Assembly: GCA_018524725.1 (NCBI GenBank)
Contig: JAEUWP010000145.1
Location: 186,001 to 250,000, forward strand
Direction of reading: 5' to 3'
DNA from: Podaxis mareebaensis
Taxonomy: Eukaryota > Basidiomycota > Agaricomycetes > Agaricales > Agaricaceae
DNA: 64,000 nt
Below the pieces are notes generated by a model that had not been told where the DNA came from, made no database searches, and saw only the letters and a list, made by a program, of their open reading frames with translations. The position numbers and the translations under genes were made by a program. This document shows positions 1-64,000 of this stretch, one piece after another. Position 1 is the first letter of the stretch. The number at the start of each line of letters is the position of its first letter.

Positions 1-167
1 TCCTGTACCTCCATGGGGACGCCCACGCCCTCGGCAGACCTCGAACCACCGTTAACCGATTCCGTCGCGGTCATCGATTGCGGAGCTGTAAACTTGTATT
101 GCCCAAGCCCTGTGGTTTCGCCATACCCTGGCAGAACCTGGGACCTGTCTGGGTCTCCGGACATCAT
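1..167 (-). CDS. possible 5' end of an unidentified protein, cut by the window edge
   Basis: On the minus strand an open frame runs from an in-frame stop near 212, through two adjacent ATG codons at 165-167 and 162-164, to base 1. Its residues (PGYGETTGLGQYKF and a Ser/Thr/Gly-rich stretch) look like protein, but I recognise no domain. A competing plus-strand frame (13-204) cannot be excluded. The start is the first ATG of the open frame; splicing upstream is possible. This is a weak call. Confidence 0.22.
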   Translation of the reverse strand, partial: MMSGDPDRSQVLPGYGETTGLGQYKFTAPQSMTATESVNGGSRSAEGVGVPMEVQ

Positions 168-381
168 TGGCGCTGTCTTAAACGCTAAAGGAAAGTGGTG
201 GTAGTGCTAGCTAGTCAAATGGAAGGGCAGAAGCAAGCAGCGTCTCGCTGGGGCTCTTTGTTTCACTGATTAAGCCTTAGGGTCACACAATTCGTCATGC
301 ATCATGGCTATGGAGTTACTATCTTTGGCAAAGAAACATACAAGGGACAGGAGTACTATCCAGACTCATAAACTCGGGAGA

Positions 382-1731
382 TTACAGATTCATCTCTCTG
401 AGGAGATCCAAAGACGTGTCATACAACTCTTTCGCCAACCTCATATCCTTCGCCTGCTTCGACGGCTCCGTAATTTTCCCAACAGGCTGAAGATGTACAC
501 CCTTGAACGTCTTTGCGCTAGCCTTCACCTCGGGTGACGCAGTCGCGTATGCGGAATTCATGGCCCCTTCTCTTGGGGACACGAAGGCCACCCTGACGAA
601 AAAACGTATGATACCCCGGAACAAATATGACATGCCATCCAGCCATCGGCCAACGTTTTCAGTCGCGACCGAACCCGGGTCGACCGCAATACAGACGATG
701 TCGGCTTTTTCGTCGTCAAGACGTTGTTGGAGGTGTTTAATATGGAGTATATTGGCCAGTTTCGAGAGTCCTATGGGAAAAGAGTGAACATTTCTTGTCA
801 ACAGAAAATCCAAGAACTGACCGTAATACTTCAATCTACCGACAGTAGTGTCTCCATACTCCGTGTTCCAGCTCTCCTTTCCGATGAATGTGGTCGGTGC
901 GACGCCTTCATGGGCAGTCGAGGTCAGCTGAAAAGGTGAATGGGCTGAGCGATGCTGGTTCAACTGGCTCTCGGTTAAGACCTCACGCTAATAATCCGGA
1001 CGTCTGAGCCTTCTTCTTTTGATGTCTTGATCATCAAGGGAAGGAGAGTTTCCGTAAAAATGAAATGCGACAGATAACTGGCCTGAGTCAGTGCCGTATC
1101 TTCCAAGTACACTTTGCACTAACTTTGTAACCATGGCCTCTTGGATACCGTCCGCTGTTAGGGCGGGTGGACCTATCGCCCTGATAAACGTCATGACGTC
1201 ATGAGATGGTCCATTACAGATGAAAGAACCAGGGGACGCACTTGGCCGCGTTGTTAACTGCTCAAGTCAAATGTTTAGCGCAGACTCTCACTCTCAAACG
1301 TAACAACGTACTGAGGATATCCAAGCGATCTTCTTTTCCCAGGAACTCTTGGGCAGCACTTTTTGCAAGTCTGGGATCACTAAGGTCAAGCTTGAGCCAG
1401 TGCACTGAACCATCACCAAGGTTCTCGCTTTCCAAACGCGCCAAGGCTCCTTTGTACTTCTCCTCGCTTCTTGTGGCCATGTATACCTATACACACTTAG
1501 CTGTTGCCTGCGTTCCATTTCATAGAGGTAATCATCCTCACTTTGGCACCCTTCCGAGCCAGGAACTGTATTGTTGCGAATCCTATGCCAGAGCTGTCAA
1601 GTCAAGTTAGATGTCATCGCGTCAGGTTCACTCTTGACCTACTTGCCACCTGTTATGACGACGACTTTGCCATGGAGGTCGCCGAGGTCTTCCTCTGAGA
1701 TTGTTCTCCTAGCGCTGAAAAATAAGCCCAT
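382..1731 (-). CDS. short-chain dehydrogenase/reductase (classical SDR, retinol-dehydrogenase/WWOX-like)
   Basis: NAD(P)-dependent oxidoreductase of the classical SDR family; the substrate cannot be read from sequence. Eight exons can be joined without a frame break: 1731-1643, 1593-1542, 1486-1312, 1257-1242 (16 nt), 1180-1124, 1077-987, 927-822 and 770-382, giving 324 residues. The first intron splits the nucleotide-binding motif TGGNSGIG near residue 27. The NNAA motif is encoded by the 16-nt exon. The catalytic YxxxK appears as YGLSKL across the last intron, and a PGSVATENV segment follows. The length is normal for the subfamily. The start is the first ATG upstream of the Rossmann fold, with a TATA-like element about 145 nt upstream. 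No signal peptide or convincing membrane helix is seen. It appears intact. Confidence 0.9.
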
Positions 1732-1873
1732 GCTTCAGCGACAGCCGTTTAAGATTTCAGGTTTGGTTTGGGAATTGAGAACGTGGAACTTGATGGTCTC
1801 CACTGGAAATATGAGGCTGGGAACTACGAGTCGAGATATTTATGCACGATAGACCACAATTATCATTGGAAGC

Positions 1874-1881
1874 TATATATA
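1874..1881 (-). promoter_or_regulatory. TATA-like box of the SDR gene
   Basis: The run TATATATA lies about 145 nt upstream of the SDR start codon and is the only TATA-like element nearby. Its assignment is positional. Confidence 0.35.
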
Positions 1882-3020
1882 GGGACCATCAACATGTCGT
1901 GCTAGGTACTATGTTAGAACTATTCCGTGCAAGGCGAGCAGGTCACCCTTCTTTCTGCTCCAACTGATACATAAATTGGAACTTTAGGCCTTAACGAGGG
2001 CAAGATGATGTGTAGAAAAGTTGCATATTGTTTCTACCCAGCATCGGATATCTTAGCCTCGTTACACGTGCGAAAAATCTGAAGACTTCTCGGGAGTGGT
2101 GAGGAAAGTCAGTGAATTCTTTTGTGGTGCGACGAGCCACGGGCACAGCCGCTGTTAAGACAATCCATTGTCCAGACGTTCTCCATTTACCAGCCGACCT
2201 ACAGAATTGGCGCACCCACCCACAGCCTGTTGGCACCCGCATGGCTAATGCCATGGTACCCCTAGTTCGGTAAGGATGCCGCCGTATTTTAAGTCCCGCT
2301 CTTTCCAAACATTGCCTATGTCTGACGCCACGTAGTGCGCTGTCATGCTATAGTCAAGAAAACAGAAAGATGATCAAGAGTGGTTGATAGCGCAAGTGAG
2401 CGTAAAGAATGAAAGATACAAGTTCGAGAACCTAAGTTAAGTGCTCCTGTGTCAGATATCATACACTATGTCCATCAGCCACTCTTGAACCCGGGACCCG
2501 CCGCAAGTTCAGAATCCTGTCTACTTGTTATTTCAATCTGGGTAAATGAAAGTTGAAATGTCTATCAACAGTCTGGCGTATAAGTTATTCTCGCTTAACA
2601 TGACACCTCTGAGTATCATTGAGTCCCGCACGCATCGCCAAGTCCCACATCGGGGACCATTTGGTATTGCACTGCCATATCACGTCTGGTACCGCTTCCC
2701 TGCTGCGTCCGGTGCCGCTTAGTGCCACTACACAGCTGCAACCAGCAGCAGTTAACATCGCTCCCCTACAGACTGCTCTCCTCAAACCATCCGTGTCCCA
2801 AAACCTAGTGAAGAATGCAGTCTTACAGATATTAAAAATCTGCCTCATTTAGGATCACTGACTCCCGCAATGCATGTATATTCACGTCCTTTCAAACTGA
2901 CAGATACTGGAACATGATATATGCACTATATGAATGATACCGTAGGCACGACAAAGCAATAAATATGGAGCTTCTGAATTTGCTGGGTCCTGGACTGCGG
3001 CGGTCCGCTGAGACTCGTGA
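1882..3020. other. no recognisable gene
   Basis: Short ORFs occur on both strands, but none has a recognisable motif or splices into a longer frame. Probably intergenic. Confidence 0.5.
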
Positions 3021-3658
3021 TCAAAGATGTTGAATGGATAAAATTGGGGCATAGTGACATTTGGCCACCACTGTGAGAGGCCTTTCGTGTCGCTCGTCAA
3101 TGCTAAGGTTGAGCTCAATTTCGTTCTGGAATAAGGGGTGAATGGGGTTGAGTGGCGCGATCGTCGGGCCCGGAGTCGTGACCCTGGAAAAGGTGGGAAG
3201 CCTAGTGACAGATCGAAAACCCATTGTTGCATCGCTTCTTGCGCTTTGTTTTGCTTAATGGTTCGATCCACCCCCAAGGTCTCGATTTGAAGCTCCTACC
3301 TGCTGTTACATGTCCATACGCTGTTGTAACATCCCACGGCAGCACCTTATGCCCGTGGTCTAAAAGGGTACGGCCCAGTTCTGCGGTGAATCCCGAAATT
3401 TCTCGCCGAGTTTGACTTGGTCTCGGTTCTCAGTCTGTCAACTATCTTGGCCTATACCTCACACAATTAAATGTCAATACGCTTGGGACCTGTGACCTTC
3501 ATATTTCTCATGGCAGTCAACGTAGACGCACGCTCTTGCTCCATTTGAACCAGAATCAAAATGTCAAAAATATCGTCAGTATGATCACCTATGTAAGGCC
3601 TTACTACCTGGGTCTCGATCAATGCACGAATAGTATGGCAAATACCACGAGGTCCCAT
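3021..3658 (-). other. possible small spliced gene or decayed exons, unidentified
   Basis: Three short minus-strand frames look more protein-like than their surroundings. One opens with an ATG at 3658. One, near 3420-3310, contains RTLLDHGHKVLPWDVTT and ends in a GT donor-like site. One covers 3224-3021. I could not find phases that join all three, so the model is incomplete. It may be a gene with introns I mis-placed, a pseudogene or chance. No domain was recognised. Confidence 0.2.
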
Positions 3659-3748
3659 AACTGGCTAATGTATCCCAAAGAATTCCGCAGGGAGTCAGTA
3701 TGCCAGCGATAGCCATCTAATCGACGCCTGTCATAAATCTCAACAGCA

Positions 3749-3755
3749 TATATAA
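3749..3755 (+). promoter_or_regulatory. TATA box of the DJ-1/PfpI gene
   Basis: TATATAA lies 92 nt upstream of the start codon at 3847, a normal distance for a fungal core promoter. Confidence 0.45.
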
Positions 3756-3846
3756 CCTGCTTCTTTCTCATTCAAAGAGGATCAACCAGGCACTCTCTCC
3801 AATCTCCAACGGACTCAATACCGTGCCTAATCGTCAATCTCTCGAA

Positions 3847-4693
3847 ATGGCAGCCGCACCTCCCCCACTTGCCAAACCAGCCTGTAAGTCCACCACCTGA
3901 TCACATCTAATCGATCTAATCACTCACCAACGTCCCACCGCCACCAGCCGAGCTCCCGACCCACTTTGCCCTTCTCCTCTTCCCGTCCTTCCAAGCGCTC
4001 GACGTCTTCGGACCCCTCGACGCACTCAACACCATCAAACGCCAATACCCCTCCCTCCCCCTTCGCCTCTCCATCCTCGCAGCCTCCCCCGACCCCGTCT
4101 CCACCCTCCCCCAAGAACTCGGCCTCATCCCACCCTTCGAACAACAAATAACCCCTACCCATACCTTCACCTCCCCACCAATCGAACCCATCGACATCCT
4201 TTTCATCCCCGGCGGCCTCGGCACTCGCTTCCCGGAATCGTCGGGCTGGAAACCAGTCGCCGATTTCCTCGACTCCTTCTTTGCCAATGAATCAGCGGTG
4301 AAAAACCTCAAGGGCATATTTACCGTTTGCACAGGATCAATCCTTCTCGCTCGTTCCTGCCTCCCAGGAGGAAAGGGTGTACTTGATGGTGTACACGCAA
4401 CTACTAATAAACGCGGGTTCACTCGTGCCCTCGAGGAGCTCCCGAAGGTCTCTTGGGAACCCCATGCACGCTGGGTTCGTACCGACCTGGCGCTCCCTTT
4501 GAGCGGCGGTGCTAGCCACTCGCTTAAACTCTGGACAACATCAGGCGTCAGTGCCGGTACAGATGGCATGTTCGCGGTCATTAGCGAAGAATACGGGCAG
4601 CCAGTCGCGGACTTCATTGCTAACATTTTGGAGTATGAATGGAAGACAGATCCGAGTATTGATCCGTTCGCAGTTGAGATACAGCCTCAATAG
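3847..4693 (+). CDS. DJ-1/PfpI-family protein (class I glutamine amidotransferase-like)
   Basis: Two exons (3847-3883 and 3948-4693, 64-nt intron) give 260 residues. The nucleophile elbow is visible as FTVCTGS about halfway along, with the family Cys. It is preceded by the FIPGGLGTR loop and followed by VHATTNK and a WVRTD segment. This layout is typical of the fungal ThiJ/PfpI branch related to isonitrile hydratase and glyoxalase-III-like proteins. Known members act in stress protection, glyoxalase or hydratase chemistry; which applies here is not visible. No signal peptide. The start is the first ATG after the TATA box, and the short first exon is needed to open the frame before the strand beginning ELPTHFALLLF. 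Confidence 0.9.
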
Positions 4694-5340
4694 ATGTAGG
4701 TATTCTTGGGTAAAATTGGATTGATACTTGATTTGTGACAATGTCGTCTGTATACATGATCATAGGTAGCGGTGTTGGTTGAAGTGATATCTGTAGTATC
4801 AGTATATCGACAAGTGAGAAGTGAAGAAAAGATCCATCTATATACAATGCGACAAAAACGAACCGTAGTCTGTATGTTATGCACATGTCGATGACTATAT
4901 TGTCCGAACCCATAAGAGAGAAATGACACACAACGTGGAAGAGTGGATGGCACAAGCGAGGTATTGTATATAAAACAGAACACGAGTGGATATGTGACAG
5001 CGCTTTTTGGTATGTTGTTAGTTTGATTTTAGGTTTTGAGTGTGCTCGAAACCCGTTCCTCTCGAAAAATGGGATACGGGGAGCAGGGTATAAATCATTG
5101 AGATGGCGAAAAGGTGAGGATAGTGGAGCTCTGGACGGCACGGGGGTATTCGCAGACGAAGCAGCGAGAACGGGAGAACGGAAAGAGCAGAAAGCACAGA
5201 CGGGATGAAAAAGATGGAGGCAAGGGAGGAAGGGGCGAGGGAAAAAACAACAACAAAGGATCGGGGTATCTGCGAGCCAGGTCCCCTCTCGTCTATGAAC
5301 AAAGCCAAAATCCCAGAAGCAAAAAGATATCCAAAATACA
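4694..5340. other. intergenic region between two convergent genes
   Basis: This interval should hold the 3' untranslated regions of the DJ-1/PfpI gene and of the heat-shock factor gene, which end towards each other. The AT-rich part near 4700-4990 suits a 3' region. No ORF of interest was seen. Confidence 0.5.
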
Positions 5341-7976
5341 TCATCGCCCATTTCCATCCGAAACGACCGAGCCTATTCCAGCCGCACCAGCGCTACCAGT
5401 TAGCAACGAGTTCACGCTACCTGTCGAGGTTGAGGTAGAGGGGGCACCGGCCTGTCCTGGCACTCCACCGGTATCTCCACCGGGACCGCCCGCAGCTCCA
5501 GTCCCATTCACAGTTTGAGGAGCACCGCCAGCGGCGGCATTTGACGTACTGCTGAGACTTGCCAAGCTGCTAAGGTTCCCCATATTCCTTCCGAGACCCA
5601 TACCCATGCCACTGCCGGTATTTGGTCTAGAAACGGTAACCAGGCCACTTCCACTTCTTGGTCGGCCTCCTAGCCAGCTCGAACCGACGCCTAGGGTACC
5701 CCCAGGAGACGAAGTGCCAGCACCTGATGTGCCATAGCTATAAGGACCTAACGGTGCACTGTCACTTCTGGCTCGGCTCGATCGCTTTACCCCACCGACG
5801 CCGACACCACCAATTCCTCCAACGCCACCGGAGACGGTGATACCGGGCATGCCAAGGAGAGATGGAGGTGCTGTTGTCCCTGGTGACGAAACCGTCGAAA
5901 CATCTCCCGTTAGGTGATGAGGGTGATGTGCATATTGTTGTGCATGAGGATGACCGTGCGGTTGTAAGTGATGATGGTATCCATTCATGCCCACGTTAAC
6001 ACCTAGTCCCATTCCAGGTATCCCGCCCTCGTCGGTCGATAATCGTTGCCGCTTGATGCCTGCACTGCCTCGGGATCCCGAACTTTGTGTTCCATTGACA
6101 CCAGTCCCAGACCCTGTAGGGTTCTCGTCCTCGTAGACACCTTCCATGCCGGACGGTGAGGAAGGGGTCGTCGTTTCTCCATTGTCAGCGGCGCGTGTTG
6201 TCGAGCCGCCTGGAGTACCGGATTGACCACATGAGCCAAAACCAACGTGTTGGAAGCTATGTTGCCGCGAAAGAGGCGGGTGAGTATGGTGCTGATGTGA
6301 GTGAGGGAAGTCGGTAGTGGTAGGGCTTGAGCTTGGGCTCTGGATGGAATGTAAGGGCTGGTTGAAGTTGATCGACAGCGGTGGTGGGTATCTTGCTGAA
6401 GACGACGTGGGTGATGTGATGTATATATTCGGGCTATCGTTGGCATTTGGACTCAAATCAGAAAAGAGGTCTGCTGGAAACGGTGGCACTGGAACGTATC
6501 AAGTTAGCGAAAAACTAAATGCGGAGATAAAACCAACCCACCACTTCCAGGGAAGCCTTTTTGAACAACCTCCCAGAGTCTGTTTACGACATTAACGAGT
6601 TTGTCGACCTTTTTTCTCTCCATACTGAGCTGCTCCCACATCCTCCTGTTTTCATCCCTCATGGCCCCTAACTGTGCAGCCACCTGATCGGTACCGTTAG
6701 TAGCGTGGAAGGCAAACGTAATCAGGGATTTACCTCTCCAGGCAACTCTACACGATGCTTGACGGTTGGATCGGGTTCAAGCGCTTTTCGCTTAATCTCA
6801 TCCAGCAGATCCGGCCGACCACGAAGGAATTTATGATGAGAGAACTCCCATGTTTGCGCGTCGGTCGACGTCCGTTGGGCACGAGGGGTCTAGAGAAATG
6901 AGGTGAGTATATGCACTGCGGTGAGGGGCCAAATACACGTACTCGGTTGATTTTGTGGAAGCCGTACATATTAAGTTGACGTACAAAGCTGGAAAACTGG
7001 ACTAGGTGAGTGTCGGTTGGCCATGAGGCCGCATATACTCACGTTGTTGTGCTTAAAGTGGGAGCCCAGGATGCTCCTGCTGAATTCGCCAACATTGGAG
7101 ACGACGAAAGAGGTACCAAGCTCTGTCCAGGCAATAAAGTGCGCAGATTTTGGGTCGCTGATCATTCTATGTTGAAGAAGTCAGGGTTGAGTGAAGAGGT
7201 GGGTAACGTAAAAAAACTCGGCAGAACACAGAAATCGAAAGAAAATGGCAGGAGATGTCACTCCCAAGAAGCGAAAGAAGGTGATCTGCAGAATAGAACA
7301 GGGCCAGTTCCATGGAGAAAAGGACTCACTGATAGAGCTTGGTGACAAAATTATTAGTGGCCATGGGCTTTCCAAGGATATTCATGCTGCCTGCCATGCC
7401 CAAGGGCATGCCGCCCGAGCTAGCAGGGCCACCCGGACGCCCAGAGTCCTGGAGGCCACCTGGAGTACTAGAGCCGCCATAGGCAATGCTGTCTTCCGCG
7501 CCACTGGTGCTTCCACTGCCATCGATGGGACTGCGCATCTCGTGGTCCTCTGAGGGCGTGGCTAGGTCAAGGGGAACACTGGTTTGTCCTGGTGTTGCAG
7601 AAGGAGCGTCGTCGTACATAGACTCCTCGACCTGGACGAGGGTAGAAGCGGCCGAGGACGAGGAACGTTTTCTAGGTAGAGGGAGGTTGAGGAGAGGAGC
7701 GGAAGAGGAAGAGGAAGCGGAGGAGGGTGGAGGAGGGCCGGCCGAAGTGGAGGGACGAGAAGAAGAGGAAGCGGTGGATTGCGTCGGTTGAGGGTTGCGG
7801 TCGTCGAAAGCATTATTTTGGTGGTCAAAATTGAATTGCTGGGGTTGATGGAGCTGGTGATGGTACGGGGAGAGGGGCGTCGCCGGGGAGAGATTTGCCG
7901 GGGAGGTGACGGAGAGGGAGGAGAGGTTGAGGTTGGGATAGTTGTCCCAGGAGTGCTGGTGGTGGTAAGAGTCCAT
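5341..7976 (-). CDS. heat-shock transcription factor (HSF-type DNA-binding domain)
   Basis: Nuclear transcription factor expected to bind heat-shock elements as a trimer. Six exons (7976-7330, 7166-7043, 6996-6943, 6889-6734, 6683-6542, 6488-5341) join in frame to 756 residues. Residues 1-205 are a Ser/Pro/Gly-rich N-terminal extension. The winged-helix HSF domain spans about 207-325: NNFVTKLYQ, the FKHNN end of helix 2, the recognition segment FSSFVRQLNMYGFHK and the EFSHHKFLRG wing end. A heptad-rich coiled coil follows (about 330-372, VAAQLGAMRDENRRMWEQL), as expected for the oligomerisation region. The C-terminal 380 residues are low-complexity Gly/Ser/Pro/His. Exon junctions inside the domain restore the motif exactly. 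An in-frame ATG further upstream at 8132 would add an unlikely extension; the ATG at 7976 is preferred. Confidence 0.93.
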
Positions 7977-10900
7977 AGAGAGGGGATGCACTGCGAGAAT
8001 TCCTTTCGATTTCTTATCCCATCTCAGATCCAAAAACCACGTAAACACCGTCCACACCGCCAAACACTCCTCCTCGGCCCGCGATCCTCCATTCCGTGGA
8101 GCATCCCACGATTCTGCTCGGCCGACCCTCATATAAAATATTCCCCAGCCTCCCTCTTATCCACTGCCCGCTGTCCTTTCCCTCGTCTCTACAGTGGTTT
8201 ATTTTCCCCAACAGGTTTAACCCTTTTTTTCCCGATCCCTTAATTTCTACCCCTCCCCTCTTCGAGTAATTTTGGCACATCAACCCGTACTATCTATATT
8301 CCTCCCGCCCGACGCGACGTCCCAAACTCCTCAACCAGACAACGCCCTATGCTTACTGCGGTTCAAACTTCAAACCATCACCGATGGTCGAGATGTTGCA
8401 TGATGCTTGCCAATCCCTTCTAACGCAGCCACCCGTAAACGCCTTGGTGACCGACGCCGGGTCGTAGTATATGTTAGGGCACTTGTCACGCAACGTTCAC
8501 CATGGCCTCTCACCGAGTCAAAGTCAGACACCTCCATTTGATGTCGCATCACATCATCTGTAGTTCTGTGATGCATCATCAATATCATAGGCACCTTTAG
8601 ACTGCTCACAAGTCCAGAACCTCACTCGTGTTACAAAGTCCCACATCCTCTCCACAGACCCCTGCATCGGGAACTTCTCTTATTCCGAATGATAAGTTGC
8701 CGGCTGCGAATCTCTGTCTCTTTCAAGGCGCTTCCTTATTGTGGGTTTGAAAGGGGCTAGGCCCTTCAAGCTTGTCGGACACCCTATGTCCGAATCTACA
8801 CTGATCTTCAGGACAACTTTGATAGACGACAACTCTTCCTCCAATAGTCAAGGGTTAAATTTTCTCTTTCCTCAAAAGACAATGTCACCATATGACTTCC
8901 CAGGATGACATATCCTTGCAATAAGCACGGCTTTTACCTTGGTATCAACTTAATTTCGTCGCCACCAACACCCAACACTTGACTGTCTTGGACATGAGGC
9001 ATCACGTTCAATGCCGTCAGGTCCCTAAACGTACAGAAGGGACGCTTGACAAACGCTCAGTGTGGGATGGTTAATTCGTACTGTAAGTACGTACATGCCA
9101 TGTTCACGAACGTACAAGGATGACTACGACAGACGCTCTCATTCCCAGCATCTGGCATTGCCCATCAATTATTCAATACCTTGACCAAAAGGGGCCATCA
9201 ACCCGAGATCCACTCCAAATCTCACCGCTCCTCAACTCTAAACACCGCTGTCATCCCATTCGCCCCGCCGCCGCTGACATCGCAATTTGCCATTAGTTGG
9301 TCTTGATTTGGCAGAAGCACGTTCACCATTCTGGCAATCACCCGAAGCCTGTGATCCATGATTCCATACTATACATGCGCATGTACACTCGACTGCATTG
9401 GGTATATTCTTAGGCCAGTGCTGTTTTTCGCCGGTGATGATGGGCCTTGGTGCTCTATGCCAAGCATGTCGTATGCGTGGCTTCGAAAGAAGCGCCGAAG
9501 CCCTACCCGCCACTGCTGCGCACGATCATATTGGCACTTATCTACTGACACTTATTGCACCGTCGGCCATCCGTCACGCACTGCACACCTAACCCCTTGG
9601 GCAATCCTTGCTCTGACATCGCGACAAGCCCGGAACACCATCACTGTCCCCCGCCCGAGGTAAGTTGGCAACTTACCGGCGCACGCTAGCGCGAAACCCT
9701 CACAACTGCCAGAAATCGCACACCACAGCCAAAAATAGTTTTCTCAAGAGCTTAAATTAGCCACGAACTTTTACGCCGCCAGATTTCTCTCATACACAAC
9801 GAAAGAGTGGGATGGGTTTCTCGGTGACCCACAGATCACCGAATGGTTCTTTCCGTGCGCCCAGGACCGATGAGGGTGCCACTCACACTCAGCACCAACA
9901 CTAGGACCCAGTTCCTTATCCTATGGATCCTGAGGGCATCATCAACCCTCGAACCCATCGCAGTCTTTTGCAGTTCGACAATTTTCTTGGTTTGATGATG
10001 ATCAATATGTTGTACCACAAAATTTTAGTTAGGGAGATCGCCGGGCCCCCAACGTCAAAATTCCACTACCTTAGAGATTTAATCTGTATTTGTCATTGCC
10101 GCCGGGTGTATGTCAAACCACTAGCAACTGCTAACATGCCTTCGAGATTATATTAAGTAGCTTTTCACGGTTTCTCCGCGGATGTCTTAAGTGATGGGCC
10201 CCGAGGTCACCGCCTAGCTGCTTAATTAGTCGCAGCTGATTGTAAAGTCGCATGGCACGGGCTCAAACGTGTCTCAACGCTCAAGTAACCCAAGATATCA
10301 TCTGCATTAATCCACTTCGTTTATGATAGCTATCCTAACCCCCACGTGCCCCCCTCCCTCCAGCTGTATGAATAGGTGACCCCTTGTGGTCGTGGCTTGC
10401 ACTGGCGTGAACAGCATGGCGCCACCAGAACATGCGTTTGAGCCAAATACGTGCTTAAAAGCTTGATTTACGCGAGGCGGACGACGTCAATTTGGCTGTG
10501 CATATGTGCACTGCGTAGTTGACTTCCCACGATCTATAAGTATGAAGCAGTCTGCCTGAAAGGAGCCTCCAGAACTTGGATGAGGAATTTGGATCGAGAG
10601 AGAGGAATGAATGAATTAGCGCAAATAGAACCAAATTCATTAACTATGACGTCAACCATGTTCCTGTCAAGGAAATCTCGAAACCCAGCAAATCCAGGTT
10701 GTCACGACCGTTGTCCTCAATCTACTCATATCGAGTCCAACAGTGCTCGAGCCTCGAGTGTTCCTGCATGTGGTTCTCAGCTTACGCGAGTATGGAGCGA
10801 GATTCGCCAGTACTTCGCTTTCTGCACGATGACATTCAAGCTCCGTTTACCCAAACATTTTACGAAAATCCGCCAGTTTCTGCGCACCGACTCTGATTCT

Positions 10901-12489
10901 CCATAATACAACCTTTCCCACTCGCTTAGCAACCTGATTCACAATACTCTATCAGCCTCACGTGCGCGACCTTACACATCATAATATGTGGCTCTCGGAG
11001 CATCTTTGCATCTTCTTCGCATCTTGCCCGCATCCCGTTACGAACGTGCCCGAGACCCCGAGGCTACGCTCTGTTCGTAATATCAGAGGCCCTGGGCGAC
11101 ATGATGACCGTGCCTGGAAGCCTTGTGTTCTGGCTCAACATGAACCCGAGCTTATCGGGTTGGCAACGCCACTAGGTTGACGCAATTGACGCTCACCTCC
11201 TTGAGCACAGGTCTCTTACGTCGATGCAGCGTCATACAACGTTATATGAGAGGTCTTCCGTTCAAAATGCTGCTGAGTTTGGCTGTGGCACGCAACCCCA
11301 CTGAACATGATGTTCCAACCGGTTCGGCTAATCTATAGGATCCATGCCCTTCATCTCGGATCCATATGCTCTTGTTTTAGCGCCGAGCTGCGTGATCAGC
11401 GCCCAGACAATGGTATTCTCCTTCATGAAGACGAAGGCAGCCAACTCTCCAGTGATGTCGGGATGCAGTGTGGCTTTGCCATTATTCTTTGCTTTAATTT
11501 CCGACTTAAGACCTGGAAATTAGTCACCTCATTGTTGATGTCGTTCCTGTGTTGAAACTTAATATCATTCGGGAGACCCGCAGTCCTCCGGATTCATTGC
11601 TTTCCCTTTCTCACGGAGAAAAACCCCATGATAACTTGGGGACGGTAATTCGGCATTTGGCTCTTGAAATTTTACCGTTTTGGGACGGCGGAGAAAATTC
11701 AGAGCTAGTGCTTGCGAGCTTCGCCCATCTTTGTTGGATTTCCGTGATGTAGGCGATGTCCAGTACAACCATATCTTTTAATGCCGTCTCGGGTTTATGG
11801 AACATTCGCCATGGAGTGCTCGCTCAGTGTTACCATCCCGTATAATGTCGCAGTCACTCTTGGTTCCTGACATCTCTGGCGCGCCCCTCAGACCAGGGCC
11901 AAGTGTCAACGGGAAAAGGTTCAGACCATTTCCTGGGTAATCAACCAAGAAGTTATTGTTGGCATTTGGGACTTATATGTTCATACCTGCCCAAGGCTTG
12001 TCTGTTTGCTCTCTTTTACTCCAGGAACATTCATTGAACTGCCACTAGGCTACTAATTCAGGTATAGCCCAGGGGCTCCCTCACCAACAAAGCCTGTCCT
12101 CTTCGAGTTGCAATTAGTGGCTCTTCGTCTTGGACACATGACGGGGGCAAAGGGCACGAAATGTCGGATTTGTCATTGCGGACACAGCGATGCAAGAGAG
12201 CAATGATTTCGGGATTGGTATGGTGTCGGATATTTGAAGGAACAGGTTCACCAGTCCCAACTGTGCCAAGCGACCGTAGAGAAATTATTAGACGAAACTT
12301 CCTCTCGGTTTCCCTGAGCCTCCCCATAGTCCTTAGGTGCCTTTAATAGAACTGTGCCTGAGCCTGGTGTTTCACTGTGACCTATCATCGGTGGCGCAAA
12401 TGAGGTTAATCGTTATGATATAGCCCTCTCCGTGCTCTGTCCAAGGGAGATGCTGGCCAGTGGCGCGCAACACGTTATTTCGGAACCAA
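7977..12489. other. 4.5-kb stretch without recognisable genes
   Basis: The proximal part (about 7977-8300, pyrimidine-rich) is probably the 5' leader and promoter of the heat-shock factor gene. The rest has only short ORFs in all frames, normal CpG frequency and no terminal repeats or domain-like peptides that I can recognise. It could hold decayed transposons, a non-coding RNA or genes with many tiny exons; nothing can be supported. Confidence 0.5.
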
Positions 12490-12497
12490 TATATAAA
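12490..12497 (+). promoter_or_regulatory. TATA box of F-box paralogue 1
   Basis: TATATAAA lies 42 nt upstream of the preferred ATG at 12532. It argues that the in-frame GTG at 12460, which precedes it, is not the start. Confidence 0.4.
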
Positions 12498-12531
12498 CAA
12501 CAAGCGTCACCTAATGTTGATATGTACAATT

Positions 12532-14070
12532 ATGGGAACCAAACACATGCATCCATCATCTCATCCTCGTTGTGCGGAGATGCAGGAGGTCGCCTGTTTA
12601 CAGTGTGGCTCTCGTAGCCAGGCCCCGTCGCGCGAAGTATCCCATAGATCGGTAGAAGAAGAGATCGAGTTCATCAATCGAGAATCCGAACGACTTGACG
12701 ATCATATCCGCCAGCTCTGCGAGAAACGGGCACAACTTCGGCGGCGCCTCAACGATATCCAATCTTCTGCCAGAGTACTGCCGCCTGAAACTCTCTCAAT
12801 TATATTTCAACATGCCTGTGCCTCATCCAACGCTCCCAGCCCCATTGAATATCGGCGCCAAATCAACGTCAGCCCATTAATCCGTTTTGGTGCCGTTTGC
12901 TCGCTTTGGCGGCAAACCGTGTGGTCAACACCTGCGTTATGGACTACTATAATTGCGGATGTTTGCTTAAAAACAGCAAAGTCCAACGTAGCCATCCTTG
13001 ACATATGTTTCCGCAATGTTGGAACACTGCCATTATCCCTCGACCTCTGCTTCCTCGAGGAAGACCTTCTGTCATGGGGTGATACCCCGATCCCCATTCA
13101 GCCCATCACTGATCTCGTCTTCAACAGAGAAAATGCCGAAAAAGTCAGATCTCTTCGACTACAAGATCCCCCTCGTGGGTGGATTCGCCTTCTCTCCAAT
13201 GGTGGATTTGAGAACCTCGAGGTTTTTCAATTGAAGGGCGTTACTTCAGCTGTTAATGGGCTGAACATCACACTACCCAATTTGCCGGGTGTTCATCGGC
13301 TGTCCGTAGGCGATATGTGGCATAACATCACTATCCCCTCGGCTGATACCATAACGACTTTGGACCTCCCTAATACGAGCATTGGTGTCGGCGTAGGAAT
13401 TTTCATCCAGTGCACCAACCTGATTGAATGCCACTTTCATGTCGATAATCCTGACTTTACCATTGAGGGAGCTGCCATCAACTCTCCTGTCACCTTTTCC
13501 CGTCTAACTCGTCTCACGTGGCCGTTTTCTGTCGGACGGAGCAATGAATCTCTTTTCCGTCATATTCGTTTACCTGTTCTGCAACAATTGCGACTCTCTT
13601 GTCCTTTGAGAGACTCCTTTCCTCCAGCGACACTCGATGCGCTACAAGGCTTCTTAAGCCGCCTACCATCGACTCTTTCAGTCCTCGAGTTAGACCGTTG
13701 GTCATGCCCTGGGGACAACATACGCCGGCTCTTCATGCAACTGCCAAGCTCTATCAAAGAGCTATCTTTAATTGACTGCTTTCAGAGCTTCACCCCTAAC
13801 CTCTTGCGCGCTTTGACACCCGAACAAGGAGGAGTGAACAGTCTCCCCATATTAGAGAAGCTGTACATGTCGAGCGTGTTGAAGGCATGTTTACCGTTCA
13901 TCGTAGAGATGGTGGAGAGAAGGCAGGGGGGTGCCAATCCACAGCTGGAGCTCGTGTTGCCGCAACCTATAGGTGGTCATTCGGCTGTGGCTGAGAGGCT
14001 TGAGGCTTTGGCTCGAGTCCAGGGTCGTCAATTCAAGTTGACATACATTGAATCCAAGTCCAGATTGTGA
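12532..14070 (+). CDS. F-box-like protein with LRR-like C-terminal half (paralogue 1)
   Basis: Probable substrate-receptor subunit of an SCF-type ubiquitin ligase. It is uninterrupted, 512 residues from the ATG at 12532 (A at -3, G at +4); the in-frame ATG at 12580 is the alternative. Order: N-terminal CxxCG knuckle (CLQCG), a short coiled coil (about residues 45-80, RQLCEKRAQLRRRLNDI), the F-box core RVLPPETLSIIFQHA, the family segment AVCSLWRQTVWSTPALW, then a long region of irregular leucine-rich repeats. It has the same architecture as the genes at 27877 and 29868. Such families are greatly expanded in Agaricomycetes. The target is not predictable. Confidence 0.85.
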   Translation: MGTKHMHPSSHPRCAEMQEVACLQCGSRSQAPSREVSHRSVEEEIEFINRESERLDDHIRQLCEKRAQLRRRLNDIQSSARVLPPETLSIIFQHACASSNAPSPIEYRRQINVSPLIRFGAVCSLWRQTVWSTPALWTTIIADVCLKTAKSNVAILDICFRNVGTLPLSLDLCFLEEDLLSWGDTPIPIQPITDLVFNRENAEKVRSLRLQDPPRGWIRLLSNGGFENLEVFQLKGVTSAVNGLNITLPNLPGVHRLSVGDMWHNITIPSADTITTLDLPNTSIGVGVGIFIQCTNLIECHFHVDNPDFTIEGAAINSPVTFSRLTRLTWPFSVGRSNESLFRHIRLPVLQQLRLSCPLRDSFPPATLDALQGFLSRLPSTLSVLELDRWSCPGDNIRRLFMQLPSSIKELSLIDCFQSFTPNLLRALTPEQGGVNSLPILEKLYMSSVLKACLPFIVEMVERRQGGANPQLELVLPQPIGGHSAVAERLEALARVQGRQFKLTYIESKSRL

Positions 14071-14569
14071 TTGCACTGTGTTTAGTTACATACTTGTCGG
14101 AGAAGGGAATACAAGCCAATCGATATGGTGCACAATTAGCCTCGAAGGAGACGCGGAGAAAGCAGCGTGACGCATCAATGTGACAAACACCGTGGGTTCC
14201 GGACCTCTGGCTACATAGTTTCTGCCTTCATCTTCAGCGGCCTTGTTTTCTTATTTTTCGTTGTTAGAATTATGGATACCCAATCCCCCGCGTCACGTAC
14301 AACTCAGGTGAAGACCTCAAGAACTGAGCGAGGAGAAAAGGAAGATAGAGGCAAAGTATGTCCATCAATCTCTAAGTCAAAGAAACTTTCTGTTGCTTGG
14401 ATTCGCTTCATACTGACTTCATTTCCGCTGGTCATCGACCTCTCTAGAATCACTCGACGCATAGGAGTACACGATATAAAGAGAAGTGAGGATTCAGTCT
14501 TCTCGTCCCTCCCTTCCACGACACACCTTCCTGTGAGTTTGTGCTGAATCTGTTGTTGGTTTCGTCGTC
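14071..14569. other. intergenic region and promoter of the next gene
   Basis: An ATG-led frame at 14272 could be an upstream exon, but no splice phase connects it to the following coding exons. The TATA box at 14475 lies between them, so it was left out. Confidence 0.45.
14475..14480 (+). promoter_or_regulatory. TATA box of the coiled-coil/proline-rich gene
   Basis: TATAAA lies 95 nt upstream of the ATG at 14570; no other ATG occurs between them. Confidence 0.4.
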
Positions 14570-15211
14570 ATGGACAAAAGGTACCAAGTAATGAGGGAAA
14601 GATTCGAGAGAGTGAATGCGGTGGGCTTTTCCTCCTCTATCATATCCTGTTTTGTGTTCTCTGATTTTGAGCTTGACGTCAGGTCAAGGAAGCGTACCAA
14701 CGCGATCTGGAGCTTGCGAACGCCAAAATCCGGAAAATCCAAGAAGAAAATGAGTGTGTAATCTGTGCTCATTCATATATAATTCTAGCTCATCATTTGG
14801 TTCGTTAGCCTCCTCCTGGATGCGATGCTTGCGAATCCACCACCATCCTTAATTCCTTCGGCGGTACCCCACTCTAAACACTACCAGTCACCCATAACAC
14901 CTCACCCTGCTGCCCCCTCACAAGGCTACATGCCGAACCAAACACAATATCAGTCAGCACCTCCCCTTCCCCCACCTCCTGTGTACCAACATCCCCCGAG
15001 GTCTGAGCATCATGACCCCGCCCACCCACCACCACCGCCTCCGCACGGCTACCATTACTCACATCCGCCACCTCCGAGACAATATCAATATCCCCCGTAT
15101 GCTGCGAACGATGGGAGGGAAGGCGGGGCTGGTCCTGGACATCATTACCCGAGTAGCATCGGCAGTAGTAGGTCGAGAGGACCGCCACCTGATGTAGGTT
15201 TTCGTGAATGA
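14570..15211 (+). CDS. small coiled-coil, proline-rich protein; resembles an INO80-complex subunit of the Ies3 type
   Basis: Three exons (14570-14620, 14683-14753, 14809-15211) join to 174 residues. Residues 1-55 form a charged helix with heptads (KRYQVMRERFERV, then ANAKIRKIQEENDLLLDAML). The rest is low-complexity Pro/His/Tyr/Gly. A KYR/KRY...EENDxLLDxLL helix is what I remember of fungal Ies3-type INO80 subunits, which would make this a nuclear chromatin-remodelling factor. That assignment rests on a short helix only. The second intron splits the Asp codon of ENDLLL, and splicing restores the motif, which supports the model. The start is fixed by the TATA position. Confidence 0.6.
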
Positions 15212-16738
15212 AGCTTAGTTTGAGCGCTTATTAGTTGATGTCCACGTGTAGCACGACTTGCAAGCGGACGCTGCGTATACATTACGACCGGCTTATCCAA
15301 GAGTGACTTGAGTCTATGCAGATTGATTCCACTGTCTATTTGTACAAATACTAGACTGATATTGACTCGCTATGCCGCTTAACCATTGTCATCAACACGT
15401 CGCAATTGAAATTGAGCAATAGGCCCATATCGTCTCTATTACAAATGGCGTCAAAAATAGTTGGGATACCTGCAGAGAACAATAGCGAGGGCTTATCGAT
15501 AAATATCCAGTGGTCCGGTGGCTTGATAGCACAGAAATTCCAGTGTCATCGCGAAGTGGTTTAGACTCAACCACTTTCGTGACCCATGAATCAAAATCAA
15601 CAAGATAACTCGACAGAGAATTGTATATTGATACCCAACACAAGCACAAATCCGACTTAAATGTAAGCTTTGAATCAGAATACGACTATAAAAGGGAGCA
15701 AGAATACAAATTTAAAGGGGAATGAAACCACATATATAGAAGAGAAAGGGAATACGAATGTAGGAGGGAAAAAGTGTTCAAATAAAAAAGGGGTAAAGTC
15801 TTTGAGTGCTAAACTCGGAAAGGCAATAAGTGTTCATTTATGGGATAATGTGGGGGGCAGACTTCTAGCAGTCAGATCCAGTCAGAGGACACCCAATGTA
15901 TGACTTTACTCTTCCCATGTCCGAAAACGTACTGTCCGCCTGAGCCTGTGGACGTTGGCTTGGAATACAAAGGCATGGATAGGTGCTTAATTGGACCGCC
16001 CCATTACGGGGTTCGGCGGAAATCTGAGATCGTGACATCGACAGAACAGGCGACCGCTGACACACAGATGATACATATAGACCCACATTTTATGGAGAGA
16101 GAACATCTGGGAAGAGGAGCTGACTAGAGCCGCAGCTGTTGAGGATCCAGAAGACGTCTTGATTGATAAGGTTAAAAGATGCAGTGGTAGGGTAGACGAA
16201 CCTTATTGTCTGGCCATCATACGCCAATACAGACTGGTCCTGAAAACCCAGAAATCTGTATACAGGACCGTAGCAGTCCCCACATTAACGTACACCCATG
16301 GTCTGAGAATGCACGTTATTTAGGTGTTCCCATCGGAGTGTCATCCAAGCAACTAGAGTAGAGGCAGAGTTCCTTGGCATGTTCTGAGTCTTCCATAAGT
16401 CTAGCAATGGTGTGCCATCGTAGAGCCGTGCTTCCGGATTAGACCTAGGTTCCGATTCTAGCATGAGTAGAGAGAGCTAAGGCATTCCGAAATCGGGGAT
16501 GGGAAAACCGACGGGGTTGGCAGGTACAGCGGGGGGGGGGGGGGGGGGCTATCGGGGAATTTTGACACAGAATGTTCGTGTTATGGTTGAGCTAATTGTG
16601 ATGGCAGCAGTCGGTTTCGTTCCCGTGTCTTCTTGATTCGTTTATCAGACAACATAGGATCTCGTGGCCAATCTCCGGAGACACTAGGAGCTCAAGAATA
16701 AGCAACGATGAAAACACGCGATATGACCCGGGAGGAAA
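15212..16738. other. no recognisable gene; contains a poly(G) run
   Basis: Only short ORFs occur, none with a motif. A low-GC, lysine/asparagine-coding stretch at 15670-15900 is probably non-coding. The region ends next to a NACHT relic and may contain more decayed sequence of the same locus. Confidence 0.4.
16531..16548. repeat. homopolymer of 18 G
   Basis: Eighteen consecutive G in otherwise mixed-composition DNA. It could form a G-quadruplex, and the length may be a sequencing or assembly estimate. Confidence 0.9.
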
Positions 16739-17008
16739 CTACGGTGCGGGGTCGGGACGACCGAAGAAAGCCCAGAGAAAGGGCGTGTTTCCACTCCGAA
16801 TAGATGTTGCGATCATTTCGAGCATTTCGCATTGGGTTTCAATCCCTAAACTTTCATCGAGACCACCGACGACGATCCCGCGCCTCCATGCGCTCCTCCC
16901 GTAGTCGAGGTTCTTGAAAGCTCTGATAGAAAAGTCCTGTAATTGATGTATTATAACTTTCGAGAAGAGGATAGCCGCTACGCGCTTCCCGATCGAAGTT
17001 ATTGCCAT
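16739..17008 (-). pseudogene. relic of a NACHT-domain (fungal NLR-type) protein
   Basis: The minus-strand frame encodes a piece that matches the Walker-B/sensor part of Agaricomycete NACHT proteins as I know them. It has a hydrophobic strand followed by GLDES (GLDEC in active members), then QCEMLEMIATSIR and TPFLWAFFGRPDP (usually FLWAFFSRPEP). In the expected position of the conserved strand residue there is VVGGLDE instead of VIDGLDE. No P-loop or repeat domain is found upstream or downstream in frame, and stops bracket the piece. It is therefore read as a degraded fragment of an intracellular NLR-like receptor. A weakly similar continuation (SPEIGHEI) appears in another frame just downstream, suggesting a frameshift. 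Confidence 0.55.
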
Positions 17009-18281
17009 ATCAATGGAGCTTTGGTGGTGATTAGGTGGGAGTGGGGTGTAGAGCTCCTAGGTGGTGTTCCAGTCGACGGGATTTTTGCGAGCGCCGAAGG
17101 CTGATATCTTGGCGGTAGACGGAAGAACCACAAAACGCCTCTGTTATAGATTCCTTAAGAGCGACTGTAGGCTTCCATGGCATTCGTCACGTCGGCATTG
17201 GGGACACGACAGAAAAGTAATCTACTGACATCGTCCTTTCTTCCGTTCACAGAACTCTGTTATCGTCAAGTGAGAGAAATGGTTGGTCAATTGTCGGTCG
17301 TTGAGCGCAACACTATGACTGTCTAGCAGAATCCCGCCGGTCATGGTGATAGTACAAAGCAGGGTGCCAGAGGACTTCTTAGGCGCTAATCCTCACTGCT
17401 AATTGATTGATTGGCCTCTTACCACCGCCCCAAGCTGCGACCTGTCCAGCACCAGTACTAGTTTTAGAGCAGTTGTGCCTACGGGCACAAGTAACAAGAC
17501 CCAACCTCCTGGAGTGTCTAGATTTTTAAATCGCGTCCACACCAGAAGTGGGCGCCCAGACTAAGGAACGCCATGCCCTAGTTCGTTGAACCGAATGGTG
17601 TTCCCTGTTTCCATAGCGTACCCCAGACCTCTCGGTTGGTTGGGAGGTTTGTACCTAATAACCCAACGCATCGGCTCCTATACAGTCCTTGTTCACCGAA
17701 ACCACGACTGAATTGGCAAAGGATGCGAGTCGATGGCTCAGGTACACCCCCACGTCCCAGCGCCCACATGATTTTGCAGCCATGTCAACGGTTGGGCCGG
17801 CGTCAAGCGCGTTACATCAGGTCCAACTTCCAAGTCCTAAAGCACGCGAAAAAAAGGGTATCTGCTAATACGACATAGGGGCAGAGGTAAAATACACGCA
17901 AAGTTCGCCGTTTCCAGGATAAATCTATGTCCAATAGCGTCTATAGTGACATAATGAACGTATGCGGACAAACCCAAAGAACGAGAGACTTAGGGAGTAA
18001 ATCCTTAGGAACAGATGCTCCACCCGCCGCTCTCCAAGTAAACGTGCCATTGATTTTAAAGCGGGCCAGCATGGAACAACACCGAGATAGGAAAAGAGGG
18101 CACTAGCTCCGCCGTAAAGGCATTTGTGTAGATGAGTGTAAGATGTTGATCACCGAAAGGAGCCGAAAGTGCAGCCACTTGCTGTGCCCCCAGCCCAGAA
18201 TCAATCAATGAACGCCCCCGCCCCACATACACTGGCATCTCCGTGATCGTCTCGCCTCACCCCGCAAGAACCGTCTATGGA
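17009..18281. other. no recognisable gene
   Basis: Short ORFs only. It lies between the NACHT relic and the 3' end of the membrane protein gene. No terminal repeats were noticed. Confidence 0.45.
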
Positions 18282-19794
18282 TCATGCGAGACTATCCCTC
18301 CACCCCGGTGTAACCGGCGCCGACCTCCCGCTACCGACCATCCCAACATTCCCAGTACCAATATTTCCAGCCCCACGCGAGTCGGCACGCGAAGCACCTC
18401 TTGAAGTTACAGGACTTGTACTCGCCCGAGGACCAGCGTTTTGATCCGCCGCCATCGATCTCACCCACTTCCTCTTCGGTCGCCGCCACCTATACCACAA
18501 AAACCCGAGTGCAGCGATACTCGTTAAACCCAGACCTAGACCGACAGTAACACCAACTGCGATTGCGATGTTTGAGCGTCTGGCTGAAGAGGTCCCTGAG
18601 ACGGGTTGGTTAGCGCTGCTATTTGGGTTTGCGGGGGATGGCCGTGTGGCGGTGGATGATGTTGAGGCTGGTGTGAAGATTGGTGGAGAGGAGGAGGGCG
18701 GGAGCGTCATTGTTGGGAGAGTTGGGATCGTTGATACTACACTGTTGTGGGGATGAGTCCGGGGAGTGTGGTGACGTTGAGATGGCGATATGCCAGATGA
18801 TCAATACCGTGACATGATGCATATGTGTGGTATAGAAGATTAACAGTTGGATAGGCGTTAGCTATGCTTCGCTGGTGACGAATACTAGCGGATAGACGTA
18901 CGTAGCATTGGGGATAGTGATAATCATTGATGTAAGTACAAGCTCACGAGGGGTATCATTTGGAAGAAACGTAAGGGCGAACGTGGAAATGGATGGTTGT
19001 ACAAGGTTGAGAATTGATGCAGAACCGAGGCTTGAGTCAAATATCGCGGAGATCGTGGTTCCATTTGTCGTTACTGTGATATTAGCTTGAGCATTTGACG
19101 TTGGTGATGTGAAAAGGTATAACGCCGAAGCTAGGTAGAACAAGCTGTATGTCAGAACCCCGACATTCACGAGCATCAAAAAAGAAGATCGAAATAGAAA
19201 ACAAGAGGTGTTAATAGCCACAACATTATGCCTTCGGAGAGAGAATGAACAGGTGGTGATGAGAACAACAACGTCCTTTATGGAAGATCATCAACACTTT
19301 AGTGGCCGAGGACGGGGAATGATGCATGATACAGCACCAGACGTGGAAAATGAAAACGAAAACGAAGTCTTCTATGATAGACCGTGGCAAAAATAGACGT
19401 ACCGCGAAATTGGAAAAACATCTGGGGGACGATCTCGCCCGTGGCCTGGTTTGGGCCTGTCGTGGATACTGTTCGTGGCCCACCCTCTTGTCTAATTACC
19501 CTAGATGTGGAAAGCCGCGTTAGACGCGCCTAGATAATAGTGGATTGCGGAATAGTGCACGCACCAGCCGCCATTACATCCTGCTGGGCCAGATAAGGGT
19601 GTACTTTGGTCACAGAGGAAAGGAGTATAGATGATCTGAGGAAGGTCTAGAGGTATCGTCATGTTTCGTGTGGCATTTGGAGATTGTGTGAGTGTTTGCG
19701 CGGGGAAGAATAGAAGGACGAATAAGAGTGCATATTGTAACAGTCCAGATGAGGCCACGAGGAACGTGCGGGGGTAAGAGCAAGTTGGCACCAT
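18282..19794 (-). CDS. type I single-pass membrane protein with secreted Ser/Thr-rich stalk
   Basis: Function unknown; architecture of a cell-surface sensor or anchor. Four exons (19794-19565, 19500-19403, 19130-18902, 18741-18282) join in frame to 338 residues. Residues 1-35 are a signal peptide (LLQYALLFVLLFF). The extracellular part has several N-glycosylation sequons (NAT, NMT, NIT, NGT), two cysteines near residues 60-73 (FLCDQS, GCNGGW) and a beta-rich segment (FQFRASALYLFTSP). A Ser/Thr/Pro stalk follows. The transmembrane helix is at about 235-258 (IAIAVGVTVGLGLGLTSIAAL), followed by a basic stop-transfer WYRWRRPKRKW and a Ser/Gly-rich cytoplasmic tail. It is not closely similar to the two mucin-like genes at 41684 and 63152, which lack a signal peptide. 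Confidence 0.8.
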
Positions 19795-21043
19795 TCACGA
19801 TGGAGTGTGGCCAACGTGACATCCAATGCAAAGTGAGTAAAGGTTAAGCGGGGGCTCCAGGTTTCAAAAAGTCGGCTTGTCAAAAGTGCCTGGAGGCCAA
19901 GGCAACGAGAAGCCGGGAAGTAGCCGGGGTAGGAACAGCGGATTTCCTTGACAGTATTAGCGAGCGAGCGTCGCCAGGGTACTCGCGGATGAGTGTGTTA
20001 TGGAAGGAAGGAAGGAAAGGGGGAAGCTAGTACTACTACCGCTGGACGACCTGCGTACTATGTACCAGCTTCGGAGAAGTGGGAGGATCAAGACCAGAGG
20101 AGAACAATCAGAAGTCGAAGGAGGACATGTCGTGGCATGTTCTCGGGGTTTAAGTAATTTTGGGCGGCTGAGTTTATGGACTTCATATGACGGAATAGGG
20201 AAGTCGTTTCCAAGGGCAACTCCGCATTGGGACCTCGACCGGATGCTTGGTTTGAGGGTTTTGATCAGATTGGTGTTAGAAGGATGGATCGGTCAGTCAG
20301 CCAGATGCTTGCATATAGATAGACGCCTCGCATTTGCCAGCCAAAAACGTCCCCTCTGCGATCGGCATAGGGCGGGAATACTATACTCGGGAGTTGGTAG
20401 AGGTGGGAGGCAGAAGGTGTGGGAGGATGAGAGCCGCATGACCCCGTCAAGAACGGTTCGGGAGCAGAACCGGGGCTGGAATAGACTGTGATATTTTCGT
20501 GTGATAGATGTTTGTTTGCACACGAAATGGCTTGGGACAACGTGCTGTCGGAGGCTGTTGGGTGCTTGGCCATAAGCACTCAAATTGGAATTCATGCCCA
20601 GAAAGGTATTTACTTACCTGGTCCTATTTATGACCCTGGATTCCCCAATTCAGAGCCATGAAACGTAGGAGTAGTTTGGGAGACCAAGTAGATTCTAATC
20701 ATGGAACCTGAAGGCCTCAGACCCGGGGAAGGGAGCTGAATGTAGCACTTCTGCCTGCAGCCATACTGGAATGGAAAATGTACATCAAGTTGAGGCGACA
20801 GCTGATCGTCTGAGACTGCCCCGCGAGTCATTTGATCAGAAGGAAGCGTGATAATTTCTTAACAAGTACGATTGAAGTATACTCGACCGCGATGGGAGCC
20901 GACAGATCCCAGCAGTTGCGAAAAACAACCCAGATGTATTCTGGGCTATTTTGGGTCACCCTGATGATAAGATAAGACGGAGGTAGGATCACAGGCACGT
21001 GCGGAGCAACTTAATTACTCTCATAACTTGGACACGACTTTCG
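19795..21043. other. intergenic region
   Basis: A 163-codon plus-strand ORF (20000-20491) and overlapping minus-strand ORFs are rich in Arg/Gly/Leu and have no motif; they were judged non-coding. A short GGAA repeat lies near 20000. The last part serves as the promoter for the tubulin cofactor gene. Confidence 0.5.
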
Positions 21044-21959
21044 ATGTCGGGTGTACTGAATATCTTTGTCATTTCTCCAGACACACGCTCGGAACGACGG
21101 GTTGAACCGTACTGGACGGTTCAACAACTCAAGGTATGATATAGACAGGTGCGGGATCAGAATTGACATGTTTTCCTTTAAGGATAAGCTTGAGGTTATC
21201 ACTGGAATACCGTCTTCAAATCAGCGGATCCTCCTCCTCGAGTCAGAGGGAAGTCACAATGTCCTGGCTCAGCTATCAGACAACTCCAAGGAGCTTTCAG
21301 AATATGGATTGCGCGATTGGCAGGTTCTCAAGGTAGGCGATCGCGTAATGGCTGCACGGGTGCCGGGGAGACTGATCGTGTCAGGTTGAGGATACCAACC
21401 CGTCGGCGTCATTCACCGGGCAGCTGTCCGATTTGTCACAAGTGGAAAAATTCGAGCTGAGCGACGCGGAGTACGCAAAGCGACAAGGTGAATATTTATG
21501 AACGGTATTAGTTGCAAAATTCTAACCCGTGCTAGACAGTGTCCTAGCATACAAAAAGCGAAATAAAGTCGGGCGATTTGCTGAGACAAACAAGGGGGCT
21601 GAGGATGAACCAGCGCCGTTGCCGATCAACATCCCGATCGGGGCGCGGTGCGAAGTTGAGTCAGCGGAGCCAGGTTTTAGCAAACGAGGAACCGTGCGCT
21701 TCGTTGGTCAGACCAAGTTCAGCAAGGGGACGTGGGTGGGTATCGAATACGATGAGCCTTTCGGAAAGAACGATGGATCGTGAGTGTTGTTCAGTTCTCT
21801 GCTTGTTGAGGTGTTGATTCATAGCTGCTACGCAGAGTGCAAGGGGTGCGATATTTCGAGTGCCGACAGAATTATGGGGTCTTTGTGCGGCCTGACAAAG
21901 TGCGAGTGGGTGACTATCCAGTGGAGGAGATTAACTTAGACGAGGATGAGGAGATGTGA
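21044..21959 (+). CDS. tubulin-folding cofactor B (ubiquitin-like plus CAP-Gly domains)
   Basis: Cytosolic chaperone that binds alpha-tubulin during tubulin heterodimer assembly and, with cofactor E, heterodimer dissociation (yeast Alf1p, mammalian TBCB). Five exons (21044-21133, 21183-21332, 21385-21487, 21536-21779, 21836-21959) give 236 residues. Residues 1-90 form the ubiquitin-like domain ([26 protein letters not shown]). The linker has a coiled-coil-like [11 protein letters not shown]. The CAP-Gly domain occupies about 155-225 with [30 protein letters not shown] and [17 protein letters not shown], close to the canonical GKNDG motif. The acidic C-terminus (DEDEEM) fits the family, whose acidic tail regulates binding. 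It is followed 225 nt downstream by Cdc48 on the same strand. Confidence 0.95.
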
Positions 21960-22184
21960 AAAATACAATGTGTCTGTAACATAAGAAAATTGCGGTAGAG
22001 GTGACTGGAATAGAATCATATCGAAGACAGCGGAAGACCGCACGTGGTGTGGTGGGGTGAATTTGGCTGTGTTGTGGCATCGCCTGCATATCAGGACGCG
22101 TGTCCCCTCCTTTCTTATCCTTATATTACACCGAGCCTCTGCTCGACCAAAACTCTTCATCCACAACCACCACCCCCTACAACC

Positions 22185-25180
<2,996 letters not shown>

Positions 25181-25464
25181 TGACGGTCGATGTATTTTCT
25201 TAGTTGTTTCATTCCTTTCTCATTGCTATTAGTGTAACATATCAGAAGCATCGGCATGGTTTGTGCAATAGACTCGCGCGAATGACGTTGAGAACTGGTT
25301 TAAATGACGATGAGTGAAGACTGAAGCACTTGAAATTCTGGATGTGATCGCCGGAGACTAAAAAGGAGTAGTACGGGCACGTGGTCTGATGTCCCATTAA
25401 TCCACAGCCCCTCCGGTCTCCCTTGTCTATTTCTTCTTCCTCTTATCTTTCCTCCTCTCCTCTA

Positions 25465-27463
25465 ATGACGGACTCGACATTGAACATCGAAAATAAGAAT
25501 ATGGTTGCAAAGGATTTTCGAAATTTGTCACCTGGGTCGCTAAGAGGGCGCCTGTCGAAGCTTGCGAAGGTATCGTCCCTGAAGAATAGCATCGAGTACG
25601 TATTTCGACGGATTCCGAGTGGAATATCGGACAAGAAGCCAATGGAATCTGTCTTTCTTGGTTGCGATTCGGTGTAGGTTCGTGCCGGCGAAGATTCCGA
25701 GGAAGAGGAGGTTGCAGACGTTGGTTGTAGCTGTCTGGTCGTGCATGATCTGCATTACGTGCTGCTTGTTCTTTTTCCTTTGGTATGTCGTTCATTGACA
25801 GCTCGGTTCTCCATTCCCTGTCTTTTTTTTGGCTTGTGAGCTATAGATATTTTTGGCCGTGGACCCTTCATTCCACCTTTCACTCATCCTGTCACCCTTG
25901 GGCACTTAGCTGATTTGCAAACTACTTTTGACAGTTCATTCCCTTCGTTATGGCCGCCCCTCGCGGCGTACTGGATCTGGATTAGCTATATTGACAAGGC
26001 GCCGGAGAGGGGGAACAGGATTCAGCAGTGGGTGAGACGGAGTGTGTTTTGGGAGTATTTTGCGGAGTATTACCCTGTTTCGTGAGCTCCTTTCCACTCC
26101 TTCCCTGTCTTTAGTTCAAGGAGGCTGATGTCGATTGTGGGTGACAATGTCATAGGTTTATGAAGGTCTGTTGTGATTCTCCTATTGGTTGGCCGGGTGA
26201 TGTGAAGCTGAAGGATCGAGTGTAGGAAGTGGATCTGGCTGCGGATCGGCCGTATGTGTTTGGGTATCATCCGCATGGTGCGTGTTTTTCACGTATATTT
26301 CTTCCCTCGATCGGATTGAGCGTGGTGACTGTAGGTATCATTGGCATGTATGTCGGTTATTTGTCCCCCTGTGCATTAGAATGGATGCTGACTATGGACG
26401 ACATATTAAGGGGGGCGTTGGTGACATTTGCCACAGAAGGCATGCTCTACAACCACCACTTCATGTCAATGCATATGCTGAAATAAGTCATTCGTTACGC
26501 AGCAACTGGGTTCTCAGCAGCCTTCCCCGGAATCACACCGCACCTCCTAACGCTTGCGAGCAACTTCAAAGTGCCATTCTACCGCGACATCCTCATGGCG
26601 CTGGGAATCTACAGTGTCAGTAAGGCGTCCTGCTCGAATATTTTGAAAGCTGGCCCGGGGTCGTCGATTACAATTGTAGTGGGAGGAGCGGCGGAGAGTC
26701 TGAGCGCGCACCCCGGGACTGCGGATTTGACTTTGCGGAGACGGTGAGTGGTTCCTCCTTTTCAGCTTTGTGCGGGAGACTGATGTTGAGGGCGACATTA
26801 GATTGGGCTTCATCAAGGTTGCGATTCAGCATGGGTGAGCAGTTTCGCGTTTACTTGTCTGCATCATGTACTGATGTGTATACCCGTAGTGCAGATTTGG
26901 TGCCCGTTTTCTCCTTTGGTGAAAACGATGTATGTCTCAAAGTTCCTGATAAACCGATGAAGTGGTTAACTTTCGTTTCCCCAGATCTATGAGCAAATGC
27001 CGAATGAGAAGGGCACTACAGTGTATACGCTCCAGAAACACTTCCAATCTATCTTCGGTTTCACCCTACCGTTATTTCACGGCCGTGGACTGCTGAACTG
27101 TAGGTTCTGTTTTATGATGCTATACGTGACGTCACTGAATGCTTCTGGTAGACAATCTTGGCCTTATGCCTTATCGGCGCCGCATCGTCGTTGTTAGTGA
27201 GTACCTGATCCTAATATGGCCTTCTCGGAAACTGATTAGTTTGTTTAGTTGGAAGGCCAATCCATGTGAAGCAGCATGATAAGCCGACCATTGACGAAGT
27301 CAGGGAAATCCAAGAAAAATATATCACTGAGCTGACTCGGTACGCAATTTCTCCTTCCCCGGTCGGATGGCGCGCTTACTGACCTTGAATTTCCAGCATC
27401 TGGGATACCCATAAAAACGAGTTTGCTAAGGCTCGTCTAAGAGAGCTAGAAATTATTGACTAA
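25465..27463 (+). CDS. diacylglycerol acyltransferase, DGAT2 family
   Basis: Endoplasmic reticulum/lipid-droplet enzyme that acylates diacylglycerol with acyl-CoA to make triacylglycerol. Frame-checked exons at the 5' side: 25465-25595, 25678-25782, 25935-26081, 26156-26165 (10 nt), 26226-26277, 26335-26347 (13 nt), 26411-26439 and 26503-26743; further exons continue to the stop at 27461-27463. Membrane hairpin near the N-terminus (RRLQTLVVAVWSCMICITCC, then PSLWPPLAAYWIWISYIDKAPE). Family motifs: YVFGYHPHG with the catalytic-site HPHG, TGFSAAFPGITPHLLTL, GGAAESLSAHPG and RRRIVVVVGRPIHV. The intron 26440-26502 begins GC instead of GT, and reading through it would lose the EATGFS motif. The start is the first ATG of the exon that joins in phase to FVPAKIPRKRR. 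Confidence 0.93.
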
Positions 27464-27876
27464 TTCGTAATCTTCTGGGACGCCATTCATTCACAATTTT
27501 GATATTTGAAAATTGCGAGCTGCACAAGTTTTTCGTTTCGGCATCTGCGTTGTTATCCTTCGTCTACTTTTTCCAATATATGTCCTAGCTAAATTTATAG
27601 AGTCAGAGTTTAGGTAGAATACATAGTATATAGTTTATTACTATGTGGGCTTACGGACCCTGACATCGTCCACGTATCTGTGTTACGTTTCTCATCTGAT
27701 TCCTCATAAGATTCATCATTTATCGACAAGTACGTTGAACGAAAATCGAAATGAATCGTACACAAAACTTCATACACGTAAGGAGACATGAGCTTGTGCG
27801 AGCTTGCACGTGGACGGAAGGCGGACGATGAGCCGGGCATTGTCTACCTTCATACTCTTGTTTCATTACTATTGCG
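27464..27876. other. intergenic region
   Basis: Contains the 3' region of the DGAT2 gene (AT-rich, 27460-27640) and the promoter of F-box paralogue 2. No ORF was supported. Confidence 0.5.
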
Positions 27877-29428
27877 ATGACATCCCCACCTACCATAGCT
27901 CAGAGGTGAGTGCTAGCGAATTTGGTTATTTTCCCCTTTAACCTGCTACCAATTTGATCTTAGTTGTCCGCAGTGTGGTCATTTGTGGCCTTCCGACGCC
28001 GAACCTTCTGTTCCCCAAGTTGAAGGGCAATCTGAAGCAGAGATGCTCAATCTGGAGGTCCTGAGGCGTTGCCTACAAACACGGATGTCGGCCTCATTTT
28101 ATCGACGAAATGCCATCCAGTCGACCACTAGAAACCTGCCGCTGGAAACATTGACTCTCATATTCCAACATCTGGCTGGCCCTGCTATCGACTCGGCTTC
28201 ACTCAAATATATCGACGCAAGTAATTTTTGCAATGACTTAGAGAAGACCAGGTCGATCTTTCGCTGTGCCGCTGTATCCTCGCTGTGGCGCCAGATCATC
28301 ATGTCAACACCGACATTGTGGCAAAGGGTGGTCATGGAAATTGACATCATTACCTTGCGTCGCAACACGGAGCTTTTGCAGCACTGCTTGCGGAGTTCCA
28401 AGACCCTTCCATTGGCTTTCGCCTTGAGCTTTCACCCATTCTTTATCGGAGGAGACTACCCCCAGCAATATTTAGAGGCCTTGGCGCGGGAGTTATTCAA
28501 GGAAGAGAATGCGCAAAGGGTCAAAATGCTCCGCTTGCGTGATCCACCCTTGCCTTGGACACGTCAAATCAACGCCTTTCCGCATCTCAAATGCTTCTCG
28601 TTGGAATTCGTAAATTATCAAGTTGCCTTCAACTTGCTCAATCTTCCTACACTCAGCCAGTTGTCTCTTCGAGGAACCTGGACCTTAAACGGGCTTTCAA
28701 ATGCGGAATCTATAACTGCTCTGGAGCTCGTTAATATGTCACTCAGATGGTGCGTCAGAATCTTTATTCACTGTCCCAACCTGGTCGAATGCCACTGTCG
28801 TTTTCCGATGTACGGCTGTGAGCGGGAAGAAACCTTTGCTTTAACCGCTGGCGCGACCACCACGTTCCTGCATTTGAAAAGGTGGACTTGGCCGCTTCGC
28901 GCTGCTGCCATAAGTGAGTGGTTGTTTAGTAGGTTGGAGATGCCTGTACTCGAGGTGCTTCAACTATACGGCGTTGATGGCCGTGATTGCAACGAGCGCA
29001 CCGTTTCCCTGGAATCTATCATTTCCTTTTTTTCCCGCCTTCCATCGAGTATCTCAACCCTTGAAATGATGAATTTGACTAGGTGGTCCCGTAAAAGTTT
29101 GGTCAAGCTCTTCCGTTACCTCCCTAACCTGAGGTCACTGGCCGTGCGCGATTGCTCAAAGAATTTTAACTGCGATGTTATGAGCGCACTGACACCTGGG
29201 GAAGATTACGACGACGCAGAATACTTGCCGGATCTTCAGATGCTTACCATCAAGACTTCCGCAACGAAACATCTGAATGTTAATGAGATAGAAAAGATGG
29301 TTCGGAAACGGGGTTATGGATCAAAGGCGCTTCGCCTTATAATATCCCGACCCAGCCCCATGATCATGAAGAGACTAGAGGATATTGTGGAAGTTGATTT
29401 GGAGGTTTTGGATAGTCCAACCGGGTAG
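27877..29428 (+). CDS. F-box-like protein with LRR-like C-terminal half (paralogue 2)
   Basis: Two exons (27877-27905, 27964-29428) give 497 residues. The first exon encodes only nine residues plus part of the tenth codon, and splicing creates the N-terminal CPQCG knuckle shared with its paralogues. Then come a helical segment, the F-box core (RNLPLETLTLIFQHLAG), the family segment AAVSSLWRQIIMSTPTLW and irregular leucine-rich repeats. Presumed SCF ubiquitin-ligase receptor; target unknown. It lies head-to-tail with paralogue 3, 440 nt away, so the pair is probably a tandem duplication, although the two differ at most positions. A start without the first exon would lose the knuckle and has no ATG nearby. 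Confidence 0.85.
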
Positions 29429-29867
29429 GGCATCCCCTCCTTCGGATTAAGGTACGTACCCCTAAATGTATCATGGGCCAAGACTCAGTGGTGAACTCAA
29501 CAGTTGACGTGGTACTTCTTCGATGCGCTAATCTCTAAGCGACGTTTGTTACATGTGTCCTCAGTACTTTCGAGAAACTACCAGAGCACTATTAAATAGA
29601 CTGATACTTTATGGATTTATAACCCGCTCGATGGTGCGTCTCGGGAAGCACCTAGTAATCGTCCTCAAGCTTTGCATGTGACAGGAAGGCGCTCCTAATA
29701 CGGCTTTGTCGCACGGTACGCAGCACTACACGCGTAAATCGTGCCATTCCAATGTCCACTCCCACCACCACCGGCGCATTTGCAAGTGAGCGGCGCTTAT
29801 TGACTCCACCAATCATCTAACTGATCGACCTCAGATCCCTTGCGTTTCCTTGCGTACATAAATCAGG
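29429..29867. other. spacer between tandem F-box genes
   Basis: No ORF of note. Holds the 3' end of paralogue 2 and the promoter of paralogue 3; an ACATAAATC element lies about 15 nt before the ATG. Confidence 0.5.
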
Positions 29868-31379
29868 ATGGGCCAAAAAGCGAGAGGTTGTCCACGATGT
29901 GGTTATTCCAAGTCATCCCCTAAACTTGTCATGCCAGTGGCTTCCGAACAAGAAGCGTTGTATCTACAGCAACGAGCCCTCACGCTCGATGCCCAGATTC
30001 AAGACCTGCACCAACAAAGAGCCCAAACACTCTATCAGCTCAATAGCATCCAATCATCGACCAGAGTACTCCCTTGGGAAATCTTGGAAGACATTTTCCA
30101 CCATATAGCCGATCCTGCGGTCGAGCCGACTTCCCTTGACTACTGTCGACAACTCAGATTTCGTACAGATATCGAGAAGTACCGATCGATTGTCCGATGC
30201 GCCAGCGTTTGTTTCCTCTGGCGCAGGATAATTTTGTCGACGCCTGCACTATGGAAGACTTTAGTCATGAACGTCAAACCCAGCACCGTTCCCAGCGACA
30301 GAGAGATGTTGAAGTTATGCTGGGAGCGGTCTGGGAATTTGCCATTGGCTCTTGATTTACATTTCCGAGGAGCTCACGGACGCTGTTGGGACCGTCGATT
30401 CTGGGACGAAATGAGGCCATTGTACGAGGAGGTATTCAAGGGAGGGAGCGTGGGCAGGATTAGGATGTTGCGTCTCTATGATCCACCCATAGTCTGGATC
30501 CGTCGCCTTTGTCGCTCGTGGCTCCCTGGCCTTGAATGCCTCTTCTTGGAGGGCCTGAATGGCTTTAATAACCGTGCTACCCTAGAGCTCTCCAACCTCC
30601 ATGGACTACGCCAGCTGACACTAAGAGGAATGCGGCATATAGATAGGATTTTGCACCCTCACAACCTGGCGGTCTTGGATCTCTTCGAGACGTCAATGGA
30701 CATCTGCATCGATGTGTTCATGCAATGTCCTACTCTCACCGAGTGTCACTGTCGAGCTCCGACAATCCTTCCTTCGCAACATTCCAACATAACTTCTGAT
30801 GCGCCCATGGTGTTCCCGCACTTGAAGACTCTTACATGGTCGCTTCGCGACACCGACGGAAATAGGATGTTGCTCCAGCAGATAAGGCTACCCGCACTAC
30901 AGGTTCTTCGATTAGATGGTGATGCCAACTGCGGCCGTACAATCCCCGTACAGTCTGTTACGCAGTTTTTCCACCATTTGCCGAGCCGTCTCTCATCACT
31001 GGAGTTGGTGAACTGGATGACATGGGAGCCTGAAAGCTTGGTGGAAATTCTGGGTTCGATAAACGACCTGAACGAGTTGATGTTGCGCGAATGCTTCGAG
31101 ACGTTCTGCTTCGAGGTGGTTAGAATGTTAGCGCTAGAAGGCCCCAACAAAAAACCCAGCTATCTCCCCAACCTTGCCCTGCTTTCGATCCAGACGACCA
31201 CTATTCGAAGGCACTTGGGAAAGCTGCCGGAGCTGATGAAGAAGAGGGGTAGCAAAAGGAAGCCCTTTAGACTCGCGGTATCCCGGCCGCAGTTACCTGC
31301 GGTGAGAGAACTGGAGACAAGAGCGGCATCGAGGAATGGTCGCGTTGACCTGAAATTCTTGGACATGTTTACCGTATAG
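29868..31379 (+). CDS. F-box-like protein with LRR-like C-terminal half (paralogue 3)
   Basis: Single exon, 503 residues. N-terminal CPRCG knuckle at residues 8-12, a coiled coil (about 25-60, YLQQRALTLDAQIQDLHQQR), the F-box core STRVLPWEILEDIFHHIAD, the family segment ASVCFLWRRIILSTPALW, then irregular leucine-rich repeats with LPSRLSSLELVNW and LNELMLREC. Presumed SCF ubiquitin-ligase substrate receptor. The start is the first ATG, seven residues before the knuckle, and matches the short N-terminus of paralogue 2. It lacks the intron found at the equivalent place in paralogue 2. Intact. Confidence 0.87.
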   Translation: MGQKARGCPRCGYSKSSPKLVMPVASEQEALYLQQRALTLDAQIQDLHQQRAQTLYQLNSIQSSTRVLPWEILEDIFHHIADPAVEPTSLDYCRQLRFRTDIEKYRSIVRCASVCFLWRRIILSTPALWKTLVMNVKPSTVPSDREMLKLCWERSGNLPLALDLHFRGAHGRCWDRRFWDEMRPLYEEVFKGGSVGRIRMLRLYDPPIVWIRRLCRSWLPGLECLFLEGLNGFNNRATLELSNLHGLRQLTLRGMRHIDRILHPHNLAVLDLFETSMDICIDVFMQCPTLTECHCRAPTILPSQHSNITSDAPMVFPHLKTLTWSLRDTDGNRMLLQQIRLPALQVLRLDGDANCGRTIPVQSVTQFFHHLPSRLSSLELVNWMTWEPESLVEILGSINDLNELMLRECFETFCFEVVRMLALEGPNKKPSYLPNLALLSIQTTTIRRHLGKLPELMKKRGSKRKPFRLAVSRPQLPAVRELETRAASRNGRVDLKFLDMFTV

Positions 31380-32198
31380 CAGGGCCTGCTACAGTTATGC
31401 ATAGTATATCTGAGCTGAACGACAAAGGTCTGATGTTTCTGAGGTGATAAAGGAATAAACCAGTATTCTGCCGCTTGCTTCAGTATATGTGTGCGATAGA
31501 GTATAGCCCGGTCTTATACGTGAGCAAGACATTTGATAGGTGTTTAGGAGGGTGGAAGTAAATTTGAACTTGCATGTGAACAAGACTGAAGGGGCTGGCT
31601 TTGGTCCGCCGAGGACGATGTGCTTTATCCGTCCTCAAACCACAGCTTGATGTTCCACAAACTTTGACAACTTCACAATCTCGTGTTTAAACTTTCAATG
31701 TGCCCGGTACTTGATAGAGCTCAGACTATTGAATGGAATACTTAACGGACATGTCTATTGTCGTGACGCCGGCGGAGACCTGGAATAGTATTGATTAAGA
31801 ATGCTGCCAAACGCTCAATTGAAGCAATACATTGTAGACTGCTTTGGAGAGGGACAAAGAGAGGAACATGCTTAGATCCGATGGCTGTATGTTTTCTGAT
31901 TTGCAAGGCTAGCTAGCTGGTATACATGCAATGGAGTTTCTTGTAGCTGAAAAAGAAAAGTATCGATCTAGTAAAGGAGGTTCATGTAGATAAAAATAAG
32001 ACTGGCAAAATACACGGAGTGTAGTCTGGGAAGGGCGAAGTCTTCTACTTCGCACATAACCAGGCTAGGAAAAACTAGTGATGGAAGAAAAGAACGGCTA
32101 TGCAAGTGATATAACAATGTGTGGTAAATGCGCCTGTTGTTACAATGGCGGGAACACAGAATGCACGATATCTAGGTAGCCAAAAGAGATCCGAGTGT
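31380..32198. other. intergenic region between convergent genes
   Basis: Holds the 3' regions of F-box paralogue 3 and of the minus-strand synthetase gene. Only short ORFs are present. Confidence 0.5.
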
Positions 32199-35100
32199 CT
32201 AATGGCTCTCGTGACTAGGATCGCTAATTGCGAACGAAGGACGGACTTGACGCAGCTGGTTGCGAGAGGATGGAACACGACAAACTGGACAGCGGCGTTG
32301 ATTGGTCAGAACTTTGTCGATGCACCTGTGGTTGTGTCGCAGAGTTAGCACGTCGTAATTACAACAGCAGTTGCATCGAATCTATATACCTATCACAGAA
32401 CAAATGTCCGCAGACAGTCACTACACCCTGTTGCGGGAACTGACGGCAGAGAGGGCAAATAAGCTGGGCGTTCGATGATTCAGATCGTTCTTCGAGGCCA
32501 TCTTGTTTTTGTCGCTGTGCGGGCCAACCGGCGTAGACATATCCCGATTCAGCAATGTCGCCAGAGACGAGGAGACTATGTTCGCATAGCATGCTCTTGT
32601 CTTCCATCGACGCTCCGGAGAGCAATCGTGAGCCAGACCGTAGTGCACAGCCGTTGCCGATCTTGAGCTTGTTCAGCGCGAAAATGCCCCTCGAGTTGAT
32701 GTGTGATACAACCGAACAGTCATCGATGGCAACGTCGTCGCCTATCTGCACGATGTCAATTAGAGGTGTTACAGAGCGAGGACAGGAACAACTCACCTCG
32801 ACGAGGTCAGGTTCTGTCATCAAACCGCTAATTCCTCCCGCAAAAAGTGCACAATTCTTCCCAATAGTCGCACCAAGAGCTCGGTAGAACCAGACAATGT
32901 ACGCGGATCCGTTAAGATGTCCAAGGATACCGCCTGTTCCGTAGCCCTTGTAAAGAAGGCGAGACAATGAGAGGTGCAACTGCCATCGTTGGCAGTAATC
33001 ACTCTTATCCCATTCGTACCTCCCTTCGTGGCGTTCACCGATGACGAGCCATTTGGTTATGATGGCCCAGAAGATGGCGGTGACGGCTTGGATATTGAGC
33101 ACAATGATGAAAGAAATGGCAATGAGGATGTAGAGGACGGACAATCGATACCAGGTCGGCTTGAAAAGATTGGTATGGCCAAGCTGCAAGTGGATGTGAC
33201 GTAGGAGTTGAGCGGCAGCAACAGGACTGATCGACCAGTATGCGGCGGAGACGGCAGTTATAGCCAAGTTGGTTGTAAGGATGAACCAATATGGGAATAC
33301 CCAGTAACCGGCCTTCCCTTCGTAGAATGCTCGGCCAAAGGGGGTGCTGGTAGCATCCTTTTCGCCAAACTCCTTGTCACTCCTCCCAAAGCAGATGGCG
33401 TCACCGTTATCTAGCCTGAAGTCAGGGATGGGTGATCAGTGCCCAGGAAAAACCAACTCACCACACCCCATCCAAGTCGAACCATCCTCATAAACAGTAT
33501 CTCGTTTTCCGAGGGCACCCGAACCCATTACAGTCCGTCGACCAACATGAGATCCAGGAAGCAATACTACCCGGTCAGCAATCATTGCTACAAGGAAGTT
33601 AGACTCGGAATAACTTCAATGTTTGAAGGATCTTTACCTCCACTATCGATGATGACCTTCTTAGCGCCTAACCGATCGTTCGTGAAGATTTCCGAGCGCG
33701 ACCCGAATACGACGTCGTCTCCGATTTCGAGGAGCTCAGGATCAGAGCATTGGATTCCAGAACCAGGCCAGTATATGCGCTTTCCTATCTTCGCCCCCAT
33801 GGCACGGTAGGCAATCTACGATCGTAAAGTTACTGGCTTTGCAACTTCCCATAAACGCAACCACTCACGGAAACAACTTCGTAGTGTATCCCAAGGATGG
33901 AGAACGCTCTGTGCAGTGCATCATGCGAAAGGAGGTTCGAGTTGATGAAACGTCGCAACAACATCAGTTGAGTATAATCCTCGGCCGAGCATTCCTGATT
34001 GAGGCCCATGAGACGTTTGAGCGCGACCCCGAGAACCAATTGAAGGACAGGGGTGCAAATAGCCCGAACAATGCGAGAGAGTGTGTGGTATGCGACGCGT
34101 CGAGGATCGGCGAACCACCAAATCACAGCTTCGAGAGCGTTCAAGCCATCGGTAATGATCTGAACTTCCTTGATCATGAGCCACAGACAGAACATCCAAG
34201 GAATATCTACTACCAATGAGTTTTCGTTTGCTTGAAATTGAGGAGACAATACTTACAAGATATTGCCATGACAACGAAGATGAGTGGCCATGCAACAAAC
34301 GCTTGTAGAGCCCAGTGAGGTCCTGGGCACAATGTGCGATTGTATGCAGCATACGACTTCGATGAGGGTGGGTCATGAGAAGAGGCGTGAGGTCCGTAAA
34401 CAGCACTGTCAGGGATAAAGGCTCCTGGAGCAATGGTCGTAAACGTATTGATGACAGCACATCTTCCGACAACAATATTGTCCAAGCGGAAGAATCCCTC
34501 TCGTTCAACGCAGAAAGCCCTGATATGAGACCTGTCTATGCGGCACCCATCACGAAATTCCAGAAGGTCGTATTCCCCCAGCTTGGCTTTGGAATCAATG
34601 AACACGTTCTTCCCGATCTTGGCCCCCAGCAAGCGATAATAAAGTATGGTCAATGAGGGGTGAAGTGCGAAGAGCCCCTTCCCAGCAGACCTACAGACAC
34701 CTAGATGAGCAGTGGCACATGATGAAAAAGTGAATGACGAACCTGAGACTCTGATCTACAATCCAGCATCGAAGATAATATGTGGACCATCTATGATAGC
34801 GTATAAGTGGCGGTTATAAGTACACTGCAGAGAATGGAACCTACATGCGGTAAGTTCCGGCTTTATACCTTCCGACCACAACCCATTTGAATAAAATAGC
34901 AGCCACAGGAGCGACCGTCCTAACCACTGCCCTTGATACAAGAATTGCTGCCAAGAGTGTACCGAGTTTGACCCAGAAACCTCCGTTGAGGAACTGCGCG
35001 ATGTAAGAGAGAATGAATAGGAGCAGTGACCCTAACAACGTCATCAGTGGTAACGTTTGAGAACGGGAGATAAGTCACTTGCAGGTTAACGCAGCTTTCA

Positions 35101-37951
35101 ATGGGTAAAAGAAAAGGAGAGGGATAGCTTGAATGATCAGGCTAATAGGATGGCTCTGACCGCGCGCCTTCGACTTCTCGAAGGCTTGGTACTCTTGGTC
35201 ATAGTCGTACTCAAACCCAAAGGCAGTCATGGAGGTAGCGGCAGAGTGACGGTTTCGTTCATCCTTATCGTCCACCGATATAAAGGAGCCCTTTGGCACC
35301 TCAGCATCAACGAGAACCGCCATGCCTGCGACGGTACAATTGTTGAAGAGGGCCGAGACTCCTATTTGTGCCCCAGTTTCCTTGCGGATCTGGTACGCTA
35401 GTTTTCCAAGAAGCAGCGAGTTTCCACCAAGGAGGAAGAAGTCGGATTGAGGCGTGATGTTGGCAGGGTCCAGCGACAGAGTCTCCGCCACGAGATCCCG
35501 TATGCGTAATTCCGTTCTCGACATGGAAGCTGAGGTAAACTGAGCAGAGTTTCTTCGGGCCTCTTGGAAATCCGCCTCGCCAGATTTCAGTCGCGCCAGG
35601 GAGCCATGAAGCAGGTAAACGGTTTCTGGGACAAGATATCCATCGATCTCCTGCGCGATTAGAGCTTTGAAGGCCTCCGAGTTCAACAGGCACTTAGGAT
35701 CGACGCTCAGGTATAGCTCCGCTGATCCATCTGGACAGATGTTCAAAGCAAAATCCTTGACCTCTTCCATCTGTCCCAAGAAATGTTCTATCCCCTTGGC
35801 AGATAATGATACGCGAGAACACGGGATCGAGTCGGAGAGGGATGCACGTGGCGATGGTACTTCGGCTTCGAAATGGCGCTGGTTGGCTGGAATTCCATCG
35901 TGGAATTGCGGAAGGCCAAGTCGCTTCGCTAGGTTGACACGAACAGCTTTACCCGTGCTGAAGGCTAGGTTTGGTGACTACTTCGTGTATAATATGCCAA
36001 GAGAGCTCACGCGTTCTTTGGAAGGTCATCCATGTAAACCATCACCGAAGGCCATTTAGATGGATGGAGATGATCACTAACAAGAATATCATCATTATTT
36101 GATTGATATCGCAGATGGCGGACCTACCGGAGGGTATCTTGTAACTGATGGAGCCCAATTCTCGGTTTACCGGATGAGCATACGATTACGACTCCTATTG
36201 CTTCCTGCAAAACATCGTGTTCAACTGCGAAGGCTAGAGTACTCTGTGCATATAATTGATTAATTTAGCATCCAATCAATGGTTTCCATGAACTAACTTT
36301 GACGCGGTCTTTGGCTGCAATCACGATGGCCTCCTCGATTTCGAAAGGAGAAATGACTTCACCACCCTTATTAATGATCTCCTTAGATCGTCCCGTTATG
36401 TATAAGTATCTATTTCGGAACTGTCATTCACTAGGATCAACATTCTAAAATTGGAACATACCCCTCATTGTCCATATAACCCATGTCTCCAGTATTAAAC
36501 CATCCCTCGGGTGAGAAGCAGGACGTGTCGAGCGGCACGCTCCTATCGGAAGAAACCTCATAGCCGGAAAAAGTGGGGAAGCCGCGGACGGCAATGGCCC
36601 CTGTCTGTCCTTGCGGCAACTCACGTTCAATATTGGAGGGATCACGTATGGAGACTTCTGGACCACAAGCGATACCCGAACAACCAGGACGCTCGAGCCG
36701 ATAATCCTGCGGTGGAGAAGCAATAGGCATGCATCTAGAGAGAATGCAGCGCTCTAAGTCCATCGCGGAGATACGCGAGAATTTGAATTATTAACGCACT
36801 CTGTCATGCCGTACGACGGAAGGACTACCGCATTCCCGAAGGTGGATCTCATTTCCAGCGCTAGGGATGGCAGCAATCCGCCTGCTGCGTTACAAATCAT
36901 ACGGACGCGTAAGTCCCTCGCGGCGTTGATTCCGGCGGGACGAGAAGCCAAAATGGCGTGATGAACTGTAGGTGCACCATAATACCTAAGCATGCGTCAT
37001 GAATCATCCGTCTACCCTGAACAGCAAGCATCTCGCACCAAGTAGCTCCAAACTGAACAGCCACATTCCAGAATGCAACGGCATCAAATCCACCGCACAT
37101 GATGGTACTACCCCCAGAAAGAATGGGTGCACATAAGCTTCGTACAAATCCCCCGACATGGAAAAGAGGCATCATATTCACTAAAGCGCATTAAGTTCAG
37201 CTGTGACACCTAAGGGGAACACGGGAGAACGCGACTCACAGTTCACATCAGACTCTCTCAAAGACCAGGACTGCACAACGGCCCACGCGCCAACGACTAA
37301 AGCGCGAAGGGGATATGGAACTACTTTCTTCTTTCCGCTTGTCCCAGAAGTCTGGAGGACTAGGGAAAGATCATCCAGTCCATGGGGCTGGGAGGGCCGA
37401 TTCGGAAAGATGGTTTTCCTGTCCAAACAGGTCATACTAAATAGCCCGGTTGGACCCTCGGAGAGCGGCTCGACGAGGACGACGTGGCATCCAAGGTCCT
37501 CTTGTAAGGATTCCAACCCAAGGCGTTCCACGGAATCTTTCGAGGCGAGGATCAGCTTTGCCCCTAGCCTCTTCGCGTCATCTCGAAGCTCGCTCGGTGT
37601 GCATGACGCGTTCACTGGAGCACAAGTGTGATAACACGCTACTGAGAGCATTGCGACCGCGTTCAGGGGTCCATTAGGGAGAGCGACAAGGACACGATCA
37701 TTCGGGCCGAAGGGTATATGCGCTGGAGAATGTGGCAAAACGAAAGTCGAGATGAATGACCGCAGTTGATCATGCGTGAGAGCTCGTTGTGAGGGGTCCG
37801 GGGCGAGGATTGCGGGTTTTGAGGTAGAACAAAGACAATCTAAGAGCGAGGTGATTCGTGGCGATTCTGCCAGCCGCTCAGCTATCCAGCGACCCAGCGC
37901 GATGTCTTTCGGGAGTGCGGGAGCACGCAGAAAGGCGAGGGGGACTGACAT
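32199..37951 (-). CDS. Pls-type membrane NRPS-like synthetase (A-T-three LbH domains) with C-terminal RING finger
   Basis: Likely activates a carboxylic or amino acid as adenylate, loads it on its carrier domain and transfers it at a membrane-bound module. About 1,650 residues from many exons. Adenylation domain (about 1-560): TSGTSGKKK, YGMTEC, GWFNTGDMGYMDNEGYLYI, RSKEIINKGGEVISP and LPKNATGK, each restored by splicing. Carrier domain: DFFLLGGNSLLL with the phosphopantetheine Ser near 716. Then three hexapeptide-repeat domains, each opening with an RxLGAxIGK-type motif (34.6, 33.8 and 32.9 kb), each preceded by hydrophobic segments. This is the order of Streptomyces Pls and of TIGR02353. 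At the A4 position the chain reads PLFHVGG, as in acyl-CoA synthetases, without the amino-acid-binding Asp, so lysine as substrate is doubtful. The last two exons (junction 32390/32325) complete a C3HC4 RING. The start is the first ATG (37951). A TTG-led extension was rejected. Confidence 0.88.
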
Positions 37952-39825
37952 GGTGCAAGACCGGGGGGCTGCCTCAAGGGCGGGGAAGGAGTACGAGATA
38001 GAGAGAGAGTAGGCTGAACCAGAAGACAAGTTAAGGCGTTTCGTATATGCGCCAGAATAAAAGGAACCAGGAGCATGTCCGAGTCTGGAAAGTGGAATCT
38101 GAGATGTTTGTGCAAGTTGATGACACGATCGGTGAACAACGCGACGAAGCCAAGTCTGAAACCCTGCAAAACTTCACGTCAGACGTAGCGTGCGTACGAT
38201 GATTACGGCCACGATGGAGTGAACGAATAGGCCTTCTAGTGGCTTGATAGCGCTCGAGTTTGCAACAGTCCCTGTCCCTAAATATAGACCTCGCGAGCGT
38301 ATCGGAAATCGTGGAAGTAGTAATAACCATGCAGCCATGGAAAAAGCAGCAGTTCCAAGGAAGAGAACACCCTGAGATACTGTGTTTTTTCCCCATTTTT
38401 TCCCGAGAAACCGAGGACCTTGGGCAAGGATGGCCAACGAGAAACTGCCAACGGCGCCCCGAAGCTACTTCGATCTAGTCCATACTTAGAAATTGCCCAC
38501 GTTCATGCGTATATCGGTTCAGAGTTTGTCAATCTCCAAGGAAAGAAGGTGGAGATGATAGAGTTCCGTGTAAAGGGCCCGGTGTGCTGTGAGATACACA
38601 GCTCACTATGGAGCTGAAGAAAGCGGAGGCGACTGAGGATCGAGTTGGATTTATTTGTATATGTTACTCTGCAGGATCGATACCTTTCGTTCCAAACATC
38701 GATACATCCAAAGGCTTTCCATTGACCAAGTACATTTGAGATGAGCTTGCGCGGAGCTAGGCACTGGATTTCGTCCCACTCCGAGCATACCGAAGAGTGA
38801 ATCGTGGCTTGGTCATCTTTGCCGCTCTTGCACCCGCGCTGTTACACCCGCCTCTCCCATGTTTCTCTTGCTATCTCCAACCTTGGTAATTTCGAGCTCA
38901 ACATTGGTTTTGAACTCGTTGCCAAATCATCATCTCGGCTTCGATATTCGCATCCGCTCAATCTAAGCTTCTCGACCACACTTTCACTATCATGTAGGCT
39001 GTGCAATACCCGTCCTCCCGATGATCTTGATGCTTTTATCCCCAAATCCGCATTATATCCGGATTTTTGCACACAAGAACTAGAATCCAGTACGTAAATC
39101 AAATGATTACGCCTTATGAACGAACGCCCTGAGGGTTCGATAGCCTTTGTGCGTTCTTTGAGATTTACTGGAGAGATGCTTGAGCGTATGACGTAGATTG
39201 ACAGGCCTCAAAGATTGAACGACGGATAGGACACAAAGTGATATATATCGGTGACTCTTGCAGACCCCTCTCATCGACCACAGCAATTCTTCGCTTCACT
39301 CACACCCGCCGCACTTCGCAAATTCCCCATTCAATACACTATCTGATATCCAATGCAGTTAACCTGCTTCGTTAGGAGACCCTCGAAGCTCCATGGGCTT
39401 GCCGTCCTCGTCTCCGACTCCACTTTCCTCATGCATCTTCCTATTGTCCATGATTAGAACAGCTCCTCTGTTCCCGACCCCAAATCGCCTGTGACTGCAA
39501 AGGGTTTGTAAGCAACAACAGATGCTGGTGGAGCTGGGTTTCGAGGAAGCTAAGGTATCTTCGAGAATCCGAACGGCACGGTATCAATTCATTCCTTATC
39601 CTTATTCGCTTAATTCTTCGCGTTGTAACCCGCATGGCTTGTAGAACAGAACACTGTATCTACTACTCATGGATGGCCAAGTGTTGGAAAACATTTCGCC
39701 GCCAAGGAATCGGGTAGTCCCTCGAAACGGCCAGAAGACATTCCTTCTTCTCCGGTAGTCTGGGCATACGGAACATCTATTTCTATGAGCTCCAGGTAGC
39801 CATAAACTCGTAAACACAAGATATC
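37952..39825. other. no recognisable gene
   Basis: A minus-strand open frame near 38437-38174 encodes a hydrophobic stretch (AAFSMAAWLLLLPRF), but it has no ATG and no joining exon, so it is left unassigned. The remainder has only short ORFs. The part next to 37951 is the synthetase promoter. Confidence 0.45.
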
Positions 39826-40819
39826 TTATCTTGAGTGCGACCTCCCAAAGACAACCTCTCTCACTCGGTCGCCAGGGTCACATTTCTTGAGACGGTCATA
39901 GTCGTACCAGACCAAGGATTCTCGAGAATGAGCGACAAAAGCTTGTTGCCCAACGGAATAAGCTGACGCCTTTACTTCAAAAGTAGCATTATCCGAAACG
40001 CCCTCCGGTGAGGGTGGGACGGGTTTGTACCCAATCAGAAGCTATCGCTAGGCTTAAGCACTCCACGGTTTAGAACGAATAATGAAACGCGTACTGTGTC
40101 TGGATAAGTCACCGGTCGCCTGAACTTGACCTCGATTGACTTCAGAATGAGCGATACCCCTTGACCCTTGAGCATAGCTTCGGCTTTTTCAGGACCTCCG
40201 AGTTCATGGCCCAAGGAAGTCATCCATTTGATGCGGGCCTACGGGATTCCATAAGTCATCCCCGACGCTATCGAATTCACCAAAATTGAACCTACCGACT
40301 CAAAAAATCGCACTAGTAAATGTATACCCATCAGGTTAAGCGCACTTCTCTCCATAACCCCGACAACACGTACCATAACGAACGTTGTTAACGTGTCTGA
40401 CGCGTGTCAGTGAGATCACAGAATAGGCGCAAGAAGAGAACTGACTGGAACGAATCATGGTCTCCCCATACAATCTTTTGTTCCCAAAATGAATGAGGGT
40501 CAAAGCCCTCCTTGCTTAAAATTTGGTGCGCCTTCGCAAGCGGATCCGGAGGACTAAGTGCCGAATGGTTGAAACCGTAGGTATGCGATGGAGAATCTGG
40601 TGCCTCTGGCCCCTGCGTACCAGGGGGTATGTGGTACGGCGAAGATGGGTCACGAAAGGCGGCTTGAAGCTCCTGAATTTGTACAAGGTCTTTGGTAAGA
40701 GGCTATAGCTCCTGGAAAACGCTGCGCACGCTTATTGAAGTCGTTTTAGGTCGACATGGGAAGCTTCTCGCGATTCGTGTTGAGGGTATCCACAGGGGGA
40801 GTCGTCGAATATGAAGCAT
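39826..40819 (-). CDS. hot-dog fold acyl-CoA thioesterase (4HBT-like), probably mitochondrial
   Basis: Fungal thioesterase/thiol-ester dehydrase-isomerase type protein, expected to hydrolyse acyl-CoA. The first exon encodes an Arg-rich, acid-free N-terminus (MLHIRRLPLWIPSTRIARSF) typical of mitochondrial import. The hot-dog core follows: IVWGDHDSFQHVNNVRYVRFFE, with the family D and HVNN, then WMTSLGHELGG, the central strand EVKFRRPVTYPDT and a C-terminal part FVAHSRESLVWYDYD. An in-frame TAG near the N-terminus is removed by a 57-nt intron that joins TSIS to ELQAAF, so the gene is not broken. Later introns split HVNN from its Gln and the RYVRF codons. It is on the same strand as the synthetase gene, 1.9 kb upstream of it. 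A functional link is speculative. Confidence 0.82.
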
Positions 40820-41683
40820 AACTCAAGGAGGGGCTATTCTACGCTAGAAAGTGCGGGACAGAGGGGTAGAACTTTGAGCATAGGAGAGGGCTGTCACAAC
40901 CATGATTTTGGCCGGATACCGGTCCGCACAATTACCGTTTGTGCTCCGAACCATCCTTCGTCCTACGACTTCATCTGTCCTTCGAACGACTTGTTCCGTG
41001 AAAATGAAAGGCCCAGTGAGTAGTGACACATGCAGCAAGGTCGCAGGAATACTGAGTTTTTGCCAACTGGATACGCGGTCGGTCGCTATACACTACGAGC
41101 TTGGATATTTCCCAGGCCATAAACTCTCCCGAGTACCGGCAGTCGCTGCCTTGCGTCTCGGCCAAAACAATAGGCCATATTTCTTGAAAATGAAACGCAC
41201 ACGGAATTCCATAGTCGCCATTACTCAACTCAAACCAAGAACATAACAGCCCAACCATCTCGGCTGGGTCGATTGAGTGGCGCTCATTCAAGTTTCCAGA
41301 TACCCCCTCACTGTCGTTTTGTTAAAAGGATATTCGAGCGAATTATGTACGTATTTATGGGTATCCTTTTCAGTTGGTAACCATGTTGAAACCTGGTTTG
41401 ACATTCAACATCAGGTCAAAGAAATTGGAAAATGATTGGCGACCACTCGTGATCTTTGTTTTCCGGACCTAATTGATGGCACCCTTGCCTGCCATCCAAT
41501 TCTCCATTCCCAACCCACGCTTCAATCCCCCCTCTCCACCAGCGGTCCTCTCCTCCAAGGCAATTTCGCCATCTCCGGTCTTTCAATCCACGATCCTTTG
41601 TTCTCCAACACTAGCCCTCTTTTCGCTCCACTTTTTCTCGTCGTTTTCACGACTGGCCAACTCCGTATCCATCTGTACTCTTC
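40820..41683. other. intergenic region between divergent genes
   Basis: Promoter space for the thioesterase gene (-) and the mucin-like gene (+). ORFs here (for example 40902-41246, 40971-41291) carry no motif. Confidence 0.45.
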
Positions 41684-43342
41684 ATGACCCCCCAGAGTCA
41701 TCGTCATGGACCTTTCCATCGGCGCAAAGAGATTGAGCGAAGGCAGGTCGTCCGCCCGACCACGACAGCAAAAGTGACCCCTGTGCGCTGTACGAACCTC
41801 TTCTAGCTGCTAAGGGTTAGATCGCTCATCATCTCTTCAGCTACGGCGACACCTGTTCGCCCTCCTATCAAGACACCTATCCGGACACCGATAGTAAGGC
41901 CCACAGCCACCCCGACGCTCACACCTGTGAGACCGACTGCAACCTTACCTTCAGCACCTCCTACGATCTCCACTCGTGTGCCAGTTCCCATTCCCAGCAA
42001 ACCAGCAACGAGCGTAGTGCCTGTAGTCCCATCGTCGTCCATCACTGTCAGTCCTCTCCCTTCTACCCAGAATTTGCACGACTCATCTTCCGTTAGTCAA
42101 CCTCGCCTCTAGTCTCAACGACTTCGAACGCCATAATATCTACCACCACTCATCCTCCTTCCTCATCAACGACATCAACAAGTACAACATCTCCGGCCAG
42201 CGCTACACCAAGTTCATCGCCTGAGGCTCCTGGTGGCGTCAGTACGGGTGCAGTGGTCGGAGGTATTGTTGGTGGCTTTGTTGCCCTAGGCCTCATTGGA
42301 GCTGCACTATTTTTGTTCCTGGTATGGTACATGACTTCAATACCGCCATATATCCTAACCCCCCCTTCTCCAGCGGCGGGTACGAGAGAAAAAGCGGGCT
42401 CATGCTGAAGCCTTCGATGCCGCTAAATTCCGTCAATCCGCCATCCAATTAGAGGATCCTGCAGAAAAACGCAGAAAGCCGCGTCCGCCAACTATGATCG
42501 AGCAGCACGTTCAGAATACGCCTTCTTCGCAATCAAATCAGTACTCTTCTTCGAGTACCAGTCAATACTCTTCTCCGGGTGCCAGTCGTTACAGAGAACA
42601 AGCGCACTATGGAGTTCCATACAGTGGTCATGCCCCTTACAATGCACCTCATCCTGCGCCTTATCCTGCGTCTTATCCCGATGCTTATGGTGCTCAAGCT
42701 CCTTACGGTCAATACCCACCTCCACATCATACCTACGGTTATGGTGATCCTCATGCATACCCGCCGCAACCTCATTATGCCCCTCAACCTCATTATCAAC
42801 AATACGGCGCTTATCTTCCATCAGGACCTCCCTCAGTACAGAGACCAGATTCCTTGGCTTCCGGACAGGATAGCTTGGCCTTGCCAAACCCCTTCGCTTC
42901 CTCACCTTCTCTCGTCTCCGAAAGGGCCGAGCCGACACGTTATCCTTCCAACGCCTCACCTGCTTCGACAACACGCGATGTCACTCGGTCTACTTCTGTC
43001 AACTACAACCAAACGTCAACGGAAGATAGCGATGCTCCGCCTGCGTACGAGGCTACGAGTAGCTTTGAGAATTATAAACCAGATCTCAAGGTCAAACCCT
43101 CCACGACCGTGTCAAACATCTCTGGCGAGTCTAGTAGTGTCTCTGCCTCTACTTCCGGAAGTTCAACACCTGCGGCCACACTTTCCGCGCCCTCTTCGAC
43201 ATCCCCGACCGCAGCCGCAGCGTCGTCAGCAGTTACATCATCGACCCCCGCAACTGCGGACAAGACCCCTCCGCGTCCCTTATCTTCCACCAGTGCGTTA
43301 ACAACTGTGTATGATCCAAGAGATGCCTACGGTGGGATGTAA
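41684..43342 (+). CDS. mucin-like single-pass membrane protein with Tyr/Pro-rich cytoplasmic tail
   Basis: Function unknown. Four exons (41684-41789, 41841-42050, 42113-42321, 42374-43342) give 497 residues. The N-terminus is rich in His/Arg (SHRHGPFHRRKE) and no cleavable signal peptide is seen. Residues 25-150 are Pro/Thr-rich with repeated TPVRPTATP-like units, then a Ser/Thr stalk. The transmembrane helix is near 152-175 (STGAVVGGIVGGFVALGLIGAAL). The juxtamembrane segment RRVREKKRAHAEAFDAAKFR is shared with the partial gene at 63152. The tail has many Tyr/Pro/His repeats and a Ser/Thr end; a PPAY motif (a possible WW or NEDD4-type ligase site) occurs at APPAYEAT. It could be a cell-wall sensor of the Mid2/Skg6 type by architecture only. 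Confidence 0.75.
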
Positions 43343-44237
43343 GGCGGTGTATAGAAGGAATGGAAGATACGTGTCCCATTTCTAACAAATGGGCGGTGTT
43401 TCCATCTTGTTCGTTGCCAGCCCTATTCCCACTCCTCTTGCATTCCCATGTTTGATATCTTTATTTTTATGTGTAACCTCCCGCTGCGCATTTCTACGCC
43501 CCTGCCTTCCCTGTTCGCATTTACTTGCATTTTCAAATGTCAGACATGTCAGACTTTATTGCATACATTCTGCGGGCCACGTCTTGCATAGAGTTTTGAC
43601 ATTTTTATATTGTTTCTTTATACCTTTTCATCATGTTTAACACCTCGTCTATACCCCACCTGTATATTCAGACCTTGGTCCAACAACGATAGTACCTTCT
43701 CTCGGTCCTATTCGCGGTTTCGTTATTCAAAGTGCCTCAAAACCTTTTGGTAGCCGAAAAATCAAAGGATTTATCATAATTCCTTGAGAAGCTTCCAAGT
43801 CGAGACGTCCAGACTCGAATAACAAGCCCCTTTACATTATAGATGACAGTGGCGAAGCCATGCGGCAAATTCTATACCTTAACAATACGCTTGCGGGCAG
43901 CACAGAGCATTCGAACGGGGTGAATACGGTTTCTTGGGTTGAGGAAACCGGGGTGATTATTGCGAAACTAAACCCCGGACCTCGAGGCGTGTCAAAATGG
44001 CCGCCGCATCCAGGGCTCAGTCAACACCCTACAAATTCGGCGGAAATCAAAGATCTAAACTATGTAGAAGACACGTGGTACATGCCTGAAGATTGGCGAC
44101 CATAAAGGTCCAACTATATCTATAGTGCTGTGGTAACACACGAAAGCAAAATATCAACGTAACAGTAGGCCTGAGAGCAAAATCGGCCGCAAAGATAAAA
44201 GTACAAGTAATTGACGAATTATAAAGAAAAAGAGGGA
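43343..44237. other. intergenic region; one doubtful small ORF
   Basis: Holds the 3' ends of two convergent genes. An 81-codon plus-strand ORF with an ATG at 43860-44105 has balanced composition but no motif or intron support; chance or a small unknown protein are both possible. Confidence 0.4.
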
Positions 44238-45827
44238 TTATATCCGAAATGCAATAAGCGTCGTAAACACATAATAAGCCCATGAATCAAGGAGCCACTT
44301 TAAAGAGCTAATGCATTGTCCACGCATCAGTACCTCGGTGGTTGAGGGCTTCCCGGACGACTCTAGATGTCCGTTCTGCGAGTTCTGTTTCAGAAGGGGG
44401 CTCGCAGTGTCGCCGTAGCTGTAGGATTCTGTCTCAATTGGTTTCGTTAGTGGAAATGGACCAGAGTTGGACATGGATACTGACACTCGACATGCCTGGA
44501 AAGACTAGGTTAGGGCTTCATCAAGAAGGATACGAGGCGCATGAAGAACTTACTACGAGGTTCGGAAGCACAACGATCATAGGAAGTCCAATCCCACTTT
44601 GGTATCTAGGTGGTCTGGAGTGAACGGACATGTTAATAATGTTATCGTTTACGAGACTTCACGATAGGTGGGACTCACCGGAAGTACAGTACTAAGCATA
44701 TAACGTTGATGGCACACACGAAGGCGAACGCCACTAGACCTGGGTAAGTAGTTAAACTCCCATGAGCTACAACGGGATAGTGGAGCATGTGCGCACCTTG
44801 TTTCACAAAGTAACGTCCCAGAGAAATCTCCCGCATGCGGATTTTGTAGCAATACTATGCGCGCATGAGGAAGGCGGATGCCGAAGTGGCTTGACTAAAT
44901 CACTCACCACAAAAACAACAATCAACGAGGTAAGGTCCATTAAAGTGGCGGCGAGCTGGTCGTACGTTAGCTTCGTGAATACACGAGTAAATGAAGATCC
45001 CGAACAATTGTGTACTATGGGAATACATCAGTAAAAAAAAGCCAGAAAGGATGGCACGAGGCAACACTCACTCCTATCCGCACGGCCATGATCCCTTCTC
45101 CGTAGTTCGGAAAGCACCCAGTACGCTGTAGAATGACGTATAGTTCCACTGGAATATCCACCCTGCCGCAGAATACCCAGATGTTGATACCAACGAGGGC
45201 AACATAGCATAAAATCAGAAGAATAAAAACGCGACGGTTGCGAGAGGTGAAAGCATATGCACGCATCATCATGACACCTAGGATCAAGTGTGAAGAACGC
45301 AGTCTCAATCAGCGACATGGAGGAAACTGTACCTTGCGACGTAAATTGCTGAAAATTTACTATCAGTTGAAGCCCGCGGACTAGAATCAGAGACCTACAC
45401 AAGGGGCTAGCAACGCGTTAATCGGCCTCACGACTTGCATGCACAGCTCTGGTGGGTGGTTTCCGACGATTCCCCACATAATCACGACCCAAAGTACGGC
45501 AGGATAATAACGACATAGAAAATAGGCTATATTGATCATCGAAAGGCGGCGCGACTTGTGTATCTTTGAAAGATATCACTTCAGCCATGGTTAGTGGAGA
45601 TGTTGTGTCGGACACATACTAGCCGGATCTCGTCATCGAGTCTTTGAGGAAAAATAAGAGATTATCGGTGTGAAATTCTGGCACGGAACTCACGATGCAA
45701 GCCACTCGTAGAGCTGCAAGGCGCACATCGCAGCCATGGCATAGCGAGCTTCATTTATGCTTTCCACACCGTCGTATAGATCCTGCAAACCATAGGAATA
45801 TATGGCCACCAAATCAAGCAAGGACAT
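44238..45827 (-). CDS. DUF6533-type multi-pass membrane protein
   Basis: Member of a large Agaricomycete-specific family of seven-helix membrane proteins of unknown function. About nine exons can be joined in phase. Diagnostic features: the N-terminal helix ARYAMAAMCALQLYEWLASL, the signature DDEIRLIHKSRR followed by INIAYFLCRYYPAVLWVVIMW, then QGVMMMRAYAFTSRNRRVFIL, a luminal loop with TGCFPNYGEG, a helix DLTSLIVVFVV, the cytoplasmic YCYKIRMREISLGRYFVKQG and a last helix GIGLPMIVVLPNLVACR. The C-terminal tail is hydrophilic (PIETESYSYGDTAS) and ends in a short hydrophobic stretch. The start is the ATG at 45825-45827, first in frame. No frame break is needed. Confidence 0.8.
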
Positions 45828-47324
45828 GGTCGGTGCACGGTTCGTCGAGCTTGCGCTTATGGCAAGAGACGGAGGCTCCGAAGAAGGGTGGATCGAGGAA
45901 AGGTAAAGAGTTGATAGGCAGGATGAGAGAAGGATTCAACGACGGCCGAGCAAAAAAGGCATATGTAGTTGCCCAAGTTGCCGTTTCCTGGTGTAAGTCC
46001 GTGGTCTGTCAAACCCACTGTCAATGGCTCGAAGAGCCACTGCCGACATTAAGTCAAGGCAAGTGAGGGATGGGAAAATATTCCACACCGAGGTTGGATA
46101 AATTCAGACATATTAAATTGTCCACCAATAGCCACCGAGACGAAGCAGGGACAACGAAACAGTCTATGCATCAACTCCACCTTGTTCAAGAAGATGTCGT
46201 TGATGGGAAACTTTGCTTATTGGGCTTCCCCACGGGCTTGACATCGAAACGAGGTCACAAGCATGATTATCGTCAGCTAAAATGGGTAAATAAGGTTGTT
46301 TACATGTGTGGCGTGAAGGCTCGAAAGTGCTTGCGGTGGCTGGCAGCCAAAATGAAACTCCTTTGTTCGAGAGTGTGTGTTTCGTTGGTGAATTTCGCAC
46401 TGGTGTGTGCCAAGGCGCTTCCAAACAAAGTCAACAATACCAAGCTGTTAAACCATATCCCGCACTTCTGAATACACTGTTATCCGTGATTACATACCTT
46501 AGACGCCGGGTGTGAACTCTTGCCTACCCCTGCAGACCTTGTGCAGATCATCATGGGACTCCGGGAGAAAGATCCTAGATCGATATCGGTGCCGAGCGGA
46601 ACGGCCAGGGAAACCTGTTTTACGAACGAGGCATGACATCAGTCCAATACAACAATTAAGCAACAAAATCCATGACGCCGGTAGGGGGTTCTGCTTAAGG
46701 ACTGTCTGAGTCCGTTAACTGAAGCGGCAAAAAGATGGTGCTGAGTCTCCTTCATCACATCGATCATTAAAATATTGTATGCTGCTCTTTATTCGGATGA
46801 GCCTCATGTTCGCACACTTGCGTCCTCGCATAAACTTCCGAGAAAGTCATATGCCATATGTGATATATATTACACATATCCATTGTATCAAAATACGAAG
46901 GGGTTGCAGAAAGCGACGAGCAAGGTCGGAGCCATTCATCGCTGAGGGATGCCACATCGGGGCGTATACAAAATAGGTCATTGCGCAATCCCTGGACTTT
47001 AAAGGCGTGGGGGTGGCGGCTATCACTGATGTGACCATCCGAACATCCAATCAACGGGAGTCCATGGTATTATTGAAATAGCCTGGTGTTAGATCCATGC
47101 TTCGAAGACCACTTCGAGTCTGTAGCCTTCTTGGGCTACAGTCAAGAACTGATCATCAAAGTAAACCGAAAAGTGAAATTTCCAGGATTTTTCATGTGAA
47201 GTTGTCGGCCGCCAAAACTGTTTTTCCCGCATTAATTTAGTGATTACATAATAGCGGTACTAGTAACACTAGTATTGACATCCCTACTACTCTATGACCC
47301 CACCGTTTCAGTGCATCCGGGGGT
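45828..47324. other. no recognisable gene; left flank of the transposon graveyard
   Basis: ORFs at 45695-46471 have no motif. CpG frequency is normal up to about 47320 and then collapses. Confidence 0.45.
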
Positions 47325-50300
47325 TTTGGTGTTTTGCAAATATCTCTTCACACTCTCAGAATTTTTGGCTTCATATTTTGCACAACACCTAAGAGCACTA
47401 TCCTTAGCAACCTCCAAATTTTCTGAAATTTATGGCTGAAGTAAACTGAGAATCAGTTTTGAGCCCATTGTCACACCTTGCCAGACAATGCTGAGTCAGA
47501 GTATGAACATAGTGATCCCATCACACACCCCATTTTGCTAATTTGTCCCCTAAGTAGGCCAGTCCATTTCACTTGCAATGTCTAGCCTGTCAATGTTATG
47601 AGTGTGAATCAGGCAAAAACGTGCTCATGAGGACCCAGAATGTGAGAAGTGCATAAAGCAATGAGTTGACTGCCCAGTTGTCCACCATAACAGCTAAACT
47701 ATCACCCAAATTCCATTCATTGGGCTTGCCAATATGTCATGCCCATGACATTTCCAGTGCCCTTTGACTTTGAACTGCATGTGGAACCCTCTTATATGAG
47801 CATTCAAGCAGACATTGAATCACATCTTTATTAATCACACTGACTTATGTTACTTAGGCATAGTATGGATGTTGCACCAATGCAGAGAGATACTGTCTTA
47901 AGACAACCTGACACTATTAAGTTCCTAATTAGAACACCTGTCCATTCACAAGTGAACTAGAGGCTGGTCAGAGATCTCATGGGGACTGCCACCAGGAGAG
48001 ATATAACTTGTAGGGTTACAGGCCTCTCCAGGGGTTTAGCTGTTATGCCAGTTATCCTGTCAAGGTAGGTAGAGCTCTCATGCAGCAAGAAGATAGAGCA
48101 GAAGAAGAGCTTGCTGTTCTTGTGCTATGTACAAGTGATTGTAAATGTTATGAGCATGTCTGGCACACCTCATTGAAATATTATTTATTACACCTTAGTC
48201 CATGAGCTTGGACTCCCAAGTGCCTCCCACTCTACCACTCAAGATACTGGTATACCAACTGAAGACCCAGCTTGCTATTGCAATGAAGCTTTCACTAATC
48301 ATCACCTTCTTGGCCATGCATCTTTGTTCTCTGAAGACTAGCTGATGCCTGGACCCATATTCTACTCCACAGACTGCATGATGACAGAGATACTTCGTAT
48401 TGCCTGGGAAAATGCTCCCTTCACCCACATCTTTGATCCCAATGGGTTATACATTCAAACTATCCATAACAACTTTGACTCCACCTGGGCCCATGGATGG
48501 AAGATGATCCCCTATGCAAGAGAACCCATTGTATTCCTCCACCCCTACATGATGTATCCACCCAAGGTTGTCCTGCATATTATCAAATATGAAGTCACCC
48601 ATGGACTCTACTTCTGAGAAGTAGAAGTCTATCATGTTGACCCTAACTCCAATGACCCTCTGGCCATTCCTCCCCATCACACATAGCTTCTACCTCTCTG
48701 AAATATTGACTCTAACATCCCTGGTATTGACAAGTCAAATCCAGAAGAACCCACTGCAGATCCTCCACCATATCCACCTCCCTACATCACTGCAGACATC
48801 TTATCATCATCATTATCATTGTCCTCACTGCACCACAGTCCAATGCACAAGTCAGACTCTTCTGACTCACCTCTCATGGGGAACTTCACCATCCCCAGTT
48901 CTGCCTCATCTCCTGATTCATATTCCTCTGACTCTACCAATGGATGCCTTCACTCTGATATGGACTTGTAATATAATCCAGTAAATAGTTTCTTTCTTAT
49001 CTCTGCTACTACAGACTGTTTGTCTTGTATTCTTGTATCTCAGCTGAACTCAGACTTGAACTATTTCCTTAGTTAGTTAGTTTCTATTCTTGTCTTAGTT
49101 TCTATTCTTATATCTCTCTGCTCTGTAGTTATACTTCTATTGACTCTCAGACTCATAGCCTTACTTTGTCATAGTTATCTGATTAGGACAGTAGAAGTAA
49201 AGCTTAAATAGCTGCTCATGTACTGAAAGCACAAGCTTTCCTATATTCTTAAATCTCAAATCATACTTGTGTCTTCACTCTTACCCTTGGGATTGACATT
49301 AGTTCATAATCAGTGTGGTAGTAAATGTCTTATTGGTCATACTCTCAACTGATAAGCATTTGACCTCTTAAATGTGCTTAACTGGACACTTGCCTCACCA
49401 CCTTCTTATTGTGATCCTTCTCACTAGATCCTAGCACCTCTGCAAATCATCTAGTGAGATAGCTGCCCCCTAGCAAAGCTTAGGTGACTAGTGAAAAGAA
49501 CCAACCTAACAGTAAAGCTAAGTTCTACTTACTTTATGAGCTACTTTAATACTGGAGAGAATACTATTCTACATGTCCATATCAAGAGGCTTATAACCAC
49601 TTCAGTGTTCTAATAATACTAGACCAAGCCTGAGGTAAGATATAAGATCTACTCAAATGAGGAACTGTCTGTAATAGGTAACACTAAGTCCAAATACTAA
49701 GTATAGTACAACTCAGAAGAGATGAGGCATGACCAATGACCAAAGTGCAAGTTGAGATGACAAGGGCTAGAGAGAAAGAAAATAGAGAAAGATGACAGAG
49801 GATAATACTAACAGATGACAGGAGAGACAATGAGAGACAGCAAGAAACTGAGATGATTGTAACAACTTAGGTACTTAATGTGTGTCACTATTCCATCATC
49901 TGAGTTTTGGGTGGCAGTCTTTGGCATATGTGACAAGGATGTGACCACTGAAACCCCAGGCACACCAAAATAGTAGGGTCATATAGTTATGGGTCACCCT
50001 TGGTTCACTGGTCATGGCTGTGACAAGACAGCTGAGACAAGCCAAATATGACACTGTCCATAAGACCATTGGTCACCATCTGACTTGTACAAGGTTGCAC
50101 ATTTGGTATAGTATTAGACAAAGTAAGCAGTAATGAGTATCATTAATAAATGTCAGGATACTGAATCTAACAAGATTTTACTGAAAATTCAAGTAAGACC
50201 ATGGCTAAGGATGTTCTGTTTGATGTCTAGACAGAACCAGTGCAGGATAATCACTAACTAAGTTCATACTGATAGGGATTGATTGACCTTTATCATTACT

Positions 50301-51608
50301 AGATCTCATGATAGACTGAGGAATGAAGTATACATGCACCTTGAAAGCTTTGGCAGCAGCAGTGATTGTGTGATAGGGATGCCTGTTCAGCCCCTTGATG
50401 GCCTGTTTTATCCTTTCTTCATATTCCAGGTCTTCATATACATATTCCCTTAAACACTCCATTGGCATACATAGGAGTAACACAGGCTGGCAAGGATAGA
50501 TTGTGGAGACATGAGCCCTAAGATTTCATTAGGAAGAAATGACATTGAAACATGTAATTGATATGATTATTTTATTTGTACTCTGAGTCAGCATTATCTG
50601 GCAGAGTGCAACAAGCAGCAGAAAATTCAACTTTCTATCTACTCAAGATATAGACTTCAAACAACCTGGAACATGTGAGGACTACTGTTAACAAGTGATA
50701 TATTGTAAGAGCTAGGCCCTTACTGTTGTGTTATCTTTTGTCCCTTCCTTATTTTGAGTTGCTCCTTCAATAATTAATCATTTAATTTCCTTGTTTGTCT
50801 TTGGCCTTGGTGGATTACTCAATCCATCAAATACATATTCTTTATAATAATCATCATCAGCTGTCATTAGGATAGCTAACCTTATACTATACTTCTTAGT
50901 ACACTCAATAAATTGGGCTTATAGTACTTTGGTATGAATATAAGGTCAAACACTCTTAGTAAACCCAACAGGTTTACACTTTTTTACTATACCCTGCACT
51001 TGGGCATGTACTAAGTGAAACCATTAAATGCAACTATTGCACTTAAAACCTTAAAGCAAAATCCTCTCATAACCCATCCAAATGGTCTCAATGAACCATC
51101 CCTCTGGACACTACAATGTGTCTGGAGACATGCAACTGCAATTCAATATGATGACATATGATATGAGCATACAAGTTACACATACCCCATCCACACTCCC
51201 TCCCCCATCAATCCCTTCACCATATAGTGAACTGACTTCCTTCATCCCCATCTCAATACCTCTAGCAGATGCATTGACTCAGGACTTGTCTACTACCAGT
51301 GAGGAAGCTCCAGAGAAGCTCCCTCTCTTCCCCAAACTCAAACTGAGCCATCCCCTTACAGTGTGCCCCATGTCATCAAGCTCAACACCCCAATCTCATG
51401 GTTCACATTGTAAACCATCAACACTTGAATTCCTGTCTCCTACCCTCAATGATGTGGTCTCTTTAGAAGACCAAGTGAACTCTATATTCATAGACTATGG
51501 CATTATAAATACCAATACAAACACCAAATGCTGGTATATGCTGAAATGATCATAGCAGAGTCATACAGGGAAACCAACTCACTGATAGATGTCAGTTCCA
51601 ACTGATTC
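47325..51608. other. CpG-poor decayed repeat DNA, unidentified
   Basis: Fragments of open frame (48345-48617 with FDPNGLYIQTIHNNFDSTWAHGW; 51082-51549) suggest old coding sequence, but I cannot assign them to an element class. Confidence 0.4.
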
Positions 51609-51627
51609 TTTTTTTTTTAAAAAAAAA
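51609..51627. repeat. T10A9 palindromic tract at the LINE 3' end
   Basis: Ten T followed by nine A. On the minus strand the T run reads as the poly(A) tail of LINE copy 2; the adjoining A run reads as a T run just inside it. Confidence 0.85.
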
Positions 51628-52897
51628 TCTGAGTTTATTGCAATAGACTAGGTACTACAAATGGGTGCATGATAGCAGTCCCAATACCAAGACTAGAGAT
51701 AAAAGAAAGGGACTAAGAGAGAATGAGAAAATGAAGAGGTTAGAGAGCATGGAGCTATGCTAGAGACAATGAAGAGAAAAGAGAGAATGAATTGACTTAT
51801 CAAAATGTGAAAAACAGGAGATAAAAGAAGGAGAAGGTTGAAGAGATGTAGGAGTAGGGGAGCTAGCTATGAAACAAGAGAGAGAAAAGACAGTCCTTTA
51901 GTGAACATCAGAAACTCCATTGAATGCAAGTTACTCTCTCTGGATGAGGTGGTGGGTAGTGAACTCCTCTTGGGTAATGAGTCCTTGGAGCTAGTCGCCA
52001 AAAGAAAAGGCTGCTGGGTTGCAGTTGAGGAAATTGATGATCCAGAAGAAGCTGTCACAGGCTCTAACTGGATAGGAAAAGCAGGGACAATTGTTGAGGA
52101 TGTGGTCCTGGGTTTCTAGCACTTTACTGCAGGGGTAGGAGGTAATATAGCATCCTGGGAAGAAGCACTATTGGAAGGTGCCAATGGGCATGTAGTTGGT
52201 CATACATCTTGTGAAGTGCATGCATAATTGGGTGTCTCAGCCAAGAGGTGAGTTGAGCCAAGTTCTACCTTTGGTGTACTTGGGCTCAAGAGGTTGTTCA
52301 GTAGGGTTGAGTAGATGAAGCCATAAGTGACCACAATGTGATGGGTTGTTCATAAGTATACACCATAGAGTGAAGCATTTTTGAGTATAGTAGTTGCAAA
52401 CAAACCTGAGAGAGGTGTGGTAGGGTTGGCATCTGTTATTGGGGAGATGGAGGGATTTTGTGAGTTGGTATGCTTAAAAGTGTACAGACCAATTGGCAAA
52501 TGAAGGAACTGACTAAAAGTGGATTTAGTTTAGAGGAGAGGAGGAGAGCCACCAGTAGAGAAGAGGAGTGATCACAATGGAGTCTTGGTGCACACTGTGA
52601 GGACTGTGGGAAAATAGCTTTTTAGCAGAGGAAATTGAGTCTGTAAAAACTATAATAGATGAAATATTTCAAGAGGAAGCAAAAGAAATAGAAGAGGAAA
52701 GTCCAAGATATAGAGCATAAGATTCAGCATTGGAAGATAGAACTTTACCACAAGGCTGGATGGAAGAAGAGAGTGTGTCCACAGAAGAGGAATCAAATAC
52801 AATGAAAGTGGAAGTGACAGAAAGAGATGGGTTGGAAGGAACAGAACTATCAGTAGCTACTACAAGGGAGATAGGAGATGAAAAGGAAAGGTCATGG
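51609..52897 (-). mobile_element. LINE copy 2, 5'-truncated, decayed
   Basis: Minus-strand translation from 52897 downwards matches the C-terminal half of LINE copy 1 nearly block by block. It covers the RNase H-like region (SSSIQPCGKVLSSNAESYAL against SSTIQPCSEVLSSDAELYAL; IVFTDSISSAKKLF against IIFTDSISSAKNLF), the GTFxxCFFPGxYITSYPC region and the INFLNCNPAAFSF end. The 3' untranslated parts also match, and both copies end in poly(A) (here T10 on the plus strand, 51609-51618). Similarity begins abruptly at 52897, the usual 5' truncation of reverse-transcribed LINEs. Several stop codons make it non-functional. Confidence 0.8.
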
Positions 52898-55800
52898 GCT
52901 CCCTATCTATGGAGCACTTTGTAGACACCCCTACCCTTTCAGATAACATGGAATCAACTTGGGCCAGAACCTGACTATTTTTAACTGTATTAAGCTGACA
53001 GGTATAGGATTTAGTCCTCTTGAGCCAAGGGAGTATTCTCTGACATCCCTTGCTATAGCCTATGGCTTGATCCAGGCACTACTCTAGGGCTACTTTCCAT
53101 TACCCAGCAGCCAGTTTAGTTATGCCATCAAGACCTGGATCCCTATACCTAACTGTCTAGGCTCTACACCTTGCAGGCACCACTACCAGATTAGTTGCTG
53201 AGGTCACTCCAGAGGTATGTGACATGGGGTCATTGGCTGGCTAACAACTGACACCCTTGATCTAGAGATTGAGTTATGCCTACTAACTACTGAAACTATG
53301 CTGAAGTGGACCAGTGGGGGGTATCCTGTTCCAGCTGGCTTTTTTTAGCATGCTTCCAGATTGGACTGTTTTCTCCCTAAATCCCTCTCTTATAATGCCC
53401 TATTTCCAGTAATGGCCTGAGATATACCCCAGATTAAGCTCTTTTACTAGGGGAGCACCACTACCTTTAGCCAGTATATTGGACCTGGGTGGAGCACATA
53501 GCTTAGTCACACCATTACAGTATGATGTCACTACATGACTTGCTGCATAGCTGAGTAATTTACCCATGCTAGCCTGGGAGATCTCTCCCTAGGTGCTTGA
53601 AAGCTGGCTTAATCCCAGAGAGTACCAGTAATCAGTGTGCCCAAAACTACCTGAGACCCAAACAGGACCATACAACCATTTTGGAATTACCTGAGATTAT
53701 TGCTAAGCAACCACACTTTGCACACTAGTAGCTCCCAAAGAAATGCATCCCTAGGGGTTTGAACCTGGGACTACAGTTGTGGACAACCAAAACTGACCAA
53801 CTCAGTAGAGTAGTTTTGATTCATGGGAAAACATGCTCAATTGATAGATCTCATTAAGGGGAGTTCATTGAGCCCAGAAAGGAGAAATTCTGATGAGCAG
53901 TTCACTCACAAAGTGCTGTTTCATCTTATGACTGCGAAAATTATGGCCAGGGACCCAAATCACATTCAAAATTTATGGAAAGTGTTGCATTCGATTTATT
54001 TCATGGAGTTGAGTGTAAACCTAAAGTTAGAAGAAAGTCTAACAAGTGGTTGTTGTGTAATTAATTTTTTATTCTTTTATAACATTCTCTACCTACTGCT
54101 ATAAACTGACAGAAAAAGTGCAAATGTAACATATCTGGGCTTCAAAACCAGCCCAGGGTCACTAGTGAGAGTGTCACCAGTAAGAGTGTCACTCCAAGTC
54201 ATGAGCAACATGCTCTCAAAAACACAATGGAGGTGGATGTTGATGGAGGGCTCAGCACTGAGGTGTTGCCTAGTGGCAATGTTTCAGGCAATGCCAAAAA
54301 CTCAGATGAAGAAGGCCCCACCTGAGGCATAGATTATATCAAACCACAATGGGTGGATTCTGACACTGAGTCTGAGAATGAGGATGATGGGCTATACTGG
54401 GATGCATTGGAAGATAATCATCATGAGTGGATGGCTGATTTGGGAAGGGAAGGATTTCAAGTTAGGATGATAGGCATGGCAGTGGACATTTGATGAAGCC
54501 AAGAAAGCAGCTATTGAGGCATTTGATTCATGTCTGGTTGATGTTATCTGCCAGTTTGTGAATCTATCCTGGTGATCCATGAGTGCCTATAGGGTTGGCC
54601 TAACAGGAAAGGCAGTGGCATGGGTGGTTTGGAAGCAGAAGGGTTACTGTGCCATTTCTTGGCAGGCTATAATGCATTTAGATGCTATTGTATCTTAGAT
54701 TCATTGGATTCTGGTGCTATCTTTGCAAAAATTTGACTAAAATTTATGGCTGGAACCAAAAAACCATGAGAAAATTAAGGAAGATGTGTTTTTTGAAGTC
54801 TAAAATCATTCTGAGTTCATCCACAGAGCTTGAGAGGAATTCAACAAGCTGTTCCTTAGATAATCAAGTTTGTCAGCTTTGCTTGTCTGTGACTGTACAC
54901 AGCTGAAAGGTCTGGCAGGAATTAAGCCTACATCCAAACCCCTTGACTATATGGCTGATGTTCCAACTGATTCTACACTACATATATCAAAGCTTTGACA
55001 AAGCTCTGCATGGCCTACTAGAAGGCCCAAGCTACAAAGGTCAAATGAACTGACCTTATGCCTATGTATAGCATATATAAAATACAACCCACTCAACTGT
55101 ACCTGGAGTACATTCTTGACTCCACTAATAATGGGATCACCTTTGATCCCCTCTATGCCAAGATCAATGAAGTGATCAAGAGGGCAGAACAACACTCTGT
55201 ACATGAGCACCATTGTTGACACATTCAAAACAATAATGATGGACCACCAGCAATCCTTCAACCATATCCAAGCCATCCATCTCCCTCATCAACTGTGCTA
55301 TCAAATACTGCCCAAGCTGTAATACATCTACATGTGCCCAGGCAACCAGGGGAAATGGATCAAGCATACAATGAGTGCCTCAGTGTATGATAATGGTATA
55401 CATAAGGGTATGGCCTCAGAGCCACACACTTCACTATCAAAGAGTCTACCATCATGGATGGTGAGATGATCCTAGGAAATAATACCTTCATGAACCATTT
55501 GCAACACTATGCCCTAACCACTGGGACATTGCAAACCTAACCACTGCCTTCTCTGTTGATGTAACCTGACCCCCAAGGTCAGACTACTATCCTAAACTCA
55601 CATTGGTTGCCTTGACTGCCCCCTATCATTTCTCCCAAAGGGAAAGGACCAATGGGCATACCATCACCAAGAACAATGGTGCAGGGTAGCAACTACCCTG
55701 CAATAAATCCTGAAACCATGAATTCACCATCAGCCAAATCCATGGCTGGTGGAAAATCCCCAGTGGCTTTAACATCAAATGTTAAAGCTAAACAACCTTC

Positions 55801-56638
55801 TGCCACTAGCATTCCCATAAATGCTGGCTCATTCCAAGTCTCAAGCACACTGTTCATGTTGCCTACAGTCAAATGAACCCCTCATGCTGATAAATGGAGC
55901 AACTGGGTTACTCTGCAATGGATGTGAAATGAAGACATCCATACTTGTAGGTCATCTCTGATAGACAACCAATACATTAGGTTCAATGGACATATACCCA
56001 TTGAAGCCATCATATCAGAACATAAGGAGCAAAAGGCAGCTACTTGTGTGTTCTTTAGAGGCTCCCTCAAGACACCTCAAATAACTAATTCCTGCAAAAC
56101 AGTCAGGATGGCCTCCCTACCCCAACAACTCTCACAACTACCTTCATAGGGACAAAATTTGCCCCTGCTATACAACCTACACTCCCTCCAAAATTTTCCT
56201 CCCATGCAAAAAGAAGAGGGAGAGGAAGAAGATAGTACAAAGGAGGAGCAGGAGGTGCATACCACCTCATGACTCCCCACACTGAATTAAGGGACTCATC
56301 AATACTCTCTAGTCAGAGAGGCATGTGATGAGTCAATAACTCCAGGGATCATACAATCCATCCAGAGTTACAACAATCTTATGTATGACTGTTTACACTA
56401 AATGATCAACCAATACCTTGCACAACCAATTGAATACCCTGAAGGTTATAAACCTTCATTAAACAAGCTCTCTACAGAAAAAAGCTTGGAACCATATAGT
56501 GAAAGTCACCAATTTAGAGACTTGTTGTCATTCATGACAAATCTCTATGCTGACTTCACCATGAAGGGACTAGGGGGATAGAACCCTGCTACAGATTACC
56601 TATGAATCCTAGCTCTTTAATATTACCTTGTTGGAGAG
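52898..56638. other. CpG-poor decayed repeat DNA with unidentified broken ORFs
   Basis: Plus-strand fragments near 54340-54560 (GLYWDALEDNHHEWMADLG) and 55180-55420, interrupted by stops, probably belong to an old element that includes or precedes the gag relic downstream. No reverse transcriptase motif was seen here. Confidence 0.4.
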
Positions 56639-57865
56639 GTGAAGGAGATGTTCATTTGCCATGTACTTAGTATAGATTGTAGTAAATACAATTGGACATT
56701 CAAGAGTGTCATTATGGCACTCTATAATAGATTCATCAGACTGATGTTAATGTATGAGGCTCATGAGAGCCTCAAAGAGATCAGGTATAATCCCAAAGAA
56801 GGGATTCAATATTATTATGATGCCATCTTGGGATACTCACAAGATATGGCTGTCCATCCCAACAACTACTCCCTCACTGAGACCTTCTTAGAAGGTCTCC
56901 CACAAATCATGAGACACTTCCTCATGTTTGACAGAGGACTGTCTCCTGAGATAAACCAACTTGAAGACTTTACAGCACACACAGCTAATTATGAGAATCA
57001 GATACAAAGCAGTGCCTTCTTCAAGAAGGTACTAAAACCTTCTCAATCACATGAACCATCTGCAGGCTTTTCCAGGAAACCTGCCACAGCTGAACCAAGA
57101 ATAAGGACTGCATGGGTTCCTCATTGTATATCCACAGAGCAGGACTGTATCCCTGCTCATGAGCTAAGGCAATCCTTGAGTACCTTTCCACCAAAGTGAT
57201 TGTCAAGGCCTCCACCTCAGTAAAACAAACCCAAGGCCCAATTTAAACCACAGGTACAGAACAAAGCACCTGTGAAGCAAATCCAAAAAACAAGGCTACA
57301 GAGAAAGGGCCTTGTTACAAGTGTGGAAAATATAGTCATTGGACTCATGAATGCCCAGAGAAAGGGAAGCAACACAGCTATATATAAGTTGCATACACAG
57401 TTATTCCAGCAAATGATGAAGAAGTTCAACAAGAAGTCAAAGAAATTGAACAGAATTCAACATTAGATGACAACACTGAGGTCCAAGAGGAACTAGAGCC
57501 CAGTTTGTCAAATAGAAATGAACTAGTACAAGTTGAAGTCATTGAATCAGACTATGGATCTGATATTGATGACAAATATAATTTCACTGCCATGATTGGC
57601 AATACAGAAGATATTAACAACAAAGACTGCAATGACTTCAATGTCATCAATGCTTTCACTGTTGAACCCAGTGAGAAACCAGACCATGAAGTGAGAGTAT
57701 GTTGCATTACCCTCCATAAAGAGGAGGATAAGATCCTTTGACCCCAAGCCTCCCTCAGTGAGAAACAATGTCTCACAACTCTCATCAGCATCAATACCAT
57801 TGATGCTTGGACACTGTGGGACTCCAGTAGCACAACTACCAGCATCACTCCCACTTTTGCATAAG
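56639..57865 (+). mobile_element. Ty3/Gypsy-type gag and protease relic
   Basis: The frame 56639-57199 encodes a gag-like helical region (FLEGLPQIMRHFL, RGLSPEINQLEDF). A CCHC zinc knuckle (C-x2-C-x4-H-x4-C, 57313-57354) follows in a different frame, showing a frameshift between 57199 and 57313. Further on, in the knuckle frame, LWDSSST at about 57814 sits where the retropepsin active site of Gypsy elements has DSG, so the catalytic glycine is lost. A TGA at 57739-57741 interrupts the frame just before it, as expected from CGA deamination. No reverse transcriptase, integrase or LTR belonging to it was found. Non-functional. Confidence 0.75.
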
Positions 57866-59900
57866 TGGCTGGCATCAGGTTAGTAGTATGTGCAGATGAG
57901 TAGTGAGATCCTGTACCTCCCACCCTATAGGAAGGTGCTGAAAGGTTGGTTGGGCCTCAGGGGTACTCACTCTTCTCAGTAGGCCTAAAGAACTTGAGTG
58001 CTTTATCCAGTTTGGGGAGTAGGTCAAAGTGTCTGCCAAACATGGCATAAGAGCCCACCAATAGGGGATAACCTAGAGTGGTCTGTCTAGAGGGTGTCAT
58101 GTTGCTTCAAGTGATTGGCATTATGGAGCTAGGGGTAGCAGGTTATGCCTGGTCTGCAAAGGACTGCATAGATCAGTCTCTCCATTCATGTATAAATTTT
58201 CCAATGACCCTCATTGTAAAATAGTCTCCTTTGCTGATGATGGACTCATTATAGTTCAATCTCTGTCCTTCAATACTAATTATTATCTTCTCTTACAGGT
58301 CTACAAAGCATGCCACTCTCACCTCCTATCCATGGGCTTCCTACTTGAAGACAATAAGATGGAAGCCTTCTACTTCTCTAATCACCCCTTCCATGACCCT
58401 AATTCTCCTGTCATCATCAATAATGACCTCACCATCCACCTGAAACCCTTCCTCCACTATCTTGGATTCTGATTCAACTACTCACTTACATTCAAAGAGC
58501 ATATTTGCTTTTACTCCATCAAAGCCCTTTCTACTGTCAAGTGCATACACATACTCAGAAACTCCATTCAAGGCCTTTCACCTATCCATAAATACCTCCT
58601 TTATAGATCCTGTGTCATTCCAATTGCTATATATAGCTTTCAACTTTGGTTTAACTACAATGACAGGTATTGAGGCCTTGTCAAATTACTCCAATGTATG
58701 CAATAGCAAGCTGCTCTATGGATAATGGGAGTGTTCTGCACCACACTAACTGGAGGTGTTGAAGCCATTGCCAGCCTCATCTCCATCCAGCTCCATCTCT
58801 TCAAACTCACAAAGAGATGTTCTCTCCAATTCCACACCCTCCCCCCCTCCCATTCCTTAAAACTTCTTACCCAGGATGTTGACCTCCTAGATGCCCACCA
58901 TACCAAAATCAGATCCACAGTGTCAGGTTATGTATCTGATGCCCAACTCATCTCAGACTTGTTCCACCACCTCTACCCTAGCACCAAACCTGGACAGTGT
59001 TTACTGGACCTGTTTAGTGACTGGATCAAATTCTTTGAGTGCTCTGACCCTTTGAAAGAAGGCACTATAGCCCTTCATTTAGCCAACACTTCTTGCATCC
59101 ATGACCTTACCTTCTCTTCCCCTGTCTCCTTTGTAGTCTCCACAGATGCTTCTGTTCCTCTCAACCATTCCCTTTCCATAACATCTGCATTTCTAGTCTT
59201 TAATTCTTCTTCCTCAGACATTATATCCTCCACTATACAGCCATGTAGTGAAGTTCTTTCCTCTGATGCTGAATTGTATGCTCTTTGTTTAGCTCTTTTT
59301 TCATCTATCTCTTTCTTCTCTTCTTCAAACATCTCTTCTATCATCATATTTACAGACTCCATTTCTTCAGCTAAAAACCTTTTTTCCTACAGCCTCCACA
59401 GTGCTCACAAGGACTCCATTGCTGTTGCCCCTCCTCTTTGAGACTGGTTCTCCCTTTCCTTTCTTCATCATGTCCATTTTTGGCCTATCCCATTGTCAGC
59501 AAGGTGGTTGGTCTATCACCAAGCACATACCCTCACCAAATCATTGCAGCTACTTAACAATAAATAGCAGCCCCTCCACACATCCCTTGGGTTCATTTGA
59601 AACCACTATACTTCAAAGTGTCTCTCTCACTGAAGACACTCATGAACAATCCTTCATACCACAGCCATAACTGGCTTCCACTCCAAAACCCAGCCCAGCA
59701 ACCTCTTGAGCCCAAATATGCTAAAGGTGGCACTTGGCTTAATTCTGCACTTGGTAAAAATCCAAACCTATGCACACACTTCACTCACTGTGTCACAAAT
59801 CACATGCCCATTGGTACCTTTAGACAGTGCTTCTTTCCAGGGCACTACATCACCTCCTATCCATGTGGTGAAGCACTCAAAACTCAGGAACATATACTTA

Positions 59901-59905
59901 CCAAC
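59901..59905. repeat. left target-site duplication of the solo LTR (CCAAC)
   Basis: Identical to 60716-60720. Five bp is the usual LTR-retrotransposon duplication. Confidence 0.85.
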
Positions 59906-60715
59906 TGTTACAAGGTTTCTTCTTTGGCTAAGCGACGCCTAAGTCGGAGCCTATCCTTGTAAGTGAGACGAGCAGAGGTCCTTGTCCTGTACAGGTCTGA
60001 AGGAGCTGCTCTGTTTAACCTCGGGTGGCTGTTCACGTTGTCTCTAGGCAGCGAACTCGTATAGATCGCACACTCCGTAGGACAAGACGTTGACGAGAAG
60101 CCTTTTGACGGGAAAGCTGCACACAAGGGCGAAGAGATATAGACTCAAAGAGGTATACGACTCAAGGACTTATTCAAGTTCCAAGAGAAGGTAACACAAC
60201 TCTTTAAGATTAGACTTGCTAATCTACATGTCCAGGCGCTGTACTTATACAAGTCCTACGACTACTTTAGGAAGTAGATCAATAGTAACATAGATGTCGA
60301 ATAAGAGGAATGCATATAGAAAAGGAATGCATAGGGCATAGGGCAGAAGAAGAGAGGAGTGGAGTGCATATGTCATAAAGCGAAAGTCTGCAAGAGCAAG
60401 CATAATTGATGCGAACATAAATATGTTGAAGGCGACGAAATTGATACCTTGTCCTAATATAGAAAGTGTCTGAAATAGGAAGTAGTAAGTTCAGCGTCCA
60501 ATCACAAATCGTCATCGCATGGAAAGTATACTCCGTGGTAGCAACACGCTTCGTCTACCTTCTCGCACATTTCCCAATCAAGTGTCTGTCGCAACTCTGT
60601 GGTTTCCTGCCAGAGGCTTACCATCATGCGCTTCATCAAATCCCATTCTTCGTAAGACTGCTGCTCGGGCTCTTCGGTCTCCTCGGTGTTCTCGGAGTCT
60701 GCAATGTTCGTAACA
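59906..60715. mobile_element. solo LTR, 810 bp, nested in LINE copy 1
   Basis: Starts TGTTAC and ends GTAACA, a perfect 6-bp terminal inverted repeat with TG...CA ends, flanked by CCAAC on both sides. Removing it plus one CCAAC makes the LINE frame continuous and similar to copy 2 (HILNNCPCFSYPVR there). No coding sequence inside. CpG is frequent inside and almost absent outside, so the insertion is much younger than its host element. The internal part of the retrotransposon was lost, presumably by LTR-LTR recombination. Orientation is not determined. Confidence 0.9.
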
Positions 60716-60720
60716 CCAAC
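60716..60720. repeat. right target-site duplication of the solo LTR (CCAAC)
   Basis: Copy of the left duplication at 59901-59905. Confidence 0.85.
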
Positions 60721-61217
60721 TACCCCTGCTTCTACTACCCAGCCAGAGACCACTCTGGTTTCTACTGGCTCATCAACTTCCTGGACTGCAACCTGGCAGC
60801 ATTCTCATTCACTGACCAAATACAAGGACCTGTCACACAAGAAGAGTTCAATGCCTGCCATCTCACAAGAAGAGAGTGTTTGCACCTTAATAGAGTACTG
60901 GACATTCACTAAAGGGTTACTTTGTCTTGTAGCTAGCTCCCCTACTCTCCCACCTCTTCATTCTTATCTTACCTTATAACCAACTCCCCTACTCCTACTC
61001 CCCTTCAATTTTTTTCATGAAAACCTTTACTTGATTTGAATCTCAAAGATTTCTTTTCTATCATGTCTTGTAGTGTAGCTCTTCCACTCCTCATATCCCC
61101 TCTCTTATCTCTTTTCCTTCCTTTTCTCTTTCTCTTCTGTTTCAGTATTGGGACTGCATTCATGCACTCATTTGTATTAGCTAGCCTAGTGCAATATACA
61201 TTGAATTTAAAAAAAAA

Positions 61218-63151
61218 GACCTCCCAGATTTCATATTGAAATTTCAAGAATTCATCAACATGCTGCATGACAGAGACAATGTCAGTACCCCTGTGAATTA
61301 TCATCATTCTGTATTGTCACAAACACCTGACAAGACTGGTGTTACAATGTGCTGTATGTTGTTTTCAGCTGAAGGCAGGACTTGTCTATGGTGTTATGTA
61401 TGATGGGAAAACCATCAGCATAGAAGGCCCCTGTTTATGGAATGTCACAAGCCTCATGGCAAGAAAATAAACAAGGAGAGCCTGTAAAGTTCAGTATAAT
61501 GGTGTAAATTCAAGGGATTAAGGATTTTAAGAGGTAGTTGCCTTTGCCATTGGGTCCTTCCTAAGTGAAATAACCAAGACACAGTACCTCCAAGGCGCTT
61601 GTTCATCATGTCAACACTTTTGATCCCATCAGGTGGAAGCAGGACTCGTGCCCAGCCCTGTTACTGGAATGCTCACCCCAGTATGCCGAGATGACACAAC
61701 ACAATGTTGAGGGTATATATATGCTTTGATAAGGTTGACATTCCTGCATTGGTCAATAGGTTTGGCAGTGTAAGATAATGGATTACTCTCAATGGAGTTG
61801 GAACCAGTGATAGAAGTGGCTTTTTGTAATGGAGTGCCTGGATGAAAGGGACGGCACGAAGGATTAGGGTTATGTGGTCATGGTTTGGTTGGAAAAAGAA
61901 ATCGGAGAGGTTATCGTGGGGGTTAACAGACAGAACTTGCCTGAGGCGAGGTGAGAGCCCTTGAAAGGACCCCTGAGGAGTAGCAGGGGCTTTTTCGGCT
62001 CCCTTGAGTTTGTTTGGTGAAGTGAGGGTCGGAAAGGAAGCGCAAGGGTACCTCGTACCATATATGCCGTGAGGAGTGAGAAGAGGAAGAATATTGCAAA
62101 TTCTGTCTAGGCGCCGCGAAAAACTTGAATAACGTCGTGGACTGACCTGGCAGGCAACCAATACCACACAAGACGCCCGTCACAGGTAGACACGAGCCTG
62201 TATCTGGTGTGGTTTGACGCAGTTTGCGGGTTAAATGTGAAGTGGCCTGAGTCCGTTGTCATTACACCTGAATCCGGGATCCACTGGCAGATGTGACAAA
62301 AAAGATACCGCGTTTCGAATTACAGGCAATGGTTGGCGTTACGGCTGCTCTTCAAGCATACTCCACCCTTTTGTCGAATAGAAGCACCAATCTCGCTACT
62401 ACAACGGTCTCATCATTCAGAGAAGTCGGACCATTGAATATTTGCCCAAGCCTTGGACAAGAGAAATACTTTAGGCCCAAATGACATGTAATAGTGTCCC
62501 TTTTTACGTCATGAACAATGAAAGCGACGGGGTCTCGGCCTTTTCTGTATAATTTCAATATCCTCGGAAACTTCATGGGACTCGCTGTCAAAATCGTCAA
62601 TCAGTGAATGCTCTTCGCGTGCTGCCTGGCAAGCTCAAGAGCTGGGTCTTAACCAGCAGAAAAAGCAATTTCAATCTTGGAGGCAAAATAAAGGCCAACC
62701 CCCGTATCGAGGCACTGTTCAGGCCCAGGGAAGAGGACTACCGCGAGTGGGGAAAAAAACGAAAGTGCCAGGAACATAGGCAGTGGCTGTGTTATGACCA
62801 CAGCAGTAGAATTTTTATTCACAATCGCGAGCTCGGGGGGAAACAACAGACAACTCTGTCGACGAGTATACCCGTTCGCTGCAAGAGAAGTGTCATGAAT
62901 ATGAGCAGGTTGAGAATAAATGAATTTAATTTTGGGTTGGAGACGGGAGTGATAAGGATGATCTGGGAAATTCGCACGTTATGACAGGAAGGAGAGGATG
63001 GTAACGAACAGATGTCACCTGCTCTCTCCTTTTTCACCGGCATCGTTCACCGTTCATTGTTTTCGCCTACCTCGACGAGTGTAAACTCGCTCTCCGCGAT
63101 TCTCTACTCTTCACGTTCATTTCTTCATCACCTTCCTTTGTCACAACACTC
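61218..63151. other. right flank of the graveyard and intergenic region
   Basis: CpG depletion continues to about 61593, then composition returns to normal. A 164-codon minus-strand ORF (61673-62167) and a 126-codon plus-strand ORF (62604-62984) have no motif I recognise; the first begins in normal DNA and ends near the graveyard edge. A minus-strand acidic stretch near 62590-62520 (LIDDFDSESHEVSEDIEI) looks protein-like but has no context. The region nearest 63151 is the promoter of the next gene. Confidence 0.45.
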
Positions 63152-64000
63152 ATGTCCGCCCATGTCTTCCACAAACATCGACGAGCAGCCAGGACTCTGC
63201 TTCACCGCAAGCCTTCCAACGTCCAGGTCCTCGAAGAGAGATTCAGTCCTACCGCCATTTTCCCTGGTATGACAGAAATTCCGGATTCCGTTCCGGATGT
63301 TCTCACTCTCATCTGTGCGTCTTTCTCTTGCTTATCCTCAATCCATCCTCCCTAACCTGCCTTGTATCGTAACATAGTTCCTGATGGTCATAAAGGCCCT
63401 GGTCACCACGCACCCCCCGCACCCCCCGCAACCTTGTCTACGCCTGCGACATTGACAACTGTTGGGCCCCCAACAAGCGCACCCCCAACCCCTACTCCAG
63501 AAATGACGTCCACGCCCACCACGAGTGCTACCAGCACATCTATCGTGACTCCCACTACCACCAGCACCTCCTCGGCAGTAAGTCTCCAACCCGTCAAGGA
63601 AACAGTATTTTAAAAACAGCACGTCTAGATCCCAACTACGAGCTCGGTCATCAGGAGCCCCAGTAGTGTCATTGAACCCGCTACAGTTACCCTTGAAACC
63701 ACAGAGAGTCGCACGTTCTCATCATCCGCTGTCCCCAGTGCCTCGTCAACTTCCGTTGGCTCCAGTTCTGGTGTCAGTACAGGTGCAATTGTAGGTGGCG
63801 TTGGCGCGGGCATCGTGGCTGTCGCCGCTATCGGGTTCGCCGTTGCATTCTTCATTGTGAGTGTCATTCTTTTTATATCCCTCTACCCTTGCTAAAAATT
63901 TTGGATAGCGTCGTGTACGCAAACGAGAGATGGATGAAGCCGCTGGTTTTGATGCTCGTGACTTCCGTCGTTCTGCTGTTATGTTACAGGATCCACCGAC
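63152..64000 (+). CDS. mucin-like single-pass membrane protein, 3' end beyond the window (paralogue of the 41684 gene)
   Basis: Function unknown. The ATG at 63152 opens a His/Arg-rich N-terminus (VFHKHRRAARTLLHRK), then exons encoding a Pro/Thr-rich region (TSAPPTPTPEMTSTPTTS), a Ser/Thr stalk (SSSAVPSASSTSVGSSSG) and a transmembrane helix (STGAIVGGVGAGIVAVAAIGF). The last visible exon starts RRVRKREMDEAAGFDARDFR after an intron at the same place as in the 41684 gene. The juxtamembrane motif R-R-V-R...A-x-F-D-A-x-x-F-R-x-S-A is conserved between the two. The frame is open at base 64000, so the cytoplasmic tail is not seen. Confidence 0.75.

Follow-up and report, generated by a model that had tools for sequence, protein, structure and literature searches.

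The locus raises the question of whether a membrane-bound mushroom synthetase really ends in a RING finger and, if so, what that finger does there. The window (the whole stretch of DNA that was analysed, 64,000 nucleotides of Podaxis mareebaensis contig JAEUWP010000145.1) harbors on its minus strand, from an ATG at 37951 to a stop at 32199, 17 exons that join into one protein of 1629 residues with a single final stop. The 16 introns measure 50 to 65 nt, and the frame is held across all 16 junctions, which were placed by hand from the splice consensus and protein family motifs. Fifteen introns are GT-AG and one is GC-AG (35082-35032, minus strand, donor GCAAGT), the latter having been picked to preserve both the reading frame and the residues seen in homologues. 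The gene model shows a single spliced gene for a predicted membrane multi-enzyme, A(acyl type)-T-[2TM-LbH]x3-RING with a short linker before the RING, and this architecture recurs in mushrooms. Its features are the following.

32199..37951, minus strand: whole gene, 17 exons, 1629 aa (homologue P0001 also has 1629 aa)
35915..37774, minus strand, introns within the span: adenylation (A) domain of acyl-CoA/oxalate-CoA ligase type, residues about 60-550 (Pfam AMP-binding, 1.6e-41)
35318..35506, minus strand: carrier (T) domain, residues 687-749 (PP-binding, 3.2e-11), with the phosphopantetheine serine S716 in LGGNSLL
34868..35146, minus strand: first transmembrane helix pair, residues about 806-879 (P0018 AlphaFold model mapped to the window, hydropathy)
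34306..34867, minus strand: first left-handed beta-helix region (P0018 model and mapping)
33998..34305, minus strand: second transmembrane helix pair, residues about 1032-1117 (P0018 model and mapping, hydropathy)
33289..33997, minus strand: second left-handed beta-helix region, resembling hexapeptide acyltransferases
33037..33288, minus strand: third transmembrane helix pair, residues about 1305-1388 (P0018 model and mapping, hydropathy)
32518..33036, minus strand: third left-handed beta-helix region, better conserved than the other two (median identity 0.70; P0018 model and mapping)
32470..32517, minus strand: variable linker from beta-helix to RING (median identity 0.22; model pLDDT below 50 over part of it)
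32277..32469, minus strand, intron inside the span: RING-HC finger (ligands and Pfam models)
32326..32389, minus strand: last intron, 64 nt, phase 2, interrupting the RING after its fifth zinc ligand and before the sixth
32202..32276, minus strand: C-terminal tail with an L..VRPSF motif (family alignment)

The AlphaFold model of P0018 (mean pLDDT 84.1) contains three beta-helices and six long helices arranged as three pairs, and its RING blocks have pLDDT values of 80 to 93. Mapped to the window, it places three soluble segments among three transmembrane helix pairs, which is the topology of Pls/PosA. The left-handed beta-helix fold of the hexapeptide (LbH) acyltransferases is recognized both by Pfam and in the model, the acyltransferase activity being putative. 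The structural matches shown for the 1102-residue model (VIA-align 2, Foldseek) are beta-helix proteins and proteins with a carrier domain, by itself or next to A domains; a RING chain is absent from the matches listed because other domains occupy the list, and this has no bearing on the RING fold.

The third beta-helix ends in ...GYVYAGWPAQ and runs in frame into ICPLC...CGHLFCD, all on exon 32745-32390, which carries the end of the beta-helix and the linker together with zinc ligands one to five. Past the intron at 32389-32326 (GTATAT...CCACAG) the frame resumes as RCIDKVLTNQRRCPVC and continues to the stop at 32199, the splice connecting ...CGHLFCD-R to CIDKVLTNQRRCPVC. The C3HC4 ligands are C1566, C1569, C1581, H1583, C1586, C1589, C1600 and C1603, followed by the linchpin R1604, and their spacing (x2,x11,x1,x2,x2,x10,x2) is the same in 54/65 RINGs of the family. 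Five Pfam RING models score above their cut-offs on the spliced protein, among them zf-C3HC4_2 (PF13923; 33 bits, cut-off 27) and zf-C3HC4 (PF00097; 32.9 bits, cut-off 21), and two further ones (PF13445 and PF14447) are listed below theirs. A chance pattern is ruled out by these scores and by its position in the family, where it lies in the last fifth of 64 of 152 fetched proteins and never within the first four fifths. The initial annotation had described a complete C3HC4 RING-HC finger fused in frame behind the third beta-helix, and the ligands, the spacing and the five Pfam models of the predicted protein confirm this observation. Its view of the fusion as a single polypeptide stands as well: the first half of this two-exon RING shares an exon with the third beta-helix and therefore the RING cannot be a separate downstream gene. 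It had also held that the RING would be broken without splicing, and indeed the intron-retained frame reads ...CDRYIDSMQLLL and stops nine residues beyond the splice-point arginine. The intron and its branch-like CTAAC (32348-32344) were found as described, its length being 64 nt rather than 63. The window RING was not among the hits when all six frames of the genome were searched with one RING model (PF13920), as expected since the intron cuts the domain.

The synthetase part proved to be different from what had been supposed. It had been placed in the Pls family, an identity that the A domain contradicts, being of the acyl-CoA/oxalate-CoA ligase type. At E 1e-30 the domain matches 12 solved structures, all of them CoA ligases of the oxalate, malonyl, coumarate or benzoate type, the best being 6qjz, 5ie0 and 8aff (oxalyl/oxalate-CoA ligases). 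For the A domain of P0001, amino-acid A domains score far lower, for example 82 bits for 3wvn against 186 for the oxalyl-CoA synthetase 6qjz. The FadD7 model ranks first for the A domain with 203 bits, under its cut-off of 650. The Pls/PosA terminal-domain model TIGR02353 picks out the C-terminal part of the window protein with 175.4 bits, below the cut-off of 423.1, and P0001, P0006 and P0084 are likewise under it. An A domain for cationic amino acids was not found, as judged by structure matches rather than by comparison of pocket residues, and an amino-acid A domain with a poly-lysine product is ruled out by the structure matches, the TIGR02353 score and the FadD7 rank. It is therefore not established that the enzyme makes a polyamino acid, or any natural product at all, and the predicted protein is better described as a Pls-like membrane portion preceded by an acyl-activating front.

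This composite character is also seen when the protein is set beside known enzymes. The poly-amino-acid synthetases Pls, Epls and PosA have the same A-T front, six transmembrane helices and three beta-helix segments, whereas the window protein differs from them by the type of its A domain, by its TIGR02353 score and by the added C-terminal RING. The adenylation domain, which scores 186 bits against 6qjz, is like that of oxalate-CoA ligases and FadD7, with which it has a PLFHV.G motif in common, but here it is fused to a carrier and a membrane acyltransferase-like part. The A-domain lysine K539 and the carrier serine S716 are both kept. Serine acetyltransferase, Vat and maltose acetyltransferase have the fold of the second beta-helix; the characterized hexapeptide acyltransferases are soluble trimers, while the window protein contains three unequal beta-helix copies in one membrane protein. 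The available text of PMC7179176 gives A, T, TM and C1-C3 as the content of Epichloe Epls, and that of PMC10522769 describes a model of the C-terminal part of PosA with beta-helices and six bent helices. A pattern scan for bacterial relatives returned at least 12 distant matches, whose best segments are 23 to 33% identical; they are uninformative.

Three protein searches yielded 152 different family proteins (the best 120 of 761, of 450 and of 1032 hits). A complete RING is present at the same place in 64 of them, a partial or disrupted one in 20 and none in 68, proportions that are not a fair sample of the family since two of the three queries covered a RING. Complete RINGs occur among others in Macrolepiota (Agaricaceae), in Hypsizygus, Psilocybe, Panaeolus, many Mycena and Moniliophthora, all of which we take to be Agaricales, in Athelia (Atheliales) and in Taiwanofungus (Polyporales), the bearers among the 152 including members of Agaricales, of Atheliales and of one genus of Polyporales. 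The protein of Macrolepiota fuliginosa (P0001) has the whole RING and is 87% identical to the window protein over the last 380 residues. The fusion thus exists in other Agaricomycetes, and the homologues are not all devoid of a RING. Given this recurrence in many mushrooms, it looks both real and useful.

The ligands are invariant by construction in the complete set, which was chosen by them. Independently of this choice, the median pairwise identity is 0.54 for the RING (2016 pairs), 0.33 for the tail, 0.22 for the linker (163 comparable pairs only) and 0.62 to 0.74 for the A, T, membrane and beta-helix parts; the RING is therefore kept far above the linker and below the enzyme. Among the 65 RING-bearing sequences, 57 have a loose tail motif, L..[IV][YH]PSF or near, and a C[RH]xFP signature is widespread (F in 59, P in 62) and present also in Athelia and Taiwanofungus. 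The first E2-contact position holds M, I, L or V in 60/65 and the second holds P in 61/65. The linchpin is R or K in only five of the 65, most commonly methionine (24), serine (12) or threonine (10), His in one, and one sequence ends short of it; the window protein and Macrolepiota P0001 both have R.

All the domains are known, and it is their combination that we did not find among the papers listed, as covered by titles and the starts of abstracts with subscription journals mostly missing, which agrees with the earlier statement that a Pls-family enzyme with a RING was not known; database entries nevertheless already show a Pfam RING on these proteins. Biosynthetic enzymes are normally ubiquitinated by separate E3s. 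A RING covalently joined to an NRPS-like membrane synthetase and retained in many mushroom genera may serve to test whether the agent that marks an enzyme for degradation can be part of the enzyme itself. These common mushroom proteins go by database names such as 'acetyl-CoA synthetase-like' or 'peroxisomal-coenzyme A synthetase', which reflect the front end only.

For the role of the RING, we see about an even chance that it is a built-in E3 for the turnover of the synthetase itself. The A domain would activate a carboxylic acid and load it as a thioester onto the carrier domain, and the beta-helix part would pass the acyl group to an acceptor at the membrane. The RING and the ATP-using A domain are predicted to face the same compartment, presumably the cytosol, since six (an even number) predicted transmembrane helices precede the RING. 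It would there recruit E2~ubiquitin, probably as a RING dimer, and ubiquitinate the synthetase itself or a partner in the oligomer, thereby controlling the residence time of the enzyme at the membrane. Self-targeting, picked for proximity, is the most likely, as the simplest use of an enzyme-fused E3.

The E3 activity on which this depends is plausible but not secure from the residues present. The window RING has those of an E3, namely the eight ligands, the hydrophobic L1568 and P1601 at positions to which we assign E2-contact roles, and the linchpin R1604. A profile of 20 family RINGs retrieves E3s best (RNF4, RING2, BRE1, COP1, TRAF6) and also Pex10, although non-E3 RINGs such as BMI-1 are within the same 60 matches shown. 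The RING-HC fingers of BRE1, COP1, RNF4, TRAF6 and Pex10 resemble the window RING in sequence and spacing, whereas most RINGs of the family lack a basic linchpin. RING-HC E3s such as BRE1, COP1 and RNF4 are not known to be attached to any comparable biosynthetic enzyme. In the alignments shown, the linchpin is Arg in RNF4 and RING2 and non-basic in BRE1 (Asn) and COP1 (Asn or Ser). Other linchpins without Arg are Asn in Rbx1, His in Doa10 and Leu in yeast Rad18, Rbx1 and Doa10 being active, according to the available text of PMC7667886; XIAP is an active RING with Tyr, in which Arg is the better residue (PMC12326332, available text). In the available text of PMC11992055, TRIM32 is active with Ser, whereas TRIM6 and TRIM22 have Gln together with a weakened RING core, lack activity and are termed pseudoligases. 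Several observations count against a built-in E3. The RING evolves more rapidly than any part of the enzyme, few family members have R or K at the linchpin and RINGs lacking a basic residue there can be inactive (PMC11992055), and the RING is absent or decaying in several lineages that retain the enzyme, so it is dispensable for the synthetase.

The rarity of a basic linchpin also leads to a second reading, rather doubtful in our view, in which the RING is such a pseudoligase, a non-catalytic zinc-built module for dimerization or docking that holds synthetase chains together. RINGs of this kind are known (PMC11992055, available part). Another dimerizing module, a coiled coil, appears at the same C-terminal place in other lineages: by a crude heptad score devised in this analysis, a coiled-coil-like tail was called in 21/64 RING-less members with a readable tail, in 0/63 with a complete RING and in 0/19 with a partial one. 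By the same crude score, however, the remaining 43/64 RING-less members have neither module, and the E2-contact residues are kept in the family, as is the linchpin R in the window species and in Macrolepiota. A pseudoligase would be a clear example of a RING put to new use in assembly. Charged tails resembling heptad repeats replace the RING for example in P0102, P0104 and P0112, and are found among Trametes, Dichomitus, Gloeophyllum, Heliocybe and Jaapia.

It is unlikely, in turn, that the RING is an active E3 for other proteins and the synthetase its membrane anchor, directing ubiquitination to a certain compartment or to other enzymes that act in its pathway. The membrane position and the predicted cytosolic side of the RING would suit this role, and many RING E3s are membrane anchored, but Pfam recognizes no further known module in the window protein, and its synthetase parts retain S716 and K539. 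We consider quite improbable a self-limiting synthetase in which acyl-thioester transfer and the RING-stimulated transfer of ubiquitin, also a thioester, would be coupled, the load or product state of the beta-helices deciding on degradation. On this reading, and if the RING was gained only once, mushrooms would have retained such a built-in feedback switch ever since Agaricales, Atheliales and a genus of Polyporales last shared an ancestor.

The partial RINGs bear both on the gene model and on this history. Nine of the 20, from nine genera, end one or two residues past the fifth zinc ligand, at the splice point of the window gene (P0002, P0005, P0030, P0057, P0072, P0073, P0075, P0090 and P0122, P0072 being labelled partial at source). 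Twelve homologue tails were compared with the three frames of the last exon (36 comparisons, 500 shuffles each). P0071 (Galerina) has both RING halves around extra residues resembling a retained intron and matches in the normal frame (score 81, 0/500 shuffles), P0015 matches in the normal frame above 500/500 shuffles, and the end of P0003 matches one base off (score 44, 0/500 shuffles, best shuffle 43, a modest margin given 36 comparisons). The other nine tails failed in every frame, for example P0002 (6/500 as high) and P0004 (26/500). The splice-point stops, P0071 and P0003 are most simply taken as missed or wrong last exons, suggesting that the last intron is old and that the last exon of these proteins is often mis-annotated in databases. 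A switch by intron retention was not inferred from the nine stops, because a phase-2 intron starting with GTGAGT or GTAAGT by itself gives an immediate stop. It is very improbable that the RING is a gene-model artefact taken from a separate downstream gene: although nine homologue models end at the intron without the second half, the exon shared with the third beta-helix, the presence of both halves in 64 annotated homologues, the wrong-frame end of P0003 and the two halves of P0071 all speak against it.

Zinc ligands are changed in three other partial RINGs, those of P0015 (Crucibulum) and of P0069 and P0077 (Lentinula), so that the RING seems to be decaying there; the remaining five (P0045, P0051, P0067, P0074 and P0114) end or diverge within it. 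The RINGs of Lentinula P0061, P0069, P0070 and P0077 look degenerate, with CGHYTC in two, shortened loops and the ligand changes of P0069 and P0077, which suggests ongoing loss in this genus. An unrooted FastTree tree (138 rows, columns of residues 700-1542 only) explains presence of a RING, complete or partial, against its absence with no fewer than 10 changes, of which starred branches force 8, and some of the RING-less entries may be misannotated. The C[RH]xFP signature, shared by Athelia and Taiwanofungus, would favour a single gain with repeated loss. In the same genome, a second synthetase copy was not found among the best candidates, which were the only ones scored. The closest relative of RING and tail there is a Pex12-like gene (L020, about 1510-2231, minus strand, with a Pex2_Pex12 match), which at 35% is too weak to be regarded as the donor although no other extra hit extends over the tail; another RING hit (L023, 29%) ends before the tail.

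Some neighbouring genes of the window may be mentioned. Two ORFs at 56621-59441 (plus strand) look retroelement-like by eye and have no Pfam match at E 0.01. Two AAA ATPase ORFs at 22995-24869 (plus strand), the second with an AAA lid, lie about 7 kb from the RING gene; they resemble what we take to be CDC48/p97, the ubiquitin-dependent segregase, and their proximity is probably a coincidence. Finally, three similar long F-box-like ORFs are present on the plus strand (12424-14070, 27917-29428 and 29862-31379), one above the Pfam cut-off and two below; all three have a CxxC near their start, and the last one adjoins the RING gene in convergent orientation.
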